Source: Planktothricoides sp. SR001 (GTDB lineage Bacteria; Cyanobacteriota; Cyanobacteriia; Cyanobacteriales; Laspinemataceae). From it: DNA of 64,000 nucleotides. The DNA lies in NCBI RefSeq assembly GCF_001276715.1, contig NZ_LIUQ01000037.1, positions 2,387-66,386 on the forward strand. Direction: 5' to 3'. The notes beneath the pieces were generated by a model that saw only the letters and a list, made by a program, of their open reading frames with translations, made no database searches and was not told the origin of the DNA. This document shows positions 1-64,000 of this stretch, one piece after another. The first letter of the stretch is position 1, and every line of letters starts with the position of its first letter. A program made the translations under genes and the position numbers.

Positions 1-91
1 CACCGATTTTTGCCAGGGGGATAACCACCGCACAGTTAATTTTTTATAATATAATAAAGTTAAAGACCGTTTACAGTTTAAAAACTCGGCC

Positions 92-1273
92 ATGCCCTCA
101 ATTGCCCGGAAAAACCTGTTTGAAGACCTGCCGCGCTTCCTCGTTGCTCAAGCGGGCATCATGTTTGCTGTTAGCTTAATTACCATTCAAACCGGAATCT
201 TGCAAGGAGTGATTCGCTCGATCTCCCTCTTGATTGACTATTCAAAAGCCGATATCTGGGTCGGTTCCCAAAACACTGCCTCTTTAGAATTGACCTTGCA
301 AATTCCATACAAACGCTTTATCCAAGCCCAAGAAGTTGAAGGAGTCGAGTTAGCAGAACCCGTAATTTTCAACGGGGGAAGTTGGCGATCTTTTTCCGGG
401 CAAATCAATCATGTCCGAGTGATTGGCTTTAATCCTGATAGCCAACTCTTTGTACCTGGTGAAATTAGCAGAGGAAATCTGAGTTCCCTCAAAGAACCTT
501 ATACCTTCTTTATTGATGAAAAAAACAAGGATTCCCTGAATGTTGAATGGATTGGCGATCGGGTAGAAATGGGAATTTTTCAAGCCAAACTGGTGGGCTT
601 GACCAGAAACACCCAATCAACCATCTCCAGTCCCTTTGTGTTCACCTCCTTAGAGAATGCCTCAGCGATCGTCACTTCGCCAATGACCGAAGAACCATCC
701 AAATTATTGGCACCGAATCCAGAATCCTTAGAAACCGACGATCTGATTACTTATGTCTTAATTCGAGCCAAACCCGGTCAAGACTTGGAAGCACTCAAGC
801 AAAGACTAGAAAAAGCTTTACCATACAGTCGAGCATTTACCAAAGCAGAATTTTCCGAAATGACTCGCACCTACTGGCAAAAGCGCACCGGCATCGGCTT
901 TGTCTTGGGACTGGGGGCCTGCGTTGGTGTAGTGGTGGGCATCGTGGTGGTGGGACAAATCCTTTATTCTTCCGTATCTGACCACCTCAAAGAATTTGGC
1001 ACTCTCAAAGCAATGGGTGCGTCTAACTACTTGATCTATAGCGTCATTATTGAACAATCCCTGTGGATGGCGGTGCTGGGTTATATTCCCGGTATGGCCC
1101 TTTGTTTTGGGGTCAAAGCTTGGGCATTCGCCGCCCAAGGACTGGTGATTTTAATTACCCCGACCACCGCTGCAAGTGTTTTTGGCATCACCGTGTTGAT
1201 GTGCGTTGGTTCCGCTTTGTTTGCCATTCAAAAAGTCAATCGTGTGGATCCGGCAATTGTGTTTAAAGCTTAA
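92..1273 (+). CDS. devC: DevC/MacB-type ABC transporter permease (FtsX family)
   Basis: 393-aa inner-membrane permease of the FtsX/MacB superfamily, closest in layout to cyanobacterial DevC, which works with a DevA ATPase and a DevB membrane-fusion protein in export across the envelope. One membrane segment lies near residues 15-37. A large extracytoplasmic domain follows (about 40-260), then three C-terminal membrane segments (about 268-290, 315-340, 350-385). The cytoplasmic loop has the typical DHLKEFGTLKAMGAS segment that contacts the ATPase. The ATG at 92 is the first in frame after a stop at 47-49; no strong ribosome site is visible. The ATPase gene lies about 300 bp downstream on the same strand. 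A devB gene would lie upstream, outside the window. The substrate cannot be inferred. Confidence 0.88.
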   Translation: MPSIARKNLFEDLPRFLVAQAGIMFAVSLITIQTGILQGVIRSISLLIDYSKADIWVGSQNTASLELTLQIPYKRFIQAQEVEGVELAEPVIFNGGSWRSFSGQINHVRVIGFNPDSQLFVPGEISRGNLSSLKEPYTFFIDEKNKDSLNVEWIGDRVEMGIFQAKLVGLTRNTQSTISSPFVFTSLENASAIVTSPMTEEPSKLLAPNPESLETDDLITYVLIRAKPGQDLEALKQRLEKALPYSRAFTKAEFSEMTRTYWQKRTGIGFVLGLGACVGVVVGIVVVGQILYSSVSDHLKEFGTLKAMGASNYLIYSVIIEQSLWMAVLGYIPGMALCFGVKAWAFAAQGLVILITPTTAASVFGITVLMCVGSALFAIQKVNRVDPAIVFKA

Positions 1274-1568
1274 CCAGCAATGATTTTGGTGACAAATCTC
1301 ACGGATCAAGTATTTTCTCTGATGAAAAATGTTCATAGTGATAAACACCTTTCTTGATCGAAAGCTACAAGAAAGCGAACCGCCCAAAGCATTATCATAT
1401 TGGTAATTGGCATTGGCACAAGATTATCCGTTCACTTTGGTGCTTCCTCACACCACTGGCCGTACTACCTTTACAACTAAAAATAAATTCGGCATGATTG
1501 CTTCTTCTATTACCATTGATCAGTCTTATCGCAATATACTCATTCCAGTGGCTGAAGCTACCAAGGAA

Positions 1569-2267
1569 ATGGCAACTGCGAAAACAGTTGCCCTGAAAGC
1601 CCGGGGTGTCAAAATGGTGTACGAATCTGGTTTAGGCTACTATGAAGCCCTTAAGGGAGTAGACCTGGATGTGCATCATGGTGATATTGAGCTATTAATG
1701 GGTCCTTCTGGTTCAGGGAAAACCACCCTACTCTCAATTTTGGCAGGCTTGTTGACTCCCTCAGTGGGACAAGTCACTATCCTCGGACAAGATATTACCC
1801 GAATGTCTCGGGCGAAACTTTCTAAGTTTCGCCGGGACAACATTGGTTTTATTTTTCAGGGGTTTAACTTATTTCCCGCCCTTACTGCGGCTGAGAATGT
1901 GGAAATGGCATTAAAGGTGAAAGGAATTCGTGGGCGCCCAGCCCGATCGCAAGCGGAAAACTTACTGGAACAAGTCGGGTTAGCGGATAAAGCCAAACTC
2001 CGCCCCAGGGATCTCTCTGGGGGACAAAAACAACGGGTGGCGATCGCCCGTGCTCTAGCGGGACATCCTCAAATAATTATGGCCGATGAACCCACCGCTG
2101 CCCTCGACTCCCACAGTGGTCATGCCGTCATTGAACTTTTGCGTAAACTCGCCAAAGAAGAAGGTTGCACAGTGCTGATGGTGACTCACGACCCTCGGAT
2201 CCTTGATGTGGCCGATCGCATTCTCTATCTGGAAGATGGCATCTTAACCCCCCAAAGTCCTCGATAG
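1569..2267 (+). CDS. devA: DevA/LolD-type ABC transporter ATP-binding protein
   Basis: ABC ATPase of the LolD/MacB/DevA type, the presumed partner of the permease upstream. From the ATG at 1569 it is 232 aa. Visible motifs: Walker A GPSGSGKTT, a Q-loop in FIFQGFNLF, signature LSGGQKQR, Walker B IIMADEPT and the H-loop in MVTHDP. The frame stays open upstream to a TTG at 1407, with another ATG at 1494. The extra 54 residues look unlike the family N-terminus, and ATG 1569 gives a usual start just before the beta-strand ALKARGVKMVY, so 1569 is preferred. An AAGGAA lies only 1-2 bases before it, so the start is not certain. A GAAACCGGGTTTC hairpin follows the gene. Confidence 0.88.
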   Translation: MATAKTVALKARGVKMVYESGLGYYEALKGVDLDVHHGDIELLMGPSGSGKTTLLSILAGLLTPSVGQVTILGQDITRMSRAKLSKFRRDNIGFIFQGFNLFPALTAAENVEMALKVKGIRGRPARSQAENLLEQVGLADKAKLRPRDLSGGQKQRVAIARALAGHPQIIMADEPTAALDSHSGHAVIELLRKLAKEEGCTVLMVTHDPRILDVADRILYLEDGILTPQSPR

Positions 2268-2279
2268 TCTGACAAAAAA

Positions 2280-2325
2280 ACCCGGTTTCTCAAATCTCTA
2301 ACCCTGACAAGAAACCGGGTTTCTT
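2280..2325 (+). terminator. Hairpin after devA, built from the GAAACCGGGTTTC repeat
   Basis: CCCGGTTTCT at 2281-2290 pairs with AGAAACCGGG at 2310-2319, with a T-rich tail after it. It may terminate devA. The same palindromic word recurs at 3112-3126 and 52867-52951, so it is also a dispersed repeat. Confidence 0.55.
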
Positions 2326-2771
2326 GTTCTGGTTAGGTGAACATAATTAATTGCACTTTTCTTTCCCCGCCGTAAATCCTTGGATTCCCGCATATAGGAA
2401 GGATGCATAGGAGAGAGATTCGTAGGAGAGAGAAGAGAGAATATCTTTACTATGCATCTCTTTACTCTTTCCTCTTTTCTTATAATGGGGTCTGTGGTGA
2501 ATTTATTTCTGCCCGTAAACTTATATTGGACTTAAACAAATTTAAAGCCCAAACAAAGCCCAAACTCCCTTTATAAGCTGCGAATACGTCTCAATTTTGG
2601 TGCTGCCAATTGACAAATCGACATGATATCGGTCTTCAAATAAAAAAAGCTTCTTGAAAGTCACGAACGCCGAAATATTTATGAAATTAAAATACATCTT
2701 ATGTCAAGATATAATTTAGCATTTAAATCACCACAAAGTTACTATAATATTTTGAAAAATAGTCAATTAAC
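2326..2771. other. Intergenic stretch without a recognisable gene
   Basis: AT-rich sequence with short GAGAGA/CTCTTT runs around 2405-2480. No open frame with family resemblance and no RNA gene seen. Confidence 0.5.
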
Positions 2772-3018
2772 TTAGCAAAAAGCTAATCTACAAAATTCCC
2801 TAGTTTTCACTTCTTGGGCAAATAGCTGCTGGGCTTTGGCTAGAACCCCAGGGAAAGCGGCTTTTACCTGGAGATGCTTCACCACCCATTGGGGGTGGTT
2901 TGGTCGTTGGGTATCCGCAGCGAGATAGGTTTGACCAAAGCCGCCTTTGCCCAATGGTTGTAAGATTTGATAGCGTCCTTTAAGGAGTTGGCCCTGGATT
3001 TGATTGCTTCTGTGGTGG
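2772..3018 (-). pseudogene. Remnant of a Ser/Thr protein kinase (N-lobe only)
   Basis: On the minus strand the frame reads GQLLKGRYQILQPLGKGGFG followed by QTYLAAD, the glycine-rich ATP loop of the large cyanobacterial Ser/Thr kinase family. The VVKHLQV stretch resembles the VAIK-like strand with its lysine. About 75 residues remain. Upstream the frame closes at a TGA with no ATG between, and downstream it stops at 2772 before the catalytic HRD and DFG motifs. It is therefore broken at both ends and cannot be a working kinase. Confidence 0.8.
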
Positions 3019-3060
3019 AATATATTTCAATTTTAGATAAGGGAACCGGGAATTAGACTC

Positions 3061-3126
3061 AGAAACCGAGCTTCTTTTCCCCATTTTGGCTTTGAAGCAA
3101 AAATTGGAGGCAGAAACCCGGTTTCT
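3061..3126. repeat. Copies of the AGAAACCSGGTTTCT palindrome
   Basis: A perfect 15-base copy of the palindromic word is at 3112-3126 and a decayed copy (AGAAACCGAGCTTCT) at 3061-3075, both between the kinase remnant and hemC. Other copies are at 2281-2319 and 52867-52951. Confidence 0.7.
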
Positions 3127-3232
3127 TAAAGACGGGCTAAAAATGGCTAAAAATGCTAAAAAAACAGATCCAAGGGCGCCGAGTGCGGTAGTCTAGATCG
3201 AGTGACTTTATTTAAAATTTGGCGATATTTTA

Positions 3233-4201
3233 ATGACTTCTACCGTGGTAAACCCCTCTCATACCGTGCGTCTTGGTTCCCGAAAAAGCCAACTGGCTTT
3301 GGTGCAAACTGAGTGGGTGCAAGCAGAACTACAAAAACATTACCCCAACAGCACATTTGAAATCCACAAGATGAGTACCCAAGGAGACAAGATTTTAGAT
3401 GTGCCTTTGGCCAAAATTGGGGATAAGGGTCTGTTCACCAAAGAATTGGAAGTGGGGATGCTGAACAAGGAGACGGACTTAGCGGTTCATTCCTTGAAAG
3501 ACCTGCCCACCAATTTGCCCGAAGGATTGGTGCTCGGCTGTATTACGGAAAGAGAAAATCCAGCGGATGCCTTGGTTCTGCACCAAAACTATAAAGATAA
3601 GCAACTGGATACTTTGCCCCCTGGGGCGGTGGTGGGTACTTCATCTCTGCGTCGTTTGGCCCAGTTACGTCACCATTTTCCCCATCTAGAGTTTAAGGAT
3701 ATTCGGGGAAATCTGAATACTCGCTTGGCTAAGCTAGATGCGGGTGAGTATGATGCCTTGATTTTGGCGGTGGCGGGTTTACACCGTTTGGGAATGGGCG
3801 ATCGCATCGATCAAGTGATTCCCCCAGAAATCAGTCTGCACGCAGTAGGTCAAGGAGCTTTGGGAATTGAATGTCGCGATGGGGATACGGAAATTCTCGA
3901 AATTATTAAAGTGTTGGAACATGAACCTACCAAGTATCGCTGTTTGGCGGAACGCGCTTTTCTGCGGACTCTGGAAGGGGGATGTCAAGTTCCCATTGGC
4001 GTGAATACAGTCATTGAAGGCGATCAACTAACTTTAACTGGGATGGTTGCCAGTTTAGATGGCAAACGTTTAGTTAAAGATACAGTGGTTGGGGCGGCGA
4101 CTGAAGCGGAACAACTGGGAATTGAATTGGCTGAAGAGTTAAAAAATCAAGGCGCCCAAGATATTTTAAACGAGATTTTTGCTCAAATTCAGCGTAGTTA
4201 A
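3233..4201 (+). CDS. hemC: Porphobilinogen deaminase (hydroxymethylbilane synthase)
   Basis: 322-aa cytoplasmic enzyme of tetrapyrrole synthesis. It joins four porphobilinogens into hydroxymethylbilane for haem, chlorophyll and bilins. The N-terminus has [11 protein letters not shown]; the catalytic aspartate is in HSLKD (D90); the phosphate-binding arginines lie in [11 protein letters not shown] and RGNLNTRL. The cysteine that carries the dipyrromethane cofactor is in EGGCQVPIG (C251). Length is normal. The ATG at 3233 lacks a strong ribosome site, but the reading starts right at the conserved region. The gene stands alone, followed by a perfect hairpin. Confidence 0.97.
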
Positions 4202-4221
4202 AGCAGGCACAAGAGCCTATC

Positions 4222-4260
4222 AATTGATAGTTGATAATTGATAATTATCAACTATCAATT
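4222..4260 (+). terminator. Perfect 18-bp hairpin after hemC
   Basis: AATTGATAGTTGATAATT (4222-4239) and its reverse complement (4243-4260) form an AT-only stem with a 3-base loop. It lacks a T-run, so it may be an RNA-end hairpin or a mobile-type palindrome rather than a classical terminator. The rest of 4261-4545 shows no gene. Confidence 0.5.
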
Positions 4261-4545
4261 ATCAATAAAAACATAACTGCTACCCCGGATCGGGGTGATT
4301 TGACAGAGGTTAATTAACGGCAAAAGTGTAATTTCGCAGTAAGATAGTTATATAGGAGTTACGCAGTAGAAGCCTATAACCTTTGTGTGATTCGCCAACT
4401 CCATCAAACCGCCGATCCAGAAAACATTCAGAAAATAGGCAGAATCTCTACAAACTCAATATAGAGTCCAATAGACTCCAATCTGGCAACTGGGTAATTT
4501 CTAGTAATTTCTATAGTTGTTACAAAAAGTTTATAGGAGCCCATT

Positions 4546-4899
4546 ATGCCTGTATCCGTGCAATTTATAGATGGGATCAACGAACAAGTGAGTGGAATTA
4601 GCCTACGCCGTCGGCGAGACAGTGGCACCAACTTGGTTGTTTTATTGTTTGAGGACTTAGAGGCATTAAAAGGAGGACGGAGTTTTACTAATAAAATTGA
4701 TACCTTGTCTTTACGGGATCAAGAAGGGGAAATTAAAGTTATCCCCAGTGGCATGAAGTTCTTTTTTGCCGATGACGAGCATGATTTAGCCAAAGCCGAA
4801 TGTTCTTTTGAACTGAGGACACAAGCGGAATTGGAGCGAGTGATGCGATTTTTACATCGCTATGCTGATGCATATGGCTTTGAATTTCAGTCAAATTAA
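4546..4899 (+). CDS. Psb28 family protein, divergent paralog (Psb28-2-like)
   Basis: 117-aa protein of the Psb28 family, which binds photosystem II assembly intermediates at the cytoplasmic face. It aligns with the canonical Psb28 at 38682-39017 of this window: VQFIDGINEQVSGISLRRRR at the start, the DQEGEIKV strand, and the C-terminal RVMRFLHRYADAYGFEF matching [16 protein letters not shown]. The middle is clearly different, as in the second paralog (Psb28-2) of other cyanobacteria. GGAGCC precedes the ATG. No partner gene is adjacent. The stop codon is immediately followed by a 16-bp tandem repeat. Confidence 0.87.
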   Translation: MPVSVQFIDGINEQVSGISLRRRRDSGTNLVVLLFEDLEALKGGRSFTNKIDTLSLRDQEGEIKVIPSGMKFFFADDEHDLAKAECSFELRTQAELERVMRFLHRYADAYGFEFQSN

Positions 4900-4961
4900 A
4901 CAACTGCCTCGATAAACAACTGCCTCGATAAACAACTGCCTCGATAAACAACTGCCTCGAT
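4898..4961. repeat. Four exact copies of a 16-bp tandem repeat
   Basis: AAACAACTGCCTCGAT occurs four times without gap or mismatch (4898-4913, 4914-4929, 4930-4945, 4946-4961), starting within the stop codon of the Psb28-like gene. The last copy is the left arm of the hairpin that follows. Confidence 0.95.
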
Positions 4962-4997
4962 TTCTCCTCTCTGGTATGAGAGAGAACCGAGGCAGTG
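4951..4997. terminator. Hairpin between the convergent psb28-like and PIN-TRAM genes
   Basis: ACTGCCTCG (4951-4959) pairs with CGAGGCAGT (4989-4997), and an inner CTCTCT/AGAGAG stem closes the loop around GGTAT. It sits between two convergent genes, so it could end transcripts from both sides. It has no T-run. Confidence 0.55.
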
Positions 4998-5064
4998 TCG
5001 GTAAAGCGATCGCCAAGGATCGCCCTGACAAATCATGCCTTCAAAATCAGTCATTGCCTACAAT

Positions 5065-6147
5065 TTATCCAGCAATCACTGAAGCATGGGGACGAGCAAA
5101 AATCATCCGACCGGCAGAAGTTTGTAAAGCTGATGTCACCACCACTCGCATCATCGCACCGATATGAGTTTCCGCTTCTTCCACCACCACCATCGTGCCA
5201 TCTTCTAAATAGCCGACCCCTTGGGCAGCTTCTTTCCCTTCCTTGAGAATTTTTAACTCTAAAGTATCTCCAGGCAGATACACTGGACGCACCGCTTGAG
5301 TCAAGTCATTAATATTCAAGACCGGCACCTTTTGTAAAGCGGCTACTTTGCTCAAGTTGTAGTCATTGGTTAACAAAATGGCATTAATTTCTTGAGCTAA
5401 ACGCACCAACTTAGCATCCACCGTATGAATATCTTCGTAGTCAGCAGGGTGAATCACAATGCGATCGGGGTAATTTTCCTGCATTTGATTCAGAATATCC
5501 AATCCTCTGCGGCCACGAACTCGTTTTTGATCGTTGGAGGCATCCGCGACTAACTGCAATTCTTGTAAAACAAATTGGGGAACGAGAATTTGCCCTTCCA
5601 GAAACCCAGTTTCCAGCAAAGATTCTACCCGACCATCAATAATACAGCTTGTATCCAAAATTTTGGTTTGGGCGGGTTTCAAGGTGCCTTCGGCGACTAA
5701 CATCATTTCGACGGAATTGGGATTAATCAGTCTTAAGAAAGCCCGACCGTGGCTGTCAGCGAGGGAAACCCCGGTAAAAGCAAAGAGGATACTGCCTAAA
5801 ACGGCGGTCAGGGGTTTAATAAAGCCAAATTCTCCGGGAATGGGCAGTAAAAACAGGGGGGCTAACATTAAGTTGGCCACCAGAAGTCCGATCACTAAAC
5901 CGATCGCCCGCGTGATCAGCATATCAATGGGCATATGGCGGACTTTGACTTCCAGCCGTCGGTAGTTAATTTGCATGAATAAACCGACGCCAAATCCAAT
6001 TAAAGCGCCAAATCCAGCGGTTACAGATCGCAACCCTTCCAGACTTGTCACTTGATTAGTAGCACTACTGGGCAGCATATCGATTCCGTAAAAACCGATG
6101 CCCACCCCTGTTAAGATGAATGAGATCACGATAATTGCATCAAGCAT
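5065..6147 (-). CDS. PIN-TRAM domain membrane protein (YacL-like putative RNase)
   Basis: 360 aa. Four predicted membrane segments (about 5-22, 42-62, 80-105, 112-130) precede a PIN nuclease domain (about 160-280) and a C-terminal TRAM RNA-binding domain (about 285-345). PIN acidic residues are visible in KILDTSCIIDGR, in the QELQ segment and in TVDAKLVRLA followed by LLTNDYNL. The layout is that of the YacL/PilT-like family common in cyanobacteria and Firmicutes. A membrane-tethered role in RNA turnover is inferred from the domains; no substrate is known from the sequence. The gene is convergent with the psb28-like gene. Confidence 0.88.
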   Translation of the reverse strand: MLDAIIVISFILTGVGIGFYGIDMLPSSATNQVTSLEGLRSVTAGFGALIGFGVGLFMQINYRRLEVKVRHMPIDMLITRAIGLVIGLLVANLMLAPLFLLPIPGEFGFIKPLTAVLGSILFAFTGVSLADSHGRAFLRLINPNSVEMMLVAEGTLKPAQTKILDTSCIIDGRVESLLETGFLEGQILVPQFVLQELQLVADASNDQKRVRGRRGLDILNQMQENYPDRIVIHPADYEDIHTVDAKLVRLAQEINAILLTNDYNLSKVAALQKVPVLNINDLTQAVRPVYLPGDTLELKILKEGKEAAQGVGYLEDGTMVVVEEAETHIGAMMRVVVTSALQTSAGRMIFARPHASVIAG

Positions 6148-6413
6148 TGTTCCTAAATCCTTTTAGAGATCAATTTAACGGTTGACTGATTAACGGTTGA
6201 CGGGCAATTCCTCCGCAAGTATTGCCCAGGAATTGAATCCGATTTTTGGGATAATTCTACAATTCCTCTATTATACTCTTAAGTTTTTCCAGATTCCTCA
6301 GCAGTGGATACTCATTAAAGTTACAAAACTTACCAGAGATCGTGAATCAGGCCAATGGGTGATTCGTTAGCAGCGATCGCCTCTTAAAAAAACATCACCA
6401 AATTAGAAAAACC

Positions 6414-7652
6414 ATGAATTTCAATGAGAATGAGCAACCGAAATCCGTTTATATTCACATACCCTTTTGTCGTCGTCGCTGCTTTTATTGTGATTTTCCG
6501 ATCTTTGTCATCGGCGATCGCCAACAAGGGGAGAATTCTAGCACGATCCAGAAATATATAGAAACGTTGATTCAAGAGATCGAGATGACTCCCGGTGGCG
6601 GTCAACCCTTGGAAACAGTTTTTTTTGGCGGGGGTACTCCTTCTCTGCTTTCAGTTCATCAGTTAAACCAAATTATGGAAATTCTCGATCGCCGGTTTGG
6701 TATCAGCGCCAGTCCAGAAATCTCCATCGAAATGGATCCAGGAACCTTTGACTTAGAAAAGTTGTATGGTTACGTCCAAGGGGGAATTAATCGCGTTAGT
6801 TTAGGCATCCAAGCATTTCAAGACGAATTACTAAGTATGTGTGGGCGATCGCACAGTTCTAAAGACATTTTTACAGCCATCGACCTGCTGTACCAAGTAG
6901 GGGTTTCCGACTTCAGCATCGATCTGATCTCTGGACTGCCCCATCAAACCCTAGATCAATGGCAAAACTCCCTAGAAACCGCCGTCATGCTGACACCTAG
7001 CCACATTTCTAGTTACGACTTAATCATCGAACCAGGGACGGCTTTTCATCGCTACTACAAGCCTGGAGTTCCTCCCTTTCCCGACGATCAAAGCACTGCG
7101 GATATGTACCGTCTAGCGGTGCAAATTTTAACCGATGCGGGTTATCAACACTATGAAGTCTCCAACTATGCCTTCCCCGGACATCAATGTCGGCATAATC
7201 GAGTTTATTGGGAAAACCTGCCTTACTACGGTTTTGGCATGGGTGCCACCAGCTATGTCCAAGGACAAAGGTTTACCAGACCCCGGAAAATCGCTGAATA
7301 TTACCAATGGGTCGAACAATCGATCGCCGCAGGGGGAAAAATTGATTGCCCAAAAACTCTGGAAAGCGAACGCTTGCTAGAAACTATCATGCTGGGATTG
7401 CGTTTAACTGATGGCATAAATTGTGCCACCCTGGTCGAACGGTTTGGTGACAATGTACTTCAGCGAATTTGGCCAAGTTTACACCAATACCACCGTCAAG
7501 GATGGGTAGAAATCCTCACCTCTGAAGGAATACCGATCCCCTTATCCCCGGAATCCCCATTACCCCCAAGCAGTCGCATCCGACTCACGGATCCCGAAGG
7601 ATTTTTATTCTCCAATACGATTTTGGCGACCCTGTTTCAACAACTAGAATAA
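6414..7652 (+). CDS. hemW: Radical SAM haem chaperone HemW
   Basis: 412-aa radical SAM protein. The cluster-binding motif is C19-x3-C23-x2-C26 in IPFCRRRCFYCDF, followed by the SAM-binding FFGGGTPSLL. A HemN-type C-terminal domain follows. Earlier annotations call such proteins coproporphyrinogen oxidases, but the single CxxxCxxC and the lack of HemN-specific N-terminal residues fit HemW, which binds haem and hands it to haem proteins. The ATG at 6414 starts two residues before the usual family start. The gene stands alone, with about 265 bp on either side. Confidence 0.92.
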   Translation: MNFNENEQPKSVYIHIPFCRRRCFYCDFPIFVIGDRQQGENSSTIQKYIETLIQEIEMTPGGGQPLETVFFGGGTPSLLSVHQLNQIMEILDRRFGISASPEISIEMDPGTFDLEKLYGYVQGGINRVSLGIQAFQDELLSMCGRSHSSKDIFTAIDLLYQVGVSDFSIDLISGLPHQTLDQWQNSLETAVMLTPSHISSYDLIIEPGTAFHRYYKPGVPPFPDDQSTADMYRLAVQILTDAGYQHYEVSNYAFPGHQCRHNRVYWENLPYYGFGMGATSYVQGQRFTRPRKIAEYYQWVEQSIAAGGKIDCPKTLESERLLETIMLGLRLTDGINCATLVERFGDNVLQRIWPSLHQYHRQGWVEILTSEGIPIPLSPESPLPPSSRIRLTDPEGFLFSNTILATLFQQLE

Positions 7653-7917
7653 TCAGGGGCGATCGGCGTGACTCAACTTACAGAAAATCAATGATTTCGA
7701 TCGCCATAAAACGGTGATTTCACCATTGGCGATCGAGGTGAAATTGACCCGCTGGCCTGCTTGTGTAAACTTTTCTTAAAGTTGACCCAAATTTAAGGGT
7801 TTTTTGTAAAGATTTGCGAATTACTGCATCCACCCGACCGGACTCACCCGATCCATTGAATACAATAAAAGAAGTCACTAAAAGAAGTCACTTTTTGATT
7901 GTTAAGGAGGGGGGAAG

Positions 7918-9687
7918 ATGGTGGACTTTACCGTAGCAATTCCGACTTATAACGGCGAAACTCGATTACCTGATGTACTGGAACGACTGCGATCGCAAGT
8001 TGAGACTGAATCATTTACCTGGGAAATTTTAGTCATTGATAACAACAGCTGCGATCGCACCGCTCAGGTAATTCGCGAATATCAAACCCAGTGGCCTTCA
8101 TGGTGCCCATTAATCTATTACTTTTGTCCCGAACAAGGGGCAGCATTTGCACGCCAAAAAGCCGTAGAAAAAGCCAAAGGAAAACTCATCGGATTTCTCG
8201 ATGATGATAATCTCCCGGAAAAAAACTGGGTAGCTGCTGCTTATGAATTCGGCCAAAACCATCCCCAACTTGGCGCTTATGGCAGCCAAATTCATGGGTA
8301 TTTTTTTGAAGCCAATACCCCAGAAGAAATGCCGAAAAATTTTAAAGAAATTGCTAGTTTTTTAGCCATTGTCGAAAGAGGAAATACACCCCATTTATAT
8401 AATCCATACCATAAAATACTACCCCCAGGGGCAGGGTTAGTGGTAAGAAAAGATGTTTGGTTAAAAAGCGTACCCAATCGGTTATTTTTAAATCATCAAG
8501 GCAAAGAAGCTGGTATGGCCAGTGAAGATTTAGAAGCGTTATTGCATATTCAAAAAGCCGGGTGGGAAATTTGGTATAACCCAGAAATGATTGTATATCA
8601 TAAAATTCCTAATAATCGCTTAAAAGCCGATTATTTACGGCTACTTACTCGCTGTGTCGGCTTAAGCAGACATAGACTACGTATGATGACCCTAGAAACT
8701 TGGCAAATACCTTTAGCCTTTCCTGCATATTTGGCTAACGATCTGCGTCGATTAGTTCTTCATTTAATTAAACATGGTCTGAACGTAAAAAAAGATCCCG
8801 TTGCGGCCTCCCAAAGAGAATTTCTCGTCAGTACCCTGGTGAGTCCTTTATTTTTATGGAAGAAAAAACAGAGCAAAAAGATTCCCAGGGAAATCTTCAG
8901 TCAATCTTTACAAAAAACCGAACAAATTCTCAATCAAATTGCTCAAGGATTTGAACAAGATCGCTTTTGTCTTTATGCTCAAGAAATTCAGCCGATTAGC
9001 CCCTTTAATTCCTCAAACCAACATACAGAAATTCTCTTAAGACTAAAAGACGAACTCGATCGCATTCTCCTGCCGAGTGAATTTATGCCGATCGCCCAAC
9101 ATTATAAATTGATGCCCACCATTGACCGCTGGGTCGTTCGCCAAATTTTTAGGGAAATTGCCGGGGAAAGTCTCGACCCCAGTTTATCTTTATATGAAAT
9201 CAATGTTTCCATAGAAACGGTGAAAGATCCTAATTTTATCAATTTTCTTCACCGTGAATTTAGAGAGTATGAAATTACGCCAGAAATGATATCCTTTGCG
9301 ATTTCAGAAACTTGTGCGATTGCTAATTTAGAAACAATAATTAAATTTATTAACTACATCAAAAAAATCGGCAGTCAACTCACCTTAGATCATGTGGGCA
9401 GGGGAAATATTTCTCCTAAATATATCAAAAAAATGCCAGTAGATTACTTGAAAATTGATGGTAAATTCTTCAGCCAGCGGGCGTCAAATCGGCCAAGCAT
9501 TGATAAAATTTATCAGATCAATGATTTAGGTCATCAACTTGGCATGAAAACAATTGCCGAAGCCGTAGAAAACCAAGAAATTTTTGAACAAATGAAATCC
9601 ATAGGAGTCGATTACGTCCAAGGGTATGGCATTGCCCCAACCCACCCCTTAATCACTTACAGTCATCGGCAATCTCTCCTCAGTTAG
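7918..9687 (+). CDS. HpsE-like family 2 glycosyltransferase fused to a degenerate EAL domain
   Basis: 589 aa in one uninterrupted frame, with a strong ribosome site (GGAGGGGGG) before ATG 7918. Residues 1-300 form a GT-A glycosyltransferase like HpsE of hormogonium polysaccharide synthesis: VAIPTYNGE, the nucleotide/metal-binding LDDDN (95-97) and a catalytic-type SEDLE (203). A basic linker (about 300-335) leads to an EAL fold (about 340-580), the c-di-GMP phosphodiesterase family. EAL landmarks: EIL in place of EAL (371-373), SET (463-465), DHVGRG (491-496) in place of DDFGTG, LKID (511-514), AEAVE and QGY (568-570). The second metal-binding aspartate is histidine, so hydrolysis is doubtful; the domain may sense c-di-GMP or act structurally. 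The product may be an exopolysaccharide. Confidence 0.88.
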   Translation: MVDFTVAIPTYNGETRLPDVLERLRSQVETESFTWEILVIDNNSCDRTAQVIREYQTQWPSWCPLIYYFCPEQGAAFARQKAVEKAKGKLIGFLDDDNLPEKNWVAAAYEFGQNHPQLGAYGSQIHGYFFEANTPEEMPKNFKEIASFLAIVERGNTPHLYNPYHKILPPGAGLVVRKDVWLKSVPNRLFLNHQGKEAGMASEDLEALLHIQKAGWEIWYNPEMIVYHKIPNNRLKADYLRLLTRCVGLSRHRLRMMTLETWQIPLAFPAYLANDLRRLVLHLIKHGLNVKKDPVAASQREFLVSTLVSPLFLWKKKQSKKIPREIFSQSLQKTEQILNQIAQGFEQDRFCLYAQEIQPISPFNSSNQHTEILLRLKDELDRILLPSEFMPIAQHYKLMPTIDRWVVRQIFREIAGESLDPSLSLYEINVSIETVKDPNFINFLHREFREYEITPEMISFAISETCAIANLETIIKFINYIKKIGSQLTLDHVGRGNISPKYIKKMPVDYLKIDGKFFSQRASNRPSIDKIYQINDLGHQLGMKTIAEAVENQEIFEQMKSIGVDYVQGYGIAPTHPLITYSHRQSLLS

Positions 9688-9730
9688 AACCTTAACAGGA
9701 CGCAGCAGCACAAACCCCTGTAACTCCTAA

Positions 9731-9842
9731 CTTGCTTTGGGTTGCTTTGGGTTGCTTTGGGTTGCTTTGGGTTGGTTTGGGTTGGTTTGGGTTGGTTTGG
9801 TTTGGTTTGGTTTGGTTTGGGTTGGTTTGGGTTGCTTTGGGT
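9731..9842. repeat. Decamer tandem array (GGTTGSTTTG) before the RRM gene
   Basis: About eleven consecutive 10-base units of the form TTGCTTTGGG or TTGGTTTGGG, with slight variation in the middle. The + strand has only G and T with a few C. It lies about 210 bp upstream of the RRM gene. Confidence 0.92.
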
Positions 9843-10047
9843 TTCCTCCAGTCGATCATGTTAAGTTTTGTAAGATTTTGTGGCAGCCTCAGCCCCAGAT
9901 CAAAAATCTATGTTATAGTAGAGTCTCAGAGTAAAATTCGGTTGCAGCGTTTGTTTGTAGTATTAATAGGTATGTCCTTTTTAGTATTGGCAGGCTTCTC
10001 TCCGAAAACTCAAACACTACACTTTTTTTGATGTCGGAGAGGATCCT
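9843..10047 (+). promoter_or_regulatory. Probable 5' leader and ribosome site of the RRM gene
   Basis: AT-rich leader between the decamer array and ATG 10048. GGAGAGGA at 10036-10043 is a good ribosome site with 4-7 bases spacing. TATGTTATAGT near 9908 resembles a -10 region. Cyanobacterial Rbp genes often have long, cold-responsive leaders; that is family knowledge, not shown here. Confidence 0.4.
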
Positions 10048-10392
10048 ATGTCTATTTACGTTGGTAATCTTTCATACCAAGTTACCCAAGACGACTTGAA
10101 TGAGGTTTTTGCTGAATATGGAACCGTTAAGCGAGTTCAACTCCCCACGGATCGTGAGACTGGAAAGATGCGGGGTTTTGGATTTGTCGAATTGGACACC
10201 GAAGCGCAAGAACAAGCCGCCATTGATGCCCTCGATGGTGCCGAGTGGATGGGTCGTGATATTAAAGTCAACAAAGCCAAGCCTCGGGAAAGTGGGGGAA
10301 ATCGGGGTGGCAGCTTCAAAGGCGGCGGCAACGGCGGCGGCGGCGGTCGTCGTGGTGGCGGCGGCGGCGGCTACAGTCGTAACCGCTTCTAA
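10048..10392 (+). CDS. Glycine-rich RNA-binding protein with one RRM (Rbp family)
   Basis: 114 aa. A single RRM fills residues 1-80, with RNP2 IYVGNL (3-8) and RNP1 RGFGFVEL (about 42-49). A Gly/Arg tail follows (about 82-114, GGGGGRRGGGG type). Cyanobacterial Rbp proteins of this type bind mRNA in the cytoplasm; several are induced by cold and some help place photosynthesis mRNAs at thylakoids. The tail places it with the glycine-rich group rather than the tail-less RbpD-like group. A strong terminator follows. Confidence 0.92.
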   Translation: MSIYVGNLSYQVTQDDLNEVFAEYGTVKRVQLPTDRETGKMRGFGFVELDTEAQEQAAIDALDGAEWMGRDIKVNKAKPRESGGNRGGSFKGGGNGGGGGRRGGGGGGYSRNRF

Positions 10393-10447
10393 GCTTTTCA
10401 TGGTAGTCTTTCAAATCAATTGATTTGACTGAATTTGATATAACAAA

Positions 10448-10477
10448 GACCCAAGTCTTGATGCTTGGGTTTTTTTG
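10448..10477 (+). terminator. Rho-independent terminator of the RRM gene
   Basis: ACCCAAG (10449-10455) pairs with CTTGGGT (10464-10470), followed directly by six T. A classical intrinsic terminator for the + strand. Confidence 0.85.
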
Positions 10478-10479
10478 GC

Positions 10480-10546
10480 TTGGCGATCGCCAAACCCAAA
10501 AAACAAAACCCGACTTCCGGCACGAAATCGGGTTGGCGATCGCCAA
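10480..10546 (-). terminator. Minus-strand terminator flanked by two HIP1 palindromes
   Basis: Read on the minus strand, CCCGATTTC and GGAAGTCGGG (within 10509-10532) form a stem followed by TTTTGTTTTTT (to about 10498). This suits the cyclase-like gene ending at 10565. The hairpin is framed by two identical TTGGCGATCGCCAA palindromes (10480-10493 and 10533-10546). Confidence 0.7.
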
Positions 10547-10564
10547 GGGATTGCCCATGGGAAA

Positions 10565-11458
10565 TTATTGTTCGCCGGTAATACTCCAGGCGCCATCCCA
10601 ATCATCAGCGGGAGGATTTTTGATCAACTTTTGGCACCGTTGCAACAGCAACCCAGCCGCTTGATCGTGGGCATTTATTTTTCTAACTCTGGCAAACTCA
10701 CCCATCGCATTGGCAAACTGACGGTTCAAATAAAACTCACGACCTTTATGATACAGTTCGAGAATCTGCTCCTGATCCGAAGACAAGGGGTCAGAACGTA
10801 GTCCCAAAATTTCATAAATAGGTACTGGGGTCTTATTATTCCGCATCCGAATCACATCCAGTTCTCTCACCCAGACGCGATCGGCACATTTTTCATAAGT
10901 ATTTTTACTCAGTACGATATCGCAACCATACTGCTTACTCAGACCTTCTAAATAATAAGCAATACTGACCCCTTCACCAATGGCGGTGAATTCCATTCGT
11001 TTAGTGGAACCCTTTTGACCACTTAAAATCAGATCGGAATTAATCCCAATGCCAATTTTAATCGCTGGTTTATTTTCCGTTTGCCGCCGCTGATTAAAAT
11101 CCGCCAAACGCTTGCACATTTGCATTGCGGTTTGAACTGCCAGCCATGCATGATTCTCCACGGCAATTGACGAACTAAACACAGCGACAATTGAATTTCT
11201 AATTCCCGCTAATTCTATTTGTTGGTCTAGATTTTGTTTATATTCATACACCGCATTAATCATTAACTGAAAATATTCATCAAGCAGATTGGCTACCTCT
11301 GATGACTCAAAATTTTGAATCAAATATTTGTAACCATAAATATCAGAAAACAAAATCGAGCATTCCTTGATTTCGCACCCCAATTTATCAGCATCAAGAG
11401 CGGTTTCTTGGGGAATGCCGGACGGGAAAACATTAACTGACTGGCTATCTACTACCAT
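10565..11458 (-). CDS. Class III cyclase-like protein without the catalytic residues
   Basis: 297 aa, close in sequence to the C-terminal part of its upstream neighbour (cyclase domain plus short C-terminal region, both ending in NPPAD-WDG-W). D39 in ILFSDIYGY is kept, but the second metal-binding aspartate (GDAIM in the neighbour) is N88 in RNSIVAVF. The transition-state Asn and Arg of VNLASRLEG are S165 and Y169 in VSIAYYLEG. K153 of KRMEF remains. There is no sensory domain. It is probably unable to make cAMP, and may pair with or regulate the neighbour (inferred). It lies 166 bp downstream of the neighbour on the same strand and ends at its own terminator. Confidence 0.85.
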   Translation of the reverse strand: MVVDSQSVNVFPSGIPQETALDADKLGCEIKECSILFSDIYGYKYLIQNFESSEVANLLDEYFQLMINAVYEYKQNLDQQIELAGIRNSIVAVFSSSIAVENHAWLAVQTAMQMCKRLADFNQRRQTENKPAIKIGIGINSDLILSGQKGSTKRMEFTAIGEGVSIAYYLEGLSKQYGCDIVLSKNTYEKCADRVWVRELDVIRMRNNKTPVPIYEILGLRSDPLSSDQEQILELYHKGREFYLNRQFANAMGEFARVRKINAHDQAAGLLLQRCQKLIKNPPADDWDGAWSITGEQ

Positions 11459-11624
11459 TGTTCTGTGAAAAAAATCGACTTTTTACCTTGGTTGTAGGGA
11501 TGGCCTGGAAGTAATTTTTTCAGATCGGGAAAGGTGGATCTGCTAGATGCCAATAGACAGCCGGCAGCGCCAATCCACATACTCCTAACTCAAACCCTAA
11601 GATAAGGTCATCCCAACTACCATA

Positions 11625-14336
11625 CTATTTTTCTGTGAGCTTCCAAACACCATCCCAGTTGTCTGCGGGCGGATTTTCGATGAAATGTAAACACCGATCG
11701 ATATGCAAATTGGCGGCTTTGTTATCTTTATCAATTTCAATCACTTTACCAAACCTAGACATTGCCAGTTCAAACTCGCGATTTAGGTAATATTCGCGAC
11801 CTTGGTGGTAAGCGTCGATCAACTCCTTCTGTTTTGGATCGATTTCTTGCGCCAGAGGGCCATCTTTAAGGCCGACTAACTCATAAATTCTCACTGGCTC
11901 AGTTTTACCTTTAACCGTAATAAAGTCGAGTTCCCGAACCCAAACACGATCTTTACAGGCTTCGTAAGTTTTTTCACTGATCACGATCACGCAGCCGTAC
12001 ATTTTGCTGGTGCCTTCCAAACGAGAGGCTAAGTTTACCCCGTCCCCAATGGAGGTTAATTCCATCCGTTTGCTGGAGCCAATATTACCACTGACCACGG
12101 CATCGGAATGAAGCCCAATGCCAATAGAGAGAGTTTTCTTCCCTTCCGCTTGGCGCTTTTTGTTAAACACTTTTAAGCGTTGTCCCATTTCCACAGCGGT
12201 TTGCACCGCACACCATTCGTGGTCAGCCAAGGGTAACGGGGAACCAAACACGGCCATAATTGCGTCCCCAATGTATTTGTCCAGGGTGCCTTTGTATTTA
12301 AAGACCGCATCCACCATTGACTCAAAATACTCGTTGAGCATGGCCACCACTTCTTCCGGTTCCATCCCTTCTGTGAGAGTGGTGTAGCTGCGAATATCCG
12401 AGAACAGCACCGAGACTTCTTTCTTCTTGCCACCCAGACCCGTATCGCCACTTTGGAGTAATGCTTCGGCCACTTCCTGGGTCATGTAACGATACATGGT
12501 ACTCTTGAGCCGTTTTTCATCACTGATGTCATCCATGACCACCAGAGCCCCATAGACATTTGTGGGATCTTTGGCGTCGGAGATCGAATTAATGGACAAA
12601 TTAATACTATGCTCTTCCTCTGAATTATGGGAGAGCAGGGTTTGTTCGGGATAGTATTGATTGCGGGCTTTTTCGTCTGTCCCCGCCAAAGCTTGTTCAA
12701 ACCATTTGGCAAACTGATCTTCTTGTTGCAGCTTGACGACGTTGCAGATGTGCTGCTCTTCTAAGCGATCGTCTTTGCCAAAACCAAGCAATTGTTTAGC
12801 GGTTTGATTGGCAGCAATAATAATTCCATTTTTATTGGTAGAAATCACCCCATTGCTGAGACTGCGGAGAATATCCCGTTGCAGTTGTTCTTGTTGTCTA
12901 ACGGTGGCAAATAGTTTGGCATTTTGCAACGCCACCCCTGCTTGGGTGTTAAACGCTTCCATGAATTCCTGGTCAGAACGACTAAAAGACGCTTTCCAGA
13001 ATTCTGGCGCTTCCGGCCAAGTGGTCGGATCGTACGGAGGATGTTCGTTATATTTCTTTTTGTTCACCAATTGAGTTACGCCAATCAACTCGCCATCGGA
13101 GTTAAATACTGGCATACAGAGTAAGCTGCACGTCCGATATTTAGTTTTTTGGTCGGTTTGTTTGGAGGTTTCTGACCCAGGATGGGCATATAAGTCAAAG
13201 GAAATGTTCAAAGGCTTGCCGGACGTGGCCACTTGACCAGCAAAACCAGCATTTCGGGGAATCCTAACTTCTTGTATTACTCCATCGATAGGGATTTTTG
13301 TCCAGAGCTCATTTTTTTCTTCGTCGATCAACCAGAGGGTTGAGCGATCGGCGTTCATCAGCTTTTTGGCTTCATCCATGACCCGTTTCAGGGTATCTTC
13401 CAGGTCTAAGCTACTCTTACTCAGAGATTGAGTTGCCGACATCAGGGCAGCGGCAGCCCGTTGCCGCTGCGAGGCTTTGCGGAAAGACCGAGAAGATTCC
13501 AGGATCATCAATACCGATGGGGCGAATTCTTGGAAAACTTTCTCATCTTCTTCGGTAAAGCCTCTGGTATCGATGCGATCGCTTAGTGGCTGTTCGGGAT
13601 CGTGAACTTTTTTTAACTTGTTCATCAACTGCACCACAGCCACCAACTCTTCCGGTTTGTTGTCCTCTTGTTTTTTTAACAAGGGCATACAGAGCATGGT
13701 GTAGGTGCGGTATTTAGTCTGTTTGTAGGTTTTTTTGGATTGCGCCGATCGCGCATCATCAAAAAAGTCAAAGGGTATATTCACCACTTTCTTAAAGGTG
13801 GCCACTTCCCCGGCAATCCCTTGATCTGCCGGAATGCGAATCTCTAAGGAGTCTCCCGTGTCTCCTTTGGCGACAATTGACCAGAGTTCGTTTTTATCTT
13901 CATCTAATAAAAAAATCGTGGTGCGATCTGCTCCGAGTAATTCCCCTGTTTTTAAGGTGATGGAACGCAACATTTCATTCAGTATGGAGTCAAACCCCTG
14001 GGCGTCTAAGAGACTGTCCAACATGGACAGGGTTTGATTCACCACCTCTAGTTTTGTCTCAACGTCGCTGACAACTTGTTTAAAGTTTTCTTTGTTCAGA
14101 GGGGCGAGAAACGACTTAAAGGTTCCCTGGGTAGTTACTAGGGCATTACTACTCGTAGGTGCAGCTTGTTCCTCGGCAGGCTGTGCAAATGCGGGTGCTT
14201 TTTCTGATGCTGGTTTTTGCTCAATGTTTTTGCCGTCATTTTCGAGGTTGACAACAGTGGCATCAATGGTGACGGTATGTGTACTGTTTTCCATATTACT
14301 GTTGTGAATACGGCGATTCGGAGATGCATCTGTCAT
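11625..14336 (-). CDS. cyaB: Adenylate cyclase, GAF-GAF-PAS-cyclase-TPR (CyaB1-like)
   Basis: 903 aa with the architecture of Anabaena CyaB1. A disordered N-terminus (1-85) is followed by GAF-A (about 115-285), GAF-B (about 310-475), PAS (about 485-610), a class III catalytic domain (about 635-825) and a TPR-like tail (about 835-890). Both GAFs keep the spaced N-K-F-D-E cyclic-nucleotide motif (QLMNK with FTEEDEKVF; QLVNK with FSRSDQEF). Metal aspartates are D647 (FSDIR) and D691 (IGDAIM), and transition-state residues are N768 and R772 (VNLASR). It should make cAMP and respond to cyclic nucleotide through the GAFs, as CyaB1 does. Confidence 0.92.
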   Translation of the reverse strand: MTDASPNRRIHNSNMENSTHTVTIDATVVNLENDGKNIEQKPASEKAPAFAQPAEEQAAPTSSNALVTTQGTFKSFLAPLNKENFKQVVSDVETKLEVVNQTLSMLDSLLDAQGFDSILNEMLRSITLKTGELLGADRTTIFLLDEDKNELWSIVAKGDTGDSLEIRIPADQGIAGEVATFKKVVNIPFDFFDDARSAQSKKTYKQTKYRTYTMLCMPLLKKQEDNKPEELVAVVQLMNKLKKVHDPEQPLSDRIDTRGFTEEDEKVFQEFAPSVLMILESSRSFRKASQRQRAAAALMSATQSLSKSSLDLEDTLKRVMDEAKKLMNADRSTLWLIDEEKNELWTKIPIDGVIQEVRIPRNAGFAGQVATSGKPLNISFDLYAHPGSETSKQTDQKTKYRTCSLLCMPVFNSDGELIGVTQLVNKKKYNEHPPYDPTTWPEAPEFWKASFSRSDQEFMEAFNTQAGVALQNAKLFATVRQQEQLQRDILRSLSNGVISTNKNGIIIAANQTAKQLLGFGKDDRLEEQHICNVVKLQQEDQFAKWFEQALAGTDEKARNQYYPEQTLLSHNSEEEHSINLSINSISDAKDPTNVYGALVVMDDISDEKRLKSTMYRYMTQEVAEALLQSGDTGLGGKKKEVSVLFSDIRSYTTLTEGMEPEEVVAMLNEYFESMVDAVFKYKGTLDKYIGDAIMAVFGSPLPLADHEWCAVQTAVEMGQRLKVFNKKRQAEGKKTLSIGIGLHSDAVVSGNIGSSKRMELTSIGDGVNLASRLEGTSKMYGCVIVISEKTYEACKDRVWVRELDFITVKGKTEPVRIYELVGLKDGPLAQEIDPKQKELIDAYHQGREYYLNREFELAMSRFGKVIEIDKDNKAANLHIDRCLHFIENPPADNWDGVWKLTEK

Positions 14337-14841
14337 AGGGCTTTAGACCTAGAATCGTCAAAGGGTTTTTCAAGGTAGTTTTTAATTAGCAAGCCTTGAT
14401 TGACTGACTTTAAAGGATCCAACCTAGTTAGATCAAGTGCTAGATAATCTATTGGTACAATTCTTAAAGTTGTCAATGTTTCCAGAGCCTACCAGATGCA
14501 TTGTATTGGTTTTTAGCATGCATATATGTCAGACGACCAGCTTGCCAGTTCCAGTTGTTTGGTTTCTCTGAGTCAAAGGTACGGGCGCGCCCAACCGGGC
14601 GACAGGAGTCGCCTTTTTTTCGGGGGTGGCAATTTGCTATTTTTCTCTGACCTCTTCGTACCTCTTCGTACCTCTTCGTACCTCTTCGTACCTCTTCGTA
14701 CCTCTTCGTACCTCAAGTCTTGGTACTGTTGGTTTTTTCGTAGGGTGTGAAAGCGCGAAGCGTAACGCACCGCAGTTTTTTCCTTAGTTTTTTCCTGATG
14801 TGTTGCCGATATGTCAGCCAGATATCTGCTGCTACGTCTCT
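14337..14841. repeat. Intergenic region with a six-fold decamer array (14651-14710)
   Basis: CCTCTTCGTA is repeated exactly six times at 14651-14710, with a partial unit after it. The rest holds a short GC-rich stretch (GGGCGCGCCCAACCGGGCGACAGG type, near 14583) and AAAGCGCGAAGCG near 14750. No gene seen. It separates the divergent upstream side of the cyclase from the 3' end of recN. Confidence 0.85.
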
Positions 14842-16599
14842 CTAGCTGCGTAAGGAAAGACGGATTTGTGCCGCTTGCCCCAGGAGGGATTCCGCAAACG
14901 CGATCGCCTCTCCCGCCGACTTGCCTCCGGCGAGTTGGGCTAGTTCTTCCCGTCGTTGATGATTGGCTAAGGGCTGAACCCGTACCACTGTCCGCTGTCC
15001 AGGATCGTTTTCTGGATTATCTGCTGAGTAATCTACGGAATCAGCGGTGATGATTTTTTTGTGGACATGGAAATGATGGTCAGCCATTGCCGCGACAATG
15101 GGTTGGTGGGTGACAAATAAGATTTGCTGCCGATAACTGAGTTGGTGCAGTTTTTCGGCGATCGCCTGGGCTACTCTGCCGGAAACTCCCACGTCGATTT
15201 CGTCAAAGACTAAGGTTGAGGATACCTCTACATCGATAAAACAAGCTTTTAGGGCCAAGAGAAAACGACTCATTTCACCCCCTGAGGCGGTTTCACTCAA
15301 GGGTTGCAAAGGTTCCCCCGGATTGGGACTAAATAAAAAGGTGATCCGATCGGCGCCGGTACTGGTAGGGGCGATCGGTGTAATCTCTACTTCAAAGCGG
15401 ACTTTATCCATTGCCAAGGGTCGGAGTTCTTCTAGTAGGCGATCGCTCAGGTTTCTCGCCCCTACTCGACGCAAATCCGTTAACTGGTTACAACGATTTT
15501 TCAGTTCCATCTCAGCTTGTGCCGCTGCTTGCTCTAATTTTTCTAAAGAGTCTTCCCCACTGGTGATTTCCGCGAGTTCCCCTTGTATGCGATGGTAATA
15601 GGCGATCGCTTCTGGCAAGCTAGGGCCATACTTGCGGCAAATCTTTTTCAGTTCATTAATTCGCTGTTCCACTTCTTCGAGACGGTCGGGATCCGCTTCC
15701 AAACTAGCACTATAGCGACTCATTTGCCGCCCCGCTTCCACCACATCGGTTAAGGCTTCTTTAACTAAATCCAAAACCGATTGTAACTCTGGATCGTATT
15801 GCACCATGTCGGCGATCGTGGACTCCACTTGACCCAGGAGATCCGCTGCGGCTTCCGACCCGAGATCGTTTTGGTAAAGGGCTTGATAAACTTGATAACT
15901 TTGTTGTTGCAGTTCTACTACATGACTAAGCCGTTGCCGTTCTTGCTCAAGCTGCGACAACTCTTCGGGATCGGTCAAAGCCGCTTCACCGAGTTCTTTG
16001 ACTTGATATTGCAGGACATCTAAGCGTTGTAAGCGTTGTTGTTCTGATTTTCGCCGGTTTTCTAAGGTTTCTTGACATTTGCTGTAGTGGGTAAATGCTT
16101 GAGCGACCGCTTGCCGTTGCTGGATTAAATCGGCGCCCCCAAAAGCATCCAGCCAGTCTCGTTGTTTGGCTGGTTGTCCCAGTTGTGTGGTTTGACCTTG
16201 GGCGGTAATTTCCACGAGGCGATCGCGCAATGAATCCATCATTTTTCGATTCACCAAAATGCCATTGAGTCGAGAACGACTCCGCATGGCCCCAGTTCGA
16301 TTCATACTCAGATCCCGACTGGCTACCAGCCACTTGCCATCTAGGGGATCGATTTCTTGTTCTCGTAACCATTCCGCCACCAATGGTGTGACCGCAAAAG
16401 TCGCCTCCACAAGCGATCGCTCCGTACCTGTGCGAATCATGCGCCCGTTAACTTTCCCGGCTAACGCCACATCCACCGCATCTAAAATAATTGATTTACC
16501 AGCACCAGTTTCCCCAGTTAGGACATTAAGACCTTGACCAAATTCTAATTCCAGATGGTCAACTAAAGCAAAATTTTCAATTCGCAGGGAGAGCAACAT
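14842..16599 (-). CDS. recN: DNA repair protein RecN
   Basis: 585-aa SMC-like ATPase of double-strand break repair. Walker A GETGAGKS is at 29-36 in the family-typical start IENFALVDHLELEF. A long coiled-coil centre (about 150-400) follows. The C-terminal ATPase half has ETASGGEMSRFLLALK (signature) and STLVFDEIDVGVSG (Walker B), and VTHQPIVAAMADHHF contains the switch histidine. Length is normal for the family. No partner gene is adjacent. Confidence 0.96.
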   Translation of the reverse strand: MLLSLRIENFALVDHLELEFGQGLNVLTGETGAGKSIILDAVDVALAGKVNGRMIRTGTERSLVEATFAVTPLVAEWLREQEIDPLDGKWLVASRDLSMNRTGAMRSRSRLNGILVNRKMMDSLRDRLVEITAQGQTTQLGQPAKQRDWLDAFGGADLIQQRQAVAQAFTHYSKCQETLENRRKSEQQRLQRLDVLQYQVKELGEAALTDPEELSQLEQERQRLSHVVELQQQSYQVYQALYQNDLGSEAAADLLGQVESTIADMVQYDPELQSVLDLVKEALTDVVEAGRQMSRYSASLEADPDRLEEVEQRINELKKICRKYGPSLPEAIAYYHRIQGELAEITSGEDSLEKLEQAAAQAEMELKNRCNQLTDLRRVGARNLSDRLLEELRPLAMDKVRFEVEITPIAPTSTGADRITFLFSPNPGEPLQPLSETASGGEMSRFLLALKACFIDVEVSSTLVFDEIDVGVSGRVAQAIAEKLHQLSYRQQILFVTHQPIVAAMADHHFHVHKKIITADSVDYSADNPENDPGQRTVVRVQPLANHQRREELAQLAGGKSAGEAIAFAESLLGQAAQIRLSLRS

Positions 16600-16962
16600 T
16601 AGATTTTTATCTAAGAGTAAAGTTGTAATGTTTAAAAGTTATTATCGTTTTTTTTGTGTGATTATCCATTGATTTTTTGTGTTGTCTTGAAAATTTTTCA
16701 TCTTGTTATAAAATATCGATATTATATAAACGCTGAATTCCAATTTATTTATCATATTTATTTTAGATTGATTATTGGCTTTTATATTTAATTGAGCAGC
16801 CGGGATTTTATTTATGTGATTTTTTAGCCAATTTTCATCAATAGCAAAACCCCGGATGCTCTAGGTACGACCATGATGCTTCTTAATTTTTAGATGAAAA
16901 AGCGATCCAGCGCACCTATTATTTTCATATCCTTTCGTTAGACCTTAATTTTTCGCGATATT
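16600..16962. other. AT-rich intergenic region, no gene seen
   Basis: Very AT-rich sequence upstream of recN (minus strand) and downstream of the KGK gene. It presumably holds the recN promoter, but no clear elements stand out. Confidence 0.4.
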
Positions 16963-17202
16963 TTACGCTTCTTCCTCATCGGGACAAAACTCTAAACGGA
17001 GTTGAATTTTTCCTTTCCGCCATTGCTTACCCGGGCTAAGGACTTCGCAATCTATTCCTTCGGAAAATAGACTTTCTTCTTCTAATTTACTATGAATAAT
17101 TGTCATAAATTCACTAACTTTGAACGTGCATTGAAACATTAAACTACTACCACTGGTAGAAATGACATCTCCTGCATGGAGAGCTTCAAATTTTTCCGCC
17201 AT
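16963..17202 (-). CDS. KGK domain protein
   Basis: 79 aa from ATG 17202, which has AAGGAG six bases upstream; a GTG one codon earlier is less likely. The C-terminal WRKGKIQLRLEFCPDE matches the KGK family, small cyanobacterial proteins of unknown function named for this motif. No signal peptide or membrane segment. It precedes ccsB on the same strand with an inverted heptamer repeat between, so shared transcription is uncertain. Confidence 0.8.
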   Translation of the reverse strand: MAEKFEALHAGDVISTSGSSLMFQCTFKVSEFMTIIHSKLEEESLFSEGIDCEVLSPGKQWRKGKIQLRLEFCPDEEEA

Positions 17203-17256
17203 CACTATCTCCTTTATGGACTTATATGGACTTATTTTTACATCAAGGCTTTTGAT

Positions 17257-17335
17257 GGTTATTGGTTATTCGTTATTCGTGATTTCCTTTTCCGGGCAAA
17301 TAATCAATAACCAATAACCAATAACCAATAACAAG
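17257..17335. repeat. Inverted heptamer repeats (GGTTATT / AATAACC)
   Basis: Three GGTTATT-type units at 17257-17279 face four AATAACC-type units at 17305-17335, able to fold into a long AT-rich stem between the KGK gene and ccsB. Typical cyanobacterial short tandemly repeated repetitive (STRR) sequence. Confidence 0.75.
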
Positions 17336-17345
17336 TATATAAAGT

Positions 17346-18410
17346 TTAGAAAAACCAACCGTAAGAGTGCAACCCTTTGCCCAAAAGATTGACCCCAAGA
17401 TAGCAGATCCAAACGACCACAAAACCAGTGGCGGCTAAAATTGCCGGACGGCGACCTTGCCAACCCCGGGTAATCCGGGCATGAAGATAGGCGGCGAATA
17501 CCAACCAGGTAATCAGCGCCCAAGTTTCTTTGGGATCCCAACTCCAGTAGGTGCCCCAAGCTTCATTGGCCCAAACTGCCCCGGCAATAATCCCAATGGT
17601 CAGCAGGGGAAATCCCAGACCAATGATCCGATAACTAATGTTATCCAGGGTTTCCGCAAGGCTGAGACGTTGCGGAGAGAGGGTGGTGGCTTCTTGGAAT
17701 TGTCCGGCGGTTTTCACCTGCTTGGGTTCCAGGAGTGCCACGTTGGAGGAACTCCCAGGGCTGCCATTATTTTGGCTAAATCCGGCAACTTCGGCGGTGG
17801 TCATAGGGCTAAATTGATTGATGACTAAGGCGTCAGCCCCTAGTTGTAAGCGATTTTCTGAGTTGCGGTAGGCGCCGTTACCAATGGAACTGCCTCGGAG
17901 TTCCACCGCTTGTCCGCGAGTGACAATGAGGAAGGCGATCGCCAAGACCGCACCCACCATCAGGGTGGAATAACTCAGCATCATCACACTGACGTGCATC
18001 ATCAGCCAGTTGGATTTGAGGGCGGGAACCAAGGGTTCTGCGGATTGCATTTGTGGCGGCAAGGTTAAAGCGGCAAAAGCGGTAATCCCCATTGCCACGG
18101 GTGCGGTAGCCACTCCCACCAACCGGCTGCGGCTCATATTTTCCGCAATCAAATGCATGGTGGTAATGCCCCAAGCCAGGAAAAAGAGCGATTCATACAA
18201 GTTACTCAAGGGAAAGTAACCGGCTTCGATCCAACGGGCACCGAGTAAGGTGGCCATGCAGAGGTTGGCGATCGCCATGCCACTGGTTCCCAAACCCCAG
18301 AGCAAAGGAATCCCCGGAAAGGCAGCACCCACCCAATAAAGCATCATAGTCACCAGCAATACGGCAAATGCTGCATTGTCCAGGTAATTCTGGAGTAATA
18401 CCAGATTCAT
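17346..18410 (-). CDS. ccsB: Cytochrome c biogenesis protein CcsA/ResC type (annotated CcsB in many genomes)
   Basis: 354-aa polytopic thylakoid/plasma membrane protein of system II cytochrome c maturation. It would carry haem to the p-side together with Ccs1/ResB. About eight membrane segments are seen. The conserved tryptophan-rich haem-handling motif is [13 protein letters not shown] near residues 285-298, and candidate haem-ligand histidines are in [11 protein letters not shown] and AAYLHARI. The soluble stretch at about 175-250 (Ser/Gly-rich, including GSPGSSSN) is longer than in short family members, as is usual in cyanobacteria. The Ccs1 partner is not in the window. Confidence 0.92.
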
Positions 18411-18565
18411 AAAAATTTCACCCCTTCAGTTATTTACCATTAATTTTCCAGTTCTTTCTATCAAAGCATAGTGGAAGCGTGAGAAACCCATTATCTTTAT
18501 TTGTTATTTGTTATTTGTTATTTAATTAAAAATAGCAACAAGCAACAAGCAACAACAAATAAAGA

Positions 18566-20281
18566 CTAATCTTTTGCCGGAGGCAATGGCCCCGGTGTGC
18601 CTGCGGTTTTCAGCCGGACAAAAATCTCATACTGGGCGGTTCGCGGACTGAGATTTGCTGCCGTGACCCCAATAGAACGAATACCGTTGACCATAGTTTT
18701 TTGGTCAGGAGGCAGTCTTAGCCAACTCGGAGGGTTTTGGTTAATGATACGTTCCACATCAATGAAGAATTGACCATTGTTCGGAGATAGCTGACTGGGA
18801 ACCGCTTGTTGAAATTCCTGATTCATCCCCAGGGGATTGCTAGGTTTGGGGACAAATGTGGGACTCAGGGGCGCACCAAAGGTTAAAAACGCTAAATCAC
18901 CATCAAGCCAGCCGTGAGTAACCTGTAAAGCACCATATTCTGAGGTCCAATTGACTATGGGTTCTTCGCCAATTTTTCCCGGTTCGACTTTAAAGTTATA
19001 TTGCTCTGCCATCACCTGATCAAGCTGACGGAAAATATTTTCTCCTGCACGGCGATCGCTCGCTTTTACCATAAACACCAAGGCCGACTGAAACTTAGAG
19101 TCGTTGTTATTCTCACCAGCGGCGACTAACCCTAGAGCGAATTGTCCCGCCATCCAACTCAATAAATCTTTCTCTAAATCTAATTTAGTGGTGTTTTTAA
19201 TCGCCGTGGGTAGCCAGTCAGGTTTCAGGGCTGCCAGGGGATTGGTTTGTGTTCCTTGGATATAGTCCTGCCATAACTGCTGTAAATTTTCCCCGGAAAC
19301 CACCATTGAGGTTTCTGATGGTAGGCGGTTGAGGATGCTATCCCCGGGTTTGGGAATGGGATATTTGCGATCGCTATCAGCTTTTAGCCACGCGATACTC
19401 TGAAACCGGATTCCTTCTGGCTCGAGCATAACATTCGTCGCCATCCCCTGCTGTTGCTGCACAGAAGCTAAACTCTGGGGACTTACCGCCTGATCTAATT
19501 GCAAAGCAGTCACAGCGGCAGCGACAGGTATATTCACATAAAATTGAGCAAATGCTCTGGACTCGTCTAAATTAGCCCAAGCTTGTTTAACACCGGATCC
19601 CTCCCTCAGAGAACTTCCTTTTTTATAAGTGTCAATGGCGCGGTTAATCGCCTCCGAACTATTAGCGATCGCCAAATATTTGCCACCGATCACCGAGATC
19701 GAGTAATTTTCCGGAATTCGGTCAACGGTTTCTTTAATCTCAATTCCTTGATAAGTCCGGTCAACCCACTTCACTTGACCGACAGATTTCGGAGAGGCTA
19801 AAAATTGTTTAGCTTTGGCCGCATTAGCGATCGGCAACACCATCACCACCGACTGCGAGGCTAAAGTCCCTGGGGCGGTTGGTGGCGTCGATTCCTTTTC
19901 CTTTTCTGTCAAATTAAGACCCGGTGGCGGCAAAAAACCAATGGTGATTTCTCTGCCGACCCAAGGCTGCATATCTTCAACATAGTTATAGCCGTTGGCC
20001 GTTAAAAAGCGATCGCGCAGTTCGGTCAACTTCCCATCAAATATTTTTTGACTTTCTGGCGTACCAAACTGACGCAGCTTTGTCCATTGTCGCTCATCAG
20101 TCGTCACAGAAATCGCCATCAAAGTATTCTCAGGTAATAACTCACTTCCAAGCAAACCTTGGCTTTGGGATTGTTTGGAAGTAATCCCCCAAAATGTGGC
20201 AATTCCTCCAATCAGCACCAGGGTAGCGGCCCCGGTGGCAATCATTATATTTCGTTTATCTTGTGAAATCATCACTTTCAT
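18566..20281 (-). CDS. DUF3352 family protein
   Basis: 571 aa from ATG 20281; an in-frame TTG lies ten codons upstream. A single membrane anchor near the N-terminus (IMIATGAATLVLIGGIATFW) is followed by a large, probably periplasmic or lumenal domain. The opening LLPENTLMAISVTTDERQW is typical of DUF3352, a cyanobacterial family of unknown function. The C-terminus is proline-rich. It lies between ccsB and cofH on the same strand, with small gaps and heptamer repeats (about 18495-18555). Confidence 0.8.
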   Translation of the reverse strand: MKVMISQDKRNIMIATGAATLVLIGGIATFWGITSKQSQSQGLLGSELLPENTLMAISVTTDERQWTKLRQFGTPESQKIFDGKLTELRDRFLTANGYNYVEDMQPWVGREITIGFLPPPGLNLTEKEKESTPPTAPGTLASQSVVMVLPIANAAKAKQFLASPKSVGQVKWVDRTYQGIEIKETVDRIPENYSISVIGGKYLAIANSSEAINRAIDTYKKGSSLREGSGVKQAWANLDESRAFAQFYVNIPVAAAVTALQLDQAVSPQSLASVQQQQGMATNVMLEPEGIRFQSIAWLKADSDRKYPIPKPGDSILNRLPSETSMVVSGENLQQLWQDYIQGTQTNPLAALKPDWLPTAIKNTTKLDLEKDLLSWMAGQFALGLVAAGENNNDSKFQSALVFMVKASDRRAGENIFRQLDQVMAEQYNFKVEPGKIGEEPIVNWTSEYGALQVTHGWLDGDLAFLTFGAPLSPTFVPKPSNPLGMNQEFQQAVPSQLSPNNGQFFIDVERIINQNPPSWLRLPPDQKTMVNGIRSIGVTAANLSPRTAQYEIFVRLKTAGTPGPLPPAKD

Positions 20282-20359
20282 TCTCGGTTCAGGCTCACTT
20301 GCACTGATCAAATAGCTTTGCTTTATGTTCTCAGGGATCGCATCCTTAAATCATGGCCG

Positions 20360-21547
20360 TCAGCTTGTTGACATGGAAATCATCCGCCGATCTACCGGCT
20401 TATATAAGGTATCTCGTTGTTGAGGCTGACGACCAATCGAGGCGATCGCAGCTTGTAAAGTTTCTGGTTCCAGACAAGTCCCGCCAACTGCCCCGGCCAT
20501 CGTTGTAATATGTTCTTCCATCAAAGTGCCGCCAATATCATTACACCCCCAATTCAGCGCTTCGGTTGCCCCCGCTAAACCCAGTTTCACCCAACTGGGC
20601 TGATGATTGGGAATCCAATCACCCAGAAACATTCGGGCAACCGCCGTCAAATGCAAGGTATCGGCCAAAACAGGCTGGTCACGGCCAACCCGACGACGCA
20701 ACGGCGCCGGGGCTTCCCTACCGACCCCGTCCCCACCGACAAAAGGCAGCAAGATAAATTCCGTAATCCGCGCCGGGTAATTTCTTTCTATTGCCGTTTT
20801 TTGGAGCGATCGCAACTGGGCCAAATGGTTAACTTGCTGTTCTGGGGTTTCAATATGTCCACAAAGCATCGTACTGGTAGTGGGCATTCCCAAGCGATGG
20901 GCTGTACACACAATCTCTAACCAAGTCTGGCTATTCAACTTTTCAGGACAAATCACCTGTCTGATGCGATCGTCCAGCACCTCTGCCGCAGTTCCTGGCA
21001 TCGAACCCGCCCCCGCATCCGCCAAAGCGCCAATCACCTGCTCATAAGTCAAACCATCCTCCCTAGCAATAAACTGCACTTCCTGGGGGGAAAAAGCGTG
21101 AAGATGTAAATCAGGAAAGCGATTTTTAATCGTTTGGACTAACTTGATGTAATAAGGTAAACAGGCGCCGCCAACCTTCGCTGCCGGATTCAACCCTCCT
21201 TGCATACAGATTTCCGTTGCCCCTCGCCTGACCCCTTCTGCCGCCTTTTGCTCGATTTGTTCCCAATCTAGCCAAAAAGCCCCCGCTGCACCGGCATCCC
21301 GCCGAAACGCACAAAAGCTACAATGTTGTTCACAAATATTGGTAAAATTAATATTCCGATTAATCACATAAGTCACCACATCTCCAACTTGCTGGCGTCT
21401 TAGTTGATTAGCCGTTTCTTGAATCATCAAGCGCACATCTGGATTCGTTACCTTGAGCAGTTGCACTGCTGCGGCCTCAGATAACTCATTACCAGCCAGT
21501 ATCTTCTCAAGAAGTTGCTCAACAGTTATAGTAGTCACAGATCGCAA
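20360..21547 (-). CDS. cofH: FO synthase subunit 2 (5-amino-6-ribitylaminouracil:tyrosine lyase)
   Basis: 395-aa radical SAM enzyme, motif C72-x3-C76-x2-C79 in [12 protein letters not shown]. It joins tyrosine-derived hydroxybenzyl to 5-amino-6-ribitylaminouracil; CofG then completes the deazaflavin FO. In cyanobacteria FO serves as antenna of some photolyases. The family strings [20 protein letters not shown] and GTAAEVLDD are present. The start is a TTG at 21547, with a GTG three codons on as an alternative. cofG is not in the window. Confidence 0.93.
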
Positions 21548-21951
21548 TTAGGTGTAAGTCACTGGTTCTATTTTGACATTTTTTGGGTAAATTAATCTAA
21601 CAGTTATTTATCTTTTTTTATTCCTTAGCCCATCAGTAAATCAACGACTTTTCAACGTTTCCTGATTTGTGAAAATCGGTGATCGGCCAAGTCGGAAGGG
21701 GCTGAGAAAAGATAAAAGATAAAAGAGAGGCTCTTTCCTCTCTCCTCTTGCCTCTCTCCTTCCGTTAGGGTTTACTAAATTCATCTATCTTATGATTCAG
21801 CGGAAACATCCAATCCGAGAGGTTGAATTGACTTCGGGGGCGATCGCTTATATAAAATAAAAATTTCACATTTATAGAACTTGCAATCGCCAATCATCGT
21901 CAATTATCAGAAATCATCAGAAATCATCCTCAAGATTTGTTTGCACAAAAA
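21548..21951. other. Divergent intergenic region between cofH and a glycosyltransferase gene
   Basis: Holds a pyrimidine-rich CTCTCTCCT stretch (about 21730-21765) and an AT-rich TATATAAAATA (about 21850) that could be a -10 for the + strand gene. ATCATCAGAA direct repeats at about 21895-21920. No gene seen. Confidence 0.4.
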
Positions 21952-23010
21952 ATGGAACCAGCAAAAATGGCCGCTCAAGCATCTAACAATCAAGAATCTA
22001 ACACTCAAGAATCTAACACGAGAGCCGCTCATCAGCCTCCCAAAATCTCCGTGGTTGTTCCCATTTACAATGAAGTAGACAGCATCCCCCGACTAATTGA
22101 TGCCATATCCTCCACCCTCAAACCGACGAACATCACTTATGAAATTATTTGTGTGGATGATGGCTCAAAAGATGGCTCTAGAAAGCTTCTCAAAGAAATT
22201 GCCGAACAAAGAACCGATCTCCGAGCGGTTCTTTTACGTCGCAACTATGGGCAAACTCCAGCAATGGCGGCTGGGTTTGAATATGCTAGAGGGGAAATTA
22301 TTGTCACAATGGATGGGGATTTGCAAAATGATCCCACAGATATTCCCAGAGCGATCGCCAAACTAGAAGAAGGATATGATTTAGTCAGTGGTTGGCGGCA
22401 AAAAAGACAAGATGATGCGTTAACGAGACTCTTGCCTTCCAAAATTGCCAACTGGCTAATTGGGCAAGTCACTGGCGTTCAATTACATGACTATGGCTGC
22501 TCGCTAAAAGCTTATCGCAGTGAAATTGTTAGCGATCTTAACCTTTACGGGGAATTGCATCGGTTTTTGCCCGTATTAGCATTTATTGAAGGTGCCAGAA
22601 TTACGGAAATTCCTGTATTACATCATGCGCGACAGTATGGAACCAGCAAGTATGGACTCAGCCGAACTTTCCGGGTCATCATGGATTTAATGACCATCTT
22701 TTTTATGAAGAAGTTTTTAACCCGACCCATGCACGTTTTTGGCTTGTTTGGCATTATATCCATGTTTTTGGGTACGGCATTAGGTATGTATTTAACTTTC
22801 CTAAAACTGGGTTTAGGACAAGCAATTGGCCAACGACCTTTGCTGATGTTGGCCGTGCTTTTATTGCTGACCGGAGTGCAGTTATTTTGTTTTGGAATAT
22901 TATCAGAATTGATGATGCGAACTTACCATGAATCGCAAAACCGTCCGATTTACCGAGTTCGAGAAGTAGTTGATTCAAAGGTTCACCCCGATTTGACAAA
23001 AACTGAGTAA
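21952..23010 (+). CDS. Membrane-bound family 2 glycosyltransferase (DPM1/GtrB type)
   Basis: 352 aa from ATG 21952; an upstream in-frame TTG at 21937 is less likely. GT-A fold with VVVPIYNE, ICVDDGS and the metal-binding TMDGDLQNDP, then QYGTSKYGLSRTFR, typical of polyprenyl-phosphate sugar transferases. Two membrane segments close the protein (about 262-282 and 298-318). It probably moves a sugar from a nucleotide to a polyprenyl phosphate at the inner membrane face. The first 30 residues are Gln/Asn-rich and low in complexity. An intrinsic terminator follows. Confidence 0.9.
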   Translation: MEPAKMAAQASNNQESNTQESNTRAAHQPPKISVVVPIYNEVDSIPRLIDAISSTLKPTNITYEIICVDDGSKDGSRKLLKEIAEQRTDLRAVLLRRNYGQTPAMAAGFEYARGEIIVTMDGDLQNDPTDIPRAIAKLEEGYDLVSGWRQKRQDDALTRLLPSKIANWLIGQVTGVQLHDYGCSLKAYRSEIVSDLNLYGELHRFLPVLAFIEGARITEIPVLHHARQYGTSKYGLSRTFRVIMDLMTIFFMKKFLTRPMHVFGLFGIISMFLGTALGMYLTFLKLGLGQAIGQRPLLMLAVLLLLTGVQLFCFGILSELMMRTYHESQNRPIYRVREVVDSKVHPDLTKTE

Positions 23011-23115
23011 AATTTTAAGCTAGTAGCTATTAGCGATCAGCTATCACTAAGAACCTACTCGTGATTTAAATTCGCATAATCCCTATGAATTGGCTATTAG
23101 TAAATTATAGTTAAA

Positions 23116-23154
23116 AGAAGTCCCTGATAAGTTTAGATGTGGGACTTCTTTTTA
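23116..23154 (+). terminator. Rho-independent terminator after the glycosyltransferase gene
   Basis: AGAAGTCCC (23116-23124) pairs with GGGACTTCT (23141-23149), followed by TTTTTA. Confidence 0.85.
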
Positions 23155-23211
23155 TCTGGGTGAAAATATAGACACTGAGAATTGTTTCAAGCAATTTAAT
23201 CCAGTAATCAT

Positions 23212-24618
23212 CTATTGTACGGTCAAGGTATAGCGTCCCCGTCCCCGATTATTTACCGTATTGGCTAAAATTCGATATTTGCCAGTGGTGGGTAAAGTAA
23301 TCCGAATCGTAGAATTGGTGGTTTGAGAATTTCTATCGTCATTTTCTTCTAGGGCTCGACCGTCGGGACCGATTAAGACCAAATAAGTATCAAAATCATC
23401 ACTATCCATGTTAATCGTGATTGTTTGACCGGCACGACCTTCAAATTGATAATCATCATATAAACTGCCATCAGAAGGGATAACCGCATCACCCACTGTG
23501 AGTTCTTCTTCTACTCGCAAAATCCACTGGTTGCCAATGGTGTTCGCTGATAAACGGTATGTGCCAAATTCTTGCCCTTGAGCCGAATTTGCCAGTAAAG
23601 TATAAGTTCCATTTTCCGGTAATGTCACCCGGATTTTGGCATTGCGGTTCTGCCCTCCATCATCGTCTTGAGCCAGTTCTTGTCCGGTGGTATCGAGTAA
23701 GATTAAATAGCTATCAATCTCATTACTACTCATTTCCAGAATTACTTCTTGACCCGCTTTGCCTTCAAATGTATAAATATCAAAAAAGCTACTATCGACT
23801 GGTAAAACATTCGCATCTTGGCTCAGGCTTCTTTCAATCGGTGACTGATTGAGGACTAAGGTTTCCGCCGGTCTCAGATTCCGTCGCTGTGGCCGACGCT
23901 GGGTAATTGCCGGGGCAGTTCCCTCTCGCACGGCGGTTAAAAAAGGTTGAATCCGGTCAGTAGAAATGGCAAAGCCAATGCCAATATTCCCTGTATTTTC
24001 TCTGGTGGTAAAAATAGCCGTATTTACGCCAATTAATTCACCGCGAGAATTAAGTAATGGCCCGCCAGAGTTGCCCGGATTAATTGCGGCGTCGGTTTGA
24101 ATTAAACCTCTTTGTGGATCAATTCGGCTAATAATTCCGATGGTAAAGGTTCCCTGAAGACCGAAGGGATTGCCGATCGCAAATGCTCGTTGTCCCACTC
24201 TCACTGAATTGGGACTGGCAATAGGAATTGTAGGCAGATTATTTTGATCGCGAATTTTCAGCACCGCTAGGTCTAAGCCATGGTCAGCGACGGCAATAAT
24301 GTCCGCTCTAAACCGTTGGCGATCGGCCATCACCACAGTGACAACATTAGTTCTAGCACTGGCAATAACGTGAGCATTGGTTAATACCAAGCCATCTGGG
24401 GTAATAATAGTACCACTGCCTCGCGATCCACTGACGGAAATAGAAACCACCGCCGGACTGGCTTTTTCATAAACCTGTATGTTTGTGTCTTCATCACCAT
24501 TTTGAGCATGAGCAGGCAGGAGGCGAAACGGATCCGTCAAGGGGATCGCACCTGTTGTAATTGCTGCCGCTAACATTACAGATGTTGTGAAACGTAAAAT
24601 CTGAGAATGGGAAGTCAT
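23212..24618 (-). CDS. Secreted trypsin-like serine protease (HtrA type) with two PPC domains
   Basis: 468 aa. A signal peptide ends near PAHAQ (about 38). The protease domain has the triad H83 (TNAHVI), D116 (HGLDLAVL) and S184 (NPGNSGGPLL), the HtrA/DegP arrangement. In place of a PDZ domain there are two bacterial pre-peptidase C-terminal (PPC) domains (about 265-360 and 370-468), each with a DSYL/DTYL strand and a QDDDGG or ENDDR-type acidic turn. It should act in the periplasm or outside the cell. PPC domains usually assist secretion or adhesion. It shares a strand with the two lipoprotein genes upstream across a repeat-rich gap. Confidence 0.9.
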   Translation of the reverse strand: MTSHSQILRFTTSVMLAAAITTGAIPLTDPFRLLPAHAQNGDEDTNIQVYEKASPAVVSISVSGSRGSGTIITPDGLVLTNAHVIASARTNVVTVVMADRQRFRADIIAVADHGLDLAVLKIRDQNNLPTIPIASPNSVRVGQRAFAIGNPFGLQGTFTIGIISRIDPQRGLIQTDAAINPGNSGGPLLNSRGELIGVNTAIFTTRENTGNIGIGFAISTDRIQPFLTAVREGTAPAITQRRPQRRNLRPAETLVLNQSPIERSLSQDANVLPVDSSFFDIYTFEGKAGQEVILEMSSNEIDSYLILLDTTGQELAQDDDGGQNRNAKIRVTLPENGTYTLLANSAQGQEFGTYRLSANTIGNQWILRVEEELTVGDAVIPSDGSLYDDYQFEGRAGQTITINMDSDDFDTYLVLIGPDGRALEENDDRNSQTTNSTIRITLPTTGKYRILANTVNNRGRGRYTLTVQ

Positions 24619-24678
24619 AACTAAATGATGAAAAGTGTTTAATTTTGCCGACGATCAGCACGAATCTGTCGTTCCATA

Positions 24679-24832
24679 CTTGTTTGTTGTTCGTTATTTG
24701 TTATTTGTTATTGGCTATTTGTTGTTTGTTGGGTAGGGATTCTTTGTTTGTTGGGTAGGGATTCTTTGGTTGTTGGTTGTTGGGTAGGGATTCTTTAGTT
24801 GTTGGTTGTTGGTTGTTTGTTGTTTGTTGGTT
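24679..24832. repeat. STRR array with three copies of a GTTGGGTAGGGATTCTTT unit
   Basis: TTATTTG and GTTGTTG heptamers interleave with three copies of GTTGGGTAGGGATTCTTT. The same unit occurs twice at 48576-48634, so it is a dispersed family. Confidence 0.85.
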
Positions 24833-24854
24833 ATTAATTCGCCCCTCTGCTCCT

Positions 24855-25030
24855 CCGCCTCTCCGCCGATGGCGGCCTCCTCCCCCCGCCGATGGCGGCC
24901 TCCTCCCCCCGCCGATGGCGGCCTCCTCCGCCGATGGCGGCCACCTCCGCCCCTCCGCCGATGGCGGCCACCTCTGCACCTCTGCACCTCTGCACCTCTG
25001 CCGATGGCGGCCACCCGATCGCGGCCTCAC
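24855..25030. repeat. GC-rich array with six CCGATGGCGGCC units
   Basis: CCGATGGCGGCC recurs six times with TCCTCC or CACCTCTG spacers, plus a CACCTCTG tandem run at 24968-25000. Much richer in GC than the surroundings. The word CCGATGGCGG occurs again near 60370. Long open frames across it arise from the repeat. Confidence 0.85.
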
Positions 25031-25043
25031 CACCACCAGCCGC

Positions 25044-25577
25044 TCACCGAGGATCCATTGGCACATTTAAAGGTTTGCCGGATTGGTCGTAGACTAAAAT
25101 ATCCCATTGGCCATTAGCACTGGATTCAAAGGCAATGGTACTGCCATCGGCACTAATGGTAGGATGACGAACTTGGGCAGGGAGGTTAGCAGTAAGATTT
25201 CTCAATTGACGAGTTTCTCGATCGTACAAATAAATGTCGGTGTTGTCTTGTTGAATGCGAGTAAACACAATATAACGTCCGTCTTGAGAAATCCCTGGGT
25301 CTGAGGCGATCGCATCCAAACTATTTAACCCGGGCAAATCAATCAAACGCCGACTTAACCCATCAAACAGATAAATATCTTGGCGTCCTAATCGGTCAGA
25401 GGCAAATACAATATAACGTCCAGCAACTTGAGGGCTAAGTTCATCAAACTGCGAATTTAACCCCCGTCCTCCAGTATCAAAGGGAAAACTAAGCATCCGG
25501 GGATAAATAGTGCAACTACTTAAAATCGTCGCGATCGCGGGGGGAAGAAGGAATTTAAGGACTTTGGCGATTTTCAT
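25044..25577 (-). CDS. TolB-like beta-propeller-repeat lipoprotein (copy 1)
   Basis: 177 aa from ATG 25577. A lipoprotein signal peptide ends at ILSSC. After it come three WD40-like/PD40 repeats with TolB-type blades, for example ASDPGISQDGRYIVFTR and HPTISADGSTIAFES, each followed by a DIYLYDRETRQ-type strand. Three blades are too few for a full propeller, so it may oligomerise or bind a surface. Paralog of the next gene upstream (same order of blades, LNSLDAIAS matching LNQPEAIAS). Probably anchored in the periplasm; function unknown. Confidence 0.82.
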   Translation of the reverse strand: MKIAKVLKFLLPPAIATILSSCTIYPRMLSFPFDTGGRGLNSQFDELSPQVAGRYIVFASDRLGRQDIYLFDGLSRRLIDLPGLNSLDAIASDPGISQDGRYIVFTRIQQDNTDIYLYDRETRQLRNLTANLPAQVRHPTISADGSTIAFESSANGQWDILVYDQSGKPLNVPMDPR

Positions 25578-25651
25578 GGCGTCCAAGGGGCTTCAGGTGC
25601 TTCAGGGGCAGGGGCGAACCAACAACAAATAACAAATAACAAATAACAAGG

Positions 25652-26218
25652 TTATGGGGTCAAAGATGGGGCAAGGGGTACACCATCGAGTAAATCTAAT
25701 TCTATGTTTGGGCCTCGGTCAATTACCCCAATATCCCACTGACCGCGTAACCCATTTTCAAACACAATATAGCGACCATCGGGACTAATCCGAGGGTTGC
25801 GGATACTGCCTTGGTAGGCTTCGTAAATAATTCTAGATTGCCGAATTAAGCGATCGTAAACCACGATCGCCGGTCTCCCTTGGTCATTGGTGAGATAACT
25901 AATATAACGGGCGGTATTACTAACACTAGGCCGAGAAGCGATCGCCTCTGGTTGATTTAAACCGGGCAACTCTACAAATTGTCGCTGTTGTAAATCATAC
26001 AACCAAACATTATGACTCCCACTGCGATTAGAAACAAACGCTAAAAAACGACCATCCGCACTCAAAGCCGGATGTTGTTCTGTGGCCCGACTATTTAAAG
26101 AAGTTGGGTCAATCGGCACAGTAGTAGAAGTACAGCCACCCATCAACGCCGCGAGACTTACCGTGAAGCTGACAGTCAGCCAATACCGGATTTTCTGGAT
26201 CACACGAAATTTTTTCAC
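25652..26218 (-). CDS. TolB-like beta-propeller-repeat lipoprotein (copy 2)
   Basis: 188 aa. The signal peptide has the lipobox LMGGC. Three PD40 blades follow: HPALSADGRFLAFVS, RPSVSNTARYISYLT and NPRISPDGRYIVFEN, each paired with a VWLYDL or IVVYDR strand. Tandem paralog of copy 1, separated by 74 bp that include AACAAAT heptamers. Likely co-transcribed with it. Confidence 0.82.
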   Translation of the reverse strand: MKKFRVIQKIRYWLTVSFTVSLAALMGGCTSTTVPIDPTSLNSRATEQHPALSADGRFLAFVSNRSGSHNVWLYDLQQRQFVELPGLNQPEAIASRPSVSNTARYISYLTNDQGRPAIVVYDRLIRQSRIIYEAYQGSIRNPRISPDGRYIVFENGLRGQWDIGVIDRGPNIELDLLDGVPLAPSLTP

Positions 26219-26582
26219 GTTCAGGTTAGACTATCAATAATAGAACCGAACGACATCGGCTTATTGGTTTGTAACTTCAATTGATATAAACTTTAAGCCC
26301 TTGATTAATTAACCTGTGGTCAATTTTGGCTCAATTTTGCTTGATAATTTCAAGATGATTTGAAGATGATTTCAATATGATGGTAAAAATAGAAACTGGG
26401 GAAATTTTTCGTTAATTTCGAGCGCACTTATCACCATAATTTTTGCAGCCCATACCAACCAAATGCTCAAAAGATAAACATAGTTGGCAAAATTATCGTT
26501 GGCAAAATTATCATTGGCTGATGACTTTTTCCGGTTTTTTCCCCAAGTTTCTTAACCCAAACCTATTTAGGCGATCGCCTAG
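26219..26582. other. Intergenic region, no gene seen
   Basis: Upstream of the lipoprotein pair and downstream of ycf66. Contains TTGAAGATGATTT-type direct repeats (about 26348-26380) and GGCAAAATTATC twice (about 26489-26513). A minor open frame there lacks family features. Confidence 0.4.
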
Positions 26583-27407
26583 TTACGTATCAAACTGTCC
26601 AGCATTATCATCCTCATCATCCCGTTGTGGATCGATGGGCTGATAATCCACATAATCCGTGGGGGTCGGATCGAGATCATCTTCAAAATCCCGCCGATTC
26701 GTTGGGGGTTCTTCCGCAGGACTAGGCTTTCGGCGTCTCGACGGATCTTCTGGTCTGGGACTGGCAGTAGTAGAAGCGCGACGGGAATAATAGGAAGCGT
26801 CATCGGTTTCCACAGAAGCTTGCCATTGCTCAGTTCTCGGATTCATAGAAGGATCTGATGGAGGCCGACGGCGGGGCTGACGATCCGAGTTAGTCGGGCG
26901 ATCGTAGTCACCACTAGGGCGTCTACTGCTGCTAGGGCGGCTTGAAGATCGTCTAGGTAGATCATCTTCATAATATGAACTTCGAGACGGACGAGACTCT
27001 TGGGTCCCTCGGATGCGACGCCGAGTAATCGCCAACTCAGCATCGTAGGGTTCAATTTGATCCAATTCCGCATCGACTCGGTAAACATCGCTCACCGGAC
27101 GGCGTTCATCAACGATTGGCGCTTGTCGTCTAGCTTGGGCAGTCGTCACCCCCCGTAAACGAATATTTTCAAAAGCAAAGAAAATCGCCGATCCACCGAG
27201 CAGAATTTGCCCGAACTGCATAATCGGATCGAAGCGCCATCCGTAAAAGAACAAAATCCCGCCACAGAGTAAAGCCACCGCCGCAAAAAACAGATCGTAA
27301 TCTCGCGAGAGTTCTGGGCGCCAAGACCTGACGGCGTACAGCCCTACCCCGCCGATCGCCAGGGCAATGCCCACAATACTCGCTAAGTTAAGACTAAAAT
27401 TTACCAT
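26583..27407 (-). CDS. ycf66: Ycf66 family protein
   Basis: 274 aa. The first 95 residues form the conserved Ycf66 membrane domain: NLASIVGIALAIGGVGLYAV, then two more segments ending in GSAIFFAFENIRLRG. The remaining two thirds are low in complexity, rich in Arg, Ser, Pro and Asp. Ycf66 occurs in cyanobacteria and some plastids; its role is not established. It sits next to psbX, a YggT gene and accC, an order kept in several cyanobacteria. Confidence 0.93.
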   Translation of the reverse strand: MVNFSLNLASIVGIALAIGGVGLYAVRSWRPELSRDYDLFFAAVALLCGGILFFYGWRFDPIMQFGQILLGGSAIFFAFENIRLRGVTTAQARRQAPIVDERRPVSDVYRVDAELDQIEPYDAELAITRRRIRGTQESRPSRSSYYEDDLPRRSSSRPSSSRRPSGDYDRPTNSDRQPRRRPPSDPSMNPRTEQWQASVETDDASYYSRRASTTASPRPEDPSRRRKPSPAEEPPTNRRDFEDDLDPTPTDYVDYQPIDPQRDDEDDNAGQFDT

Positions 27408-27517
27408 TGTTTTTCTCCTTTACTTGTCCTATGTTAGCGAGTGCCAGTTCAAATCAGAAATCCTTTCATAAATCCCTAGCCTGATGCTGACAATTGCATC
27501 AGGTTTACGGAAAAATC

Positions 27518-27594
27518 GAGAAAACCTCAGACTAGGAGGCTTTGGGCAATAGAGCATAATGGCGCTTCCCAAAGAATCTAGCTGAGGCTTCTAA
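27518..27594 (-). terminator. Long hairpin after psbX
   Basis: On the minus strand GCCTCAGCTAG and CTTTGGG pair with CCCAAAG and CTAGTCTGAGG, followed by TTTTCTC. It lies just downstream of the psbX stop, so it probably ends that transcript. A second small hairpin (CCTGATGC/GCATCAGG, 27480-27503) follows. Confidence 0.6.
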
Positions 27595-27608
27595 AGGTTT
27601 TGCCCGAT

Positions 27609-27731
27609 TTAAAACCGGCGCTCAATTTTATCTTTTTGGCTGAGGAAGATTAAGGCAATGGTTGCGGGGATTACCACAATCACAGTACCCCAAAGCAGAC
27701 TCCAGAAAAAATTGGCCAATGAAGGTGTCAT
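27609..27731 (-). CDS. psbX: Photosystem II protein PsbX
   Basis: 40 aa, too short for most gene finders. The start [16 protein letters not shown] is that of cyanobacterial PsbX, a one-helix photosystem II subunit near cytochrome b559 that influences plastoquinone exchange at QB. One membrane segment (about 8-30) is followed by the charged [10 protein letters not shown] tail. AAGGA lies nine bases before the ATG. It lies between ycf66 and the divergent YggT gene. Confidence 0.92.
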
Positions 27732-28093
27732 AGTTATTGATTCCTTAAGAGAACGATTGATTTTTTTCAATTTTAGTTGAATGTTGCTCTGTTGAGAAGT
27801 TTATCGTACAGGACTTACGCCTGGATTAAAATCATATATTTTATGTTATTTTTTATCTGTTATCTGTTATTTTTAAATTCGGCGGGGGAGCGGAGGAGCT
27901 TCTGGTGCTGAGGAGACAAAGCCCCCGTGCTCGATGGGCGACTCGATTGGCGGCTCCCCATCCCTCCGGATCGCTTGCTCCCAAATAACCAATAACAAGT
28001 AATTAATAAGTAATAAAAAATAAATCCTATTAATCAAAGCCTGATTTTGGTAATATTATTTTTAACAAAACTTAAAAGCTGCGGAAAAAAACG
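27732..28093. promoter_or_regulatory. Divergent control region psbX / YggT gene
   Basis: Must hold promoters for both psbX and the YggT gene; no single clear pair of boxes stands out. A GC-rich patch at 27880-27975 (GGCGGGGGAGCGGAGGAGC type) is flanked by TTATTTTTTATCTGTTATC and AATAACCAATAAC heptamers. No gene seen. Confidence 0.4.
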
Positions 28094-28378
28094 ATGACAC
28101 CTGTAACAATAACTGGCTTAATCCTGGGAATTTTATTCGCCCTGATGACTCTATTATTTATTTTTCGGATTGTGTTAACTTGGTATCCTCAAATTGATTT
28201 AAATCAGTTTCCTTTTAGTTTGGTGGCTTGGCCAACGGAACCTTTTTTAGCGCCAACTAGAAAAATTATTCCCCCTTTAGGCGGTGTGGATATTAGTCCA
28301 GTGATTTGGGTGGGAATTTTTAGCTTGTTACGAGAAATGCTGGTTGGTCAACAAGGGCTGATTACGATGATGCATTAA
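28094..28378 (+). CDS. YggT family membrane protein (Ycf19-like)
   Basis: 94 aa with two membrane segments (about 5-28 and 62-85) separated by the family motif LTWYPQIDLNQFP and WPTEPFLAPTRKIIPP. Plastid Ycf19/CCB3 and bacterial YggT belong here; plant members take part in cytochrome b6 maturation or nucleoid arrangement. No closer function can be read. Divergent from psbX. Confidence 0.9.
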   Translation: MTPVTITGLILGILFALMTLLFIFRIVLTWYPQIDLNQFPFSLVAWPTEPFLAPTRKIIPPLGGVDISPVIWVGIFSLLREMLVGQQGLITMMH

Positions 28379-28863
28379 ATGCATTAATAAGAATTACCCA
28401 TTAACTATATTTGGATGGTGGGCAATGCCCACCAACTCCTAGGTATAGTTTGATTAGCCAATATTGGCGGTGGCGTAATTTATGATAAAAATTTAACCAG
28501 ATATATTTCTGATAATCTTGATAGATATAACCTAAAATAAATATATGCTAAAAAATTACATTACAGCGGTTTTGTGAATTAATCAAGGATAGAAAAAACT
28601 GTAGAGGCAATTCGCGAATTGCCTCTACATAACATAATAAATAATAAATCAACTTATTATTTATTGGTTATTAAAATGACAATATTTGGGAAAAATATTG
28701 AAATATTTTAATCTATTGGCGTTATAAACCTTACATTGTGGCCTGCAAAAACATGGATGGCAATGAAAATAAAATTATTTATTGTAAAAAAAATCAATAA
28801 AAAGGGTTTTAGATTTATTATAAGATCCTTTTTATTGATTGTGATGCTTTTTCTGCCAAGATG
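28379..28863. repeat. Intergenic region with palindromes and the accC terminator
   Basis: Two perfect palindromes: TGGTGGGCAATGCCCACCA at 28416-28434 and a 30-base one at 28600-28629 (arms TGTAGAGGCAATTCG). At 28792-28840 a 14-bp stem (AATCAATAAAAAGG) is followed on the minus strand by eight T, a good terminator for accC. Otherwise AT-rich, with no gene. Confidence 0.75.
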
Positions 28864-30213
28864 TTAACTCTTATTCATCATGTTTTCCACAAAGTTGGTG
28901 TAAACTTCCCCAGCTAAGAAATCTGGCTCTTCGAGGATTTTTTGATGAAATGTAATGGTTGTGGGTAATCCCGTGATGGCGCATTCTCTTAAGGCGCGTT
29001 TCATCCGTTTAATTGCCGCAGGGCGATCGGGACCCCAGACAATTAGTTTAGCAATTAAAGAGTCATAATAAGGGGGGATTTCATAGTCGGTGTAAACGTG
29101 AGAATCCCAACGGACTCCTGGCCCTCCCGGTGGTAAAAAGCCGGTGATTCTTCCGGGATGAGGGCGGAAGTTGCGATCGGGATCTTCGGCGTTAATCCGA
29201 CATTCGATCGCATGACCTGTCAGGTTTACTTGGTCTTGGGTGACTTGTAATTTTTCCCCTTGGGCAACGCGAATTTGCTCGGCAATTAAATCAAATCCAG
29301 AAATTACTTCTGTAACCGGGTGTTCTACTTGAATCCGAGTATTCATTTCCATGAAATAAAAATGACCGGAACTATCTAAGAGAAATTCCACCGTACCGGC
29401 GCCGGTATAACCAATGGATTTGGCTGCTAATACCGCCGCCCGACCCATTTTTTGCCGTAATTTTGGCGTTAACGCTGGACTAGGGGATTCTTCTAAGAGT
29501 TTTTGATGTCGGCGTTGAATGGAACAGTCCCGTTCACCCAGGTGTATGACATTGCCGTAGTTGTCAGCGAGGATTTGAAATTCAATATGACGAGGGCGAT
29601 CGATAAATTTTTCCATATAAAGCCCAGGATTACCAAAAGCGGCTTGGGCTTCCCCTTGGGCAGCGGCAAATAACTTACCGAGTTCATCGGCAGACTTGAC
29701 CAAACGCATCCCCCGACCACCCCCCCCAGCGGTGGCTTTCAGCATCACAGGATAACCAATTTCTCTCGCGAGTTCTTCGGCTTCGGCCATATCCGTCAGC
29801 AATCCCTGACTACCGGGAACTGTGGGAACTCCGGCTTTTTGCATGGTTTTCTTTGCCGTGGATTTATCCCCCATTGCCAGAATTGCTTCAGGAGTAGGGC
29901 CAATAAAGGCAATTTGGTGATCCGCGCAAATTTCCGCAAACCGAGCATTTTCCGCTAAAAAGCCATAGCCCGGGTGAATCGCCGAGGCGTTATGGGTTAA
30001 GGCGGCGGCAATAATATTGGGAATATTGAGATAACTTTTACTACTGGGTGCTTCACCGATACAAACCGCTTCATCCGCCAATTGAACATGGAGCGCTTGA
30101 CGGTCAATAGTGGAATGAACAGCAACCGTAGCAATTCCCATTTCCTCACAACTGCGAAGAATACGAAGCGCGATTTCCCCTCGATTGGCGATAAGAATTT
30201 TGTCAAATTTCAT
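28864..30213 (-). CDS. accC: Biotin carboxylase subunit of acetyl-CoA carboxylase
   Basis: 449-aa ATP-grasp enzyme that carboxylates biotin on AccB, the first step of fatty acid synthesis. Family strings: [14 protein letters not shown] at the N-terminus, [11 protein letters not shown], the glycine-rich ATP lid [42 protein letters not shown] and [13 protein letters not shown]. Length is normal. It stands apart from accB, as usual in cyanobacteria. It lies beside the YggT-psbX-ycf66 group. Confidence 0.97.
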
Positions 30214-30411
30214 TTATTCACTGTCCCCTCGCTCATAATGTCAAACTGATTATCGTATCATGGCAGGGGAGCGGGGGAGCGGATGGTGCGGATGGTGCGG
30301 GGGAGTGGAGGGGCAGGGAAGGCGTTTACGGATAACTAATATTTTTTTCAGATTTTTTTCAGAAAAAGTCTTGCGTTGTCTTGAGTGAATGTGATATATT
30401 AGTTAAGCCAT

Positions 30412-30493
30412 GCGGATATGGTGGAACTGGTAGACACGCACGCTTGAGGGGCGTGTGGGGAGACCCTTGCGAGTTCGAGTCTCGCTATCCGCA
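30412..30493 (+). tRNA. tRNA-Leu(GAG)
   Basis: 82 bases. Acceptor stem GCGGATA/TATCCGC with discriminator A; anticodon stem CACGC/GCGTG around loop TTGAGGG, giving anticodon GAG. The long variable arm (GGGGAGACCC) and the TTCGAGT T-loop fit class II tRNA-Leu. CCA is not encoded and there is no intron. Confidence 0.95.
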
Positions 30494-30494
30494 T

Positions 30495-30537
30495 AATCCC
30501 TAAAGCTTTATACATAAGGCTTTAGGGATTTTTTTTC
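30495..30537 (+). terminator. Rho-independent terminator of tRNA-Leu
   Basis: AATCCCTAAAGC (30495-30506) pairs with GCTTTAGGGATT (30519-30530), followed by a run of T to 30536. Confidence 0.9.
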
Positions 30538-30722
30538 TGTGTATTTGATCTGGTTGGACGTAGGGGGAATTTTTTCATGTTCGATTTGTATGGCGATGGG
30601 ATTCTATGGCGATGGGAAATGTTCTTTAATAAGAGATGACAGATAACAGATATTTAATAAAATTAATTGCCGAAAGATGATAGGATGTGCCATTGGCAGT
30701 AGGTAATTTGGGCAAGGGGAAA

Positions 30723-31601
30723 ATGCCAAAAATTTGGGAATTAGATTTTTATTCTCGACCGATTTTAGATGAGAACGGTAAGAAAGTCTGGGAAGTGCTT
30801 TTGTGTGAAACTCCGGTGGTGATTTCACAAGATGCTCCTTTATTTCGGTTTAGTAAGTTTTGTCCGAGTACCGAGGTGAATTCGATTTGGCTGCAAGGGG
30901 CGATCGCAGAGGCGATCGCGGCTGCTCCGATTCCACCCACAGCGATTCGCTTTTTCCGGCAGCAGATGAAAAATATGATTACCAAGTCTTGTCAAGATTT
31001 GGGCATTGATGCGGTGCCGTCTCGCCGGACGATCGCGCTGCAAGGGTGGCTGGAAGAACGCATGGCACAAGTTTATCCTCAAGATCCAAATTACCAAGCG
31101 GCAGCACCGACGGCATCGGTGCGAATGGAGTCAGCCCCGGCATCTCTGCTACCGGATGCTTTGTTGGGCGAAAAATGGGCTTTTGTGAGTTTGGCGGTAA
31201 GTGATTTCGCCGATTTAAATGAATGGGATATTGGGTTTGGGGAGGTTTTCCCAATTTTAGGGGAAAAAAGTTTGGTGCCGGAGTTGACCCCTGAAAGTCG
31301 CATTCCGGGAGTGATTATTTTTTCTTCACGGGCGACGGCTTTGGCTGCGTGGATGTCTGGCTTAGATTTGGCCTTTTTGTCCATACAGCAAGAACGACCA
31401 GCCCGATTATTCCTGGAAACTGGAGGGTGCGATCGCTGGATTTTAGCGAATATTGTCAATGCTCAAACTCTGTCGGAAGCCCAGGGATTTTTGGCGGCTA
31501 AGGAAAAAGCCCAGCAAGTGCATTTTCTGGCGGTTCAATCTAATCCAGAGTCGGCATCTTTTGCGGGATTTTGGCTGTTAAAGCAAATTAAACTGCCTTA
31601 A
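30723..31601 (+). CDS. Tab2/Atab2 family RNA-binding protein
   Basis: 292 aa from ATG 30723, which has AAGGGGA just upstream; an in-frame GTG 12 codons earlier is less likely. Opening KIWELDFYSRPILDENGKKVWE and the closing region with ETGGCDRWILANI and GFWLLKQI are typical of the family. In chloroplasts Tab2/Atab2 binds the psaB leader and supports photosystem I translation. A like role in cyanobacteria is inferred. No linked gene. Confidence 0.9.
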   Translation: MPKIWELDFYSRPILDENGKKVWEVLLCETPVVISQDAPLFRFSKFCPSTEVNSIWLQGAIAEAIAAAPIPPTAIRFFRQQMKNMITKSCQDLGIDAVPSRRTIALQGWLEERMAQVYPQDPNYQAAAPTASVRMESAPASLLPDALLGEKWAFVSLAVSDFADLNEWDIGFGEVFPILGEKSLVPELTPESRIPGVIIFSSRATALAAWMSGLDLAFLSIQQERPARLFLETGGCDRWILANIVNAQTLSEAQGFLAAKEKAQQVHFLAVQSNPESASFAGFWLLKQIKLP

Positions 31602-31797
31602 TTTGGTGCGTTACGGCAGGCTGGTGAATTTTGTTGATAGTTCATAAATAAATTTGTAAATAAATTTGTAAATAAATTTGTTTGGCCTGCCAAACGCACC
31701 CTCCCTCTACTATCTCTACATAAAGCGTGGCGATTCGTGATTAATTAATCATCGGTTTTATAAGTGGTTTGGTACTCCCAAGGAAATAGGAGAAGTC

Positions 31798-33111
31798 ATG
31801 GGGTCTGGTAGTTTACATTCGGAAGAACTGGCGATCGCTTTACTAGAACTGGCGCAACGGTCGGGGGCTGAAGCCGCCGAGGTTTTACAGTCTCGATCGC
31901 ACTGTAGCCCGGTGTTTTTCGAGGCCAACCGGCTGAAAGAATTGCAAAGTTCTGAGTCAGAAGGGACAGCCTTACGAGTTTGGCGCAATAGTCGTCCGGG
32001 TATTGCGGTGGCTTATGGCCCAGTCAACCCACAAGTGTTAGTGGATCGGGCTTTGAGTCTGAGTGAACTGAATCAACCGGAAACTATTGAACTGACTCAG
32101 GGAACCACGATCGCTTATGCGGATGATGGTAAAGCGGTGCTGGTGGAACAGTTACTCAGTTGGGGGAAAGAGGCGATCCTGCGAGTCCGAGAAGTTTACC
32201 CCGATGTCCTCTGTACCGTTGATTGTGACTGTGAATTAGAAAGCACTCGTTTAATTAACTCTCTCGGTTTAGATGTTCGTCACCAAGATACAACCCTCCA
32301 CTTTGCTATGTCTGTGGACTGGGTGCGCGGCGATGATTTTTTAACCGCCAGCGATGGTATTTCCACACGGGGTGATTTAGATCCCCAGGCGATCGCCAAT
32401 CAGATTATCCAACGCTTAGACTGGGCACAAGAGAATGTCGAACCTTGTAGCGGACGGGTGCCGATTTTATTTACCTCTAAAGCGGCAGATATGTTGTGGG
32501 GGACGTTGCACGCGGCGTTAAATGGCAAACGAGTGCTCGAGGGTTCCTCTCCCTGGAGTGAATACAAGGGCACCCAGGTGACTCACGAGGCAATTACCAT
32601 TTCCCAAGAACCGGATATCGGCCCATTTAGTTGTCCTTTTGATGATGAGGGCACGCCAACTCAGCATCTTGTGTTTATTCAAGATGGGGTATTGCAAAAT
32701 TTTTATTGCGATCGCACCACGGGCAGACTACTGGGTCAACAGACTACGGGCAATGGGTTTCGCCCTGGGTTGGGCAGTTATCCCACCCCCGGTCTATTTA
32801 ATTGGTTAGTGAAACCAGGCGATCGCTCTTTCATGGATTTAATCGCCGAACTTGAAGATGGCATCATTGTGGATCAAATCCTCGGCGGTGGTGCAGGTAT
32901 TTCTGGGGATTTTTCTATCAATGTGGACTTAGGCTATCGGGTGAAAAAAGGCCAAATCATTGGCCGAGTCAAAGACACAATGGTAGCAGGAAATGTCTAC
33001 ACCGCTTTAAAGCAATTGATGCAACTGGGTGCTGACGCGGAATGGAATGGGTCTTGTTACACCCCTTCATTAATTGTCGGCGGTTTATCAGTCACCGGGC
33101 GGCAACTATAA
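31798..33111 (+). CDS. TldD/PmbA family protein, TldE-like subunit
   Basis: 437 aa. Family strings: LRVWRNSRPGIA, FSCPFDDEGTPTQHLVFIQDGVLQNFYCDR, GSYPTPGLFNWLVKPG and LGGGAGISGDFSINVDLGYRVKKGQIIGRVKDTMVAGNVY. The zinc-binding HExxxH of TldD is absent, so this is the TldE/PmbA-type partner that forms the complex with TldD. The complex cleaves small, unfolded peptides in the cytoplasm. tldD is not in the window. A strong terminator follows. Confidence 0.9.
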   Translation: MGSGSLHSEELAIALLELAQRSGAEAAEVLQSRSHCSPVFFEANRLKELQSSESEGTALRVWRNSRPGIAVAYGPVNPQVLVDRALSLSELNQPETIELTQGTTIAYADDGKAVLVEQLLSWGKEAILRVREVYPDVLCTVDCDCELESTRLINSLGLDVRHQDTTLHFAMSVDWVRGDDFLTASDGISTRGDLDPQAIANQIIQRLDWAQENVEPCSGRVPILFTSKAADMLWGTLHAALNGKRVLEGSSPWSEYKGTQVTHEAITISQEPDIGPFSCPFDDEGTPTQHLVFIQDGVLQNFYCDRTTGRLLGQQTTGNGFRPGLGSYPTPGLFNWLVKPGDRSFMDLIAELEDGIIVDQILGGGAGISGDFSINVDLGYRVKKGQIIGRVKDTMVAGNVYTALKQLMQLGADAEWNGSCYTPSLIVGGLSVTGRQL

Positions 33112-33134
33112 AGTTATTGGTAGGAGCGCCAGTA

Positions 33135-33167
33135 GGGGCGAGAAAGCTTTCTCGCCCCGATTTTTTA
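33135..33167 (+). terminator. Rho-independent terminator of the tldE-like gene
   Basis: GGGGCGAGAAAG (33135-33146) is followed directly by its reverse complement (33147-33158), then GATTTTTTATTTTTT. Confidence 0.85.
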
Positions 33168-33211
33168 TTTTTTGATGATTGGTTACTGATGATTGCATGG
33201 CTGGGGCAAGC

Positions 33212-33278
33212 TTCTTTATTCGTTATTGGTGATTAGTTATTTACCCTAAATAACTAATCACCAATAACGAATAAAGAA
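33212..33278. repeat. Perfect 32-bp inverted repeat with a 3-base loop
   Basis: Arms 33212-33243 and 33247-33278 are exact reverse complements around CCC. The arms consist of STRR-like words (TTCGTTATTGGTGATTAG). It lies between the tldE-like terminator and psaD. Confidence 0.93.
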
Positions 33279-33465
33279 TCAAAATAATTAACAATTCTTA
33301 ATTGTTTTGAGGAATTTTCGGGCAATTTAGTAATATTACTTAGTCTATTCGGCCAATTACTTAAAGAAGTGTAACAGTTCTTGACAAAGTAGGGAGACTC
33401 GGTAACGCTCGGTGATAACATTCGATGAAAATTGCGTAAAAATTTTTGGCAAGCGAGAACCATCT

Positions 33466-33894
33466 ATGGCAGAAACCCTGACAGGACAACCTCCAAAGTT
33501 CGGTGGCAGCACCGGCGGCTTGTTGAGCAAAGCAACCCGTGAAGAAAAATATGCAATCACTTGGACTAGCAAAAAAGAACAAGTGTTTGAAATGCCCACT
33601 GGCGGCGCGGCAATTATGAATGAAGGGGAAAACCTTCTTTATGTCGCCCGTAAAGAGCACGCTTTGGCTTTGGGTACTCAATTGCGTACCAAATTCAAGC
33701 CCAAAATCGAGGATTACAAAATCTATCGGATTTATCCCAGTGGAGAAACCGAGTATCTCCATCCCAAGGATGGCGTGTTCCCCGAAAAAGTGAACGAAGG
33801 TCGTCCCTATGTAGGTAAGATCGATCGCAAGATTGGCAACAATCCCGAACCTGCCACACTGAAGTTCAGCGGCAAAAATCCTTACGACGCCTAG
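33466..33894 (+). CDS. psaD: Photosystem I subunit II PsaD
   Basis: 142 aa from ATG 33466 ([14 protein letters not shown]), the usual cyanobacterial start; the frame is open 18 codons further up without family resemblance. PsaD docks ferredoxin on the stromal side of photosystem I and holds PsaC in place. Conserved strings: [39 protein letters not shown] and NPYDA at the end. A TTGACA box lies at about 33383. A hairpin follows. Monocistronic by context. Confidence 0.97.
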
Positions 33895-33946
33895 TTGTTT
33901 GGCCGATCGCCTAGTTCTACTGACAAATCCTTTGTCATAAACCGTG

Positions 33947-33980
33947 GGAAGGTAGCACAGTTGTGCTACCTTCCTTATTG
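33947..33980 (+). terminator. Hairpin after psaD
   Basis: A 13-bp perfect stem: GGAAGGTAGCACA (33947-33959) with TGTGCTACCTTCC (33962-33974), followed by TTATTGTTAT. A likely terminator or 3'-stabilising hairpin for the abundant psaD mRNA. Confidence 0.75.
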
Positions 33981-34001
33981 TTATGCCGTCGTTATGCCGT
34001 C

Positions 34002-34103
34002 AATAACTAATAACTAATAACTAATAAATAATAAATAATAAATAATAAATAATAAATAATAAATAATAAATAACAAATAATAGCTAATAACTAATAACTA
34101 ATA
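34002..34103. repeat. Heptamer STRR array (AATAACT / AATAAAT)
   Basis: About fourteen tandem 7-base units, first AATAACT, then AATAAAT, then AATAACT again. They end about 20 bp before trpE. Confidence 0.92.
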
Positions 34104-34124
34104 TTCTCCGTTACCTGTCAAATT

Positions 34125-35672
34125 ATGATTTTTCCTGAATTTTCCGAATTCTCTCATCTAGCCACACAAGGTAATTTTGTGCCGGTGTATCAAGAGTGGG
34201 TGGCAGATTTGGATACCCCAGTTTCTGCTTGGTATAAGGTTTGTGCCGGTCAGCCCTACAGCTTTCTGTTGGAATCCGTCGAAGGTGGCGAAAAAATTGG
34301 CCGCTATAGTTTTTTAGGTTGCGATCCTTTGTGGATTTTATCCGCCAAAGGCAATCAAACGACGAAAACTTATCGGGGTGGTAAGGAGGAAATCTTTTCC
34401 GGGGATCCGTTTGTGGTGCTGACTGACTGCCTGAAATCGATCGCCCCTGTGAAGTTACCCCAGTTACCCCCTGGAGTTGGTGGTTTGTTTGGCTTTTGGG
34501 GATATGAACTGATTCGGTGGATGGAACCCAGAGTCCCGGTTGATCCAGCCCAAGAGAATGATTTACCTGATGGGTTGTGGATGCAGGTAGATAATTTGTT
34601 GATTTTTGACCAAGTGAAGCGGAAAATTTGGGCGATCGCCTTCGCGGATTTACGGGATCCAGCGGTATCCCTCCAGGAAGCTTATCAACAAGCGTGCGAT
34701 CGGGTGAAAACTCTGGTCAATAAATTGCAAATGCCCCTCTCTACCGAGGACACGGTGCTAGAGTGGAAACCCCCCCGGAGTCAGGGAAATCCGTCTTCCC
34801 CAGGGCAAGCGGACTATCTCTATACCAGCAATATCTCCAAAGAGCAATTCTGTCAAAATGTCCTAAAAGCCAAAGACTACATCAAAGCAGGGGATATTTT
34901 CCAAGTAGTAATTTCCCAGCGGCTATCAACGGAATTCAGCGGCGATCCGTTTGCCCTCTATCGTTCTTTGCGCTTAATTAATCCTTCCCCGTACATGGGA
35001 TATTTTCACTTCAAAGATTGGCAAATTATTGGCTCATCCCCGGAAGTGATGGTAAAAGCCGAAAATGCACCGGGCAAAGGTAAAATAGCTTCCCTGCGTC
35101 CGATCGCGGGCACCCGACCACGGGGGCAAACTCCCCAGGAAGATGCGGCATTAGCGGAAGACTTACTCCAAGACCCCAAGGAAATTGCCGAGCACGTCAT
35201 GTTAGTAGACTTGGGGCGCAATGACCTGGGACGAGTCTGCGTGAAAGGGTCGGTGAAAGTTGATGAATTAATGGTGATTGAGCGTTATTCTCATGTGATG
35301 CATATTGTGAGTAACGTAGTCGGACAGCTTGAAGAGAGTAAAACCGCATGGGATTTACTCAAAGCCTGTTTTCCAGCGGGAACCGTCAGCGGCGCCCCCA
35401 AAATTCGAGCCATGGAAATTATCAATGAGTTAGAACCTTGTCGTCGGGGTCCTTATTCTGGGGTTTATGGCTATTACGATTTTGAGGGTCAACTGAATAC
35501 GGCGATCGCCATTAGAACGATGGTCGTCCGGGCAAACGACCAAGGCAAACTCACCGTATCGGTGCAAGCGGGGGCTGGTTTAGTTGCGGACTCTGACCCA
35601 GAGAAAGAATACGAAGAAACCCTCAATAAAGCCAGAGGGTTACTTGAAGCGATTCGCTGTCTAGTTCGTTAA
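34125..35672 (+). CDS. trpE: Anthranilate synthase component I
   Basis: 515 aa. Converts chorismate to anthranilate with ammonia from TrpG, the first step of tryptophan synthesis. N-terminal part: YSFLLESVEGGEKIGRYSFLG, the tryptophan-feedback site region (LLES). Catalytic domain: GDIFQVVISQRLS, PSPYMGYF, IAGTRPRG, ELMVIERYSHVMHIVS, CFPAGTVSGAPKIRAMEII, then GAGLVADSDPEKEYEE. Length is normal. No trpG is adjacent. No attenuator or ribosome site is obvious, since the start follows the heptamer array. Confidence 0.96.
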   Translation: MIFPEFSEFSHLATQGNFVPVYQEWVADLDTPVSAWYKVCAGQPYSFLLESVEGGEKIGRYSFLGCDPLWILSAKGNQTTKTYRGGKEEIFSGDPFVVLTDCLKSIAPVKLPQLPPGVGGLFGFWGYELIRWMEPRVPVDPAQENDLPDGLWMQVDNLLIFDQVKRKIWAIAFADLRDPAVSLQEAYQQACDRVKTLVNKLQMPLSTEDTVLEWKPPRSQGNPSSPGQADYLYTSNISKEQFCQNVLKAKDYIKAGDIFQVVISQRLSTEFSGDPFALYRSLRLINPSPYMGYFHFKDWQIIGSSPEVMVKAENAPGKGKIASLRPIAGTRPRGQTPQEDAALAEDLLQDPKEIAEHVMLVDLGRNDLGRVCVKGSVKVDELMVIERYSHVMHIVSNVVGQLEESKTAWDLLKACFPAGTVSGAPKIRAMEIINELEPCRRGPYSGVYGYYDFEGQLNTAIAIRTMVVRANDQGKLTVSVQAGAGLVADSDPEKEYEETLNKARGLLEAIRCLVR

Positions 35673-35701
35673 CTTAACTGATTCTGATGCGGATTCTGAG
35701 G

Positions 35702-36943
35702 CTAAAGTCTCGTCACTTCCTGACGGGCTTTTTGGTCTCGCTGCGCGATGGCGGGTTTCATAATCACTGCTTTATAAGGAATTACCCCAGTGTGTTCGCT
35801 GCCCAACTCCTGGGCGGCTCCCAGGGACAAATCCAATGTGCGGGGCGGAATGTATGGGCCGCGATCGTTAATCCGCACAATCACTGACTTACCATTATCT
35901 AAGTTTGTCACCTTTAAATAGGTATCAAACGGCAACGAAGGATGAGCCGCCGTTAAGTCATACTGGTTGTAAGTTTCTCCATTCGCCGTCAAACGACCGT
36001 GGAAATAAGGCCCATACCAAGATGCTAAACCCGTGAGAATTTCTTTACTTTCCTGTAACCCGTACATCTGAGATTGGGAATTAGCCAAGGTCAAGGGTGG
36101 AGCAGCCAGGGCTTGACGGAGATTATTAATCCAATTCAAAGCTAACTGTTTTGGGCGATCGTTTAATTGTTCCGCCAAGGTTTCCGAGACAATCAATAAC
36201 ACCTCTGAACCAACTTGAATTGCTGGTTGGTTATGGACTATCGTGGCCTCGATCTGCTGTGGATCAAAATTAGGATCTTGCAACAATTGTTGAAGTTGTA
36301 AGCCAAGTACATGGGCAGAAATTGGGTCAGGCAGTTTGCCAACTAAACATCCACCAACCCAAATTTCATAAAAAGAATCCAGAGAATCCATGAATTGATA
36401 GTTGGGGCTGGTGGGATATGATCGCACCACCTGCACCAGGGTCGCTGTCGCTGTCGCTTTGGCAGGGGTAGTTCCGGGGATGGGCAAAATTTCATCCATC
36501 CATTGCAACATGGTTTGAGTCGGATTGTCCGAGTCACGGTTGTGAGAAATTAGTTGCCCGGAATTCGCCGCCTGGGTGTCCGTCAACCATATGGGCAAAA
36601 ATGATGAGAATTGGGTTTTGGTTTTAATCGGGTCAGGTCGTTGACAAACTTGGCTTTTGCTTGATTTTTTTGAGAGGAAAGATTGCAACAATGGCTTAAT
36701 CAAACCCTCATGCAACTGCAAATCGCTGGACATTTGACCGGATGATTTTCGGCGCTGCTTATGGGACTGTCCCCGTTTCTGAGCCGAATTATGAGCCGAA
36801 TTATGATCCGAATTATATGCAACTAATAAAACATTAGCCGCATAAGAGTTATGCCCCGATTCAGCCGCCATTAATACAGGGTTACTCGATGAGAAAAAAT
36901 CAAGTAACCAAGAAGTGAGCCAAACAATTCCTAGATATTCCAT
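35702..36943 (-). CDS. RlpA-like double-psi beta-barrel protein
   Basis: 413 aa. An N-terminal hydrophobic segment (about 1-28) looks like a signal peptide or anchor. A poorly conserved middle (about 60-290) is followed by a C-terminal RlpA/DPBB domain (about 300-400): [41 protein letters not shown] and [14 protein letters not shown]. RlpA enzymes cleave glycan strands lacking peptides and need the Asp in NDRGP, which is present. Expected in the periplasm; a role at division sites is inferred. Convergent with trpE, 29 bp apart. Confidence 0.88.
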
Positions 36944-37123
36944 AATGAAAGAATGAACGATGACTGTCTACCCATAGGCAGACTAAGAAATTCGTAATAG
37001 ATTACACGCTGATGCCAAAATAATCAAATGTGTGGGGATCAAAGTGGAAGCGACTAAAAAATGAGTCAACCCATTGATCCCAAGCACAAACTTAATTATA
37101 CTCATCATAATTTTTGAGGCTCT

Positions 37124-38038
37124 ATGAATTCATTAGAATTTTTTATCGTTGATGTATTTGCGGAGACTAAATATAGCGGCAATCAACTGGCTGTATTCCC
37201 CCGCGCTGGTCAAATTTCCCCGGAAATAATGCAACGAATAACCAAGGAAATTAATTATTCAGAAACCACGTTTATCACCCATCACGAGGCGATCGATGGG
37301 GGATATAATGTTCGCATTTTTACCCCTGCCCAAGAGGTTACCTTTGCCGGACATCCGACTTTGGGAACGGCTTATATTATTCAACGCGAATTAATTAAGG
37401 CTCCGGTGGCTCAGGTGAATTTAAATCTGCTAGTTGGTCAAATTCCTGTGACATTTGCCTATCAAGATGGCCAAGTGAGTTGCTTACAAATGCAACAAAA
37501 GCCGCCGAAATTTGGACAAGTCATCGACCCTGGGGCTTTGGCAGAAGTATTGAATTTAGAGGGTTCTGAAATTGACGTTCGCGGTAGCGGTGCGGAACAC
37601 TATCGCTTTCCTTGCCAAGAAGTGTCTACGGGAATTCCATTTATCATTGTGCCGTTGAAAAATCACCATGCATTAAAACGCGCAAAAGTCAATAGAGATA
37701 AATATTTTAAATTAATTGAAACGACAGACGCGAAATGTATTTTCATCTTTTGCCCGGAAACCAATCATCCGCAAAATCATTTAAGTGGACGGATGTTTGG
37801 GGATTATTTGGGAGTACCGGAAGATCCAGCCACGGGTAGTGCGAATGGCTGTTTGGCGGGGTATTTGGTGAAGTATCGCTATTTTGGGGAAGATAATATT
37901 GATGTGCGGGTAGAGCAGGGATATGAAATCGATCGCCCGTCTCTGCTATTTTTGCAAGCATACCCGCAAGCAAACGGGGAAATTGCTGTGTTTGTGGGCG
38001 GTTCGGTGCAATTGGTGGCGAAAGGAGAATTTCTCTAA
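37124..38038 (+). CDS. PhzF family isomerase/epimerase-like protein
   Basis: 304 aa. FIVDVFAETKYSGNQLAVF at the start, the likely catalytic glutamate in EINYSETTFI, TFAGHPTLGTAYI and DPATGSANGCLAGYL are all typical of the PhzF fold, which has two like halves. Family members isomerise small ring acids; only PhzF itself has a firm reaction. No phenazine genes are near, so a housekeeping or unknown reaction is likely. GAGG precedes the ATG. Confidence 0.92.
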   Translation: MNSLEFFIVDVFAETKYSGNQLAVFPRAGQISPEIMQRITKEINYSETTFITHHEAIDGGYNVRIFTPAQEVTFAGHPTLGTAYIIQRELIKAPVAQVNLNLLVGQIPVTFAYQDGQVSCLQMQQKPPKFGQVIDPGALAEVLNLEGSEIDVRGSGAEHYRFPCQEVSTGIPFIIVPLKNHHALKRAKVNRDKYFKLIETTDAKCIFIFCPETNHPQNHLSGRMFGDYLGVPEDPATGSANGCLAGYLVKYRYFGEDNIDVRVEQGYEIDRPSLLFLQAYPQANGEIAVFVGGSVQLVAKGEFL

Positions 38039-38120
38039 TTATTCTCTAATTATTCTCTAATTATTATGATGGATGAAGTTTTAAAACAATGGCTGCGATC
38101 GCCCCTGAATTATGGATGGT

Positions 38121-38627
38121 TCACTTGATATTTATTTGCGTCACCAGGTGAACTAATTCTGGCAAAATCAGGGATGCCATCGCCAGTTTGACTGCCCCTG
38201 AAGAACCGGGAAGGGAAAAAATTAATTTAGATTGATAGACTCCGGCGATCGCCCGTGAAGCGATCGCCCGTGAGCCAATTTCTTGATAACTTAACCAGCG
38301 AAACACCTCTCCAAAACCGGGTAGGGTTTTTTCTAACAGAGAGGCGATCACATCGTAAGTTGTATCCCTGGGAGCAATTCCGGTGCCACCATTAAAAATC
38401 AATGCATCTAAATCCGGACGCTGGCACCACTGTATAAGTTTACCTTGAATCTGATCTGGTTCATCTGGCAGAATTTGGTAAGCGTTAACCCGATGACCGG
38501 CATCGCCGAGCAACTGCTGAATTAGCTGACCACTGCGATCGGTTTCTACGGTGCGCGTATCACTGACGGTAATCACCGCACATTTCACAGTGATGGGGTC
38601 TGAGTCGGGATGAGGAACTTTTGACAT
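38121..38627 (-). CDS. moaB: Molybdenum cofactor biosynthesis protein MoaB/MogA type
   Basis: 168 aa from ATG 38627. An in-frame upstream start 16 codons earlier would add an Arg/Lys-rich stretch of no family likeness. VKCAVITVSDTR, FNGGTGIAPRDTTYDV and FSLPGSSGAVKLAM are family motifs of the molybdopterin-binding fold that adenylylates or binds molybdopterin. It lies 54 bp after psb28 on the same strand, so the two may share a transcript. Confidence 0.92.
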   Translation of the reverse strand: MSKVPHPDSDPITVKCAVITVSDTRTVETDRSGQLIQQLLGDAGHRVNAYQILPDEPDQIQGKLIQWCQRPDLDALIFNGGTGIAPRDTTYDVIASLLEKTLPGFGEVFRWLSYQEIGSRAIASRAIAGVYQSKLIFSLPGSSGAVKLAMASLILPELVHLVTQINIK

Positions 38628-38681
38628 TGATTTAAAACGGTGGCGATCGCGATTACGGATGAGTAATTTTACCAAAAAAAA

Positions 38682-39017
38682 CTATGACTTATTCAAGCCT
38701 AATCCATGATCCTCGGCGTAGCGTTCCATAAACCGCATAAACCGATCCCACTCTGCCGCAGATTTCATAATATGAAGGGCTTCAATGCCGACTGGTTCAC
38801 CATTGACGAATTTCGCCTTCACATCTCGGCAAGTAATTTCCCCTTCTTCATCCACCAGATACATCCCCGTAATTTCATTCAGATTATCTTTATCCAAAGC
38901 CTTGGGGCGATCGAAAAAAAAGGTAGCGGTGCTATTGTTGCCACTGCGAGAGCGAGTCAAACGCACATCTGGCACCACTTCTTCGTCAACTCCCCTGGAA
39001 AATTGAATTGTCGCCAT
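38682..39017 (-). CDS. psb28: Photosystem II assembly protein Psb28 (canonical)
   Basis: 111 aa. The strings [44 protein letters not shown] and [19 protein letters not shown] match canonical Psb28. It binds the CP47 side of photosystem II assembly complexes at the cytoplasm and shapes the acceptor side during repair. It is a paralog of the protein at 4546-4899. moaB follows closely. Confidence 0.95.
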
Positions 39018-39089
39018 AAGCTGTTAACTTTTGTAAACGATTAATGATTTTTATTCTCGCATTAATTAGAACCCGATACAAATCTGATC

Positions 39090-39176
39090 GGTTGTTCTTG
39101 GTTGTTGGTTGTTGGTTGTTGGTTGTTGGTTGTTGGTTGTTGGTTGTTGGTTCTTGGTTGTTGGTTGTTGGTTCTT
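39090..39176. repeat. Heptamer STRR array (GGTTGTT), about 12 units
   Basis: GGTTGTT and GGTTCTT units run without gap between psb28 and the LOG family gene. The + strand has only G, T and two C. Confidence 0.93.
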
Positions 39177-39246
39177 AGACTGTTATAATGTTTTATCTGT
39201 TATCTGTTATTTGCAGAATATAAAAACTCTCCTGGGGAAAAAAGCA

Positions 39247-40377
39247 CTACCTTTGCTCTGGATGCAAGGACTCAGAGGCGATCAGGCCAAATTGATTAAT
39301 CCGGTGAATTAGCTGATATAAGCGACCAAAATCCCGCCGGTTAAAATGCAATACCAAACGGGGCAGCTTTTCCGTCTCATCTCCTTGTTCGGCGGGCAAT
39401 GCGGCACTTTTAGTAATTGCTCCACTCAGCAAAATATCGCTAAAATCCGCATTAAGTTCTGCCACCGTAGCATCGGACAGTTCACATTTGAGCCGCAACA
39501 CAAACTGCTCGTCTACATAACGACTGGAGTGATAAACCTGATAAAAGTTGGCGATCACCTGACAAGCTTCATCCACATTATCGGTAATCGTGTAGAGACT
39601 CGAATCGTCAGGGCTAATCAAACCCCTTTGGGCTAAGTTCTTCGTAATATAGGCTTGCCAGTCTTGCCAGTAGTGTCCTCCGGGTGGATCGATCAGCACC
39701 AGAGGGGCAGGGCCAAAGCGACCATTTTGGGTCAGGGTCAAGGTTTCAAACGCCTCATCCAGGGTGCCAAAGCCACCGGGAAACAGCGCGATCGCATCAC
39801 TTTCCTTGAGAAAAAATAACTTACGAGTGAAAAAATACTTAAAATTAATCAGTTTCTCATTTTCGGCAATAAACGGATTGGCGCTTTGTTCATGGGGCAA
39901 CTGAATATTCAGACCAAAAGAACAGTGAGTTCCAGCCCCTTCATTTCCCGCTTGCATAATCCCGCCACCGGCGCCGGTCATCACCATAAAGCCCAATTCC
40001 GTGACTTTACGGGCAAACTCAAAGGCCATCCGATATTCTGGACTATCTGCGGCTAATCGGGCTGAACCAAAAATGGTCACTTTTCTGACATGGCGATAAG
40101 GCTGAAACACCTCAAAGCCTTGCTGCATATCTTGCAACGCAGCACTGAGAATTTTCCAGTCCAAACGTGAAATCTTGTCACCTTCAGCGACCAGAGCCAA
40201 AATCGTCGCCAGCGATCGAGAAATCCATTTCTGATACGGCAAGTCAGGGAGTTGCTCTAACAACTGATCAACCTGTGCATCAAGAGAAAAAGAGGAAGAA
40301 GAATTAAAAGAAGCCATAAGAGGGTTGGCAGCGGGAGGACAGTCGGCAAATTGAGTTGGCAATTCTAAAGAGAACAT
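39247..40377 (-). CDS. LOG family protein (TIGR00730-like Rossmann fold)
   Basis: 376 aa. The Rossmann core (about 95-270) has VTIFGSARL, VMTGAGGGIMQAGNEGA and the signature PGGFGTLDE. LOG enzymes release cytokinin-type bases from nucleoside monophosphates; many bacterial members are named lysine decarboxylase by mistake. This one has an N-terminal helix region (about 25-90) and an extra C-terminal part (about 290-376), as in the longer cyanobacterial form. The function of that form is not known. MASFNSS at residue 21 is an alternative start. Confidence 0.85.
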   Translation of the reverse strand: MFSLELPTQFADCPPAANPLMASFNSSSSFSLDAQVDQLLEQLPDLPYQKWISRSLATILALVAEGDKISRLDWKILSAALQDMQQGFEVFQPYRHVRKVTIFGSARLAADSPEYRMAFEFARKVTELGFMVMTGAGGGIMQAGNEGAGTHCSFGLNIQLPHEQSANPFIAENEKLINFKYFFTRKLFFLKESDAIALFPGGFGTLDEAFETLTLTQNGRFGPAPLVLIDPPGGHYWQDWQAYITKNLAQRGLISPDDSSLYTITDNVDEACQVIANFYQVYHSSRYVDEQFVLRLKCELSDATVAELNADFSDILLSGAITKSAALPAEQGDETEKLPRLVLHFNRRDFGRLYQLIHRINQFGLIASESLHPEQR

Positions 40378-40420
40378 TAGAGAACATTAACATTGCCGCT
40401 GTTTAGCTAAGAAGTTTTTT

Positions 40421-40466
40421 TCAAAAAAAGAAACCCCGCACCAGGGTCTGCCCGGACGGGTTTTTC
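40421..40466 (-). terminator. Likely terminator downstream of trxA
   Basis: On the minus strand AAACCCG and CGGGGTTT pair across a GC-rich loop, followed by CTTTTTTTG. It lies about 155 bp past the trxA stop. The region between (40467-40619) shows no gene. Confidence 0.5.
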
Positions 40467-40619
40467 CTTGCGGAGCAAGCTGAAACTCATCGACGCCAAA
40501 GGGAGCAACATCCCGGATTGGGTCAGGTAGGGGTTTTGTTAATTCAACCCATACCTGACCCAACCCGACCCAAAGACGATCCAAAGCGTTCAGCTTGTTT
40601 TGGCTGGGGCAGACAAGCA

Positions 40620-40943
40620 CTAGAGATATTTTTCTAAAGTATTTGCCAAGGTGGTTTTTGGCACTGCGCCCACAACCATATCAACCCGTTGACCTCCTTT
40701 GAAGATCATCAGGGTAGGAATACTGCGGATTCCATACTGACTCGCCACATTGGGATTTTCATCGGTGTTCAATTTGACCACTTTTAGCTGACCGGCGTAC
40801 TGTGTGGCTATTTCATCCACCACAGGCGCCACCATCCGGCACGGACCGCACCACGGTGCCCAAAAATCAACGAGTACGGGAATTTCACTGTCAAGAACTT
40901 CTTGCTTAAAAGTAGCATCTGTAACAGGGGCTGCTGCTGACAT
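40620..40943 (-). CDS. trxA: Thioredoxin
   Basis: 107 aa from ATG 40943; a further in-frame ATG lies seven codons upstream. The active site is WCGPC in [16 protein letters not shown]; the cis-Pro is in [11 protein letters not shown]. It is an m-type thioredoxin that reduces disulfides of cytoplasmic targets with electrons from ferredoxin-thioredoxin or NADPH-thioredoxin reductase. It neighbours yfr1, as in many cyanobacteria. Confidence 0.96.
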
Positions 40944-41007
40944 TGTTGCGAATCCTTTTCTCAATAGTTTTTCTGAGATTAATGTATCCCCGACTGCCGC
41001 GTTTTAG

Positions 41008-41241
41008 TGTGAAGGCCGCAAAAGAGCCGAGATCAATCAGCGCTTTATTGACCCTTCTGATCTACGGGCAAAAGACCCTCGCCAAACGGTTGACTTTACC
41101 AAATTAGACAAAAAGTCAAACAGGAATTACTTCCTTGGGCAGCGGAAAGCGGTTACTCAGATGAAAAACCGGGCTATTTTTTTTGATTACAGCACTCTTT
41201 CCGCCAAACGGCAAGTCAACCAACCTAAGTTTACGGCGTGA
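41008..41241 (+). other. Open frame of about 77 codons without start, unrecognised
   Basis: Between trxA and yfr1 the + strand stays open from a stop near 41005 to TGA at 41239-41241. It reads like protein (for example FIDPSDLRAKDPRQTVDF and NRAIFFDYSTLSAKRQVN) but has no start near its beginning. It could be a decayed mobile-element gene or chance. Just after it GTGAGCTTG and CAAGCTCAC form an inverted pair (about 41238-41278). Confidence 0.25.
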
Positions 41242-41581
41242 GCTTGTCAGGGACTACAGGTAATTCTACCATCCACTCAAGCTCACGGAGTGAACCTACA
41301 AGTGGATTTGGCCATTAAACATTAAACATGAAAAATTGGCGAGGTTTTCTTTAAGCCGTCTTTGGCATTAAATCATTAAAGCCTTTCAATACATTCAAGG
41401 GGTTCAGAAGCGTTGTGTCACATGACCACCAAGGGGTTACAGCGACAGATATTAAATGATCGTTAATTCTTAGACAATTCTTAGACGAGTGACATCCTGA
41501 AATGTTGTCAGCGGGATCAGACAAGGGAAGATCCTGAAACAGCAGACGATCCATAGTATATAGGAGGGGATAGATCATGCC

Positions 41582-41654
41582 AAAAAGGAACCGCCCGAAC
41601 AAGGTTCGGGCGGAGTGTGGTGTGAGGAGTGAACGGAAACATGCGTCTCCGCTA
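41582..41654 (-). ncRNA. yfr1: Small RNA Yfr1
   Basis: On the minus strand, a first stem CGGAGAC/GTTTCCG (41634-41651) is followed by a single-stranded stretch with the ultraconserved ACTCCTCACAC (41620-41630). A 10-bp stem, CCGCCCGAAC with GTTCGGGCGG (41591-41613), and TTCCTTTTT close it. This is the two-hairpin layout of Yfr1, an sRNA of nearly all cyanobacteria that pairs with porin and other mRNAs through its core. A TACAAT box (41661-41666) lies seven bases before the presumed 5' end. The place between trxA and the guaB gene is the known synteny. Confidence 0.93.
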
Positions 41655-41660
41655 TTCTCT

Positions 41661-41666
41661 ATTGTA
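41661..41666 (-). promoter_or_regulatory. -10 box of yfr1
   Basis: TACAAT on the minus strand, seven bases before the likely 5' end of Yfr1. No good -35 hexamer is seen at 17 bases. Confidence 0.55.
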
Positions 41667-41769
41667 ATCAATAGATCGGTTTAATGCGTACTAAATCAGT
41701 TAAAATTTTCAGATTTGACACAAAACCAGGCTTCTTTAAGGAGTGCAACATTTAACCTTCCTAAAGCGC

Positions 41770-42658
41770 TCACTCCTGAGCATTTAGGGTAGGTACAGCA
41801 TCACCAATAACGGTGAAGGCTGTAGCGGGCAAAGCTCGCAACATAATGTTGCTTTTCGCCGTTGACATCTCGTGGAAGTCGGAACCCGCAATTGGGACAT
41901 TGAAAAATCTTGGCGCCACCGAGTCGGTTGTGAATACGACCGCAATTGGTGCAGGTTTTGGATGTGTAGGACTCGTTACACCGAATCCCCAAAACACCAT
42001 TCCGTTCAGCCATCGCGCTCAAAGCTGCTGCAAATCTGGAATGACTCCATGTCAGCATATTTCTCACCGACTTGCGGTTGATTTTGCGCCCTGACTTAAT
42101 CACCATCTCAGAAACCTGATAGGTCGGCAAAAAGATGGTTTTATAATTCCTCACCAAAAAGGATGCCACCAAGGGGGTGTAAGTCTTTAACTAAGCCAGA
42201 AATCCGCTCCCTGAGCAGGTTAGCAGCTTTTATCATCAGATATAGCTTACGTTTAGATTTGGATAGGGCAGCGCGACTCAAGAGATGGTCTAGGTGCGAA
42301 CACAAGCGATTGATGCGTCCGATGTCTCCCCGTCCCACCTCTAAAATGCCGTCCCCGTCATATCCCGTCAAAAAAGCCCGATTGCCCGGGTCTAATGCCA
42401 TGACTCCGGTGTTTAATGAGCTAGTTTCTGTAACCCGCACCGGAATACAAGCCAGCCATTTTCCTCTCTGATCAACCAGTTCAGTGCCGTAAATACACTC
42501 TGTTGGCATTGGTTGAGATGCCTTAAAAGTTAAACCCTTGGTCGTTCTTGGATACCAAGTTCCGACTTTAAACTGAATTGTTTGTGACTTGGCTCGACAA
42601 GACTGAAAGCGGGCAACGCCACCGTTGCGTCTGGCTTGCCGAAAGGCATCTCACCAGT
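41770..42658 (-). pseudogene. tnpB: Decayed tnpB (IS200/IS605 family accessory gene)
   Basis: Minus strand. The frame opens at 42658, four bases from the guaB3 stop, with AFRQARRNGGVARFQSCRAK, so the N-terminal part is missing. RuvC-I aspartate lies in VMALDPGNRAF. A frameshift near 42150-42170 separates this from LVRNYKTIFLPTYQVSEMV. The zinc ribbon CTNCG...CPNCG and RuvC-III DVNG follow. A second frameshift near 41862 is needed to reach the usual tail MLRALPATAFTVIGDAVPTL. At least two frameshifts plus truncation make it non-functional. No tnpA is near. Confidence 0.88.
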
Positions 42659-42662
42659 CAAA

Positions 42663-43826
42663 CTACTTACCCATTCCCAGTTGTTGGGCTTTTTGATACA
42701 CCTTGCCTTCCGTGAGTAACGACGGTGCGATCACCACTTCCACCTCTTGCATTTCTTTCAGGTTCTTGGCGCCTAAAGTTCCCATGCTGGTTTTTAATGC
42801 CCCTAGGAGGTTATGAGTGCCATCGTCAAGTTGTGCCGGTCCACGCAAAATTTGCTCCAAGGTGCCGGTGCTGCCGACGCGAATGCGAGTCCCGCGAGGT
42901 AATACGGGGCTAGGAGTGGCCATGCCCCAGTGATAACCGCGTCCGGGAGCTTCTTTGGCTCTGGCAAAAGGAGAACCAATCATCACACCATCTGCGCCAC
43001 ACGCAATACATTTACAGATGTCACCGCCGGTAATTAAGCCACCATCGGCAATCACAGGCACATATTTACCTGTTTCCCGATAAAATTCTTCCCGGGCGGC
43101 GGCACAGTCAGCCACTGCCGTGGCTTGGGGGACGCCGACACCTAAGACCCCACGAGAGGTACAAGCTGCCCCAGGGCCAATTCCCACTAAAATCGCTGCC
43201 GCTCCAGCTTTCATTAATTTAAGAGTGACTTCATAAGTGACACAATTGCCTAAAATAACTGGCACTGGCATTTCGGCACAGAATTTTTCTAGGTTTAATG
43301 GGGTGACTGACTCTGGAGACAAGTGATCCGTAGAAACCACGGTTGCTTGAATAAAAAATAAGTCAGCACCGGCTTTGGCGACTACGGAGCCAAATTGAGA
43401 TGCACCGGCAGGAGTGGCACTGACCGCCGCAATTCCCCCTTGGCTTTTGATTTGCGAAATCCGCTTTTCAATTAACGCTGGTTTAATCGGCTCGGCATAC
43501 AGTTGCTGCATCAGAGAGACAAATTCTTCTTTGCCGACGGAGGCAATGCGATCGAGTACAGGTTCTGGATCGTCATAACGAGTTTGGATCCCTTCGAGGT
43601 TGAGAACTCCAAGGCCTCCGAGTTTAGATAACAAGACTGCCATCTTTACGTCCACCACACCATCCATTGCACTGGCGATGATGGGAATTTCTCGCTCAAT
43701 GCCACCGATCGCCCAAGAAGTATCTGGCAAACTCGGATCAATGGTTCTGGTTCCAGGAACTAGGGCAATTTCATCAATTCCGTAAGCGCGGCGAGCCGTT
43801 TTACCCCGCCCGATTAAAATATCCAC
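42663..43826 (-). CDS. guaB3: GuaB3 family IMP dehydrogenase-related protein
   Basis: 387 aa from a GTG start ([24 protein letters not shown]), the normal start of the family. TIM barrel with the phosphate and cysteine loop [21 protein letters not shown], which holds the catalytic cysteine, and [12 protein letters not shown]. No CBS pair, as in all GuaB3. The family belongs to the IMPDH/GMPR superfamily of purine metabolism and is distinct from GuaB. It lies on the same strand as yfr1 and trxA. Confidence 0.93.
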
Positions 43827-44676
43827 TTCTTTTATTTATTCCCAAGACTATTTAAGTTACATTAGCAAATTTTGGAGTGTTCAAAAGTACAAATTTCGTA
43901 TTTAGGGGATAAAAGTCCGGTTGAGGGGGATCCTGGAGCGGCTTTCGAGTTTGGCAAACACAAGACTTTCCTCTAATATTGTTCTAGAGGAATTTTGGCT
44001 AAATCGTGACAGAATTGGCATGGGTTTCCCTGTTGAATCCCTGTTAAATGGGTTAAGCTTTTGTGAAATCCAGGTTTGTTGACAATTTGTTGACAATGTT
44101 GACAAGATGAATGCCGATGATCCATTCCGGCGCTTGAACCAGTTGGGCAACTGTCAAGGGTAGACCAGAAAGGGGCATGAGACTTCGCCTCTGAGTCCGA
44201 GCCCCAGAAAATTCCTGCTTCGCAAAGGATTTCATCGATGAAGAATATGGATTTTCTACCAGGCTTGTCACCCACTCTGGGCAGTCAATCGTCAAACTTG
44301 CCTATTGGCTGACAATTGATTTAAGGGAGTCGGGTAAATTGAACACAGAATCAGTGAAGTTTAATCCCTATCAATCCTCAAATAGTAATCCTTTCGGTTA
44401 GTTTGCTCGGAGGAACAACTCACGAATCAATCAGGTCATAGAGCATTGGATGCAATATTTTTTGGCGGATTTGATGCCATGATGAATATTACCTTGGCGA
44501 TTCTTCGTGCTGGGTTTTCCCTAATAAAATAGGGTGGCTCATCCGACGAGGCTGAAATTTGTAAGTTACTCAGTAAAGTTTAGTAAAATAGATTGATATA
44601 GATTGATTCAGATTTGTCAAGTTTACTGATTTTGACTAAACAATTTTATTTTTTCTTTATGGGCATGGGAGGGAGT
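43827..44676. other. 850-bp region without a convincing gene
   Basis: Overlapping minus-strand open frames at 43902-44295 (up to 100 codons) show no family features. TTGACAA occurs three times at about 44079-44105. GATTGATATAGATTGATTCAGATT near 44590 is a short direct repeat. The region must hold the guaB3 promoter and the leader of the next gene. Confidence 0.45.
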
Positions 44677-45687
44677 ATGAAAGCTTTAAACTTATTAAAG
44701 TTTTTAAGTCTAAGTTCTACAATGGCGATCGCCTTTAGTGGGTCAGTGCTATTGACGCCAAAGGCTCAAGGGTTGACTGGGTATGAAAATCCTCAGCAGT
44801 TCGCCAATTTTCTCCAAGCAGATCAGTCGCTTTTACAAGCACAAGCGCAAACTCAAGCACAAGCAGAAGCACAAGCACTAGAGCGCGATCGCCAACGGAT
44901 CTCTGAACAGGTGATTTTACTCCATCGGCAAATGGTTGGGCCCAATGCCAGTCTATCGAGTCGCCACTTGGCAGCTTATGTCAATTGTATCGAGCAAAAT
45001 GTTTGCACTTGGGATGATGTTCGCGCTCACATTGCTCATACTAACCCAGTAGATAATCGCTATCAAGGTCGCTCTGAGGATGAATATAGTCGTCGTCCCA
45101 TTGGTTCATCTTCCAGAGATAATCGCAGCATTAGCCAGCGCCATGGCGATCGCTATCGTGATGATGAATATCGTGATTATGAATATAATGATGGACAAGT
45201 CCTCCAAGCACAGTCAAGAGAACGCCAGCAAATCGAGGAACAAGTACGAAGACTGTATCGGCAAATGCTAGGTAATAATGCCAGAATTTCTCGCCGTGAC
45301 CTGCGGGATTATGTGAATTGCATTGAGCGGGATCGCTGTGATTGGGACGATGTGCGTGAAGAGATTGCTTATAGTGATGCCGGAGAGGAGGCGATCGAGG
45401 AAATTTACCAAGAAGTTCTCGAACGAGATCCAGATCGCGGGGGGATGAGAACTTACCAAGATCGGTTAGCCGATGATTGGAATATTCAAGATATTCGGGA
45501 GGATATTGCCGAAAGTGATGAAGCGGAACAGGCAATTAATCGAATTTATCGAGAAATATTGGGACGAAATGCTGATAGCAGAGGGTTAAGAACCTATCAA
45601 AGAAAGCTTTCTGAAGACTGGAGTCTCGATAAAGTCCGTCGCGATATTGCCAACAGTGATGAAGCGAGAAGACGGCGAGGCGGCTAA
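44677..45687 (+). CDS. Secreted protein with four DUF4214-like repeats
   Basis: 336 aa from ATG 44677, with GGGAGGGAG just before it. A signal peptide ends near PKAQG. A Gln/Ala run (QAQAQTQAQAEAQAL) follows. Then four repeats come: two with a Cys pair (YVNCIEQNVCTWDDVRAHI; YVNCIERDRCDWDDVREEI) and two typical DUF4214 units (IYQEVLERDPDRGGMRTYQ; IYREILGRNADSRGLRTYQ), each ending in DIRxDIAxSDEA. A charged Arg/Asp linker (about 130-175) splits the pairs. DUF4214 resembles the phycobilisome linker fold and is common in secreted cyanobacterial proteins. Function unknown. Confidence 0.85.
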   Translation: MKALNLLKFLSLSSTMAIAFSGSVLLTPKAQGLTGYENPQQFANFLQADQSLLQAQAQTQAQAEAQALERDRQRISEQVILLHRQMVGPNASLSSRHLAAYVNCIEQNVCTWDDVRAHIAHTNPVDNRYQGRSEDEYSRRPIGSSSRDNRSISQRHGDRYRDDEYRDYEYNDGQVLQAQSRERQQIEEQVRRLYRQMLGNNARISRRDLRDYVNCIERDRCDWDDVREEIAYSDAGEEAIEEIYQEVLERDPDRGGMRTYQDRLADDWNIQDIREDIAESDEAEQAINRIYREILGRNADSRGLRTYQRKLSEDWSLDKVRRDIANSDEARRRRGG

Positions 45688-45780
45688 GATTTTCCTGTAA
45701 AAAAAAATCCGATATCGCTATGATATTATTGTGGCGATATTCGTGAATTTAAAACATATCGTAATTTGATGTTTCTCATT

Positions 45781-45830
45781 AAAAATACTCTAAATACAAT
45801 ATACAATTGAATATTTAGAGTATTTTTAAT
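45781..45830 (+). terminator. Hairpin with T-run after the DUF4214-like gene
   Basis: AAAAATACTCTAAATA (45781-45796) pairs with TATTTAGAGTATTTTT (45812-45827); the right arm ends in a T-run, so it could work in both directions. Confidence 0.75.
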
Positions 45831-45933
45831 TTATTGATGGTGTTTAAATCAAGATTTTAAAAAAGTAAAAAAAACCGGTTTAAATTTTACATTTAATAAA
45901 ATTGTTCGGATAAATTTGATCGGTGAATCGGTT

Positions 45934-46641
45934 ATGCAAATCTCCTGTTATATTAAATTTTGGAGAGTATTTCTTAGTTTGACTCTTTTCGGTTTAGGTT
46001 TTTCGGTCTATTTCAGTCCGCTAGTTTCATCAAAATATCGAGAATACGCTTTCAATTTTGCTAAGAAATATTTGGAAATATTTTCACAAGAACTGACAGA
46101 AAAAGCGTGGGGTAATGTTGGGGCGATCGCTTATCCTGCTGGCGATCGGTTGATGATCGGTAATAATTCTAAACCGCAAAGCTTAGATGAGATTCAAAAG
46201 GAATACTTACGACCACATTTTGGTGATTTAGTGGATCGGGTCATGGTGGTCTACAGTGCTTTGCTGATGGAAGATTGGGTGGCGGCTAGTTTTCAAATTA
46301 ATGTCGGCAGATCTAATGCTCAAGTTTATGGTCATCGCATCTATATTCGGGATATTTATCGCCCTGGTGATTTACAGCAAATCGTTTTGTTAGCCCACGA
46401 ACTGTATCATTGTAAGCAATATGAAGAGCTAGGCAGTCTCAGTAAGTTTGGTTATCATTATTTTTTGCAATATAAAAAAGCTGACGAGAAATATAACCAA
46501 AATATATTTGAGCAAGAGGCGTTTAAATTTGAAAAGTTTTTTGCCAGTTGGTTGGCCAACGAAGTGAGAGTAAACGGAACTAGAAGCCGAAATAGAAAAG
46601 CAAAAAAATCTTCTGATATTGCTTTAGAAAATGAAGATTAA
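45934..46641 (+). CDS. Membrane-anchored HExxH protein (eCIS core/DUF4157-like)
   Basis: 235 aa from ATG 45934; a TTG six codons earlier is also possible. One membrane segment (about 12-30) is followed by an extracytoplasmic or cytoplasmic domain. It contains LLAHELYHCKQYEELGSLSKFGYHYF, with HExxH at 155-159, and NIFEQEAFKFE, whose glutamates (193, 195) could be the third zinc ligand. This resembles the DUF4157 putative peptidase domain. An upstream IYIRD segment fits that family. Peptidase activity is inferred. No phage-tail or toxin genes are near. Confidence 0.7.
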   Translation: MQISCYIKFWRVFLSLTLFGLGFSVYFSPLVSSKYREYAFNFAKKYLEIFSQELTEKAWGNVGAIAYPAGDRLMIGNNSKPQSLDEIQKEYLRPHFGDLVDRVMVVYSALLMEDWVAASFQINVGRSNAQVYGHRIYIRDIYRPGDLQQIVLLAHELYHCKQYEELGSLSKFGYHYFLQYKKADEKYNQNIFEQEAFKFEKFFASWLANEVRVNGTRSRNRKAKKSSDIALENED

Positions 46642-46862
46642 TTTATGGATCAACAAAAATAATAGCTGGGATCAAATTATACCGATAAGCTATTTTATTA
46701 GAAAAAATAGTTATATTTTCCTAGCAAAACGCTGGCCGGAATCTTCCTCGCTAAATTCTTACAGATATCCGTGGGGATGACAGTCTCGGTGGGAACAAAT
46801 TATAATAGATTCACGACCATGATTTATAAATTTTTATGAATTTTTCGAGGGAATTTATCACG

Positions 46863-47192
46863 ATGACATTATCAAAATTATCTCCAGCATTGTATTTGTT
46901 GCTGGCTTTGACGATCGCCTCTTGGTTGGGACTGGCAGAACCAACAATGGCCGCAACCGATCGCACTCCACAGATGGCCGATAACCCAACTGTAATCGCG
47001 TCGGTGGTACATCCTCAAACTCCCCTCTCCCAAGTGCGCGGTGATTTGGCTGCTGTTTGGAAGAATCACGGAGTTTCTGGATCCCAAATTTGGCTGACCA
47101 GAAACGTCAATGATGGATTAAAAGATTTACCTGGATGTGCTTGTGCCGCTTGTAGTGGGATTAATCGGGAAATTTTTTCCCCGGTAGGATAA
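46863..47192 (+). CDS. Small secreted protein with a C-terminal CACAAC motif
   Basis: 109 aa from ATG 46863 (GAGGGA upstream); a further ATG at 46836 is less likely. A signal peptide ends near PTMA (about 31). The mature part is short, with GCACAACSG close to the end. No family recognised. Three closely spaced cysteines near the C-terminus could bind a metal or be modified. Its last 32 bases overlap the 3' end of the convergent histidine kinase. Confidence 0.6.
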   Translation: MTLSKLSPALYLLLALTIASWLGLAEPTMAATDRTPQMADNPTVIASVVHPQTPLSQVRGDLAAVWKNHGVSGSQIWLTRNVNDGLKDLPGCACAACSGINREIFSPVG

Positions 47193-48546
47193 CAGTCACC
47201 GTGGTTCCTCGATCCACCTCGCTAGATATGTGGATTTGTCCTTGATGATTTTCTACAATGGCGCGGGCGATCGCTAACCCTAATCCCGATCCAGTCGGCG
47301 AAAACTTTGCCTCACTTTGATGAGAATGATGTCTGGCTGGATCGACGCGATAAAACCGCTCAAAAATTTGTGGTAACGACTCAGCAGGGATACCAATGCC
47401 GGTATCCCTGACTTTTATCTGTAAAGGTGGAGACTGTCCCTGGCGAAAGTTTAGGGGATCGCACTGTAATTTCACTTCAATATCTCCCCCAGTGGGAGTG
47501 TATTGCAGGGCATTGGTTAATAAATTCGTAAACAGTCGGGTTAATTGTTGACTGTCCCCCCGCAGGCTGAAGATATTGCCCCGATCTCCTGTCGAGACAA
47601 TTTCCGCTTCTAATTCTGGGGAGAATTCCTGGGGTGTGGCAATATCCAGAAACAAGGTAATGCCTTTTTCGGTGGCGATCGCTTGTTGTTCAGAAATCAC
47701 AGAAATCAGCAACTCATCCAAATGCACCGTTTCCCAATTGGGTTGAACGATGCCACTATCTTGTCTAGCTAGAAATAATAGATCGTCCACCAATCGCCCT
47801 AAGCGTCTGGTCAAGCGTTCGATCATTTGTAACTGTAATCGTTGGGTGGCGGATTCCAGATTCGGATCCGCTAGGGCTACTTGCACGTTGGTTTGAATTA
47901 TCGCGATCGGACTCCGCAGTTCGTGGGAAGCATCGGCGGTAAACTGTTTCAGCCTTTGGTAAGATTCGCGCACCGGGGCGATCGCCAGCCCGGAAAGCAA
48001 CCAACCAATCACCCCCACACCGATCGCCATCACCGCTGTCCCCACACTTAAATCCCAAATCAATTGTCGAATGGGTTTAGTAAATTCAAACCAGGGATGA
48101 CTCACGCGCAAATAGCCTAAGACCTGTCGCCCATATTCCACTCGTTCGGTAATTTGTCGTAACCACAACTCGTGACTATTGCCCACTAAATGCACTGTTT
48201 CTCCAGTCCGGTTGGGATGCAAGGGCAGATTTAAGGACTCAGAAAACGTTGCCCAGAGTAACTCTCCCGTAGGACTAAACCACTCTAAATCAATATGATC
48301 GTCTTCCACCGCGTTGGTATTATTGCGAAAACTGGCTTCGACATTAACTCGCAATCCACCTTGAGAATTCGGTGAAATCACCAGCGATCGCTCCACTACT
48401 TCCACCACGTGCTTGAGGGTATCGTCGATGCGATCGATTAAAGTATTCCGCACATAAAAATAAAAACCTGTGGCAAATACCAGCAGTAAAATCGCGGTGA
48501 CGGTGGTGTACCAAAGAGCTAACCGACGGCGAGTGGTTTGAAACAT
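47161..48546 (-). CDS. Sensor histidine kinase (RppB/NrsS-like)
   Basis: 461 aa. Two membrane segments (about 12-32 and 165-188) frame an extracytoplasmic sensor of about 130 residues. Then HisKA with the phosphorylated H208 in TADASHELRSPIAII, and a HATPase with LTNALQYTP (N box), DTGIGIP (G1) and GSGLGLAIARAI (G2). No clear HAMP. The layout resembles Synechocystis RppB/NrsS, which senses redox or nickel. No response regulator is adjacent; the DmeF-like exporter gene upstream on the same strand hints at metal sensing (inference). Confidence 0.88.
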   Translation of the reverse strand: MFQTTRRRLALWYTTVTAILLLVFATGFYFYVRNTLIDRIDDTLKHVVEVVERSLVISPNSQGGLRVNVEASFRNNTNAVEDDHIDLEWFSPTGELLWATFSESLNLPLHPNRTGETVHLVGNSHELWLRQITERVEYGRQVLGYLRVSHPWFEFTKPIRQLIWDLSVGTAVMAIGVGVIGWLLSGLAIAPVRESYQRLKQFTADASHELRSPIAIIQTNVQVALADPNLESATQRLQLQMIERLTRRLGRLVDDLLFLARQDSGIVQPNWETVHLDELLISVISEQQAIATEKGITLFLDIATPQEFSPELEAEIVSTGDRGNIFSLRGDSQQLTRLFTNLLTNALQYTPTGGDIEVKLQCDPLNFRQGQSPPLQIKVRDTGIGIPAESLPQIFERFYRVDPARHHSHQSEAKFSPTGSGLGLAIARAIVENHQGQIHISSEVDRGTTVTVILPGKKFPD

Positions 48547-48552
48547 AACTTC

Positions 48553-48770
48553 TTTTTGTGGTTATTGGTTGTTGGTTATTGGGTAGGGATTCTTTGGTTG
48601 TTGTTTGTTCGTTGTTGTTGGGTAGGGATTCTTTTGTTGTTTGCTCCTCCGCTCCGGAAGCTCCTCCGCTCCGGGGCAACCACCGCCACGGAAAAGCCCC
48701 TACCACTGTCCTCCCCCGCTCCCCTACACCCCACACCCCACACCCCACACCCCACACCCCACTTATATCG
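48553..48770. repeat. Mixed repeats: STRR, GTTGGGTAGGGATTCTTT and ACACCCC runs
   Basis: Two copies of the 18-base unit (within 48576-48634), a duplicated CTCCTCCGCTCCGG (48645-48675) and four CACACCCCA units (about 48726-48762). Same repeat families as at 24.7 kb and 60.4 kb. Its right end borders the exporter's 3' end. Confidence 0.85.
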
Positions 48771-49734
48771 TCTGTTTCTGCAAATTGATGCACGGTTCCC
48801 CATGACAGTGATTCACTTCAACTAGGACATGAGAAAGAGAGGGAATATGGCTAAGTAAATTCTTATAATATTCTGGTGGCTGAGGATAATGTGTCACCAA
48901 AGAAATGGTCGCCGCTAGATGATTTTCGCTCAGTTTCCAAACGTGCAGATCGGTGACTCGATTATCCGAGTCTTGCTCAATTGCATTTAAAATTGCCAAA
49001 TTGATGTCTTTATCAATTGATCCGTCCAGCAAGGTTTCACCGGTTTCAGTCACTAATCCATAAGACCATTTGGCAATCACTAATGCACCAATCAAACCCA
49101 TGACCGCATCCAGCCAAACCCAACCTAAAAACTTGCCCGCGAATAAGGCAATAATGGCAAAAAGAGAAGTTAATGTATCCGCTAAAACGTGAATATAAGC
49201 AGCACGAAGATTATGATCGTGGTGGTCATGGTGGTCATGGTCGTGGTCATGGTCGTGGTGATGATCGTGGTGATGATCGTGATGATCGTGTAATAGGAAA
49301 GCACTGACAAGATTGATAAATAATCCAATCACTGCGACATAGATTGCCTCATTGAACTGAATCGATGTCGGTTGAAAAAGACGAGTCAATGACTCGACGG
49401 CGATCGCCAGCGCAATCACTGCCAGCACAATTGCACTGGTAAAACCACCCAGTACAGTCACTTTGCCGGTGCCAAAGGTGTATTTAGGATTGCGTGCATT
49501 TCTCCGGGCATATTGATAGGCAAACACGGCAATTCCAAAGGCTCCGACATGGGTGGCCATGTGCCAACCATCAGCCAGCAAAGCCAGGGAACCAAAGGTT
49601 GTACCAGCGACAATCTCAGCCACCATTGTTACGGCTGTCAGTAACAGGACTATTTTGGTTTTTTTCTCTGCTTCATGTCGCTCAACAGAAAAATCATGGG
49701 CGTGTTGCCATTCTTCAAGGGTATGGATGTGCAT
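48763..49734 (-). CDS. DmeF-like cation diffusion facilitator (Co/Ni/Zn efflux)
   Basis: 323 aa from ATG 49734 (MHIHTLEEWQHAHDF), the usual start of DmeF-type CDF proteins; the frame is open 28 codons further up. Six membrane segments. Metal site residues are in LLADGWHMATH (TM2) and YIHVLADTL (TM5). A loop of about 28 residues between TM4 and TM5 is almost only His and Asp, encoded by tandem GATGATCGTG-like words. A C-terminal cytoplasmic domain ends in VNHCHGEPC. It should export divalent metal in exchange for protons. Confidence 0.92.
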   Translation of the reverse strand: MHIHTLEEWQHAHDFSVERHEAEKKTKIVLLLTAVTMVAEIVAGTTFGSLALLADGWHMATHVGAFGIAVFAYQYARRNARNPKYTFGTGKVTVLGGFTSAIVLAVIALAIAVESLTRLFQPTSIQFNEAIYVAVIGLFINLVSAFLLHDHHDHHHDHHHDHDHDHDHHDHHDHNLRAAYIHVLADTLTSLFAIIALFAGKFLGWVWLDAVMGLIGALVIAKWSYGLVTETGETLLDGSIDKDINLAILNAIEQDSDNRVTDLHVWKLSENHLAATISLVTHYPQPPEYYKNLLSHIPSLSHVLVEVNHCHGEPCINLQKQTI

Positions 49735-49767
49735 AAAAATTCTCACAAAAGACTTGGGCTGAATTCT

Positions 49768-49912
49768 TATAGCGGTTTTCAGATTGGTCAACCACAAATC
49801 TCGCTTAGGGCAAAGCATGACCTCATTAAATCTCTGCTTTTAACCCTCGAATGCGGTCATGCTTTGCCCCTACCAAATCATCTGTGGTCTATTCAACAGA
49901 AAACCGCTGTAA
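49768..49912. mobile_element. MITE-like element, about 145 bp with inverted ends
   Basis: Ends AGCGGTTTTC (49771-49780) and GAAAACCGCT (49899-49908) are inverted and lie next to TA. Inside, GGTCATGCTTTGCCC and GGGCAAAGCATGACC form a second inverted pair. No coding capacity. It could be a transposase-dependent miniature element. Confidence 0.75.
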
Positions 49913-50011
49913 TCTCTAGCTTATAATTTTTTTACTCCCTGTAAACTCCTTAGCCTTACGGACAAACCGCTGATGAAAGTAAATTTTTTAATTTTTTAAT
50001 TCTTGCACACG

Positions 50012-50965
50012 CTATTCAGGACAACGACCCTTTTTCCCATCAGGCATAATCGCATTACACAAATTAGCGTCTCTAAGATTGGTATTGGTCGTATCTGCCC
50101 TCAATAAATTGGCTTCGGTGAAATCAGCCCCCTGAGTTTGAGCCGAAATCAACACGGCATTCAACAGTTGTCCTCGGAGTAAATTGACGCCAATTAGGTT
50201 AGCTTCTCTGAGGTCGGCATTTTCCAAGTCAGCTTTTTCTAGGTTAGTGCCACGAAAGCTGGTATTCATCAACTGACTATTTCTCAGGGTGACACCGGGC
50301 ATTTGCGCCCCGTCTAGACTAGCCCGACTTAGGTTGGCTTGGGCTAAATTGGCACTGGTGAGGTCGGCACCTCTGAGTTGTGCGGCGGCTAAGTTCACCC
50401 CAGTCATTTGCGTATTGCTCAGGGAAGCTCCATTGAGATTGGCTCCCCGGAGGTTGGCTTGTTCGAGAAAAACTTCACTCAAATTCGTGCCACTCAGGTT
50501 AGCTTCTTCCAGGTTGCTACCCGCAAGGTTAATTAAGAATAAGTTGGCTCCTACCAGTTGCGCCCGACGAAGGTTGGCATTGAGTAGGTTGCTGCCGGTA
50601 AGTTCTGCGCCTCTAAAGTTGACGTTTTCTAAGTTGGTATTGCTCAGGTTGGCACCACTGAGATCCGCTGCTCTTAAATCACTGCCTCTGAGGGTGGCGC
50701 CGGTTAGATTGCTGGAGCGGAGATTGGCTCCCCGGAGATCAAAACCACTGAGATCCGCACCAATAAGATTACAACCGGCACAATTTTTGGTTTGTTGCAA
50801 TTGTGTGAAGTCGGATGGGTTATAGCGGCGTTCGCGGCCTTCGCCGCGGTGCGGAGCACCTTCGGGAATAGATTGACCTACCGTAAAGGGGACTGTTTCG
50901 CAGAGAATAATTAACAAAGCAATAAAAACGATGGTCAGGCTTTTTCTGATGTAACGGGGAATCAT
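50012..50965 (-). CDS. Secreted or anchored pentapeptide-repeat protein
   Basis: 317 aa from ATG 50965; a TTG 15 codons up is unlikely. An N-terminal hydrophobic segment (about 8-30, signal or anchor) is followed by NCAGCNLIGADLSGFDLRGANL and about 40 A(D/N)LxX pentapeptides to the end (NLCNAIMPDGKKGRCPE). These form a right-handed square beta-helix. A CxxC at the entry and a Cys near the end are typical of a cyanobacterial secreted subgroup. Function unknown. Confidence 0.88.
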   Translation of the reverse strand: MIPRYIRKSLTIVFIALLIILCETVPFTVGQSIPEGAPHRGEGRERRYNPSDFTQLQQTKNCAGCNLIGADLSGFDLRGANLRSSNLTGATLRGSDLRAADLSGANLSNTNLENVNFRGAELTGSNLLNANLRRAQLVGANLFLINLAGSNLEEANLSGTNLSEVFLEQANLRGANLNGASLSNTQMTGVNLAAAQLRGADLTSANLAQANLSRASLDGAQMPGVTLRNSQLMNTSFRGTNLEKADLENADLREANLIGVNLLRGQLLNAVLISAQTQGADFTEANLLRADTTNTNLRDANLCNAIMPDGKKGRCPE

Positions 50966-51434
50966 TGTTAAGCTGTTTAAGCGAGAATGTCGGTAATTTT
51001 TGATTTTCAATCGATAGCCCCCTCGTTGGCGCAGATATTTTAGGAGATTGCTTTCCGACCTAGTTGCATCTTATCGGTAATGGCTAAATATGAATTGTAA
51101 ATATGGACTGTAAATATGGACTGTAAATGTTGAGTGCGGCCACCTCTTTGCGCGACAGGCGATCGCGCTAAAAGTTGTTAGACTGCGGTTTTTGTGGCAG
51201 GTTCCAAGATCGATTGACCCTCTGCTCTCTCGTTCCCTCGCACTCATAATTACTCTCATGGTGCCTCCGGGCGTCACCAGCCTAACCCTAAACAAAGCGA
51301 ATCACTTTGTGAATCACTTTTAATGGAATGATAACTTTGAGAATTTTTCTATTTATAAGTGGTGAAAAATCGTTAAAATAAGTCTGAGGAAGATTTTTTC
51401 CAAGACTCAAAGAGTCTCTATTGCAGAATCGACT
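50966..51434. other. Intergenic region, no gene seen
   Basis: Contains three near-identical words AAATATGGACTGTAAATATGG (within 51083-51128). Minus-strand frames across it show no family features and the larger one runs antisense into the next gene. Confidence 0.45.
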
Positions 51435-51851
51435 ATGTTCTCTCATCCTATTTTTGACGATTCCTGTGAAGGATCCGATTCCGGGAATCGCGATCTCTCG
51501 GAATCCTTCTACAAAACATTGTTTAAGCGCTTGTGTGAGTCGTTTGACTATTCTACCCAAGCGCTTTTCAGTGAATGCATTTTTGGGATTGCCCCTTCTC
51601 CCGCAGGAGAAAACACTTTGTTTATCGTGGCGCCTTCCCAAGAAGTGTTAGAAAAACTGATTGCCCGCAGCGATCGCCTCCAAAATGAAGTGAATCGCCG
51701 CCTTCCGGGAATTAAGCAAACGGCGATTTGTGTTCAACCACCAGATGCCGATCGCGATCGCCTGCGGTCGTCATTGCCGCCGCAGTTCCCCCCGCAGTTT
51801 ATGTTAGGCAAAATCTTCCGTCACTCTGCTGAAGATGAGTCAGTTAATTAA
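51435..51851 (+). CDS. Conserved-looking protein of unknown function
   Basis: 138 aa, no signal or membrane segment. The central part (about 35-100, LFIVAPSQEVLEKLIARSDR) suggests an alpha/beta fold in which a strand is followed by a helix; it faintly recalls KH-like or DnaA domain I folds, without proof. The C-terminus is proline-rich. A minus-strand frame overlaps its first half, but codon choice and HIP1 sites favour the + frame. Family not recognised. Confidence 0.6.
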   Translation: MFSHPIFDDSCEGSDSGNRDLSESFYKTLFKRLCESFDYSTQALFSECIFGIAPSPAGENTLFIVAPSQEVLEKLIARSDRLQNEVNRRLPGIKQTAICVQPPDADRDRLRSSLPPQFPPQFMLGKIFRHSAEDESVN

Positions 51852-51992
51852 CTAACAGAGCCTTTAACCATCTGAGTACGATTAACCAGGGAATTTTTTT
51901 CCCGATCGCACGAGCGCAACACTAATCTGACAAAAGATTTCAGAACCGGCAAATCCTCCGAAAGCGGAAGAGATTTGTTATTCTGAAATCTC

Positions 51993-52841
51993 ATGTCGCC
52001 CCTGATTCCAGGTATGCATAAATTCTTCACTGGATCGTTAACAATTGAACGATTAAATATTCTCATTTCCCATCTGCCAGAATCCCTCAAAGGCACTAAA
52101 CTTGTGCAATTATCGGACTTTCATTATGAAGGCTGGGGACTTTCAGAACAGTTACTCTTTGAGGCGATCGCCGCCAGCAATGCGGCCAAACCGGACTTAG
52201 TGCTCCTGACCGGCGATTATGTCACTGATAAACCAAACTCGATTCATCATTTAGTCCAGCAACTCAAACATTTAGAAAGTAGCGCGGGGATTTATGCCAT
52301 CTTAGGCAACCATGATATTAAACCAAACGAATCCCGAACTGAAATAATTCAAGCCCTGACCAGTATTGGGATTCAGGTCTTATGGAACCAAATAGTTTAT
52401 CCTTTTGGTGACGGTTTGGCCTTAGTGGGCATGGCCGACTTCTACTCTGGTGAATTTAACCCCAAAGCGGTGTTTCCCCATATCCCGGAACAAGTTCCCC
52501 GCATCGTTCTGTCCCACCATCCTGACACGGCTGCGATGATGTCTCGATGGCGGATTGATTTACAACTTTCCGGTCACACCCACGGGGGGCAAATTGTCTT
52601 ACCCAGAATTGGTCCATTAGCGCCTAAGTTGACAAAAATTCGTCAGATGATTCCCCAACCTTTAAGCCGTTGCCTGTCCTCGATCAATAAAAAACCGGAT
52701 AAAGTCATTCGTCATTGGGAATGGAGTCAGGGATTACATCAAATTAACCAAAATTTTCTCTATGTGAATCGCGGTTTAGGCACTTATTTCCCCGGTCGCC
52801 TATTTTGTGCCCCGGAAGTGACGGTGATTACGCTATTGTAG
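51993..52841 (+). CDS. Metallophosphoesterase (YaeI/YkuE-like)
   Basis: 282 aa. The metal-binding motifs are in order: QLSDFHYEGWG (DxH), LLTGDYV (GDxx), AILGNHDI (GNHD), VLSHHPD and LSGHTHGGQIVLP (GHTH). This is the calcineurin-like fold of the YaeI/YkuE group, whose members act on lipid-linked or small phosphoesters. No signal peptide is clear, though the N-terminus has LTIERLNI as in anchored members. ATG at 51993, or seven codons later. A palindrome-rich repeat separates it from the serpin. Confidence 0.9.
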   Translation: MSPLIPGMHKFFTGSLTIERLNILISHLPESLKGTKLVQLSDFHYEGWGLSEQLLFEAIAASNAAKPDLVLLTGDYVTDKPNSIHHLVQQLKHLESSAGIYAILGNHDIKPNESRTEIIQALTSIGIQVLWNQIVYPFGDGLALVGMADFYSGEFNPKAVFPHIPEQVPRIVLSHHPDTAAMMSRWRIDLQLSGHTHGGQIVLPRIGPLAPKLTKIRQMIPQPLSRCLSSINKKPDKVIRHWEWSQGLHQINQNFLYVNRGLGTYFPGRLFCAPEVTVITLL

Positions 52842-52866
52842 AGATATTTAAGGACTCGCTGAACCC

Positions 52867-52951
52867 AGAAACCCGGTTTCTAGTAGGGGCGAATGGCCAT
52901 TCGCCCCTACTTGGTTTTTGCCAACGGCTGATCCAAGAAACCGGGTTTCTT
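52867..52951. repeat. Compound palindrome element between phosphoesterase and serpin genes
   Basis: AGAAACCCGGTTTCT (52867-52881), a 28-base palindrome (52883-52910, arms GTAGGGGCGAATGG) and AAGAAACCGGGTTTCTT (52935-52951) follow one another. The outer words are the same family as at 2281-2319 and 3112-3126. Confidence 0.9.
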
Positions 52952-52976
52952 CTTGAAAACTTACTTTTTTAGGCAA

Positions 52977-54230
52977 ATGAAACTTATTTTAACGGCGGTG
53001 ACAGGTTTGGCCATTCTCAATTTATTAATCGCCGGTTGTAGCAGTCAACCCACTACCCAAGAAATTATTCCGGCTCAACCGACAATGGCGATGAATTCGG
53101 CTGAAGTCAACCCAGTGATTTTAGCCAATACCCGGTTTGGCTTTAAACTTTTTACGGAACTTTATCGCCAAGCAGCCGATGAAAATGCAGCGGATGAGAA
53201 TATTTTTATTTCTCCCGCGAGTATTAGTGCCGCATTGTCTATGACCTATAACGGGGCAAAAGCAGAAACCCAAAGCGCGATCGCCAATACTTTGGAAATT
53301 GCTAACATTCCCTTAGAACAAGTCAACCAAGGTCATAGTAATTTACAAAAATCTTTGGCTACCGCAGACCCAAAAGTGCAAGTAAATATTGCCAACTCTC
53401 TGTGGTTAAGCAAAACCACCACTTTTTTACCGGATTTTATCCAAAGAGTCGCGGAATCATACAGCGCTGAATTAAGTCAGCTAGACTTTAACGATCCTCA
53501 GTCACTTTCGACAATTAACAATTGGGTGAAAACTAATACTAATGATAAAATAGAAAAAATTGTCGATCAAGTAGACCCGAATCAAATTATGTTTCTGATT
53601 AATGCGGTCTATTTTAAAGGACTTTGGGCAAAACCCTTTGCTAAAGATGCCACCAAAGAGGCTGCATTTACCTTACTCGATGGTAGCACGAAACAGCACC
53701 CATTAATGAATCAATTTGGGGATTATCGTTATTATGAAACCGATACTTTTCAAGCGGTTAGTCTTCCCTACGGTGAAGGACGCTGGAGTTTTTATGTTTT
53801 TCTGCCAAAACCTAATGTAACTCTAGCCAGCTTTTATGAAAATCTAACCCCTGAAAATTGGGAACAATGGATGAATCTGTTTCGACTTGTCCCCGGTTCT
53901 ATTACTCTGCCCCGCTTCCAATTAGAGTATGAAATGGTGTTGAATGAAACTCTGAAAATTTTAGGAATGGAAGTGGCTTTTGACCCAGAAAAAGCGGATT
54001 TTTCTGGCATTACTTCTGAAGATTCTTATATTTCCCAAGTGAAGCATAAAACTTTTATTGAAGTGAACGAAGAAGGCACGGAAGCAGCGGCATCAACTTC
54101 TGTGGGAATTGTCGCCACTTCGGCGCCACCACCGCCGTTTACAATGGTGGTCGATCGCCCATTTTTCTCGGTAATTCGGGATGATCAAACCGGGACTATT
54201 TTATTTATGGGTTCGATTGTGGATCCATAG
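52977..54230 (+). CDS. Serpin lipoprotein (serine protease inhibitor)
   Basis: 417 aa from ATG 52977. A lipoprotein signal ends at LLIAGC. The serpin domain fills the rest: NIFISPASISAALSMTYNGA, LINAVYFKGLWAKPF, PRFQLEYEMVLNETLKILGM, and the shutter/breach VNEEGTEAAAST. The hinge (EEGTEAAAS, about 365-373) is of the inhibitory type. Counting from P15 Gly, P1 falls at about Thr381 (IVATSAPPP), suggesting an elastase- or subtilisin-like target. C-terminal DRPFFSVIRD is intact. It probably traps proteases at the cell envelope. Confidence 0.93.
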   Translation: MKLILTAVTGLAILNLLIAGCSSQPTTQEIIPAQPTMAMNSAEVNPVILANTRFGFKLFTELYRQAADENAADENIFISPASISAALSMTYNGAKAETQSAIANTLEIANIPLEQVNQGHSNLQKSLATADPKVQVNIANSLWLSKTTTFLPDFIQRVAESYSAELSQLDFNDPQSLSTINNWVKTNTNDKIEKIVDQVDPNQIMFLINAVYFKGLWAKPFAKDATKEAAFTLLDGSTKQHPLMNQFGDYRYYETDTFQAVSLPYGEGRWSFYVFLPKPNVTLASFYENLTPENWEQWMNLFRLVPGSITLPRFQLEYEMVLNETLKILGMEVAFDPEKADFSGITSEDSYISQVKHKTFIEVNEEGTEAAASTSVGIVATSAPPPPFTMVVDRPFFSVIRDDQTGTILFMGSIVDP

Positions 54231-54281
54231 CAGTTTTCCTGGGAAAATAATGTGATTTTTTGAGGATGATTCCTGGTGGTG

Positions 54282-55208
54282 TTAATGGCTTAATTTTTCC
54301 TGTAACCACTGGGATAAATCCTCTAGGTTATGCAAGTCTAAAATAGCGATCGCTAGTTCGGCTAATTGGTCAACGGATAGCTGCTGAATTTGTGCGATCG
54401 CGCTTTCCGGCACTTCCCCAAATCGGCGTTCCAGTTGACGTAATATTACACCCATTTGTCCTTGGACGACCCCTTGAGAAATTCCTTCTAAGCGTCCTTC
54501 AGCCAGCCCTTGAGCTAGTCCTTGCTCTTTGGCAAAAGTAATTTCACCCCGACGATCTTCAATCCACATTTCTCGTTTTTGCATTTCTTCTAATTCCGTG
54601 AGACTGACATTCGCTCGATTGGCAATTTTTAACGCTTTATCCAGTTCCGGTACTTCGGCCATTTTCGGGGGAATCACTTGTAAATTTGGGGTTTCTTTGA
54701 GGAAATAAATCCACTTTTCTGCTAAATGGTCTATCTCTTCTAGAGTCTTATTAAATTTCGGCAACTCCACAAACACCATTTTCATTTCTTGGTGAGGATA
54801 ATCAAATAAAGCCCGGTCTTCTTTAAAGGAAAACTTGCTAATCACTTCCGGGCTATTTTTAAACATAATAAAGTCAGTAATTGTCAGGGCAATCACCGGC
54901 TTAAGCTGAGAATATCTAGCCCCGGACTCCAGTTGATTTCCATAGGTTTTGGCCAGATTATCTACGACTCTTTTTTCAAAGGCTCCCACATAAAGCAGTT
55001 GCATTTCAATAATCACCGTTGACCCATTGTTTAAGACCGCTTTTACATCCAGATAACTATCTTTTAAATCCACGATGGGTCGGGAGTTGTAGGGGTCGAT
55101 GATTTCTAAATCTTTGATGGTTGGTTGTTCATCATAGATTAAGGCATTTAAGAAACTGATGAGAATATCCTTACTATCGCTGGAACCAAAGATTTTTTTT
55201 AAAGGCAA
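54282..55208 (-). CDS. Rpn/PD-(D/E)XK nuclease family protein, frameshifted at its start
   Basis: 308 aa in the main frame (KKIFGSSDSKDILISFLNAL), a family often named recombination-promoting nuclease or putative transposase. PDDEXK core: DLKDSYLDVKAVLNNG and TVIIEMQLLY. The C-terminal half has a Gln/Gly run (AKEQGLAQGLAEGRLEG) and a helical end (VDQLAELAIAILDL), as usual. The true start seems to be ATG 55236, with AAGGAG before it. This reads MKFISPKTDFAFKK but is out of frame with the rest because of an A8 run (55193-55200). See the entry on that site. Confidence 0.87.
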   Translation of the reverse strand: MPLKKIFGSSDSKDILISFLNALIYDEQPTIKDLEIIDPYNSRPIVDLKDSYLDVKAVLNNGSTVIIEMQLLYVGAFEKRVVDNLAKTYGNQLESGARYSQLKPVIALTITDFIMFKNSPEVISKFSFKEDRALFDYPHQEMKMVFVELPKFNKTLEEIDHLAEKWIYFLKETPNLQVIPPKMAEVPELDKALKIANRANVSLTELEEMQKREMWIEDRRGEITFAKEQGLAQGLAEGRLEGISQGVVQGQMGVILRQLERRFGEVPESAIAQIQQLSVDQLAELAIAILDLHNLEDLSQWLQEKLSH

Positions 55209-55236
55209 AGTCGGTTTTTGGGCTAATGAATTTCAT
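55193..55236 (-). other. Out-of-frame start segment and A8 run of the Rpn gene
   Basis: On the minus strand AAGGAG (55239-55250 region) precedes ATG 55236, MKFISPKTDFAFKK, the family N-terminus. A run of eight A then shifts the frame; seven A would join it to IFGSSDSKD. It could be a mutation, a slip-dependent site or a base-call error. Confidence 0.85.
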
Positions 55237-55348
55237 GGGTGTTTCTCCTTGATTGGTTTAGCCTGGGTAATTGGGTGATAATTTTAATTTTTCTTTTAGT
55301 TTAGCGTAAATTCAGCTTCTCATCTATTTCCCTGGGGAATTGGTCTTG

Positions 55349-55374
55349 TAGCCACGGGTTTAAACCCGTGGCTA
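55349..55374. repeat. 26-base palindrome (arms TAGCCACGGGTTT)
   Basis: Perfect palindrome between the Rpn gene and nadE. A relative with arms GCCTGGGGTTT is at 63092-63113. Confidence 0.9.
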
Positions 55375-55397
55375 TTTGATTTTCAATTATCCTTTGA

Positions 55398-57140
55398 CTA
55401 TCCTTTCACTACTCTTGCCGCAATGGGCATCCGCCAGCCAGTCCCAAAAGCGCGATCGGTGACTTTTAATCCTGGAGGGGCTTGACGGCGTTTAAATTCC
55501 GCACGAGTCACCAATTTGACCACACGGGCGATCGTTTCTGGGTTATGTCCCGCTGCCGCAATTTCTGCTTCTGATTCGTGCTTTTCTACTAACCGATGCA
55601 GGATATCATCTAAAATGTCATAAGCAGGCAGAGAATCTTGATCCACTTGCCCCGGTTTGAGTTCGGCGCTGGGGGCTTTGGTTAAGACGTTTTCGGGGAT
55701 AATTTCTCTGGTATTTTTGCCCATATTATTACCAATCATCTCAGGACATTGATTTAACCAGTGACAGATAGAATAAACTCGCGTTTTTGGCACATCCGCA
55801 ATGACGGCTAAACCACCATTCATGTCCCCGTAGAGAGTGCAGTAACCCACGGCCATTTCTGATTTGTTGCCGGTGGAAAGCAGCAAGTAACCAAATTTGT
55901 TGGCGATCGCCATTAACAAGTTACCGCGAATCCGCGATTGCAGGTTTTCTTCCGTGACATCACTGGGCAACCCCGCAAATAAACCCCCAAGAGATTTATC
56001 ATAATCTGCCATTAAATCAGCAATTTTTAAAGTATGAGTTTTAATCCCCAGATTTTCCGCTAATTTTAAGGCGTCTTTTACCGAATGATCGGAACTGTAG
56101 GGGGATGGCATGAGCACTCCCAGGACATTTTCTGACCCTAATGCGGCAGCAGCGATCGCAGCTACTAAAGACGAATCGATTCCCCCGCTTAACCCCAGCA
56201 ATGCCTGAGAAAAACCGCATTTTTGGGCATAGTCTTTGACCCCTAAAACTAAGGCGGCAAAAATTTCCTCATCTTCACTCTTTGGAGCTAATTCTACAGA
56301 GTTTAATTGGGAACTTGACTGTATTAAATGTAAAGACTTTTGGCTTTCATTCAATTCTAGAGTAATTAAATCCGCTTGAAAAGCCCCAGCCCGACAGACC
56401 ATTTCCCCAGAGGAGTTAAATGCCACACTGTAGCCATCAAAAATTAAATCATCATTGCCACCTACTTGGTTGACATAAATTATCGGAGTCTGATATCTTT
56501 GCGCCGCGTGCCGCAGCATAGCTTCCCGGATTTTTTGCTTATTTACTGTATAAGGAGAAGCGGATAAATTAATCATTAAATCCACCTTTTCTTGGGCTAA
56601 TTCGGCGATGGGATTACAAGGATATTGCCGTTTCCCCCAAAACTCCTCATCATTCCACAAGTCTTCGCAAATAGTCACACCAATTTTTAGATTCCTGTCA
56701 TCTAATTTGTCGTTTAATTTAAAAACATTAACCTGATTTCCCGGTTCAAAATAGCGATATTCATCAAATACATCATAACTGGGCAACAGTCGCTTATGAA
56801 ATACTTGTTTTATTTCGCCATTTTCTAACCAAAAAATACTATTAAATAGTGGTTTGCCTCCGGTGGTTTCCGCTTGGGCATTTTCTTGGGCTGCCCCAAC
56901 TAAAACTCCCATTGATGCTGGTAATTGATTTGCCAGGTTTTTCAGTTGTTTTAACATTCCCTGAATAAAACTCGGTTGTAATAGTAAATCCCTGGGAGGA
57001 TAACCACATAAAGAAAGTTCAGGGGTTAGTAATAATCGAGTTCCTACTTTGGCCGCTTGTTCAGCCGCTTGGAGAATTTTTTTGGCGTTGCCGCTTAAGT
57101 CTCCAATGGTCGGATTGAGTTGAGCGATCGCAATTTTCAT
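55398..57140 (-). CDS. nadE: Glutamine-dependent NAD+ synthetase
   Basis: 580 aa, two domains. The N-terminal nitrilase-type glutaminase (1-265) has the triad E41 (TPELSLCGYPPRD), K116 (FHKRLLPSYDVFDE) and C158 (VTICEDLWND). The C-terminal synthetase (about 290-580) has the pyrophosphate loop LSGGIDSSLVA (318-324) and LLSTGNKSEMAVGYCTLYGDMNGGL. It amidates nicotinate adenine dinucleotide to NAD+ with glutamine. Last gene of a four-gene NAD cluster on the minus strand. Confidence 0.96.
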   Translation of the reverse strand: MKIAIAQLNPTIGDLSGNAKKILQAAEQAAKVGTRLLLTPELSLCGYPPRDLLLQPSFIQGMLKQLKNLANQLPASMGVLVGAAQENAQAETTGGKPLFNSIFWLENGEIKQVFHKRLLPSYDVFDEYRYFEPGNQVNVFKLNDKLDDRNLKIGVTICEDLWNDEEFWGKRQYPCNPIAELAQEKVDLMINLSASPYTVNKQKIREAMLRHAAQRYQTPIIYVNQVGGNDDLIFDGYSVAFNSSGEMVCRAGAFQADLITLELNESQKSLHLIQSSSQLNSVELAPKSEDEEIFAALVLGVKDYAQKCGFSQALLGLSGGIDSSLVAAIAAAALGSENVLGVLMPSPYSSDHSVKDALKLAENLGIKTHTLKIADLMADYDKSLGGLFAGLPSDVTEENLQSRIRGNLLMAIANKFGYLLLSTGNKSEMAVGYCTLYGDMNGGLAVIADVPKTRVYSICHWLNQCPEMIGNNMGKNTREIIPENVLTKAPSAELKPGQVDQDSLPAYDILDDILHRLVEKHESEAEIAAAGHNPETIARVVKLVTRAEFKRRQAPPGLKVTDRAFGTGWRMPIAARVVKG

Positions 57141-57274
57141 TTTGTTTGGTTATTTGTTAGAGTGAATATTGATTCTTGTTTCTTGATTCTTGTTTGTTGA
57201 TTGTTGATTCAGCAATGTTTTATATTAACATAACTTCCTGTGAAATAATTAATATATTTCCTGATTTTTTGAAA

Positions 57275-58036
57275 TTAAATAAACACTAAAGGTTTATCTT
57301 TTAAAGGGGCAAATGCTTCTGGAACGAAGCGATACAGCGTAGCCGGACGCCCCGCACCACGAGAAGCTTTTAAGCCAGTTTCTTCTAAAAAGCCTAGTTT
57401 GAGTAAGCGACTTCTAAAATTAGAATAATCGGAAAAGTTTTCTCCTAAAACAGTGGTATAAAGTTGATAAACATCACTTAAAGTAAATAATTCTGGTAAC
57501 ACTTCAAAGGCGATCGGGCTATACTCTAACTTATTGCGAAGTCGCCGATGACCATACTGCAAAATCTCCTGATGGTCAAAGGCTAATTCCGGCAATTCAT
57601 CCAGGGGATACCAAGCAATTCCCCGTCCTCCGGTACTAATTAATTCTGCTTCTTCAAAACGGACTAAAGCAAAATAACTCACGGATAAATACCGCTGACT
57701 CGGTGGGGTTAACTCACGGGGGTCACGTCCTGGGCCACCGAAAGTATATAATTGCTCTAAATAGAGGTTGTTTACCCGAATTTTGGCCGCCAAAATTCGG
57801 TAAGCTGCTTCTTCTAAAGATTCGGGTTCCCGGACTAGAGTTCGGGGTAAGTTCCACTTACCTAAAAACGGTTCTCGTTCCCGCATGACCAACAAAACTA
57901 ATAAACGATTTTGGGTCATATCTACCGAGAAAATTACATTATCCACCCCCACTTTAAAGTTCGCTTTTGGGGTTGTGGGTAATGTGGGTTGACGTTGATA
58001 AATCGATCGCAGAGGGTTTTCTATAGGTGCTGCCAT
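57275..58036 (-). CDS. nrtR: NrtR-like regulator (degenerate Nudix plus winged helix)
   Basis: 253 aa from ATG 58036 (AAGG upstream). The N-terminal part has a Nudix fold: NVIFSVD, LLVLLVMRERE and GKWNLPRTLVREPESLEEAAYRILAAK, where the Nudix box lacks the RE..EE.GU catalytic pattern (RILAAKI). The C-terminal part (about 155-250) is a winged helix: FTLSDVYQLYTTVLGE, NFRSRLLKLGFLEE, RGAGRPATLYRF. This is the layout of NrtR, a repressor of NAD genes that binds ADP-ribose. The location between nadD and nadE fits. Its first 83 bases overlap the 3' end of nadD. Confidence 0.85.
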   Translation of the reverse strand: MAAPIENPLRSIYQRQPTLPTTPKANFKVGVDNVIFSVDMTQNRLLVLLVMREREPFLGKWNLPRTLVREPESLEEAAYRILAAKIRVNNLYLEQLYTFGGPGRDPRELTPPSQRYLSVSYFALVRFEEAELISTGGRGIAWYPLDELPELAFDHQEILQYGHRRLRNKLEYSPIAFEVLPELFTLSDVYQLYTTVLGENFSDYSNFRSRLLKLGFLEETGLKASRGAGRPATLYRFVPEAFAPLKDKPLVFI

Positions 58037-58637
58037 TATTTGCCTTAATATCCGTAATATTTTTTTGATATCTGTACAAGTTTTCCTGTTGAATATAAGC
58101 TTCAATTACTGCCGGAATTACCGGGTTTGAATTGCCCCTTTGCCGATATTCCGTAGAAGAAACTGCCGGTACTTGTAAATCATGGGCAATGCTTACAAAA
58201 GTGCCTCGTTGAGAAATCTTTTTCACTTGTTCATCATCTACTGGGTATCCAGGACGAGGCACAACTAAAATATCTACTTGTGGCAATAATTCCTCAGCCC
58301 GATACCAACGGGGCAATTGGGCAATTAAATCTGAACCCACCACCAAGGTAAAGGAATCATTCGGCCAAATTCTTCGCGATCGCTGCACCGTCTCAATAGT
58401 TCGGGGATGACTAATTTCTGGATAAAAACCCAGATTACTTCTAGAACTAGCTAATTCAGCGGTGAGTAACCGCATCATGGCTAATCGATGTTCTAAGGAG
58501 GTTTGCCCGGGTTTTAGGGGATTATCCGCAGCCCAAACTGCTACACGATCGAAGCGATCCGCTAACCAAATCAAAATTTTTTCATGCCCTCTAGTCGGCG
58601 GATCGGCGCTAGTGCCAAATAAGGCAATTTTTCCCAT
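57954..58637 (-). CDS. nadD: Nicotinate-nucleotide adenylyltransferase NadD-like
   Basis: 227 aa. GTSADPPTRGHEKIL is the nucleotide-binding GxFxPxHxGH-like motif, and VSSTEYRQRG is the ISSTxIR motif. It transfers AMP to nicotinate mononucleotide (inferred from family and neighbours). The last 40 residues or so (KNITDIKANN and on) extend past the family's usual end and overlap the NrtR-like gene by 83 bp in another frame. Confidence 0.88.
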   Translation of the reverse strand: MGKIALFGTSADPPTRGHEKILIWLADRFDRVAVWAADNPLKPGQTSLEHRLAMMRLLTAELASSRSNLGFYPEISHPRTIETVQRSRRIWPNDSFTLVVGSDLIAQLPRWYRAEELLPQVDILVVPRPGYPVDDEQVKKISQRGTFVSIAHDLQVPAVSSTEYRQRGNSNPVIPAVIEAYIQQENLYRYQKNITDIKANNGSTYRKPSAIDLSTSTHITHNPKSEL

Positions 58638-58738
58638 ATTTAATTACCATCTTTTGGTTATCGGTAGTTTTATGTCATTAGTTAAAGGAACGAGACTTGC
58701 AGATAGCAAATTATAACCAACCACTATATAACCAATCA

Positions 58739-60148
58739 CTATTGATTATTTTGTTTAGTTTTCTCTGTCAAAGCTTGCAACTGCTCAGAAATTTCGACGG
58801 TCGGAGAAATGGGGTTTTCTAGCTGACGGGCAGTATCCGGCAAAGCGGCTACCGAATTACTCGTCCGGCTACTAATTTCTTCCAAGGTTTCTGGTAACGA
58901 GACTCGATATCCCCCTTGAAACACTTGTTGTAATAACGGTACTTCATCCGGCAGGGGATCTTCAGTCATCAAACCCAGGCGATCGCATTCAACAGTCCCA
59001 TTTTTGTAGCGGCGGAATATTTGCTTGCGTCCGGGATAACTGGGTTTGCCACTAGACTGCTTCATCACCGGGATACCATTAATCTCGACTAACTTATAGA
59101 CCCCATTCACCGGATCTCCCGTCACCAAGCGAGTCCCAAACCCATAGCCATCAATGCAAGCGCCCGCCGATTTTAATCGGGCAACTTCCCACTCATCCAA
59201 ATCTCCACTAGCCACAATTGGCACCTCTGGCAACAGCGATCGCACCTTCTGGGACAAATCCACCAAATCCCCAGAATCCAAACGCACCCCCGCTAACTCC
59301 ACCTCACCTTGCTTCACCCGTTCTGTCAACTGACTCGCCGCATTCAGGGTATCGTAAGTATCAATCAACAACGGCGCACCGGGAAAGTAAGTATGAAACA
59401 CCCGATAAGCCTGCATCTCGCTGCCTTCCAGGGCGGTCAAAGCCATCACCAAAGCATGAGCCATAGTCCCTGCTGGCTTACGGCCTAATTTCAAAGAAGC
59501 CAACACATTAGACGTAGCATCCAAACCTCCCGCCAAAGCCGCCCGCGCTGCCCACATAGAAGCCTGGGGACCAAACGCCCGTCGGGTGCCAAACTCCAAC
59601 AACATCGCCTTTGGTCCCGCCACATCTCGCAACCGCGCCGCCCGCGTCGCAATCAGAGTTTGATAATTTAGAGTACATAATAGATATGTTTCCACAATTT
59701 GCGCCTGCCACAGAGGGGCCTCCACCCGTAACAACGGCTCATTGGCAAACACTGCCGTCCCTTCGGGCACCGCCCACACATCCCCGGTAAACTTGCCCGA
59801 CTCTAACAAAGACCAAAATTGTACTGGCGCATTGGCGAAGATTCCCGTTGCTTGCAGCGCATCAATTTGATCTTCGTGAAACCGGAATTTTTCCAAATAT
59901 TCGATCCCCTGTTCCAAACCCATCGCGATCGCATAGCCAAAGCCTTCCGGTAAGCGGCGGGCAAAAAGCTCAAAACTGGCGGGGCGATCGGCCAAACTTT
60001 CCCCCGCATAGCAAGCGGCCATCGTTAACTGATATAGATCCGTCAACAGGCTGTAATCTTCTGAAGTAATATTCAGTTGCGGATCATCTCCCATCATCGA
60101 AATCGACTTTGGCCGAGGGGTATAATTCCCTTCATTATCAATTGCCAT
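58739..60148 (-). CDS. pncB: Nicotinate phosphoribosyltransferase
   Basis: 469 aa. Family strings: DLYQLTMAACY, FELFARRLPEGFGYAIAMG, TRAARLRDVAG, EFGTRRAFGPQASMWAARAALAGG, GTMAHALVMAL, GVRLDSGDL and FGTRLVTGDPVNGVYKLVE. It makes nicotinate mononucleotide from nicotinate, PRPP and ATP. The C-terminal 50 residues (about 415-469) are Ser/Glu/Gln-rich and not part of the core. First gene of the NAD cluster pncB-nadD-nrtR-nadE. Its 5' side has a 585-bp non-coding region. Confidence 0.94.
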   Translation of the reverse strand: MAIDNEGNYTPRPKSISMMGDDPQLNITSEDYSLLTDLYQLTMAACYAGESLADRPASFELFARRLPEGFGYAIAMGLEQGIEYLEKFRFHEDQIDALQATGIFANAPVQFWSLLESGKFTGDVWAVPEGTAVFANEPLLRVEAPLWQAQIVETYLLCTLNYQTLIATRAARLRDVAGPKAMLLEFGTRRAFGPQASMWAARAALAGGLDATSNVLASLKLGRKPAGTMAHALVMALTALEGSEMQAYRVFHTYFPGAPLLIDTYDTLNAASQLTERVKQGEVELAGVRLDSGDLVDLSQKVRSLLPEVPIVASGDLDEWEVARLKSAGACIDGYGFGTRLVTGDPVNGVYKLVEINGIPVMKQSSGKPSYPGRKQIFRRYKNGTVECDRLGLMTEDPLPDEVPLLQQVFQGGYRVSLPETLEEISSRTSNSVAALPDTARQLENPISPTVEISEQLQALTEKTKQNNQ

Positions 60149-60733
60149 ATCCTGTCGCTCCTTGGCTCAATGGTTTAATTATAGTAGATTTTACCAAAAC
60201 TAACCAGGGTTGATTGGTAATTTTTTTGGCTTAAATTCTTCTCAAACCAGTATAAATCTCGATTTATATGGAAAAATTAATTTTTTTCTAGTATAAAAAT
60301 GGTAAAAACTACCAAAAATATTTTTAAATTCATTACGTATCTGTAATAAGTTCCACCCCTGCCCCCCTGCCGATGGCGGACTTCCTACACCCTACACCCT
60401 ACACCCGTTCCCCAAATATCCTAAATTAGGTTGCCAAAAACCAGCATAGAGTGATTTAATCAGAAAGTTGCCGAAAAATTACCCTCAACGCTTCTGGGAT
60501 CGATTTCCCCTCGGCAGTCCTCATGGGAAAATTTGTAAAGAATTGTAACAATTTTCCTCAATTATCTAAGCAATTTTACAGAGACTTAGGCGGTTTCATC
60601 CCCAATACAGCCTCAGAGTGTTGAGATTTTATAACTTCTAATAAAAAACATTGCAAAACTATTTACAAAAGCAGATTTTAGTTTAACCTAAAAGTATGAA
60701 AGTTAATTGACCAAAAATAGTCAGGAGATGGCT
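60149..60733. other. Upstream region of pncB and of the 49-aa protein gene
   Basis: AT-rich. A GC-rich repeat patch at 60355-60410 has CCGATGGCGG and CTACACC x3, like the arrays at 24.9 and 48.7 kb. TTTACAAAAGC and AGTTTAACCT near 60665-60690 may be promoter elements for the short gene. No other gene seen. Confidence 0.45.
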
Positions 60734-60883
60734 ATGAATATCTCTAAGTCTGTTTCCAACATGATGCAATACCTGTCTGAAGCAGTGGCTCGCATTTTTG
60801 CCCCCAGTGACGATATGTATCCCCTAATCGGTGTTCAACCATTTGAAGGAGAACCTTGCAAAAAAACCCAATGGGCGGACTAA
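60734..60883 (+). CDS. Small protein of 49 aa, unrecognised family
   Basis: ATG 60734 has TCAGGAG six bases upstream; an ATG two codons earlier lies too close to it. The amphipathic start (SKSVSNMMQYLSEAVARIF) is followed by APSDDMYPLIGVQPFEGEP and a basic end. The stop is followed by an intrinsic terminator. Start, ribosome site and terminator speak for a real gene. The pattern RIFxPSDDxYPxxGVQPFEG looks like a cyanobacterial small-protein family, without known role. Confidence 0.75.
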   Translation: MNISKSVSNMMQYLSEAVARIFAPSDDMYPLIGVQPFEGEPCKKTQWAD

Positions 60884-60939
60884 CATCAAATCAACGTTTT
60901 TCTTTTACACAACAGATTTGTTGCCATCCTAAATCGATT

Positions 60940-60975
60940 CCCCATTCATAAATCTTTGAATGGGGTAATTTTTTG
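60940..60975 (+). terminator. Rho-independent terminator of the 49-aa protein gene
   Basis: CCCCATTCA (60940-60948) pairs with TGAATGGGG (60957-60965), followed by TAATTTTTT. Confidence 0.88.
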
Positions 60976-61168
60976 GGAATTTTGGGATTTTTTATCTTTG
61001 ATTATCAGGGAGCGTGGGGGTCGCCCGTACATTTGGGGTTTGATGACAAAATTTCCCTAATCCCTGCTCCTCTGCTGTGTTCCTTTGGCCAAATCACTGC
61101 ATACCATCAGTCCTAAGCACATTATCCTAGTAAAATAACTTTGTTCACAGAATTGAACTAGGAATAAT

Positions 61169-61882
61169 ATGAACCTTAATGACATTCTTCAACAATATGC
61201 TCAAGGGGAGCGGACGTTTCACCGAGTAGACCTGCGGGAAGCGGAAATTTTGAACCAAAACTTACAAAACCTGGATTTCACTCAAGCGGATCTACGGCAA
61301 GCGAGACTGGGTAAAACACATTTTAATCATGGCATTTTCCACAAAGCAAACCTGAGTGAAGCGATTCTCTGGGGAACAGATTTTAGTGACGCAGATTTAT
61401 CTGAGGCGATTTTCCGAGATGTAGACATGAGTGGAGGTTATTTGGTGCGGGCAAATTGTTACGAGGCGAATTTCAGTAAAGCCAGTTTATGTGGGGCGAA
61501 TTTTCAACGCGCAATCCTCAAGAATGCGTCTTTATTTGAAACGGATTTACGACCGAGCTTAGAACACCGCACAGACTTAAGCCAAGCGATTTTAACCGGG
61601 GCGGATTTATGCTATGCCAATTTGCGTGGTGTCTTGTTGGTGGAAGCGAATTTAGATGGGGCAAAACTTTGTCGGGCAAATTTGACCGTGGGCAAAGAAC
61701 CGGACTATTGGGAAACGGATTTAACAGGGGCAAGTTTGCGCGGCGCCGATTTGAGTTATGCGGATTTAACTGGGGCAATTTTATGTAATGCTGACTTGAC
61801 TCATGCGGATTTAACTCGGACAATTCTGAAAGATGCGAATTTACAAGGGGCGATTATGCCTGATGGAACCGTTTATGATTGA
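61169..61882 (+). CDS. Pentapeptide-repeat protein (cytoplasmic)
   Basis: 237 aa without signal peptide. After a short N-terminal part (MNLNDILQQYAQGERTFHRVDL) about 40 pentapeptides of A(D/N)LxX form run to the end, which reads IMPDGTVYD. It should form a right-handed square beta-helix. Residues about 135-150 interrupt the pattern (RPSLEHRTDLSQ). Function unknown. A hairpin follows. Confidence 0.9.
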   Translation: MNLNDILQQYAQGERTFHRVDLREAEILNQNLQNLDFTQADLRQARLGKTHFNHGIFHKANLSEAILWGTDFSDADLSEAIFRDVDMSGGYLVRANCYEANFSKASLCGANFQRAILKNASLFETDLRPSLEHRTDLSQAILTGADLCYANLRGVLLVEANLDGAKLCRANLTVGKEPDYWETDLTGASLRGADLSYADLTGAILCNADLTHADLTRTILKDANLQGAIMPDGTVYD

Positions 61883-61890
61883 AAACGGTA

Positions 61891-61957
61891 TTAGCGATAA
61901 GCCAATTGGGGGTTAAAAACCATCGAAAATTAAAAACCCCAATTGGCTCATCGCTAA
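61891..61957 (+). terminator. 21-bp hairpin after the pentapeptide gene
   Basis: The stretch TTAGCGATAAGCCAATTGGG and one more G (61891-61911) pair with 61937-61957 with one mismatch. No T-run, so a 3' hairpin or palindromic repeat. Confidence 0.6.
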
Positions 61958-62195
61958 AGTCTGCCCCCGCGAATGCGGGGGGCGGATAAATCCGACTAAA
62001 ATTATATGATTACATGATTTGAAACTATGGTAGAGAGTCGGTTGTAAATAAATTAGACTAGAATTAAACTAAAAATTCAACTCAACATTAAACTAAACAA
62101 AACATTAAACTAAAATTAATTATACTCAATAGACTTCTTGCTTTCATACCGGAGCGATCCCCCATCCTCGCCCTCTTCCCCAAAACCCATCTCCC

Positions 62196-62385
62196 AATTT
62201 TGCATAAAAAAATCAGAGATAACCGTTAAAGCAGTAGAAACTTAAATTTAAGGAATTTCACCACAAAGGCACAAAGGACACAGAGACTTCTCTTCTTTGT
62301 GTCCTTTGTGCCTTTGTGGTTCAAACCAGACCCTATCTGAATTTTGCATAAAAAAATCAGAGATAATCGTTAAAGGAATAGCAAC
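62196..62385. repeat. 46-bp direct repeat flanking a 23-bp stem palindrome
   Basis: Copies at 62196-62241 and 62340-62385 share AATTTTGCATAAAAAAATC and most of the rest. Between them arms 62260-62282 and 62298-62320 pair perfectly (ACCACAAAGGCACAAAGGAC type). The second copy is the leader of the YbjN-like gene. The rest of 61958-62195 is AT-rich and empty. Confidence 0.88.
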
Positions 62386-62404
62386 CAACAAGGGAATCAA
62401 CATT

Positions 62405-62899
62405 ATGGCCACAACATTAGCAGAGGTGGGGGAATTCTTACAGCGGCGCGGTTGGCGCTACCACCAGGAACCGGAACGCAACCGCATCATTACCGGAGTG
62501 AATTCGGACGAGGTGGATCAATTTATCATCGTGGTTGAGTTACAGGAAAACGGGGAATATCTTAGTTTATTTGCCCCGCAGCTTCTATATATCAAAGACC
62601 ATATATATAAAGGAGTGGCCTTTCAGACCATGTTAGCTATTGCCTGGGAAGTGAAGCTGTTGCGGTGGGAATATGACCCCAGTGACGGCGAAGTGCCGAC
62701 CAGTGTGGGAATAGCCTTAGAAGATGCACCATTGACCGAGAGACAATTTAACCGCTTGTTATCGGGGTTAATTCACTTGACCGAACAGGGGATGAAACGG
62801 TTAAAAGCCGTCTTAGCTACCGGCAATGACCCAGGGTTAGAGACCAGAGAAGCGTTAATAGCGGCATTACGAGAAATGCTATCCGCTTTGGAAGATTAA
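62405..62899 (+). CDS. YbjN-like domain protein
   Basis: 164 aa from ATG 62405; the frame is open 36 codons further up through the palindrome, without family likeness. VGEFLQRRGWRYHQEPERNR, the paired strands IIVVELQENGEYLSLFAPQLL, and WEYDPSDGEVPTSVGIALEDAPLTERQFNRLL match the YbjN/type III chaperone-like fold. It ends in a helix (ALIAALREMLSAL). Function unknown. The next gene begins with a related domain. Confidence 0.75.
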   Translation: MATTLAEVGEFLQRRGWRYHQEPERNRIITGVNSDEVDQFIIVVELQENGEYLSLFAPQLLYIKDHIYKGVAFQTMLAIAWEVKLLRWEYDPSDGEVPTSVGIALEDAPLTERQFNRLLSGLIHLTEQGMKRLKAVLATGNDPGLETREALIAALREMLSALED

Positions 62900-62907
62900 A
62901 TTTTTAC

Positions 62908-63236
62908 ACCACAGAGACACAGAGAACACGGGTCTCTCTTCTCTGTGTCCTTTGTGCCTTTGTGGTTCAAACCAGACCCAATGACCCGCCAGGGATTAAA
63001 ATCCCTGGCTGATAGCGCAAGTCGGTTGAAACCGACTCTCTACCATTCTCACGCAAAGAATACAGTCCTCTTTAGAGGACTTTAGCTATTAGCCTGGGGT
63101 TTAAACCCCAGGCGGGTTGTCAGCTAAACAAGTTGATAGAGATGCTACCCAGTGAGGCATTGGCGGGACTTCAGGCGGAACTGGAACGGCTGCACGGGTC
63201 TCTCTTATCTGTGCTCCTCTGTGCCTCTGTGTTTCA
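62908..63236. repeat. Palindrome-rich region between the two YbjN-like genes
   Basis: A second copy of the ACCACAGAG...CTTTGTGGT element at 62908-62967 and a partial one at 63196-63236. Four perfect palindromes in a row: 62988-63009 (GCCAGGGATT arms), 63020-63037 (AGTCGGTTG), 63064-63081 (AGTCCTCTT) and 63092-63113 (GCCTGGGGTTT). A minor open frame at 63133 lacks a clear start. Confidence 0.9.
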
Positions 63237-63253
63237 TATTTTAGGAGAACATA

Positions 63254-64000
63254 ATGGACTCGCAACAACTATTTACCCAAATTTGCGGCTTTCTCGACCA
63301 GCAAGACTGGACATATCAGCCAGACCCAGAACAGCAGCGGTTATTGCTATCAGTAAATGACATAGCTGTATTGATTGCCGTAGAAGAAAATGGGGAATTT
63401 ATCAAGATTATTCTGCCGCAATTGCTGACCGTACCCGCAGACCATCCCCACTATGAGGCAGCATTAGAAACATTGGCATATTTTGGTTTGCAGCATAAAC
63501 TGGTGCGGTGGCAACGAGACCCAGAAGATGGGGAAGTGCGAGTGCAGGCAGATTTACCCATCGAAGATAGCGAACTGACCGCCAAACAGTTTTGGCGCAC
63601 GTTGCGAGGGGCAGTACAAATTGCCCAACAGGGACAAGAACGGTTACAGCAAGTATTAGCCACGGGACAAGATACTGGCAATTCTCAAAATCCAGGAACC
63701 AATCAAAAAACCTTAGCTTTTTTCGGGGCTTTGCTTCAAGCTGAGAATGAAGGTGGCGAAACAGCAGTTTATCAGGTACTAGACCAACGCGGGGGACAAC
63801 TTGACCCCCAATTACCCCAAGCCGCCCAGACTTTTCTGGAAATGGTCGGCACTGCTAAACCAGAAATGCGAGATGGTGTAGTAGGACTGATTGGCGACTT
63901 GGCAAATAGTCTGCAACAGTATCCTAGAGGACATCGGGAAATAAATGTCACGGTTGCTATTGGTCTTTATCATTTAGTTCTGGAAGCCCGTCCCCGCGAG
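63254..64000 (+). CDS. YbjN-like domain protein with helical extension, partial at the window end
   Basis: 249 codons without stop, running off the right edge. AGGAG lies before ATG 63254. Residues about 1-140 form a YbjN-like domain like that of the previous gene (FLDQQDWTYQPDPEQQRLL, IAVEENGEFIKIILPQLL, WQRDPEDGEVRVQADLPIED). A Gln/Asn linker follows. From about 155 a helical region begins (FFGALLQAENEGGETAVYQVL; LIGDLANSLQQYPRGHREIN; VAIGLYHLVLEARPRE), much like the lead into TPR repeats of cyanobacterial TPR-CHAT proteins. Whether a CHAT protease domain follows is outside the window. Confidence 0.8.
   Translation, partial: MDSQQLFTQICGFLDQQDWTYQPDPEQQRLLLSVNDIAVLIAVEENGEFIKIILPQLLTVPADHPHYEAALETLAYFGLQHKLVRWQRDPEDGEVRVQADLPIEDSELTAKQFWRTLRGAVQIAQQGQERLQQVLATGQDTGNSQNPGTNQKTLAFFGALLQAENEGGETAVYQVLDQRGGQLDPQLPQAAQTFLEMVGTAKPEMRDGVVGLIGDLANSLQQYPRGHREINVTVAIGLYHLVLEARPRE

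Follow-up and report, generated by a model that had tools for sequence, protein, structure and literature searches.

In many bacteria, surface polysaccharide is under the control of cyclic di-GMP (c-di-GMP); to our knowledge, little has been established about how this messenger reaches the polysaccharide enzymes of filamentous cyanobacteria. A gene of Planktothricoides sp. SR001, in which a glycosyltransferase is followed by an EAL domain, raises the question of whether one such enzyme carries a c-di-GMP receptor of its own. The gene lies in a stretch of 64,000 nucleotides (hereafter the window), and all coordinates below refer to the + strand of that stretch unless otherwise marked.

A glycosyltransferase and an EAL domain in one frame

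The open reading frame at 7918-9687 runs unbroken for 589 residues, from an ATG at 7918 to a stop codon at 9685-9687, and has homologues over its full length. A Shine-Dalgarno-like AAGGAGG (7904-7910), read directly from the sequence, stands 7 bases 5' of the ATG. Residues 2-312 (7921-8853) are identified as HpsE by the NCBIfam equivalog model NF038302 (453.1 bits against a cut-off of 300; 3.7e-136), whose product name is hormogonium polysaccharide glycosyltransferase, and also match Glycos_transf_2 (PF00535, 82 bits); residues 339-574 (8932-9639) match the Pfam EAL domain (PF00563, 159 bits, 1.6e-46). A preliminary description of this DNA, which had proposed that a single frame joins an HpsE-like GT2 enzyme to an EAL fold, was exact in coordinates and frame, and both domains score far above chance. 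The motifs LDDDN and SEDLE that it named are both present in the translation. DDDN (D95-N98; 8200-8211) forms the DXD-type site and SEDLE (residues 202-206; 8521-8535) contains the ED motif; D95, D96, D97, N98, E203, D204 and E206 are conserved at 90% or more in a 34-row alignment. In GT2 enzymes the DXD-type site is the metal and nucleotide site, and the ED motif supplies the catalytic base. Apart from GT2-type families and EAL, a Pfam scan of the fusion protein with E values up to 1 retrieved no family, and thus neither a PilZ nor an MshEN domain.

Stand-alone HpsE frames are mostly 315-400 residues long, whereas the fusion adds an EAL domain of about 250 residues. In N. punctiforme, hpsEFG are reported to be needed for gliding and for hormogonium polysaccharide (PMC10581220).

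AlphaFold predicted the structure of the window protein (pLDDT 89.3, pTM 0.89) and that of a distant member from another cyanobacterial family, f45 (L049; pLDDT 88.5, pTM 0.87). Between the two domains of the model, a long helix (294-319) leads into a loose loop of short length and from there into the first helix of the EAL (331-347); the linker (residues 313-338; 8854-8931) comprises the end of the first helix, the loop and the start of the second. The high pTM of this two-domain chain, from which the interdomain contacts were judged, suggests that the domains are held in a fixed arrangement. A fold comparison of the EAL half found the EAL domain of RbdA (PA0861) to be the closest (Z 31.6, rmsd 2.3, 249 residues aligned), and RbdA is also the closest solved sequence (186 bits). 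The best match to another protein was the c-di-GMP-bound EAL domain of FimX (3hv8; Z 29.4, rmsd 1.9, 239 aligned), and the entry 3pjt, of the FimX/LapD kind, was matched as well (Z 25.2). An EAL fold, which the preliminary description had read from motifs, is thus predicted for this half.

Spread, selection and origin of the fusion

The source genome (7.07 Mb in 165 contigs, 99.46% complete) contains one fusion gene. It also carries two stand-alone HpsE genes on contig C88, which are 55 and 50% identical to the glycosyltransferase half of the fusion, and GGDEF-EAL proteins on contigs C102 and C33, the EAL pieces of which are 38-44% identical to the fused EAL. Full-length fusions were found in all three genomes of the genus. 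The window's family has them in 8 of its 14 genomes, and f45, which belongs to a different order, in 17 of 63. In wider samples the fusion was present in at least 7 of 194 genomes from the order, all of them in the window's family, and in at least 17 of 388 genomes from the class, both counts being lower bounds since a cut-off of 1e-130 was used and few candidates were scored per genome. Records of Okeania sp. SIO3I5, Leptolyngbyaceae MO_188.B28, Oscillatoriales S07.Bin090 and Leptolyngbya Heron Island J carry the fusion as well; these were not added to the counts, and two pairs of records (L069/L010 and L070/L062) seemingly represent the same genomes. No place covering 80% of the query was found in 72,556 plasmid records. 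The fusion is thus a conserved, patchily distributed gene.

Its presence at full length in relatives of two families shows that the fusion is no assembly joint, a doubt that had accompanied its first description. One copy could by itself recall an assembly artefact or a decaying read-through: in L152, a fragmented f45 genome, an HpsE piece and an EAL piece lie in line (about 648-2460, - strand) in different frames, which may reflect either a sequencing error or decay. Against such a reading of the gene family stand 25 distinct fused sequences with open frames from the two families and dN/dS ratios well below 1, and we consider it refuted, with virtually no probability left to it.

The dN/dS ratios were obtained from 14 chosen, non-independent pairs. 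They ranged from 0.06 to 0.25 for the glycosyltransferase in all 14 pairs and from 0.09 to 0.33 for the EAL domain in 13, the remaining pair being saturated, and the EAL ratio exceeded that of the glycosyltransferase in all 13 pairs with both values. Within the genus, the EAL domains are 75% identical as compared to 91% for the glycosyltransferases. The linker, which at 26 codons is too short to be read, gave ratios between 0.07 and 2.30; in the f1 pairs its conservation is below that of both domains. Judged by the ratios of 0.09-0.33, the EAL domain is maintained under purifying selection and is not a read-through tail.

Phylogenetic trees were used to examine the origin of both halves. For the EAL tree, only non-identical domains of at least 190 residues were counted, and four more rows (L016, L188, and from L217 and L219 the second EAL of each) were dropped, which left 80 domains (25 fused, among them near copies such as L060 and L061, 1 split and 54 stand-alone). 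All 25 distinct fused EALs and the piece from L152 fall on one side of a single branch (support 100/98); their attachment among the stand-alone domains, that is, their sister group, is weakly supported. In the unrooted tree of 52 glycosyltransferase domains, 24 fused domains lie on one side (98/93) and 28 stand-alone HpsE domains on the other, so that uniting the two fused clades, namely the window's group (g1, g3 and Okeania) and f45, in a single clade requires a root placed within the stand-alone set. In a wider 129-row glycosyltransferase tree, built by a quick method, the two fused clades and stand-alone HpsE part at a fork of unresolved order; since identical sequences had been removed, the rows L001 and L191-L195 carry a stand-alone label there although they are fusions, and the count of 5 changes from this tree was set aside.

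Since the fused EALs group together and the fused glycosyltransferases do likewise, a single fusion event is likely, with an RbdA-like GGDEF-EAL phosphodiesterase as the probable one-time donor of the EAL. That the two families acquired the fusion independently was also considered and is not favoured given this grouping of both halves, an argument weakened by the unrooted tree and by long branches (L064, L051, L059, L050, L057 and L054 in the EAL tree; L064 and two stand-alone rows in the glycosyltransferase tree), as long branches of fused EALs can produce false grouping.

Residues kept and lost in the fused EAL domain

Active-site positions are named here after RocR. Some of these residue numbers, as well as the roles of RocR K316 and Q372, are taken as family background, and the positions were matched through the RbdA alignment and family motifs, with no RocR sequence in the alignment. 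RocR Q161 and R179 are described as binding substrate and E175, N233, E265, D295, D296 and E352 as binding metal (PMC7911125). Q161, R179, E175, N233, E265, D295, D296 and E352 were matched to Q355, R375, E371, N429, A461, D491, H492 and E548 of the window protein, respectively. Two metal ligands are thus gone from the window protein, with E265 replaced by A461 (9298-9300) and D296 by H492, and its ligand set is incomplete.

Across the family, the pocket and the metal site have fared differently. Q161, E175, R179, N233, D295, K316 and Q372 have survived in every one of the 25 distinct fused EALs; in the window protein these include Q355 (8980-8982), which we take to be Q161, N429 (9202-9204), K512 (9451-9453; RocR K316) and Q568 (RocR Q372) in the motif QGY (9619-9627), whose Q and G are both kept in 25/25. 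Equally constant is ExLxR (E371, L373 and R375; EILLR at 9028-9042), known in this family as a c-di-GMP binding motif (PMC10333796, PMC7063779) and reported to decide whether EALs without catalysis, FimX and LapD among them, can bind (PMC10333796, PMC12564702). E265 is lost in 8 of the 25 fused EALs, D296 in 18 and E352 in 22; each of them is without at least one of these three residues, and no lesion is common to all.

In the 54 stand-alone EALs, E265, D296 and E352 are all present, and 53 retain all eight scored residues, the 54th being a fragment without the E175 column; these domains were drawn by similarity to L005 and to the EAL of L049, and their intact residues describe that neighbourhood rather than all EALs. 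Ten of the 23 columns that are invariant in the stand-alone set are also invariant in the fused one, and six of these ten are E175, R179, N233, D295, K316 and Q372. The most eroded columns are T463 and E352 (each kept in 3/25 fused EALs) and F297 (4/25), followed by G300 (5/25), D296 (7/25) and G298 (10/25).

These counts bear on the active-site changes that had been read from the motifs. The reading EIL for EAL, proposed as a lesion, was rejected, as the middle residue is ordinary: among the 53 stand-alone EALs with this column it is I in 23, V in 21, L in 5, A in 3 and M in 1 (I or V in 44/53), and an EVL variant is reported to keep activity (PMC7063779). The change of DDFGTG to DHVGRG (9388-9405) was read correctly, with D295 kept, D296 replaced by H492 and the start of loop 6 altered. 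SET, LKID, AEAVE and QGY, listed as remaining, are indeed all present; SET, however, does not stand as an intact motif, since FAISET hides the replacement of E265 by A461. AEAVE (9556-9570) includes E548, the equivalent of E352, which the window protein keeps. The resulting proposal of binding without hydrolysis agrees with the residues of the whole family, which predict it through a pocket kept in 25/25 and at least one metal ligand lost in 25/25. Such a pattern, in which the pocket is kept and the chemistry lost, is what would be expected of a receptor made from an enzyme.

The ligands were lost differently in the two clades. E265 and D296 are both missing in 8/8 members of the window's clade (g1, g3 and Okeania), the five g3 sequences being without E352 as well; in f45, E352 is lost in 17/17 (replaced by K in 15), E265 is kept and D296 is lost in 10/17. 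This difference makes it probable that hydrolysis decayed on two or more occasions, each later than the fusion. Given a single fusion, as the trees indicate, the ancestral fusion protein may still have cleaved c-di-GMP, with hydrolysis then lost separately in the two lineages. We give an even chance to the full course of events in which a single fusion with a probably active phosphodiesterase was followed by two lineages separately dropping hydrolysis (through E265 and D296 in one and E352 in the other) and keeping the pocket, which at least twice turned the domain into an on-board sensor for direct allosteric control of the glycosyltransferase by c-di-GMP.

Some of the same residues could also be read as the remains of a weak phosphodiesterase that lowers c-di-GMP locally around the polysaccharide machine. 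The window protein keeps E175, N233, D295, K316, E352 and Q372, and four of the 17 f45 proteins (L049, L068, L053 and L050) depart from active enzymes at E352 only, among the residues scored, so that residual hydrolysis is possible in some f45 members. Every aligned fused EAL is nevertheless without at least one metal ligand, and the window protein without two, which makes such a role improbable for the family.

A second alternative is that the EAL is a dead scaffold that binds no c-di-GMP and serves to dimerise the transferase or to dock partners. The faster evolution of the EAL half also fits a loosened scaffold, as does the erosion of DDFGTG and of the loop 6 start; pocket residues may be kept for stability, and the degenerate EAL of E. 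coli CsrD is reported not to bind (PMC10333796). This non-binding CsrD, however, has EXMXR (PMC10333796), whereas the pocket residues of the fusion, ExLxR included, are invariant in 25/25, and we therefore regard a scaffold as unlikely, if less so than a weak enzyme. The EAL might instead bind a relative of c-di-GMP, for example pGpG or a different cyclic dinucleotide. A precedent is the FimX EAL, of which a crystal structure with pGpG also exists (entry 4afy); the sequence gave no sign of altered base specificity, and we consider such binding very improbable.

Possible role and gene surroundings

The fusion can be set beside several known systems. RbdA is a PAS-GGDEF-EAL protein with E and DD at E265 and D295-D296, whereas the fusion has A and DH there and a glycosyltransferase as partner. 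FimX and LapD are described as having lost catalysis and kept binding (PMC10333796, PMC12564702), and the fused EALs resemble them in that all 25 have a degenerate catalytic site and keep ExLxR. Unlike the fusion, whose output would be the enzyme in the same chain, FimX and LapD carry GGDEF domains and act via protein partners; LapD is moreover reported to have KVL where the fused EAL keeps E. Glycosyltransferase and c-di-GMP binding are combined in one chain in BcsA (GT2-PilZ), NfrB (GT2-MshEN) and BgsA (PMC12564702, PMC8669469, PMC5567048). The fusion has its glycosyltransferase and EAL in one chain and would resemble these if the latter is a receptor, as we infer. It differs from them in the receptor part, which is PilZ, MshEN or a domain of its own kind in those proteins and would here be an EAL-derived domain joined to HpsE.

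We found no description of a glycosyltransferase-EAL fusion in the portions of the open-licence literature that were searched; a mention elsewhere is possible, for instance in a survey of cyanobacterial c-di-GMP domains. PMC3130047 mentions both a glycosyltransferase and an EAL domain, in separate proteins. All three components have been described before, namely HpsE, degenerate EAL receptors, and glycosyltransferases that carry a receptor domain for c-di-GMP; their combination may be new.

The reading that we prefer, and hold to be rather likely, is that the protein is an HpsE-type GT2 enzyme with its own c-di-GMP receptor, a dead EAL domain that kept the dinucleotide pocket, lost metal-dependent hydrolysis and switches sugar transfer. 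Binding of c-di-GMP to the dead EAL would shift the packing of this domain on the helices at the C-terminal end of the glycosyltransferase (residues 294-347); the shifted helices would in turn switch sugar transfer for a surface polysaccharide. The direction of the switch would most likely be upwards, by analogy to BcsA, PgaCD and NfrB; activation is our first guess because c-di-GMP is reported to activate the precedents BcsA (through PilZ) and NfrB (through MshEN). Inhibition of motility slime is possible instead, since a GGDEF protein of Leptolyngbya boryana is reported to suppress motility and biofilm formation (PMC10581220). In favour of the preferred reading, the source genome yields 33 matches to GGDEF, fragments included, and none to PilZ; its 3 MshEN matches mean that other candidate c-di-GMP receptors exist.

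If the preferred reading is true, the built-in EAL receptor would be a direct wire from c-di-GMP to the synthesis of slime or sheath. The family would also offer a natural series for the conversion of an EAL enzyme into a receptor, in which a probably single origin was followed by catalytic loss along two routes and the pocket was kept throughout, and stand-alone HpsE provides a clean comparison for the fusion.

In the window and in its near relatives L227 and L069 the fusion follows hemW, and neither a second HpsE gene (HpsE2) nor a PF01663 protein was found in these three stretches. In g3 (L221) the fusion also follows hemW and is followed by HpsE2, a PF01663 phosphodiesterase-family protein and a hexapeptide acetyltransferase-like protein that scores below the hexapeptide family cut-offs. 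HpsE2 follows the fusion in 8/8 stretches examined (one from g3, six from f45 and one from Okeania), and the PF01663 protein comes next in five of these; stand-alone HpsE genes are also often in pairs. The same gene order is found in Symploca SIO3C6 (L075), where the first gene is an unfused HpsE, and it is therefore probable that the EAL joined the leading gene of a polysaccharide operon. The HpsE2 and PF01663 partners were seemingly lost in the window's genus; a search of the source genome for the PF01663 partner gave no match, which proves nothing alone, and the same query protein did find relatives in other loci.

The PF01663 protein (type I phosphodiesterase/nucleotide pyrophosphatase, about 550 residues) takes third place behind HpsE and HpsE2 in several families, at L221:5467-7125 and L222:10743-12398, the two loci for which the family scan was made, and also in L067, L068, L223 and L075. 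Two further features lie close to the fusion gene in the window. Just 3' of it, at 9732-9843, is a tandem repeat of the decamer TTGGTTTGGG (11.2 copies, 96% matches). Beyond this repeat, two class III nucleotide cyclase proteins are encoded side by side on the - strand (10565-11458 and 11625-14336); identity between the small protein and the cyclase end of the large one, a GAF-GAF-PAS-cyclase, is about 49% (134/273 aligned columns, gaps included). The small protein reads IRNSIVAVF as compared to IGDAIMAVF, and it seems to be a duplicated, probably inactive partner.
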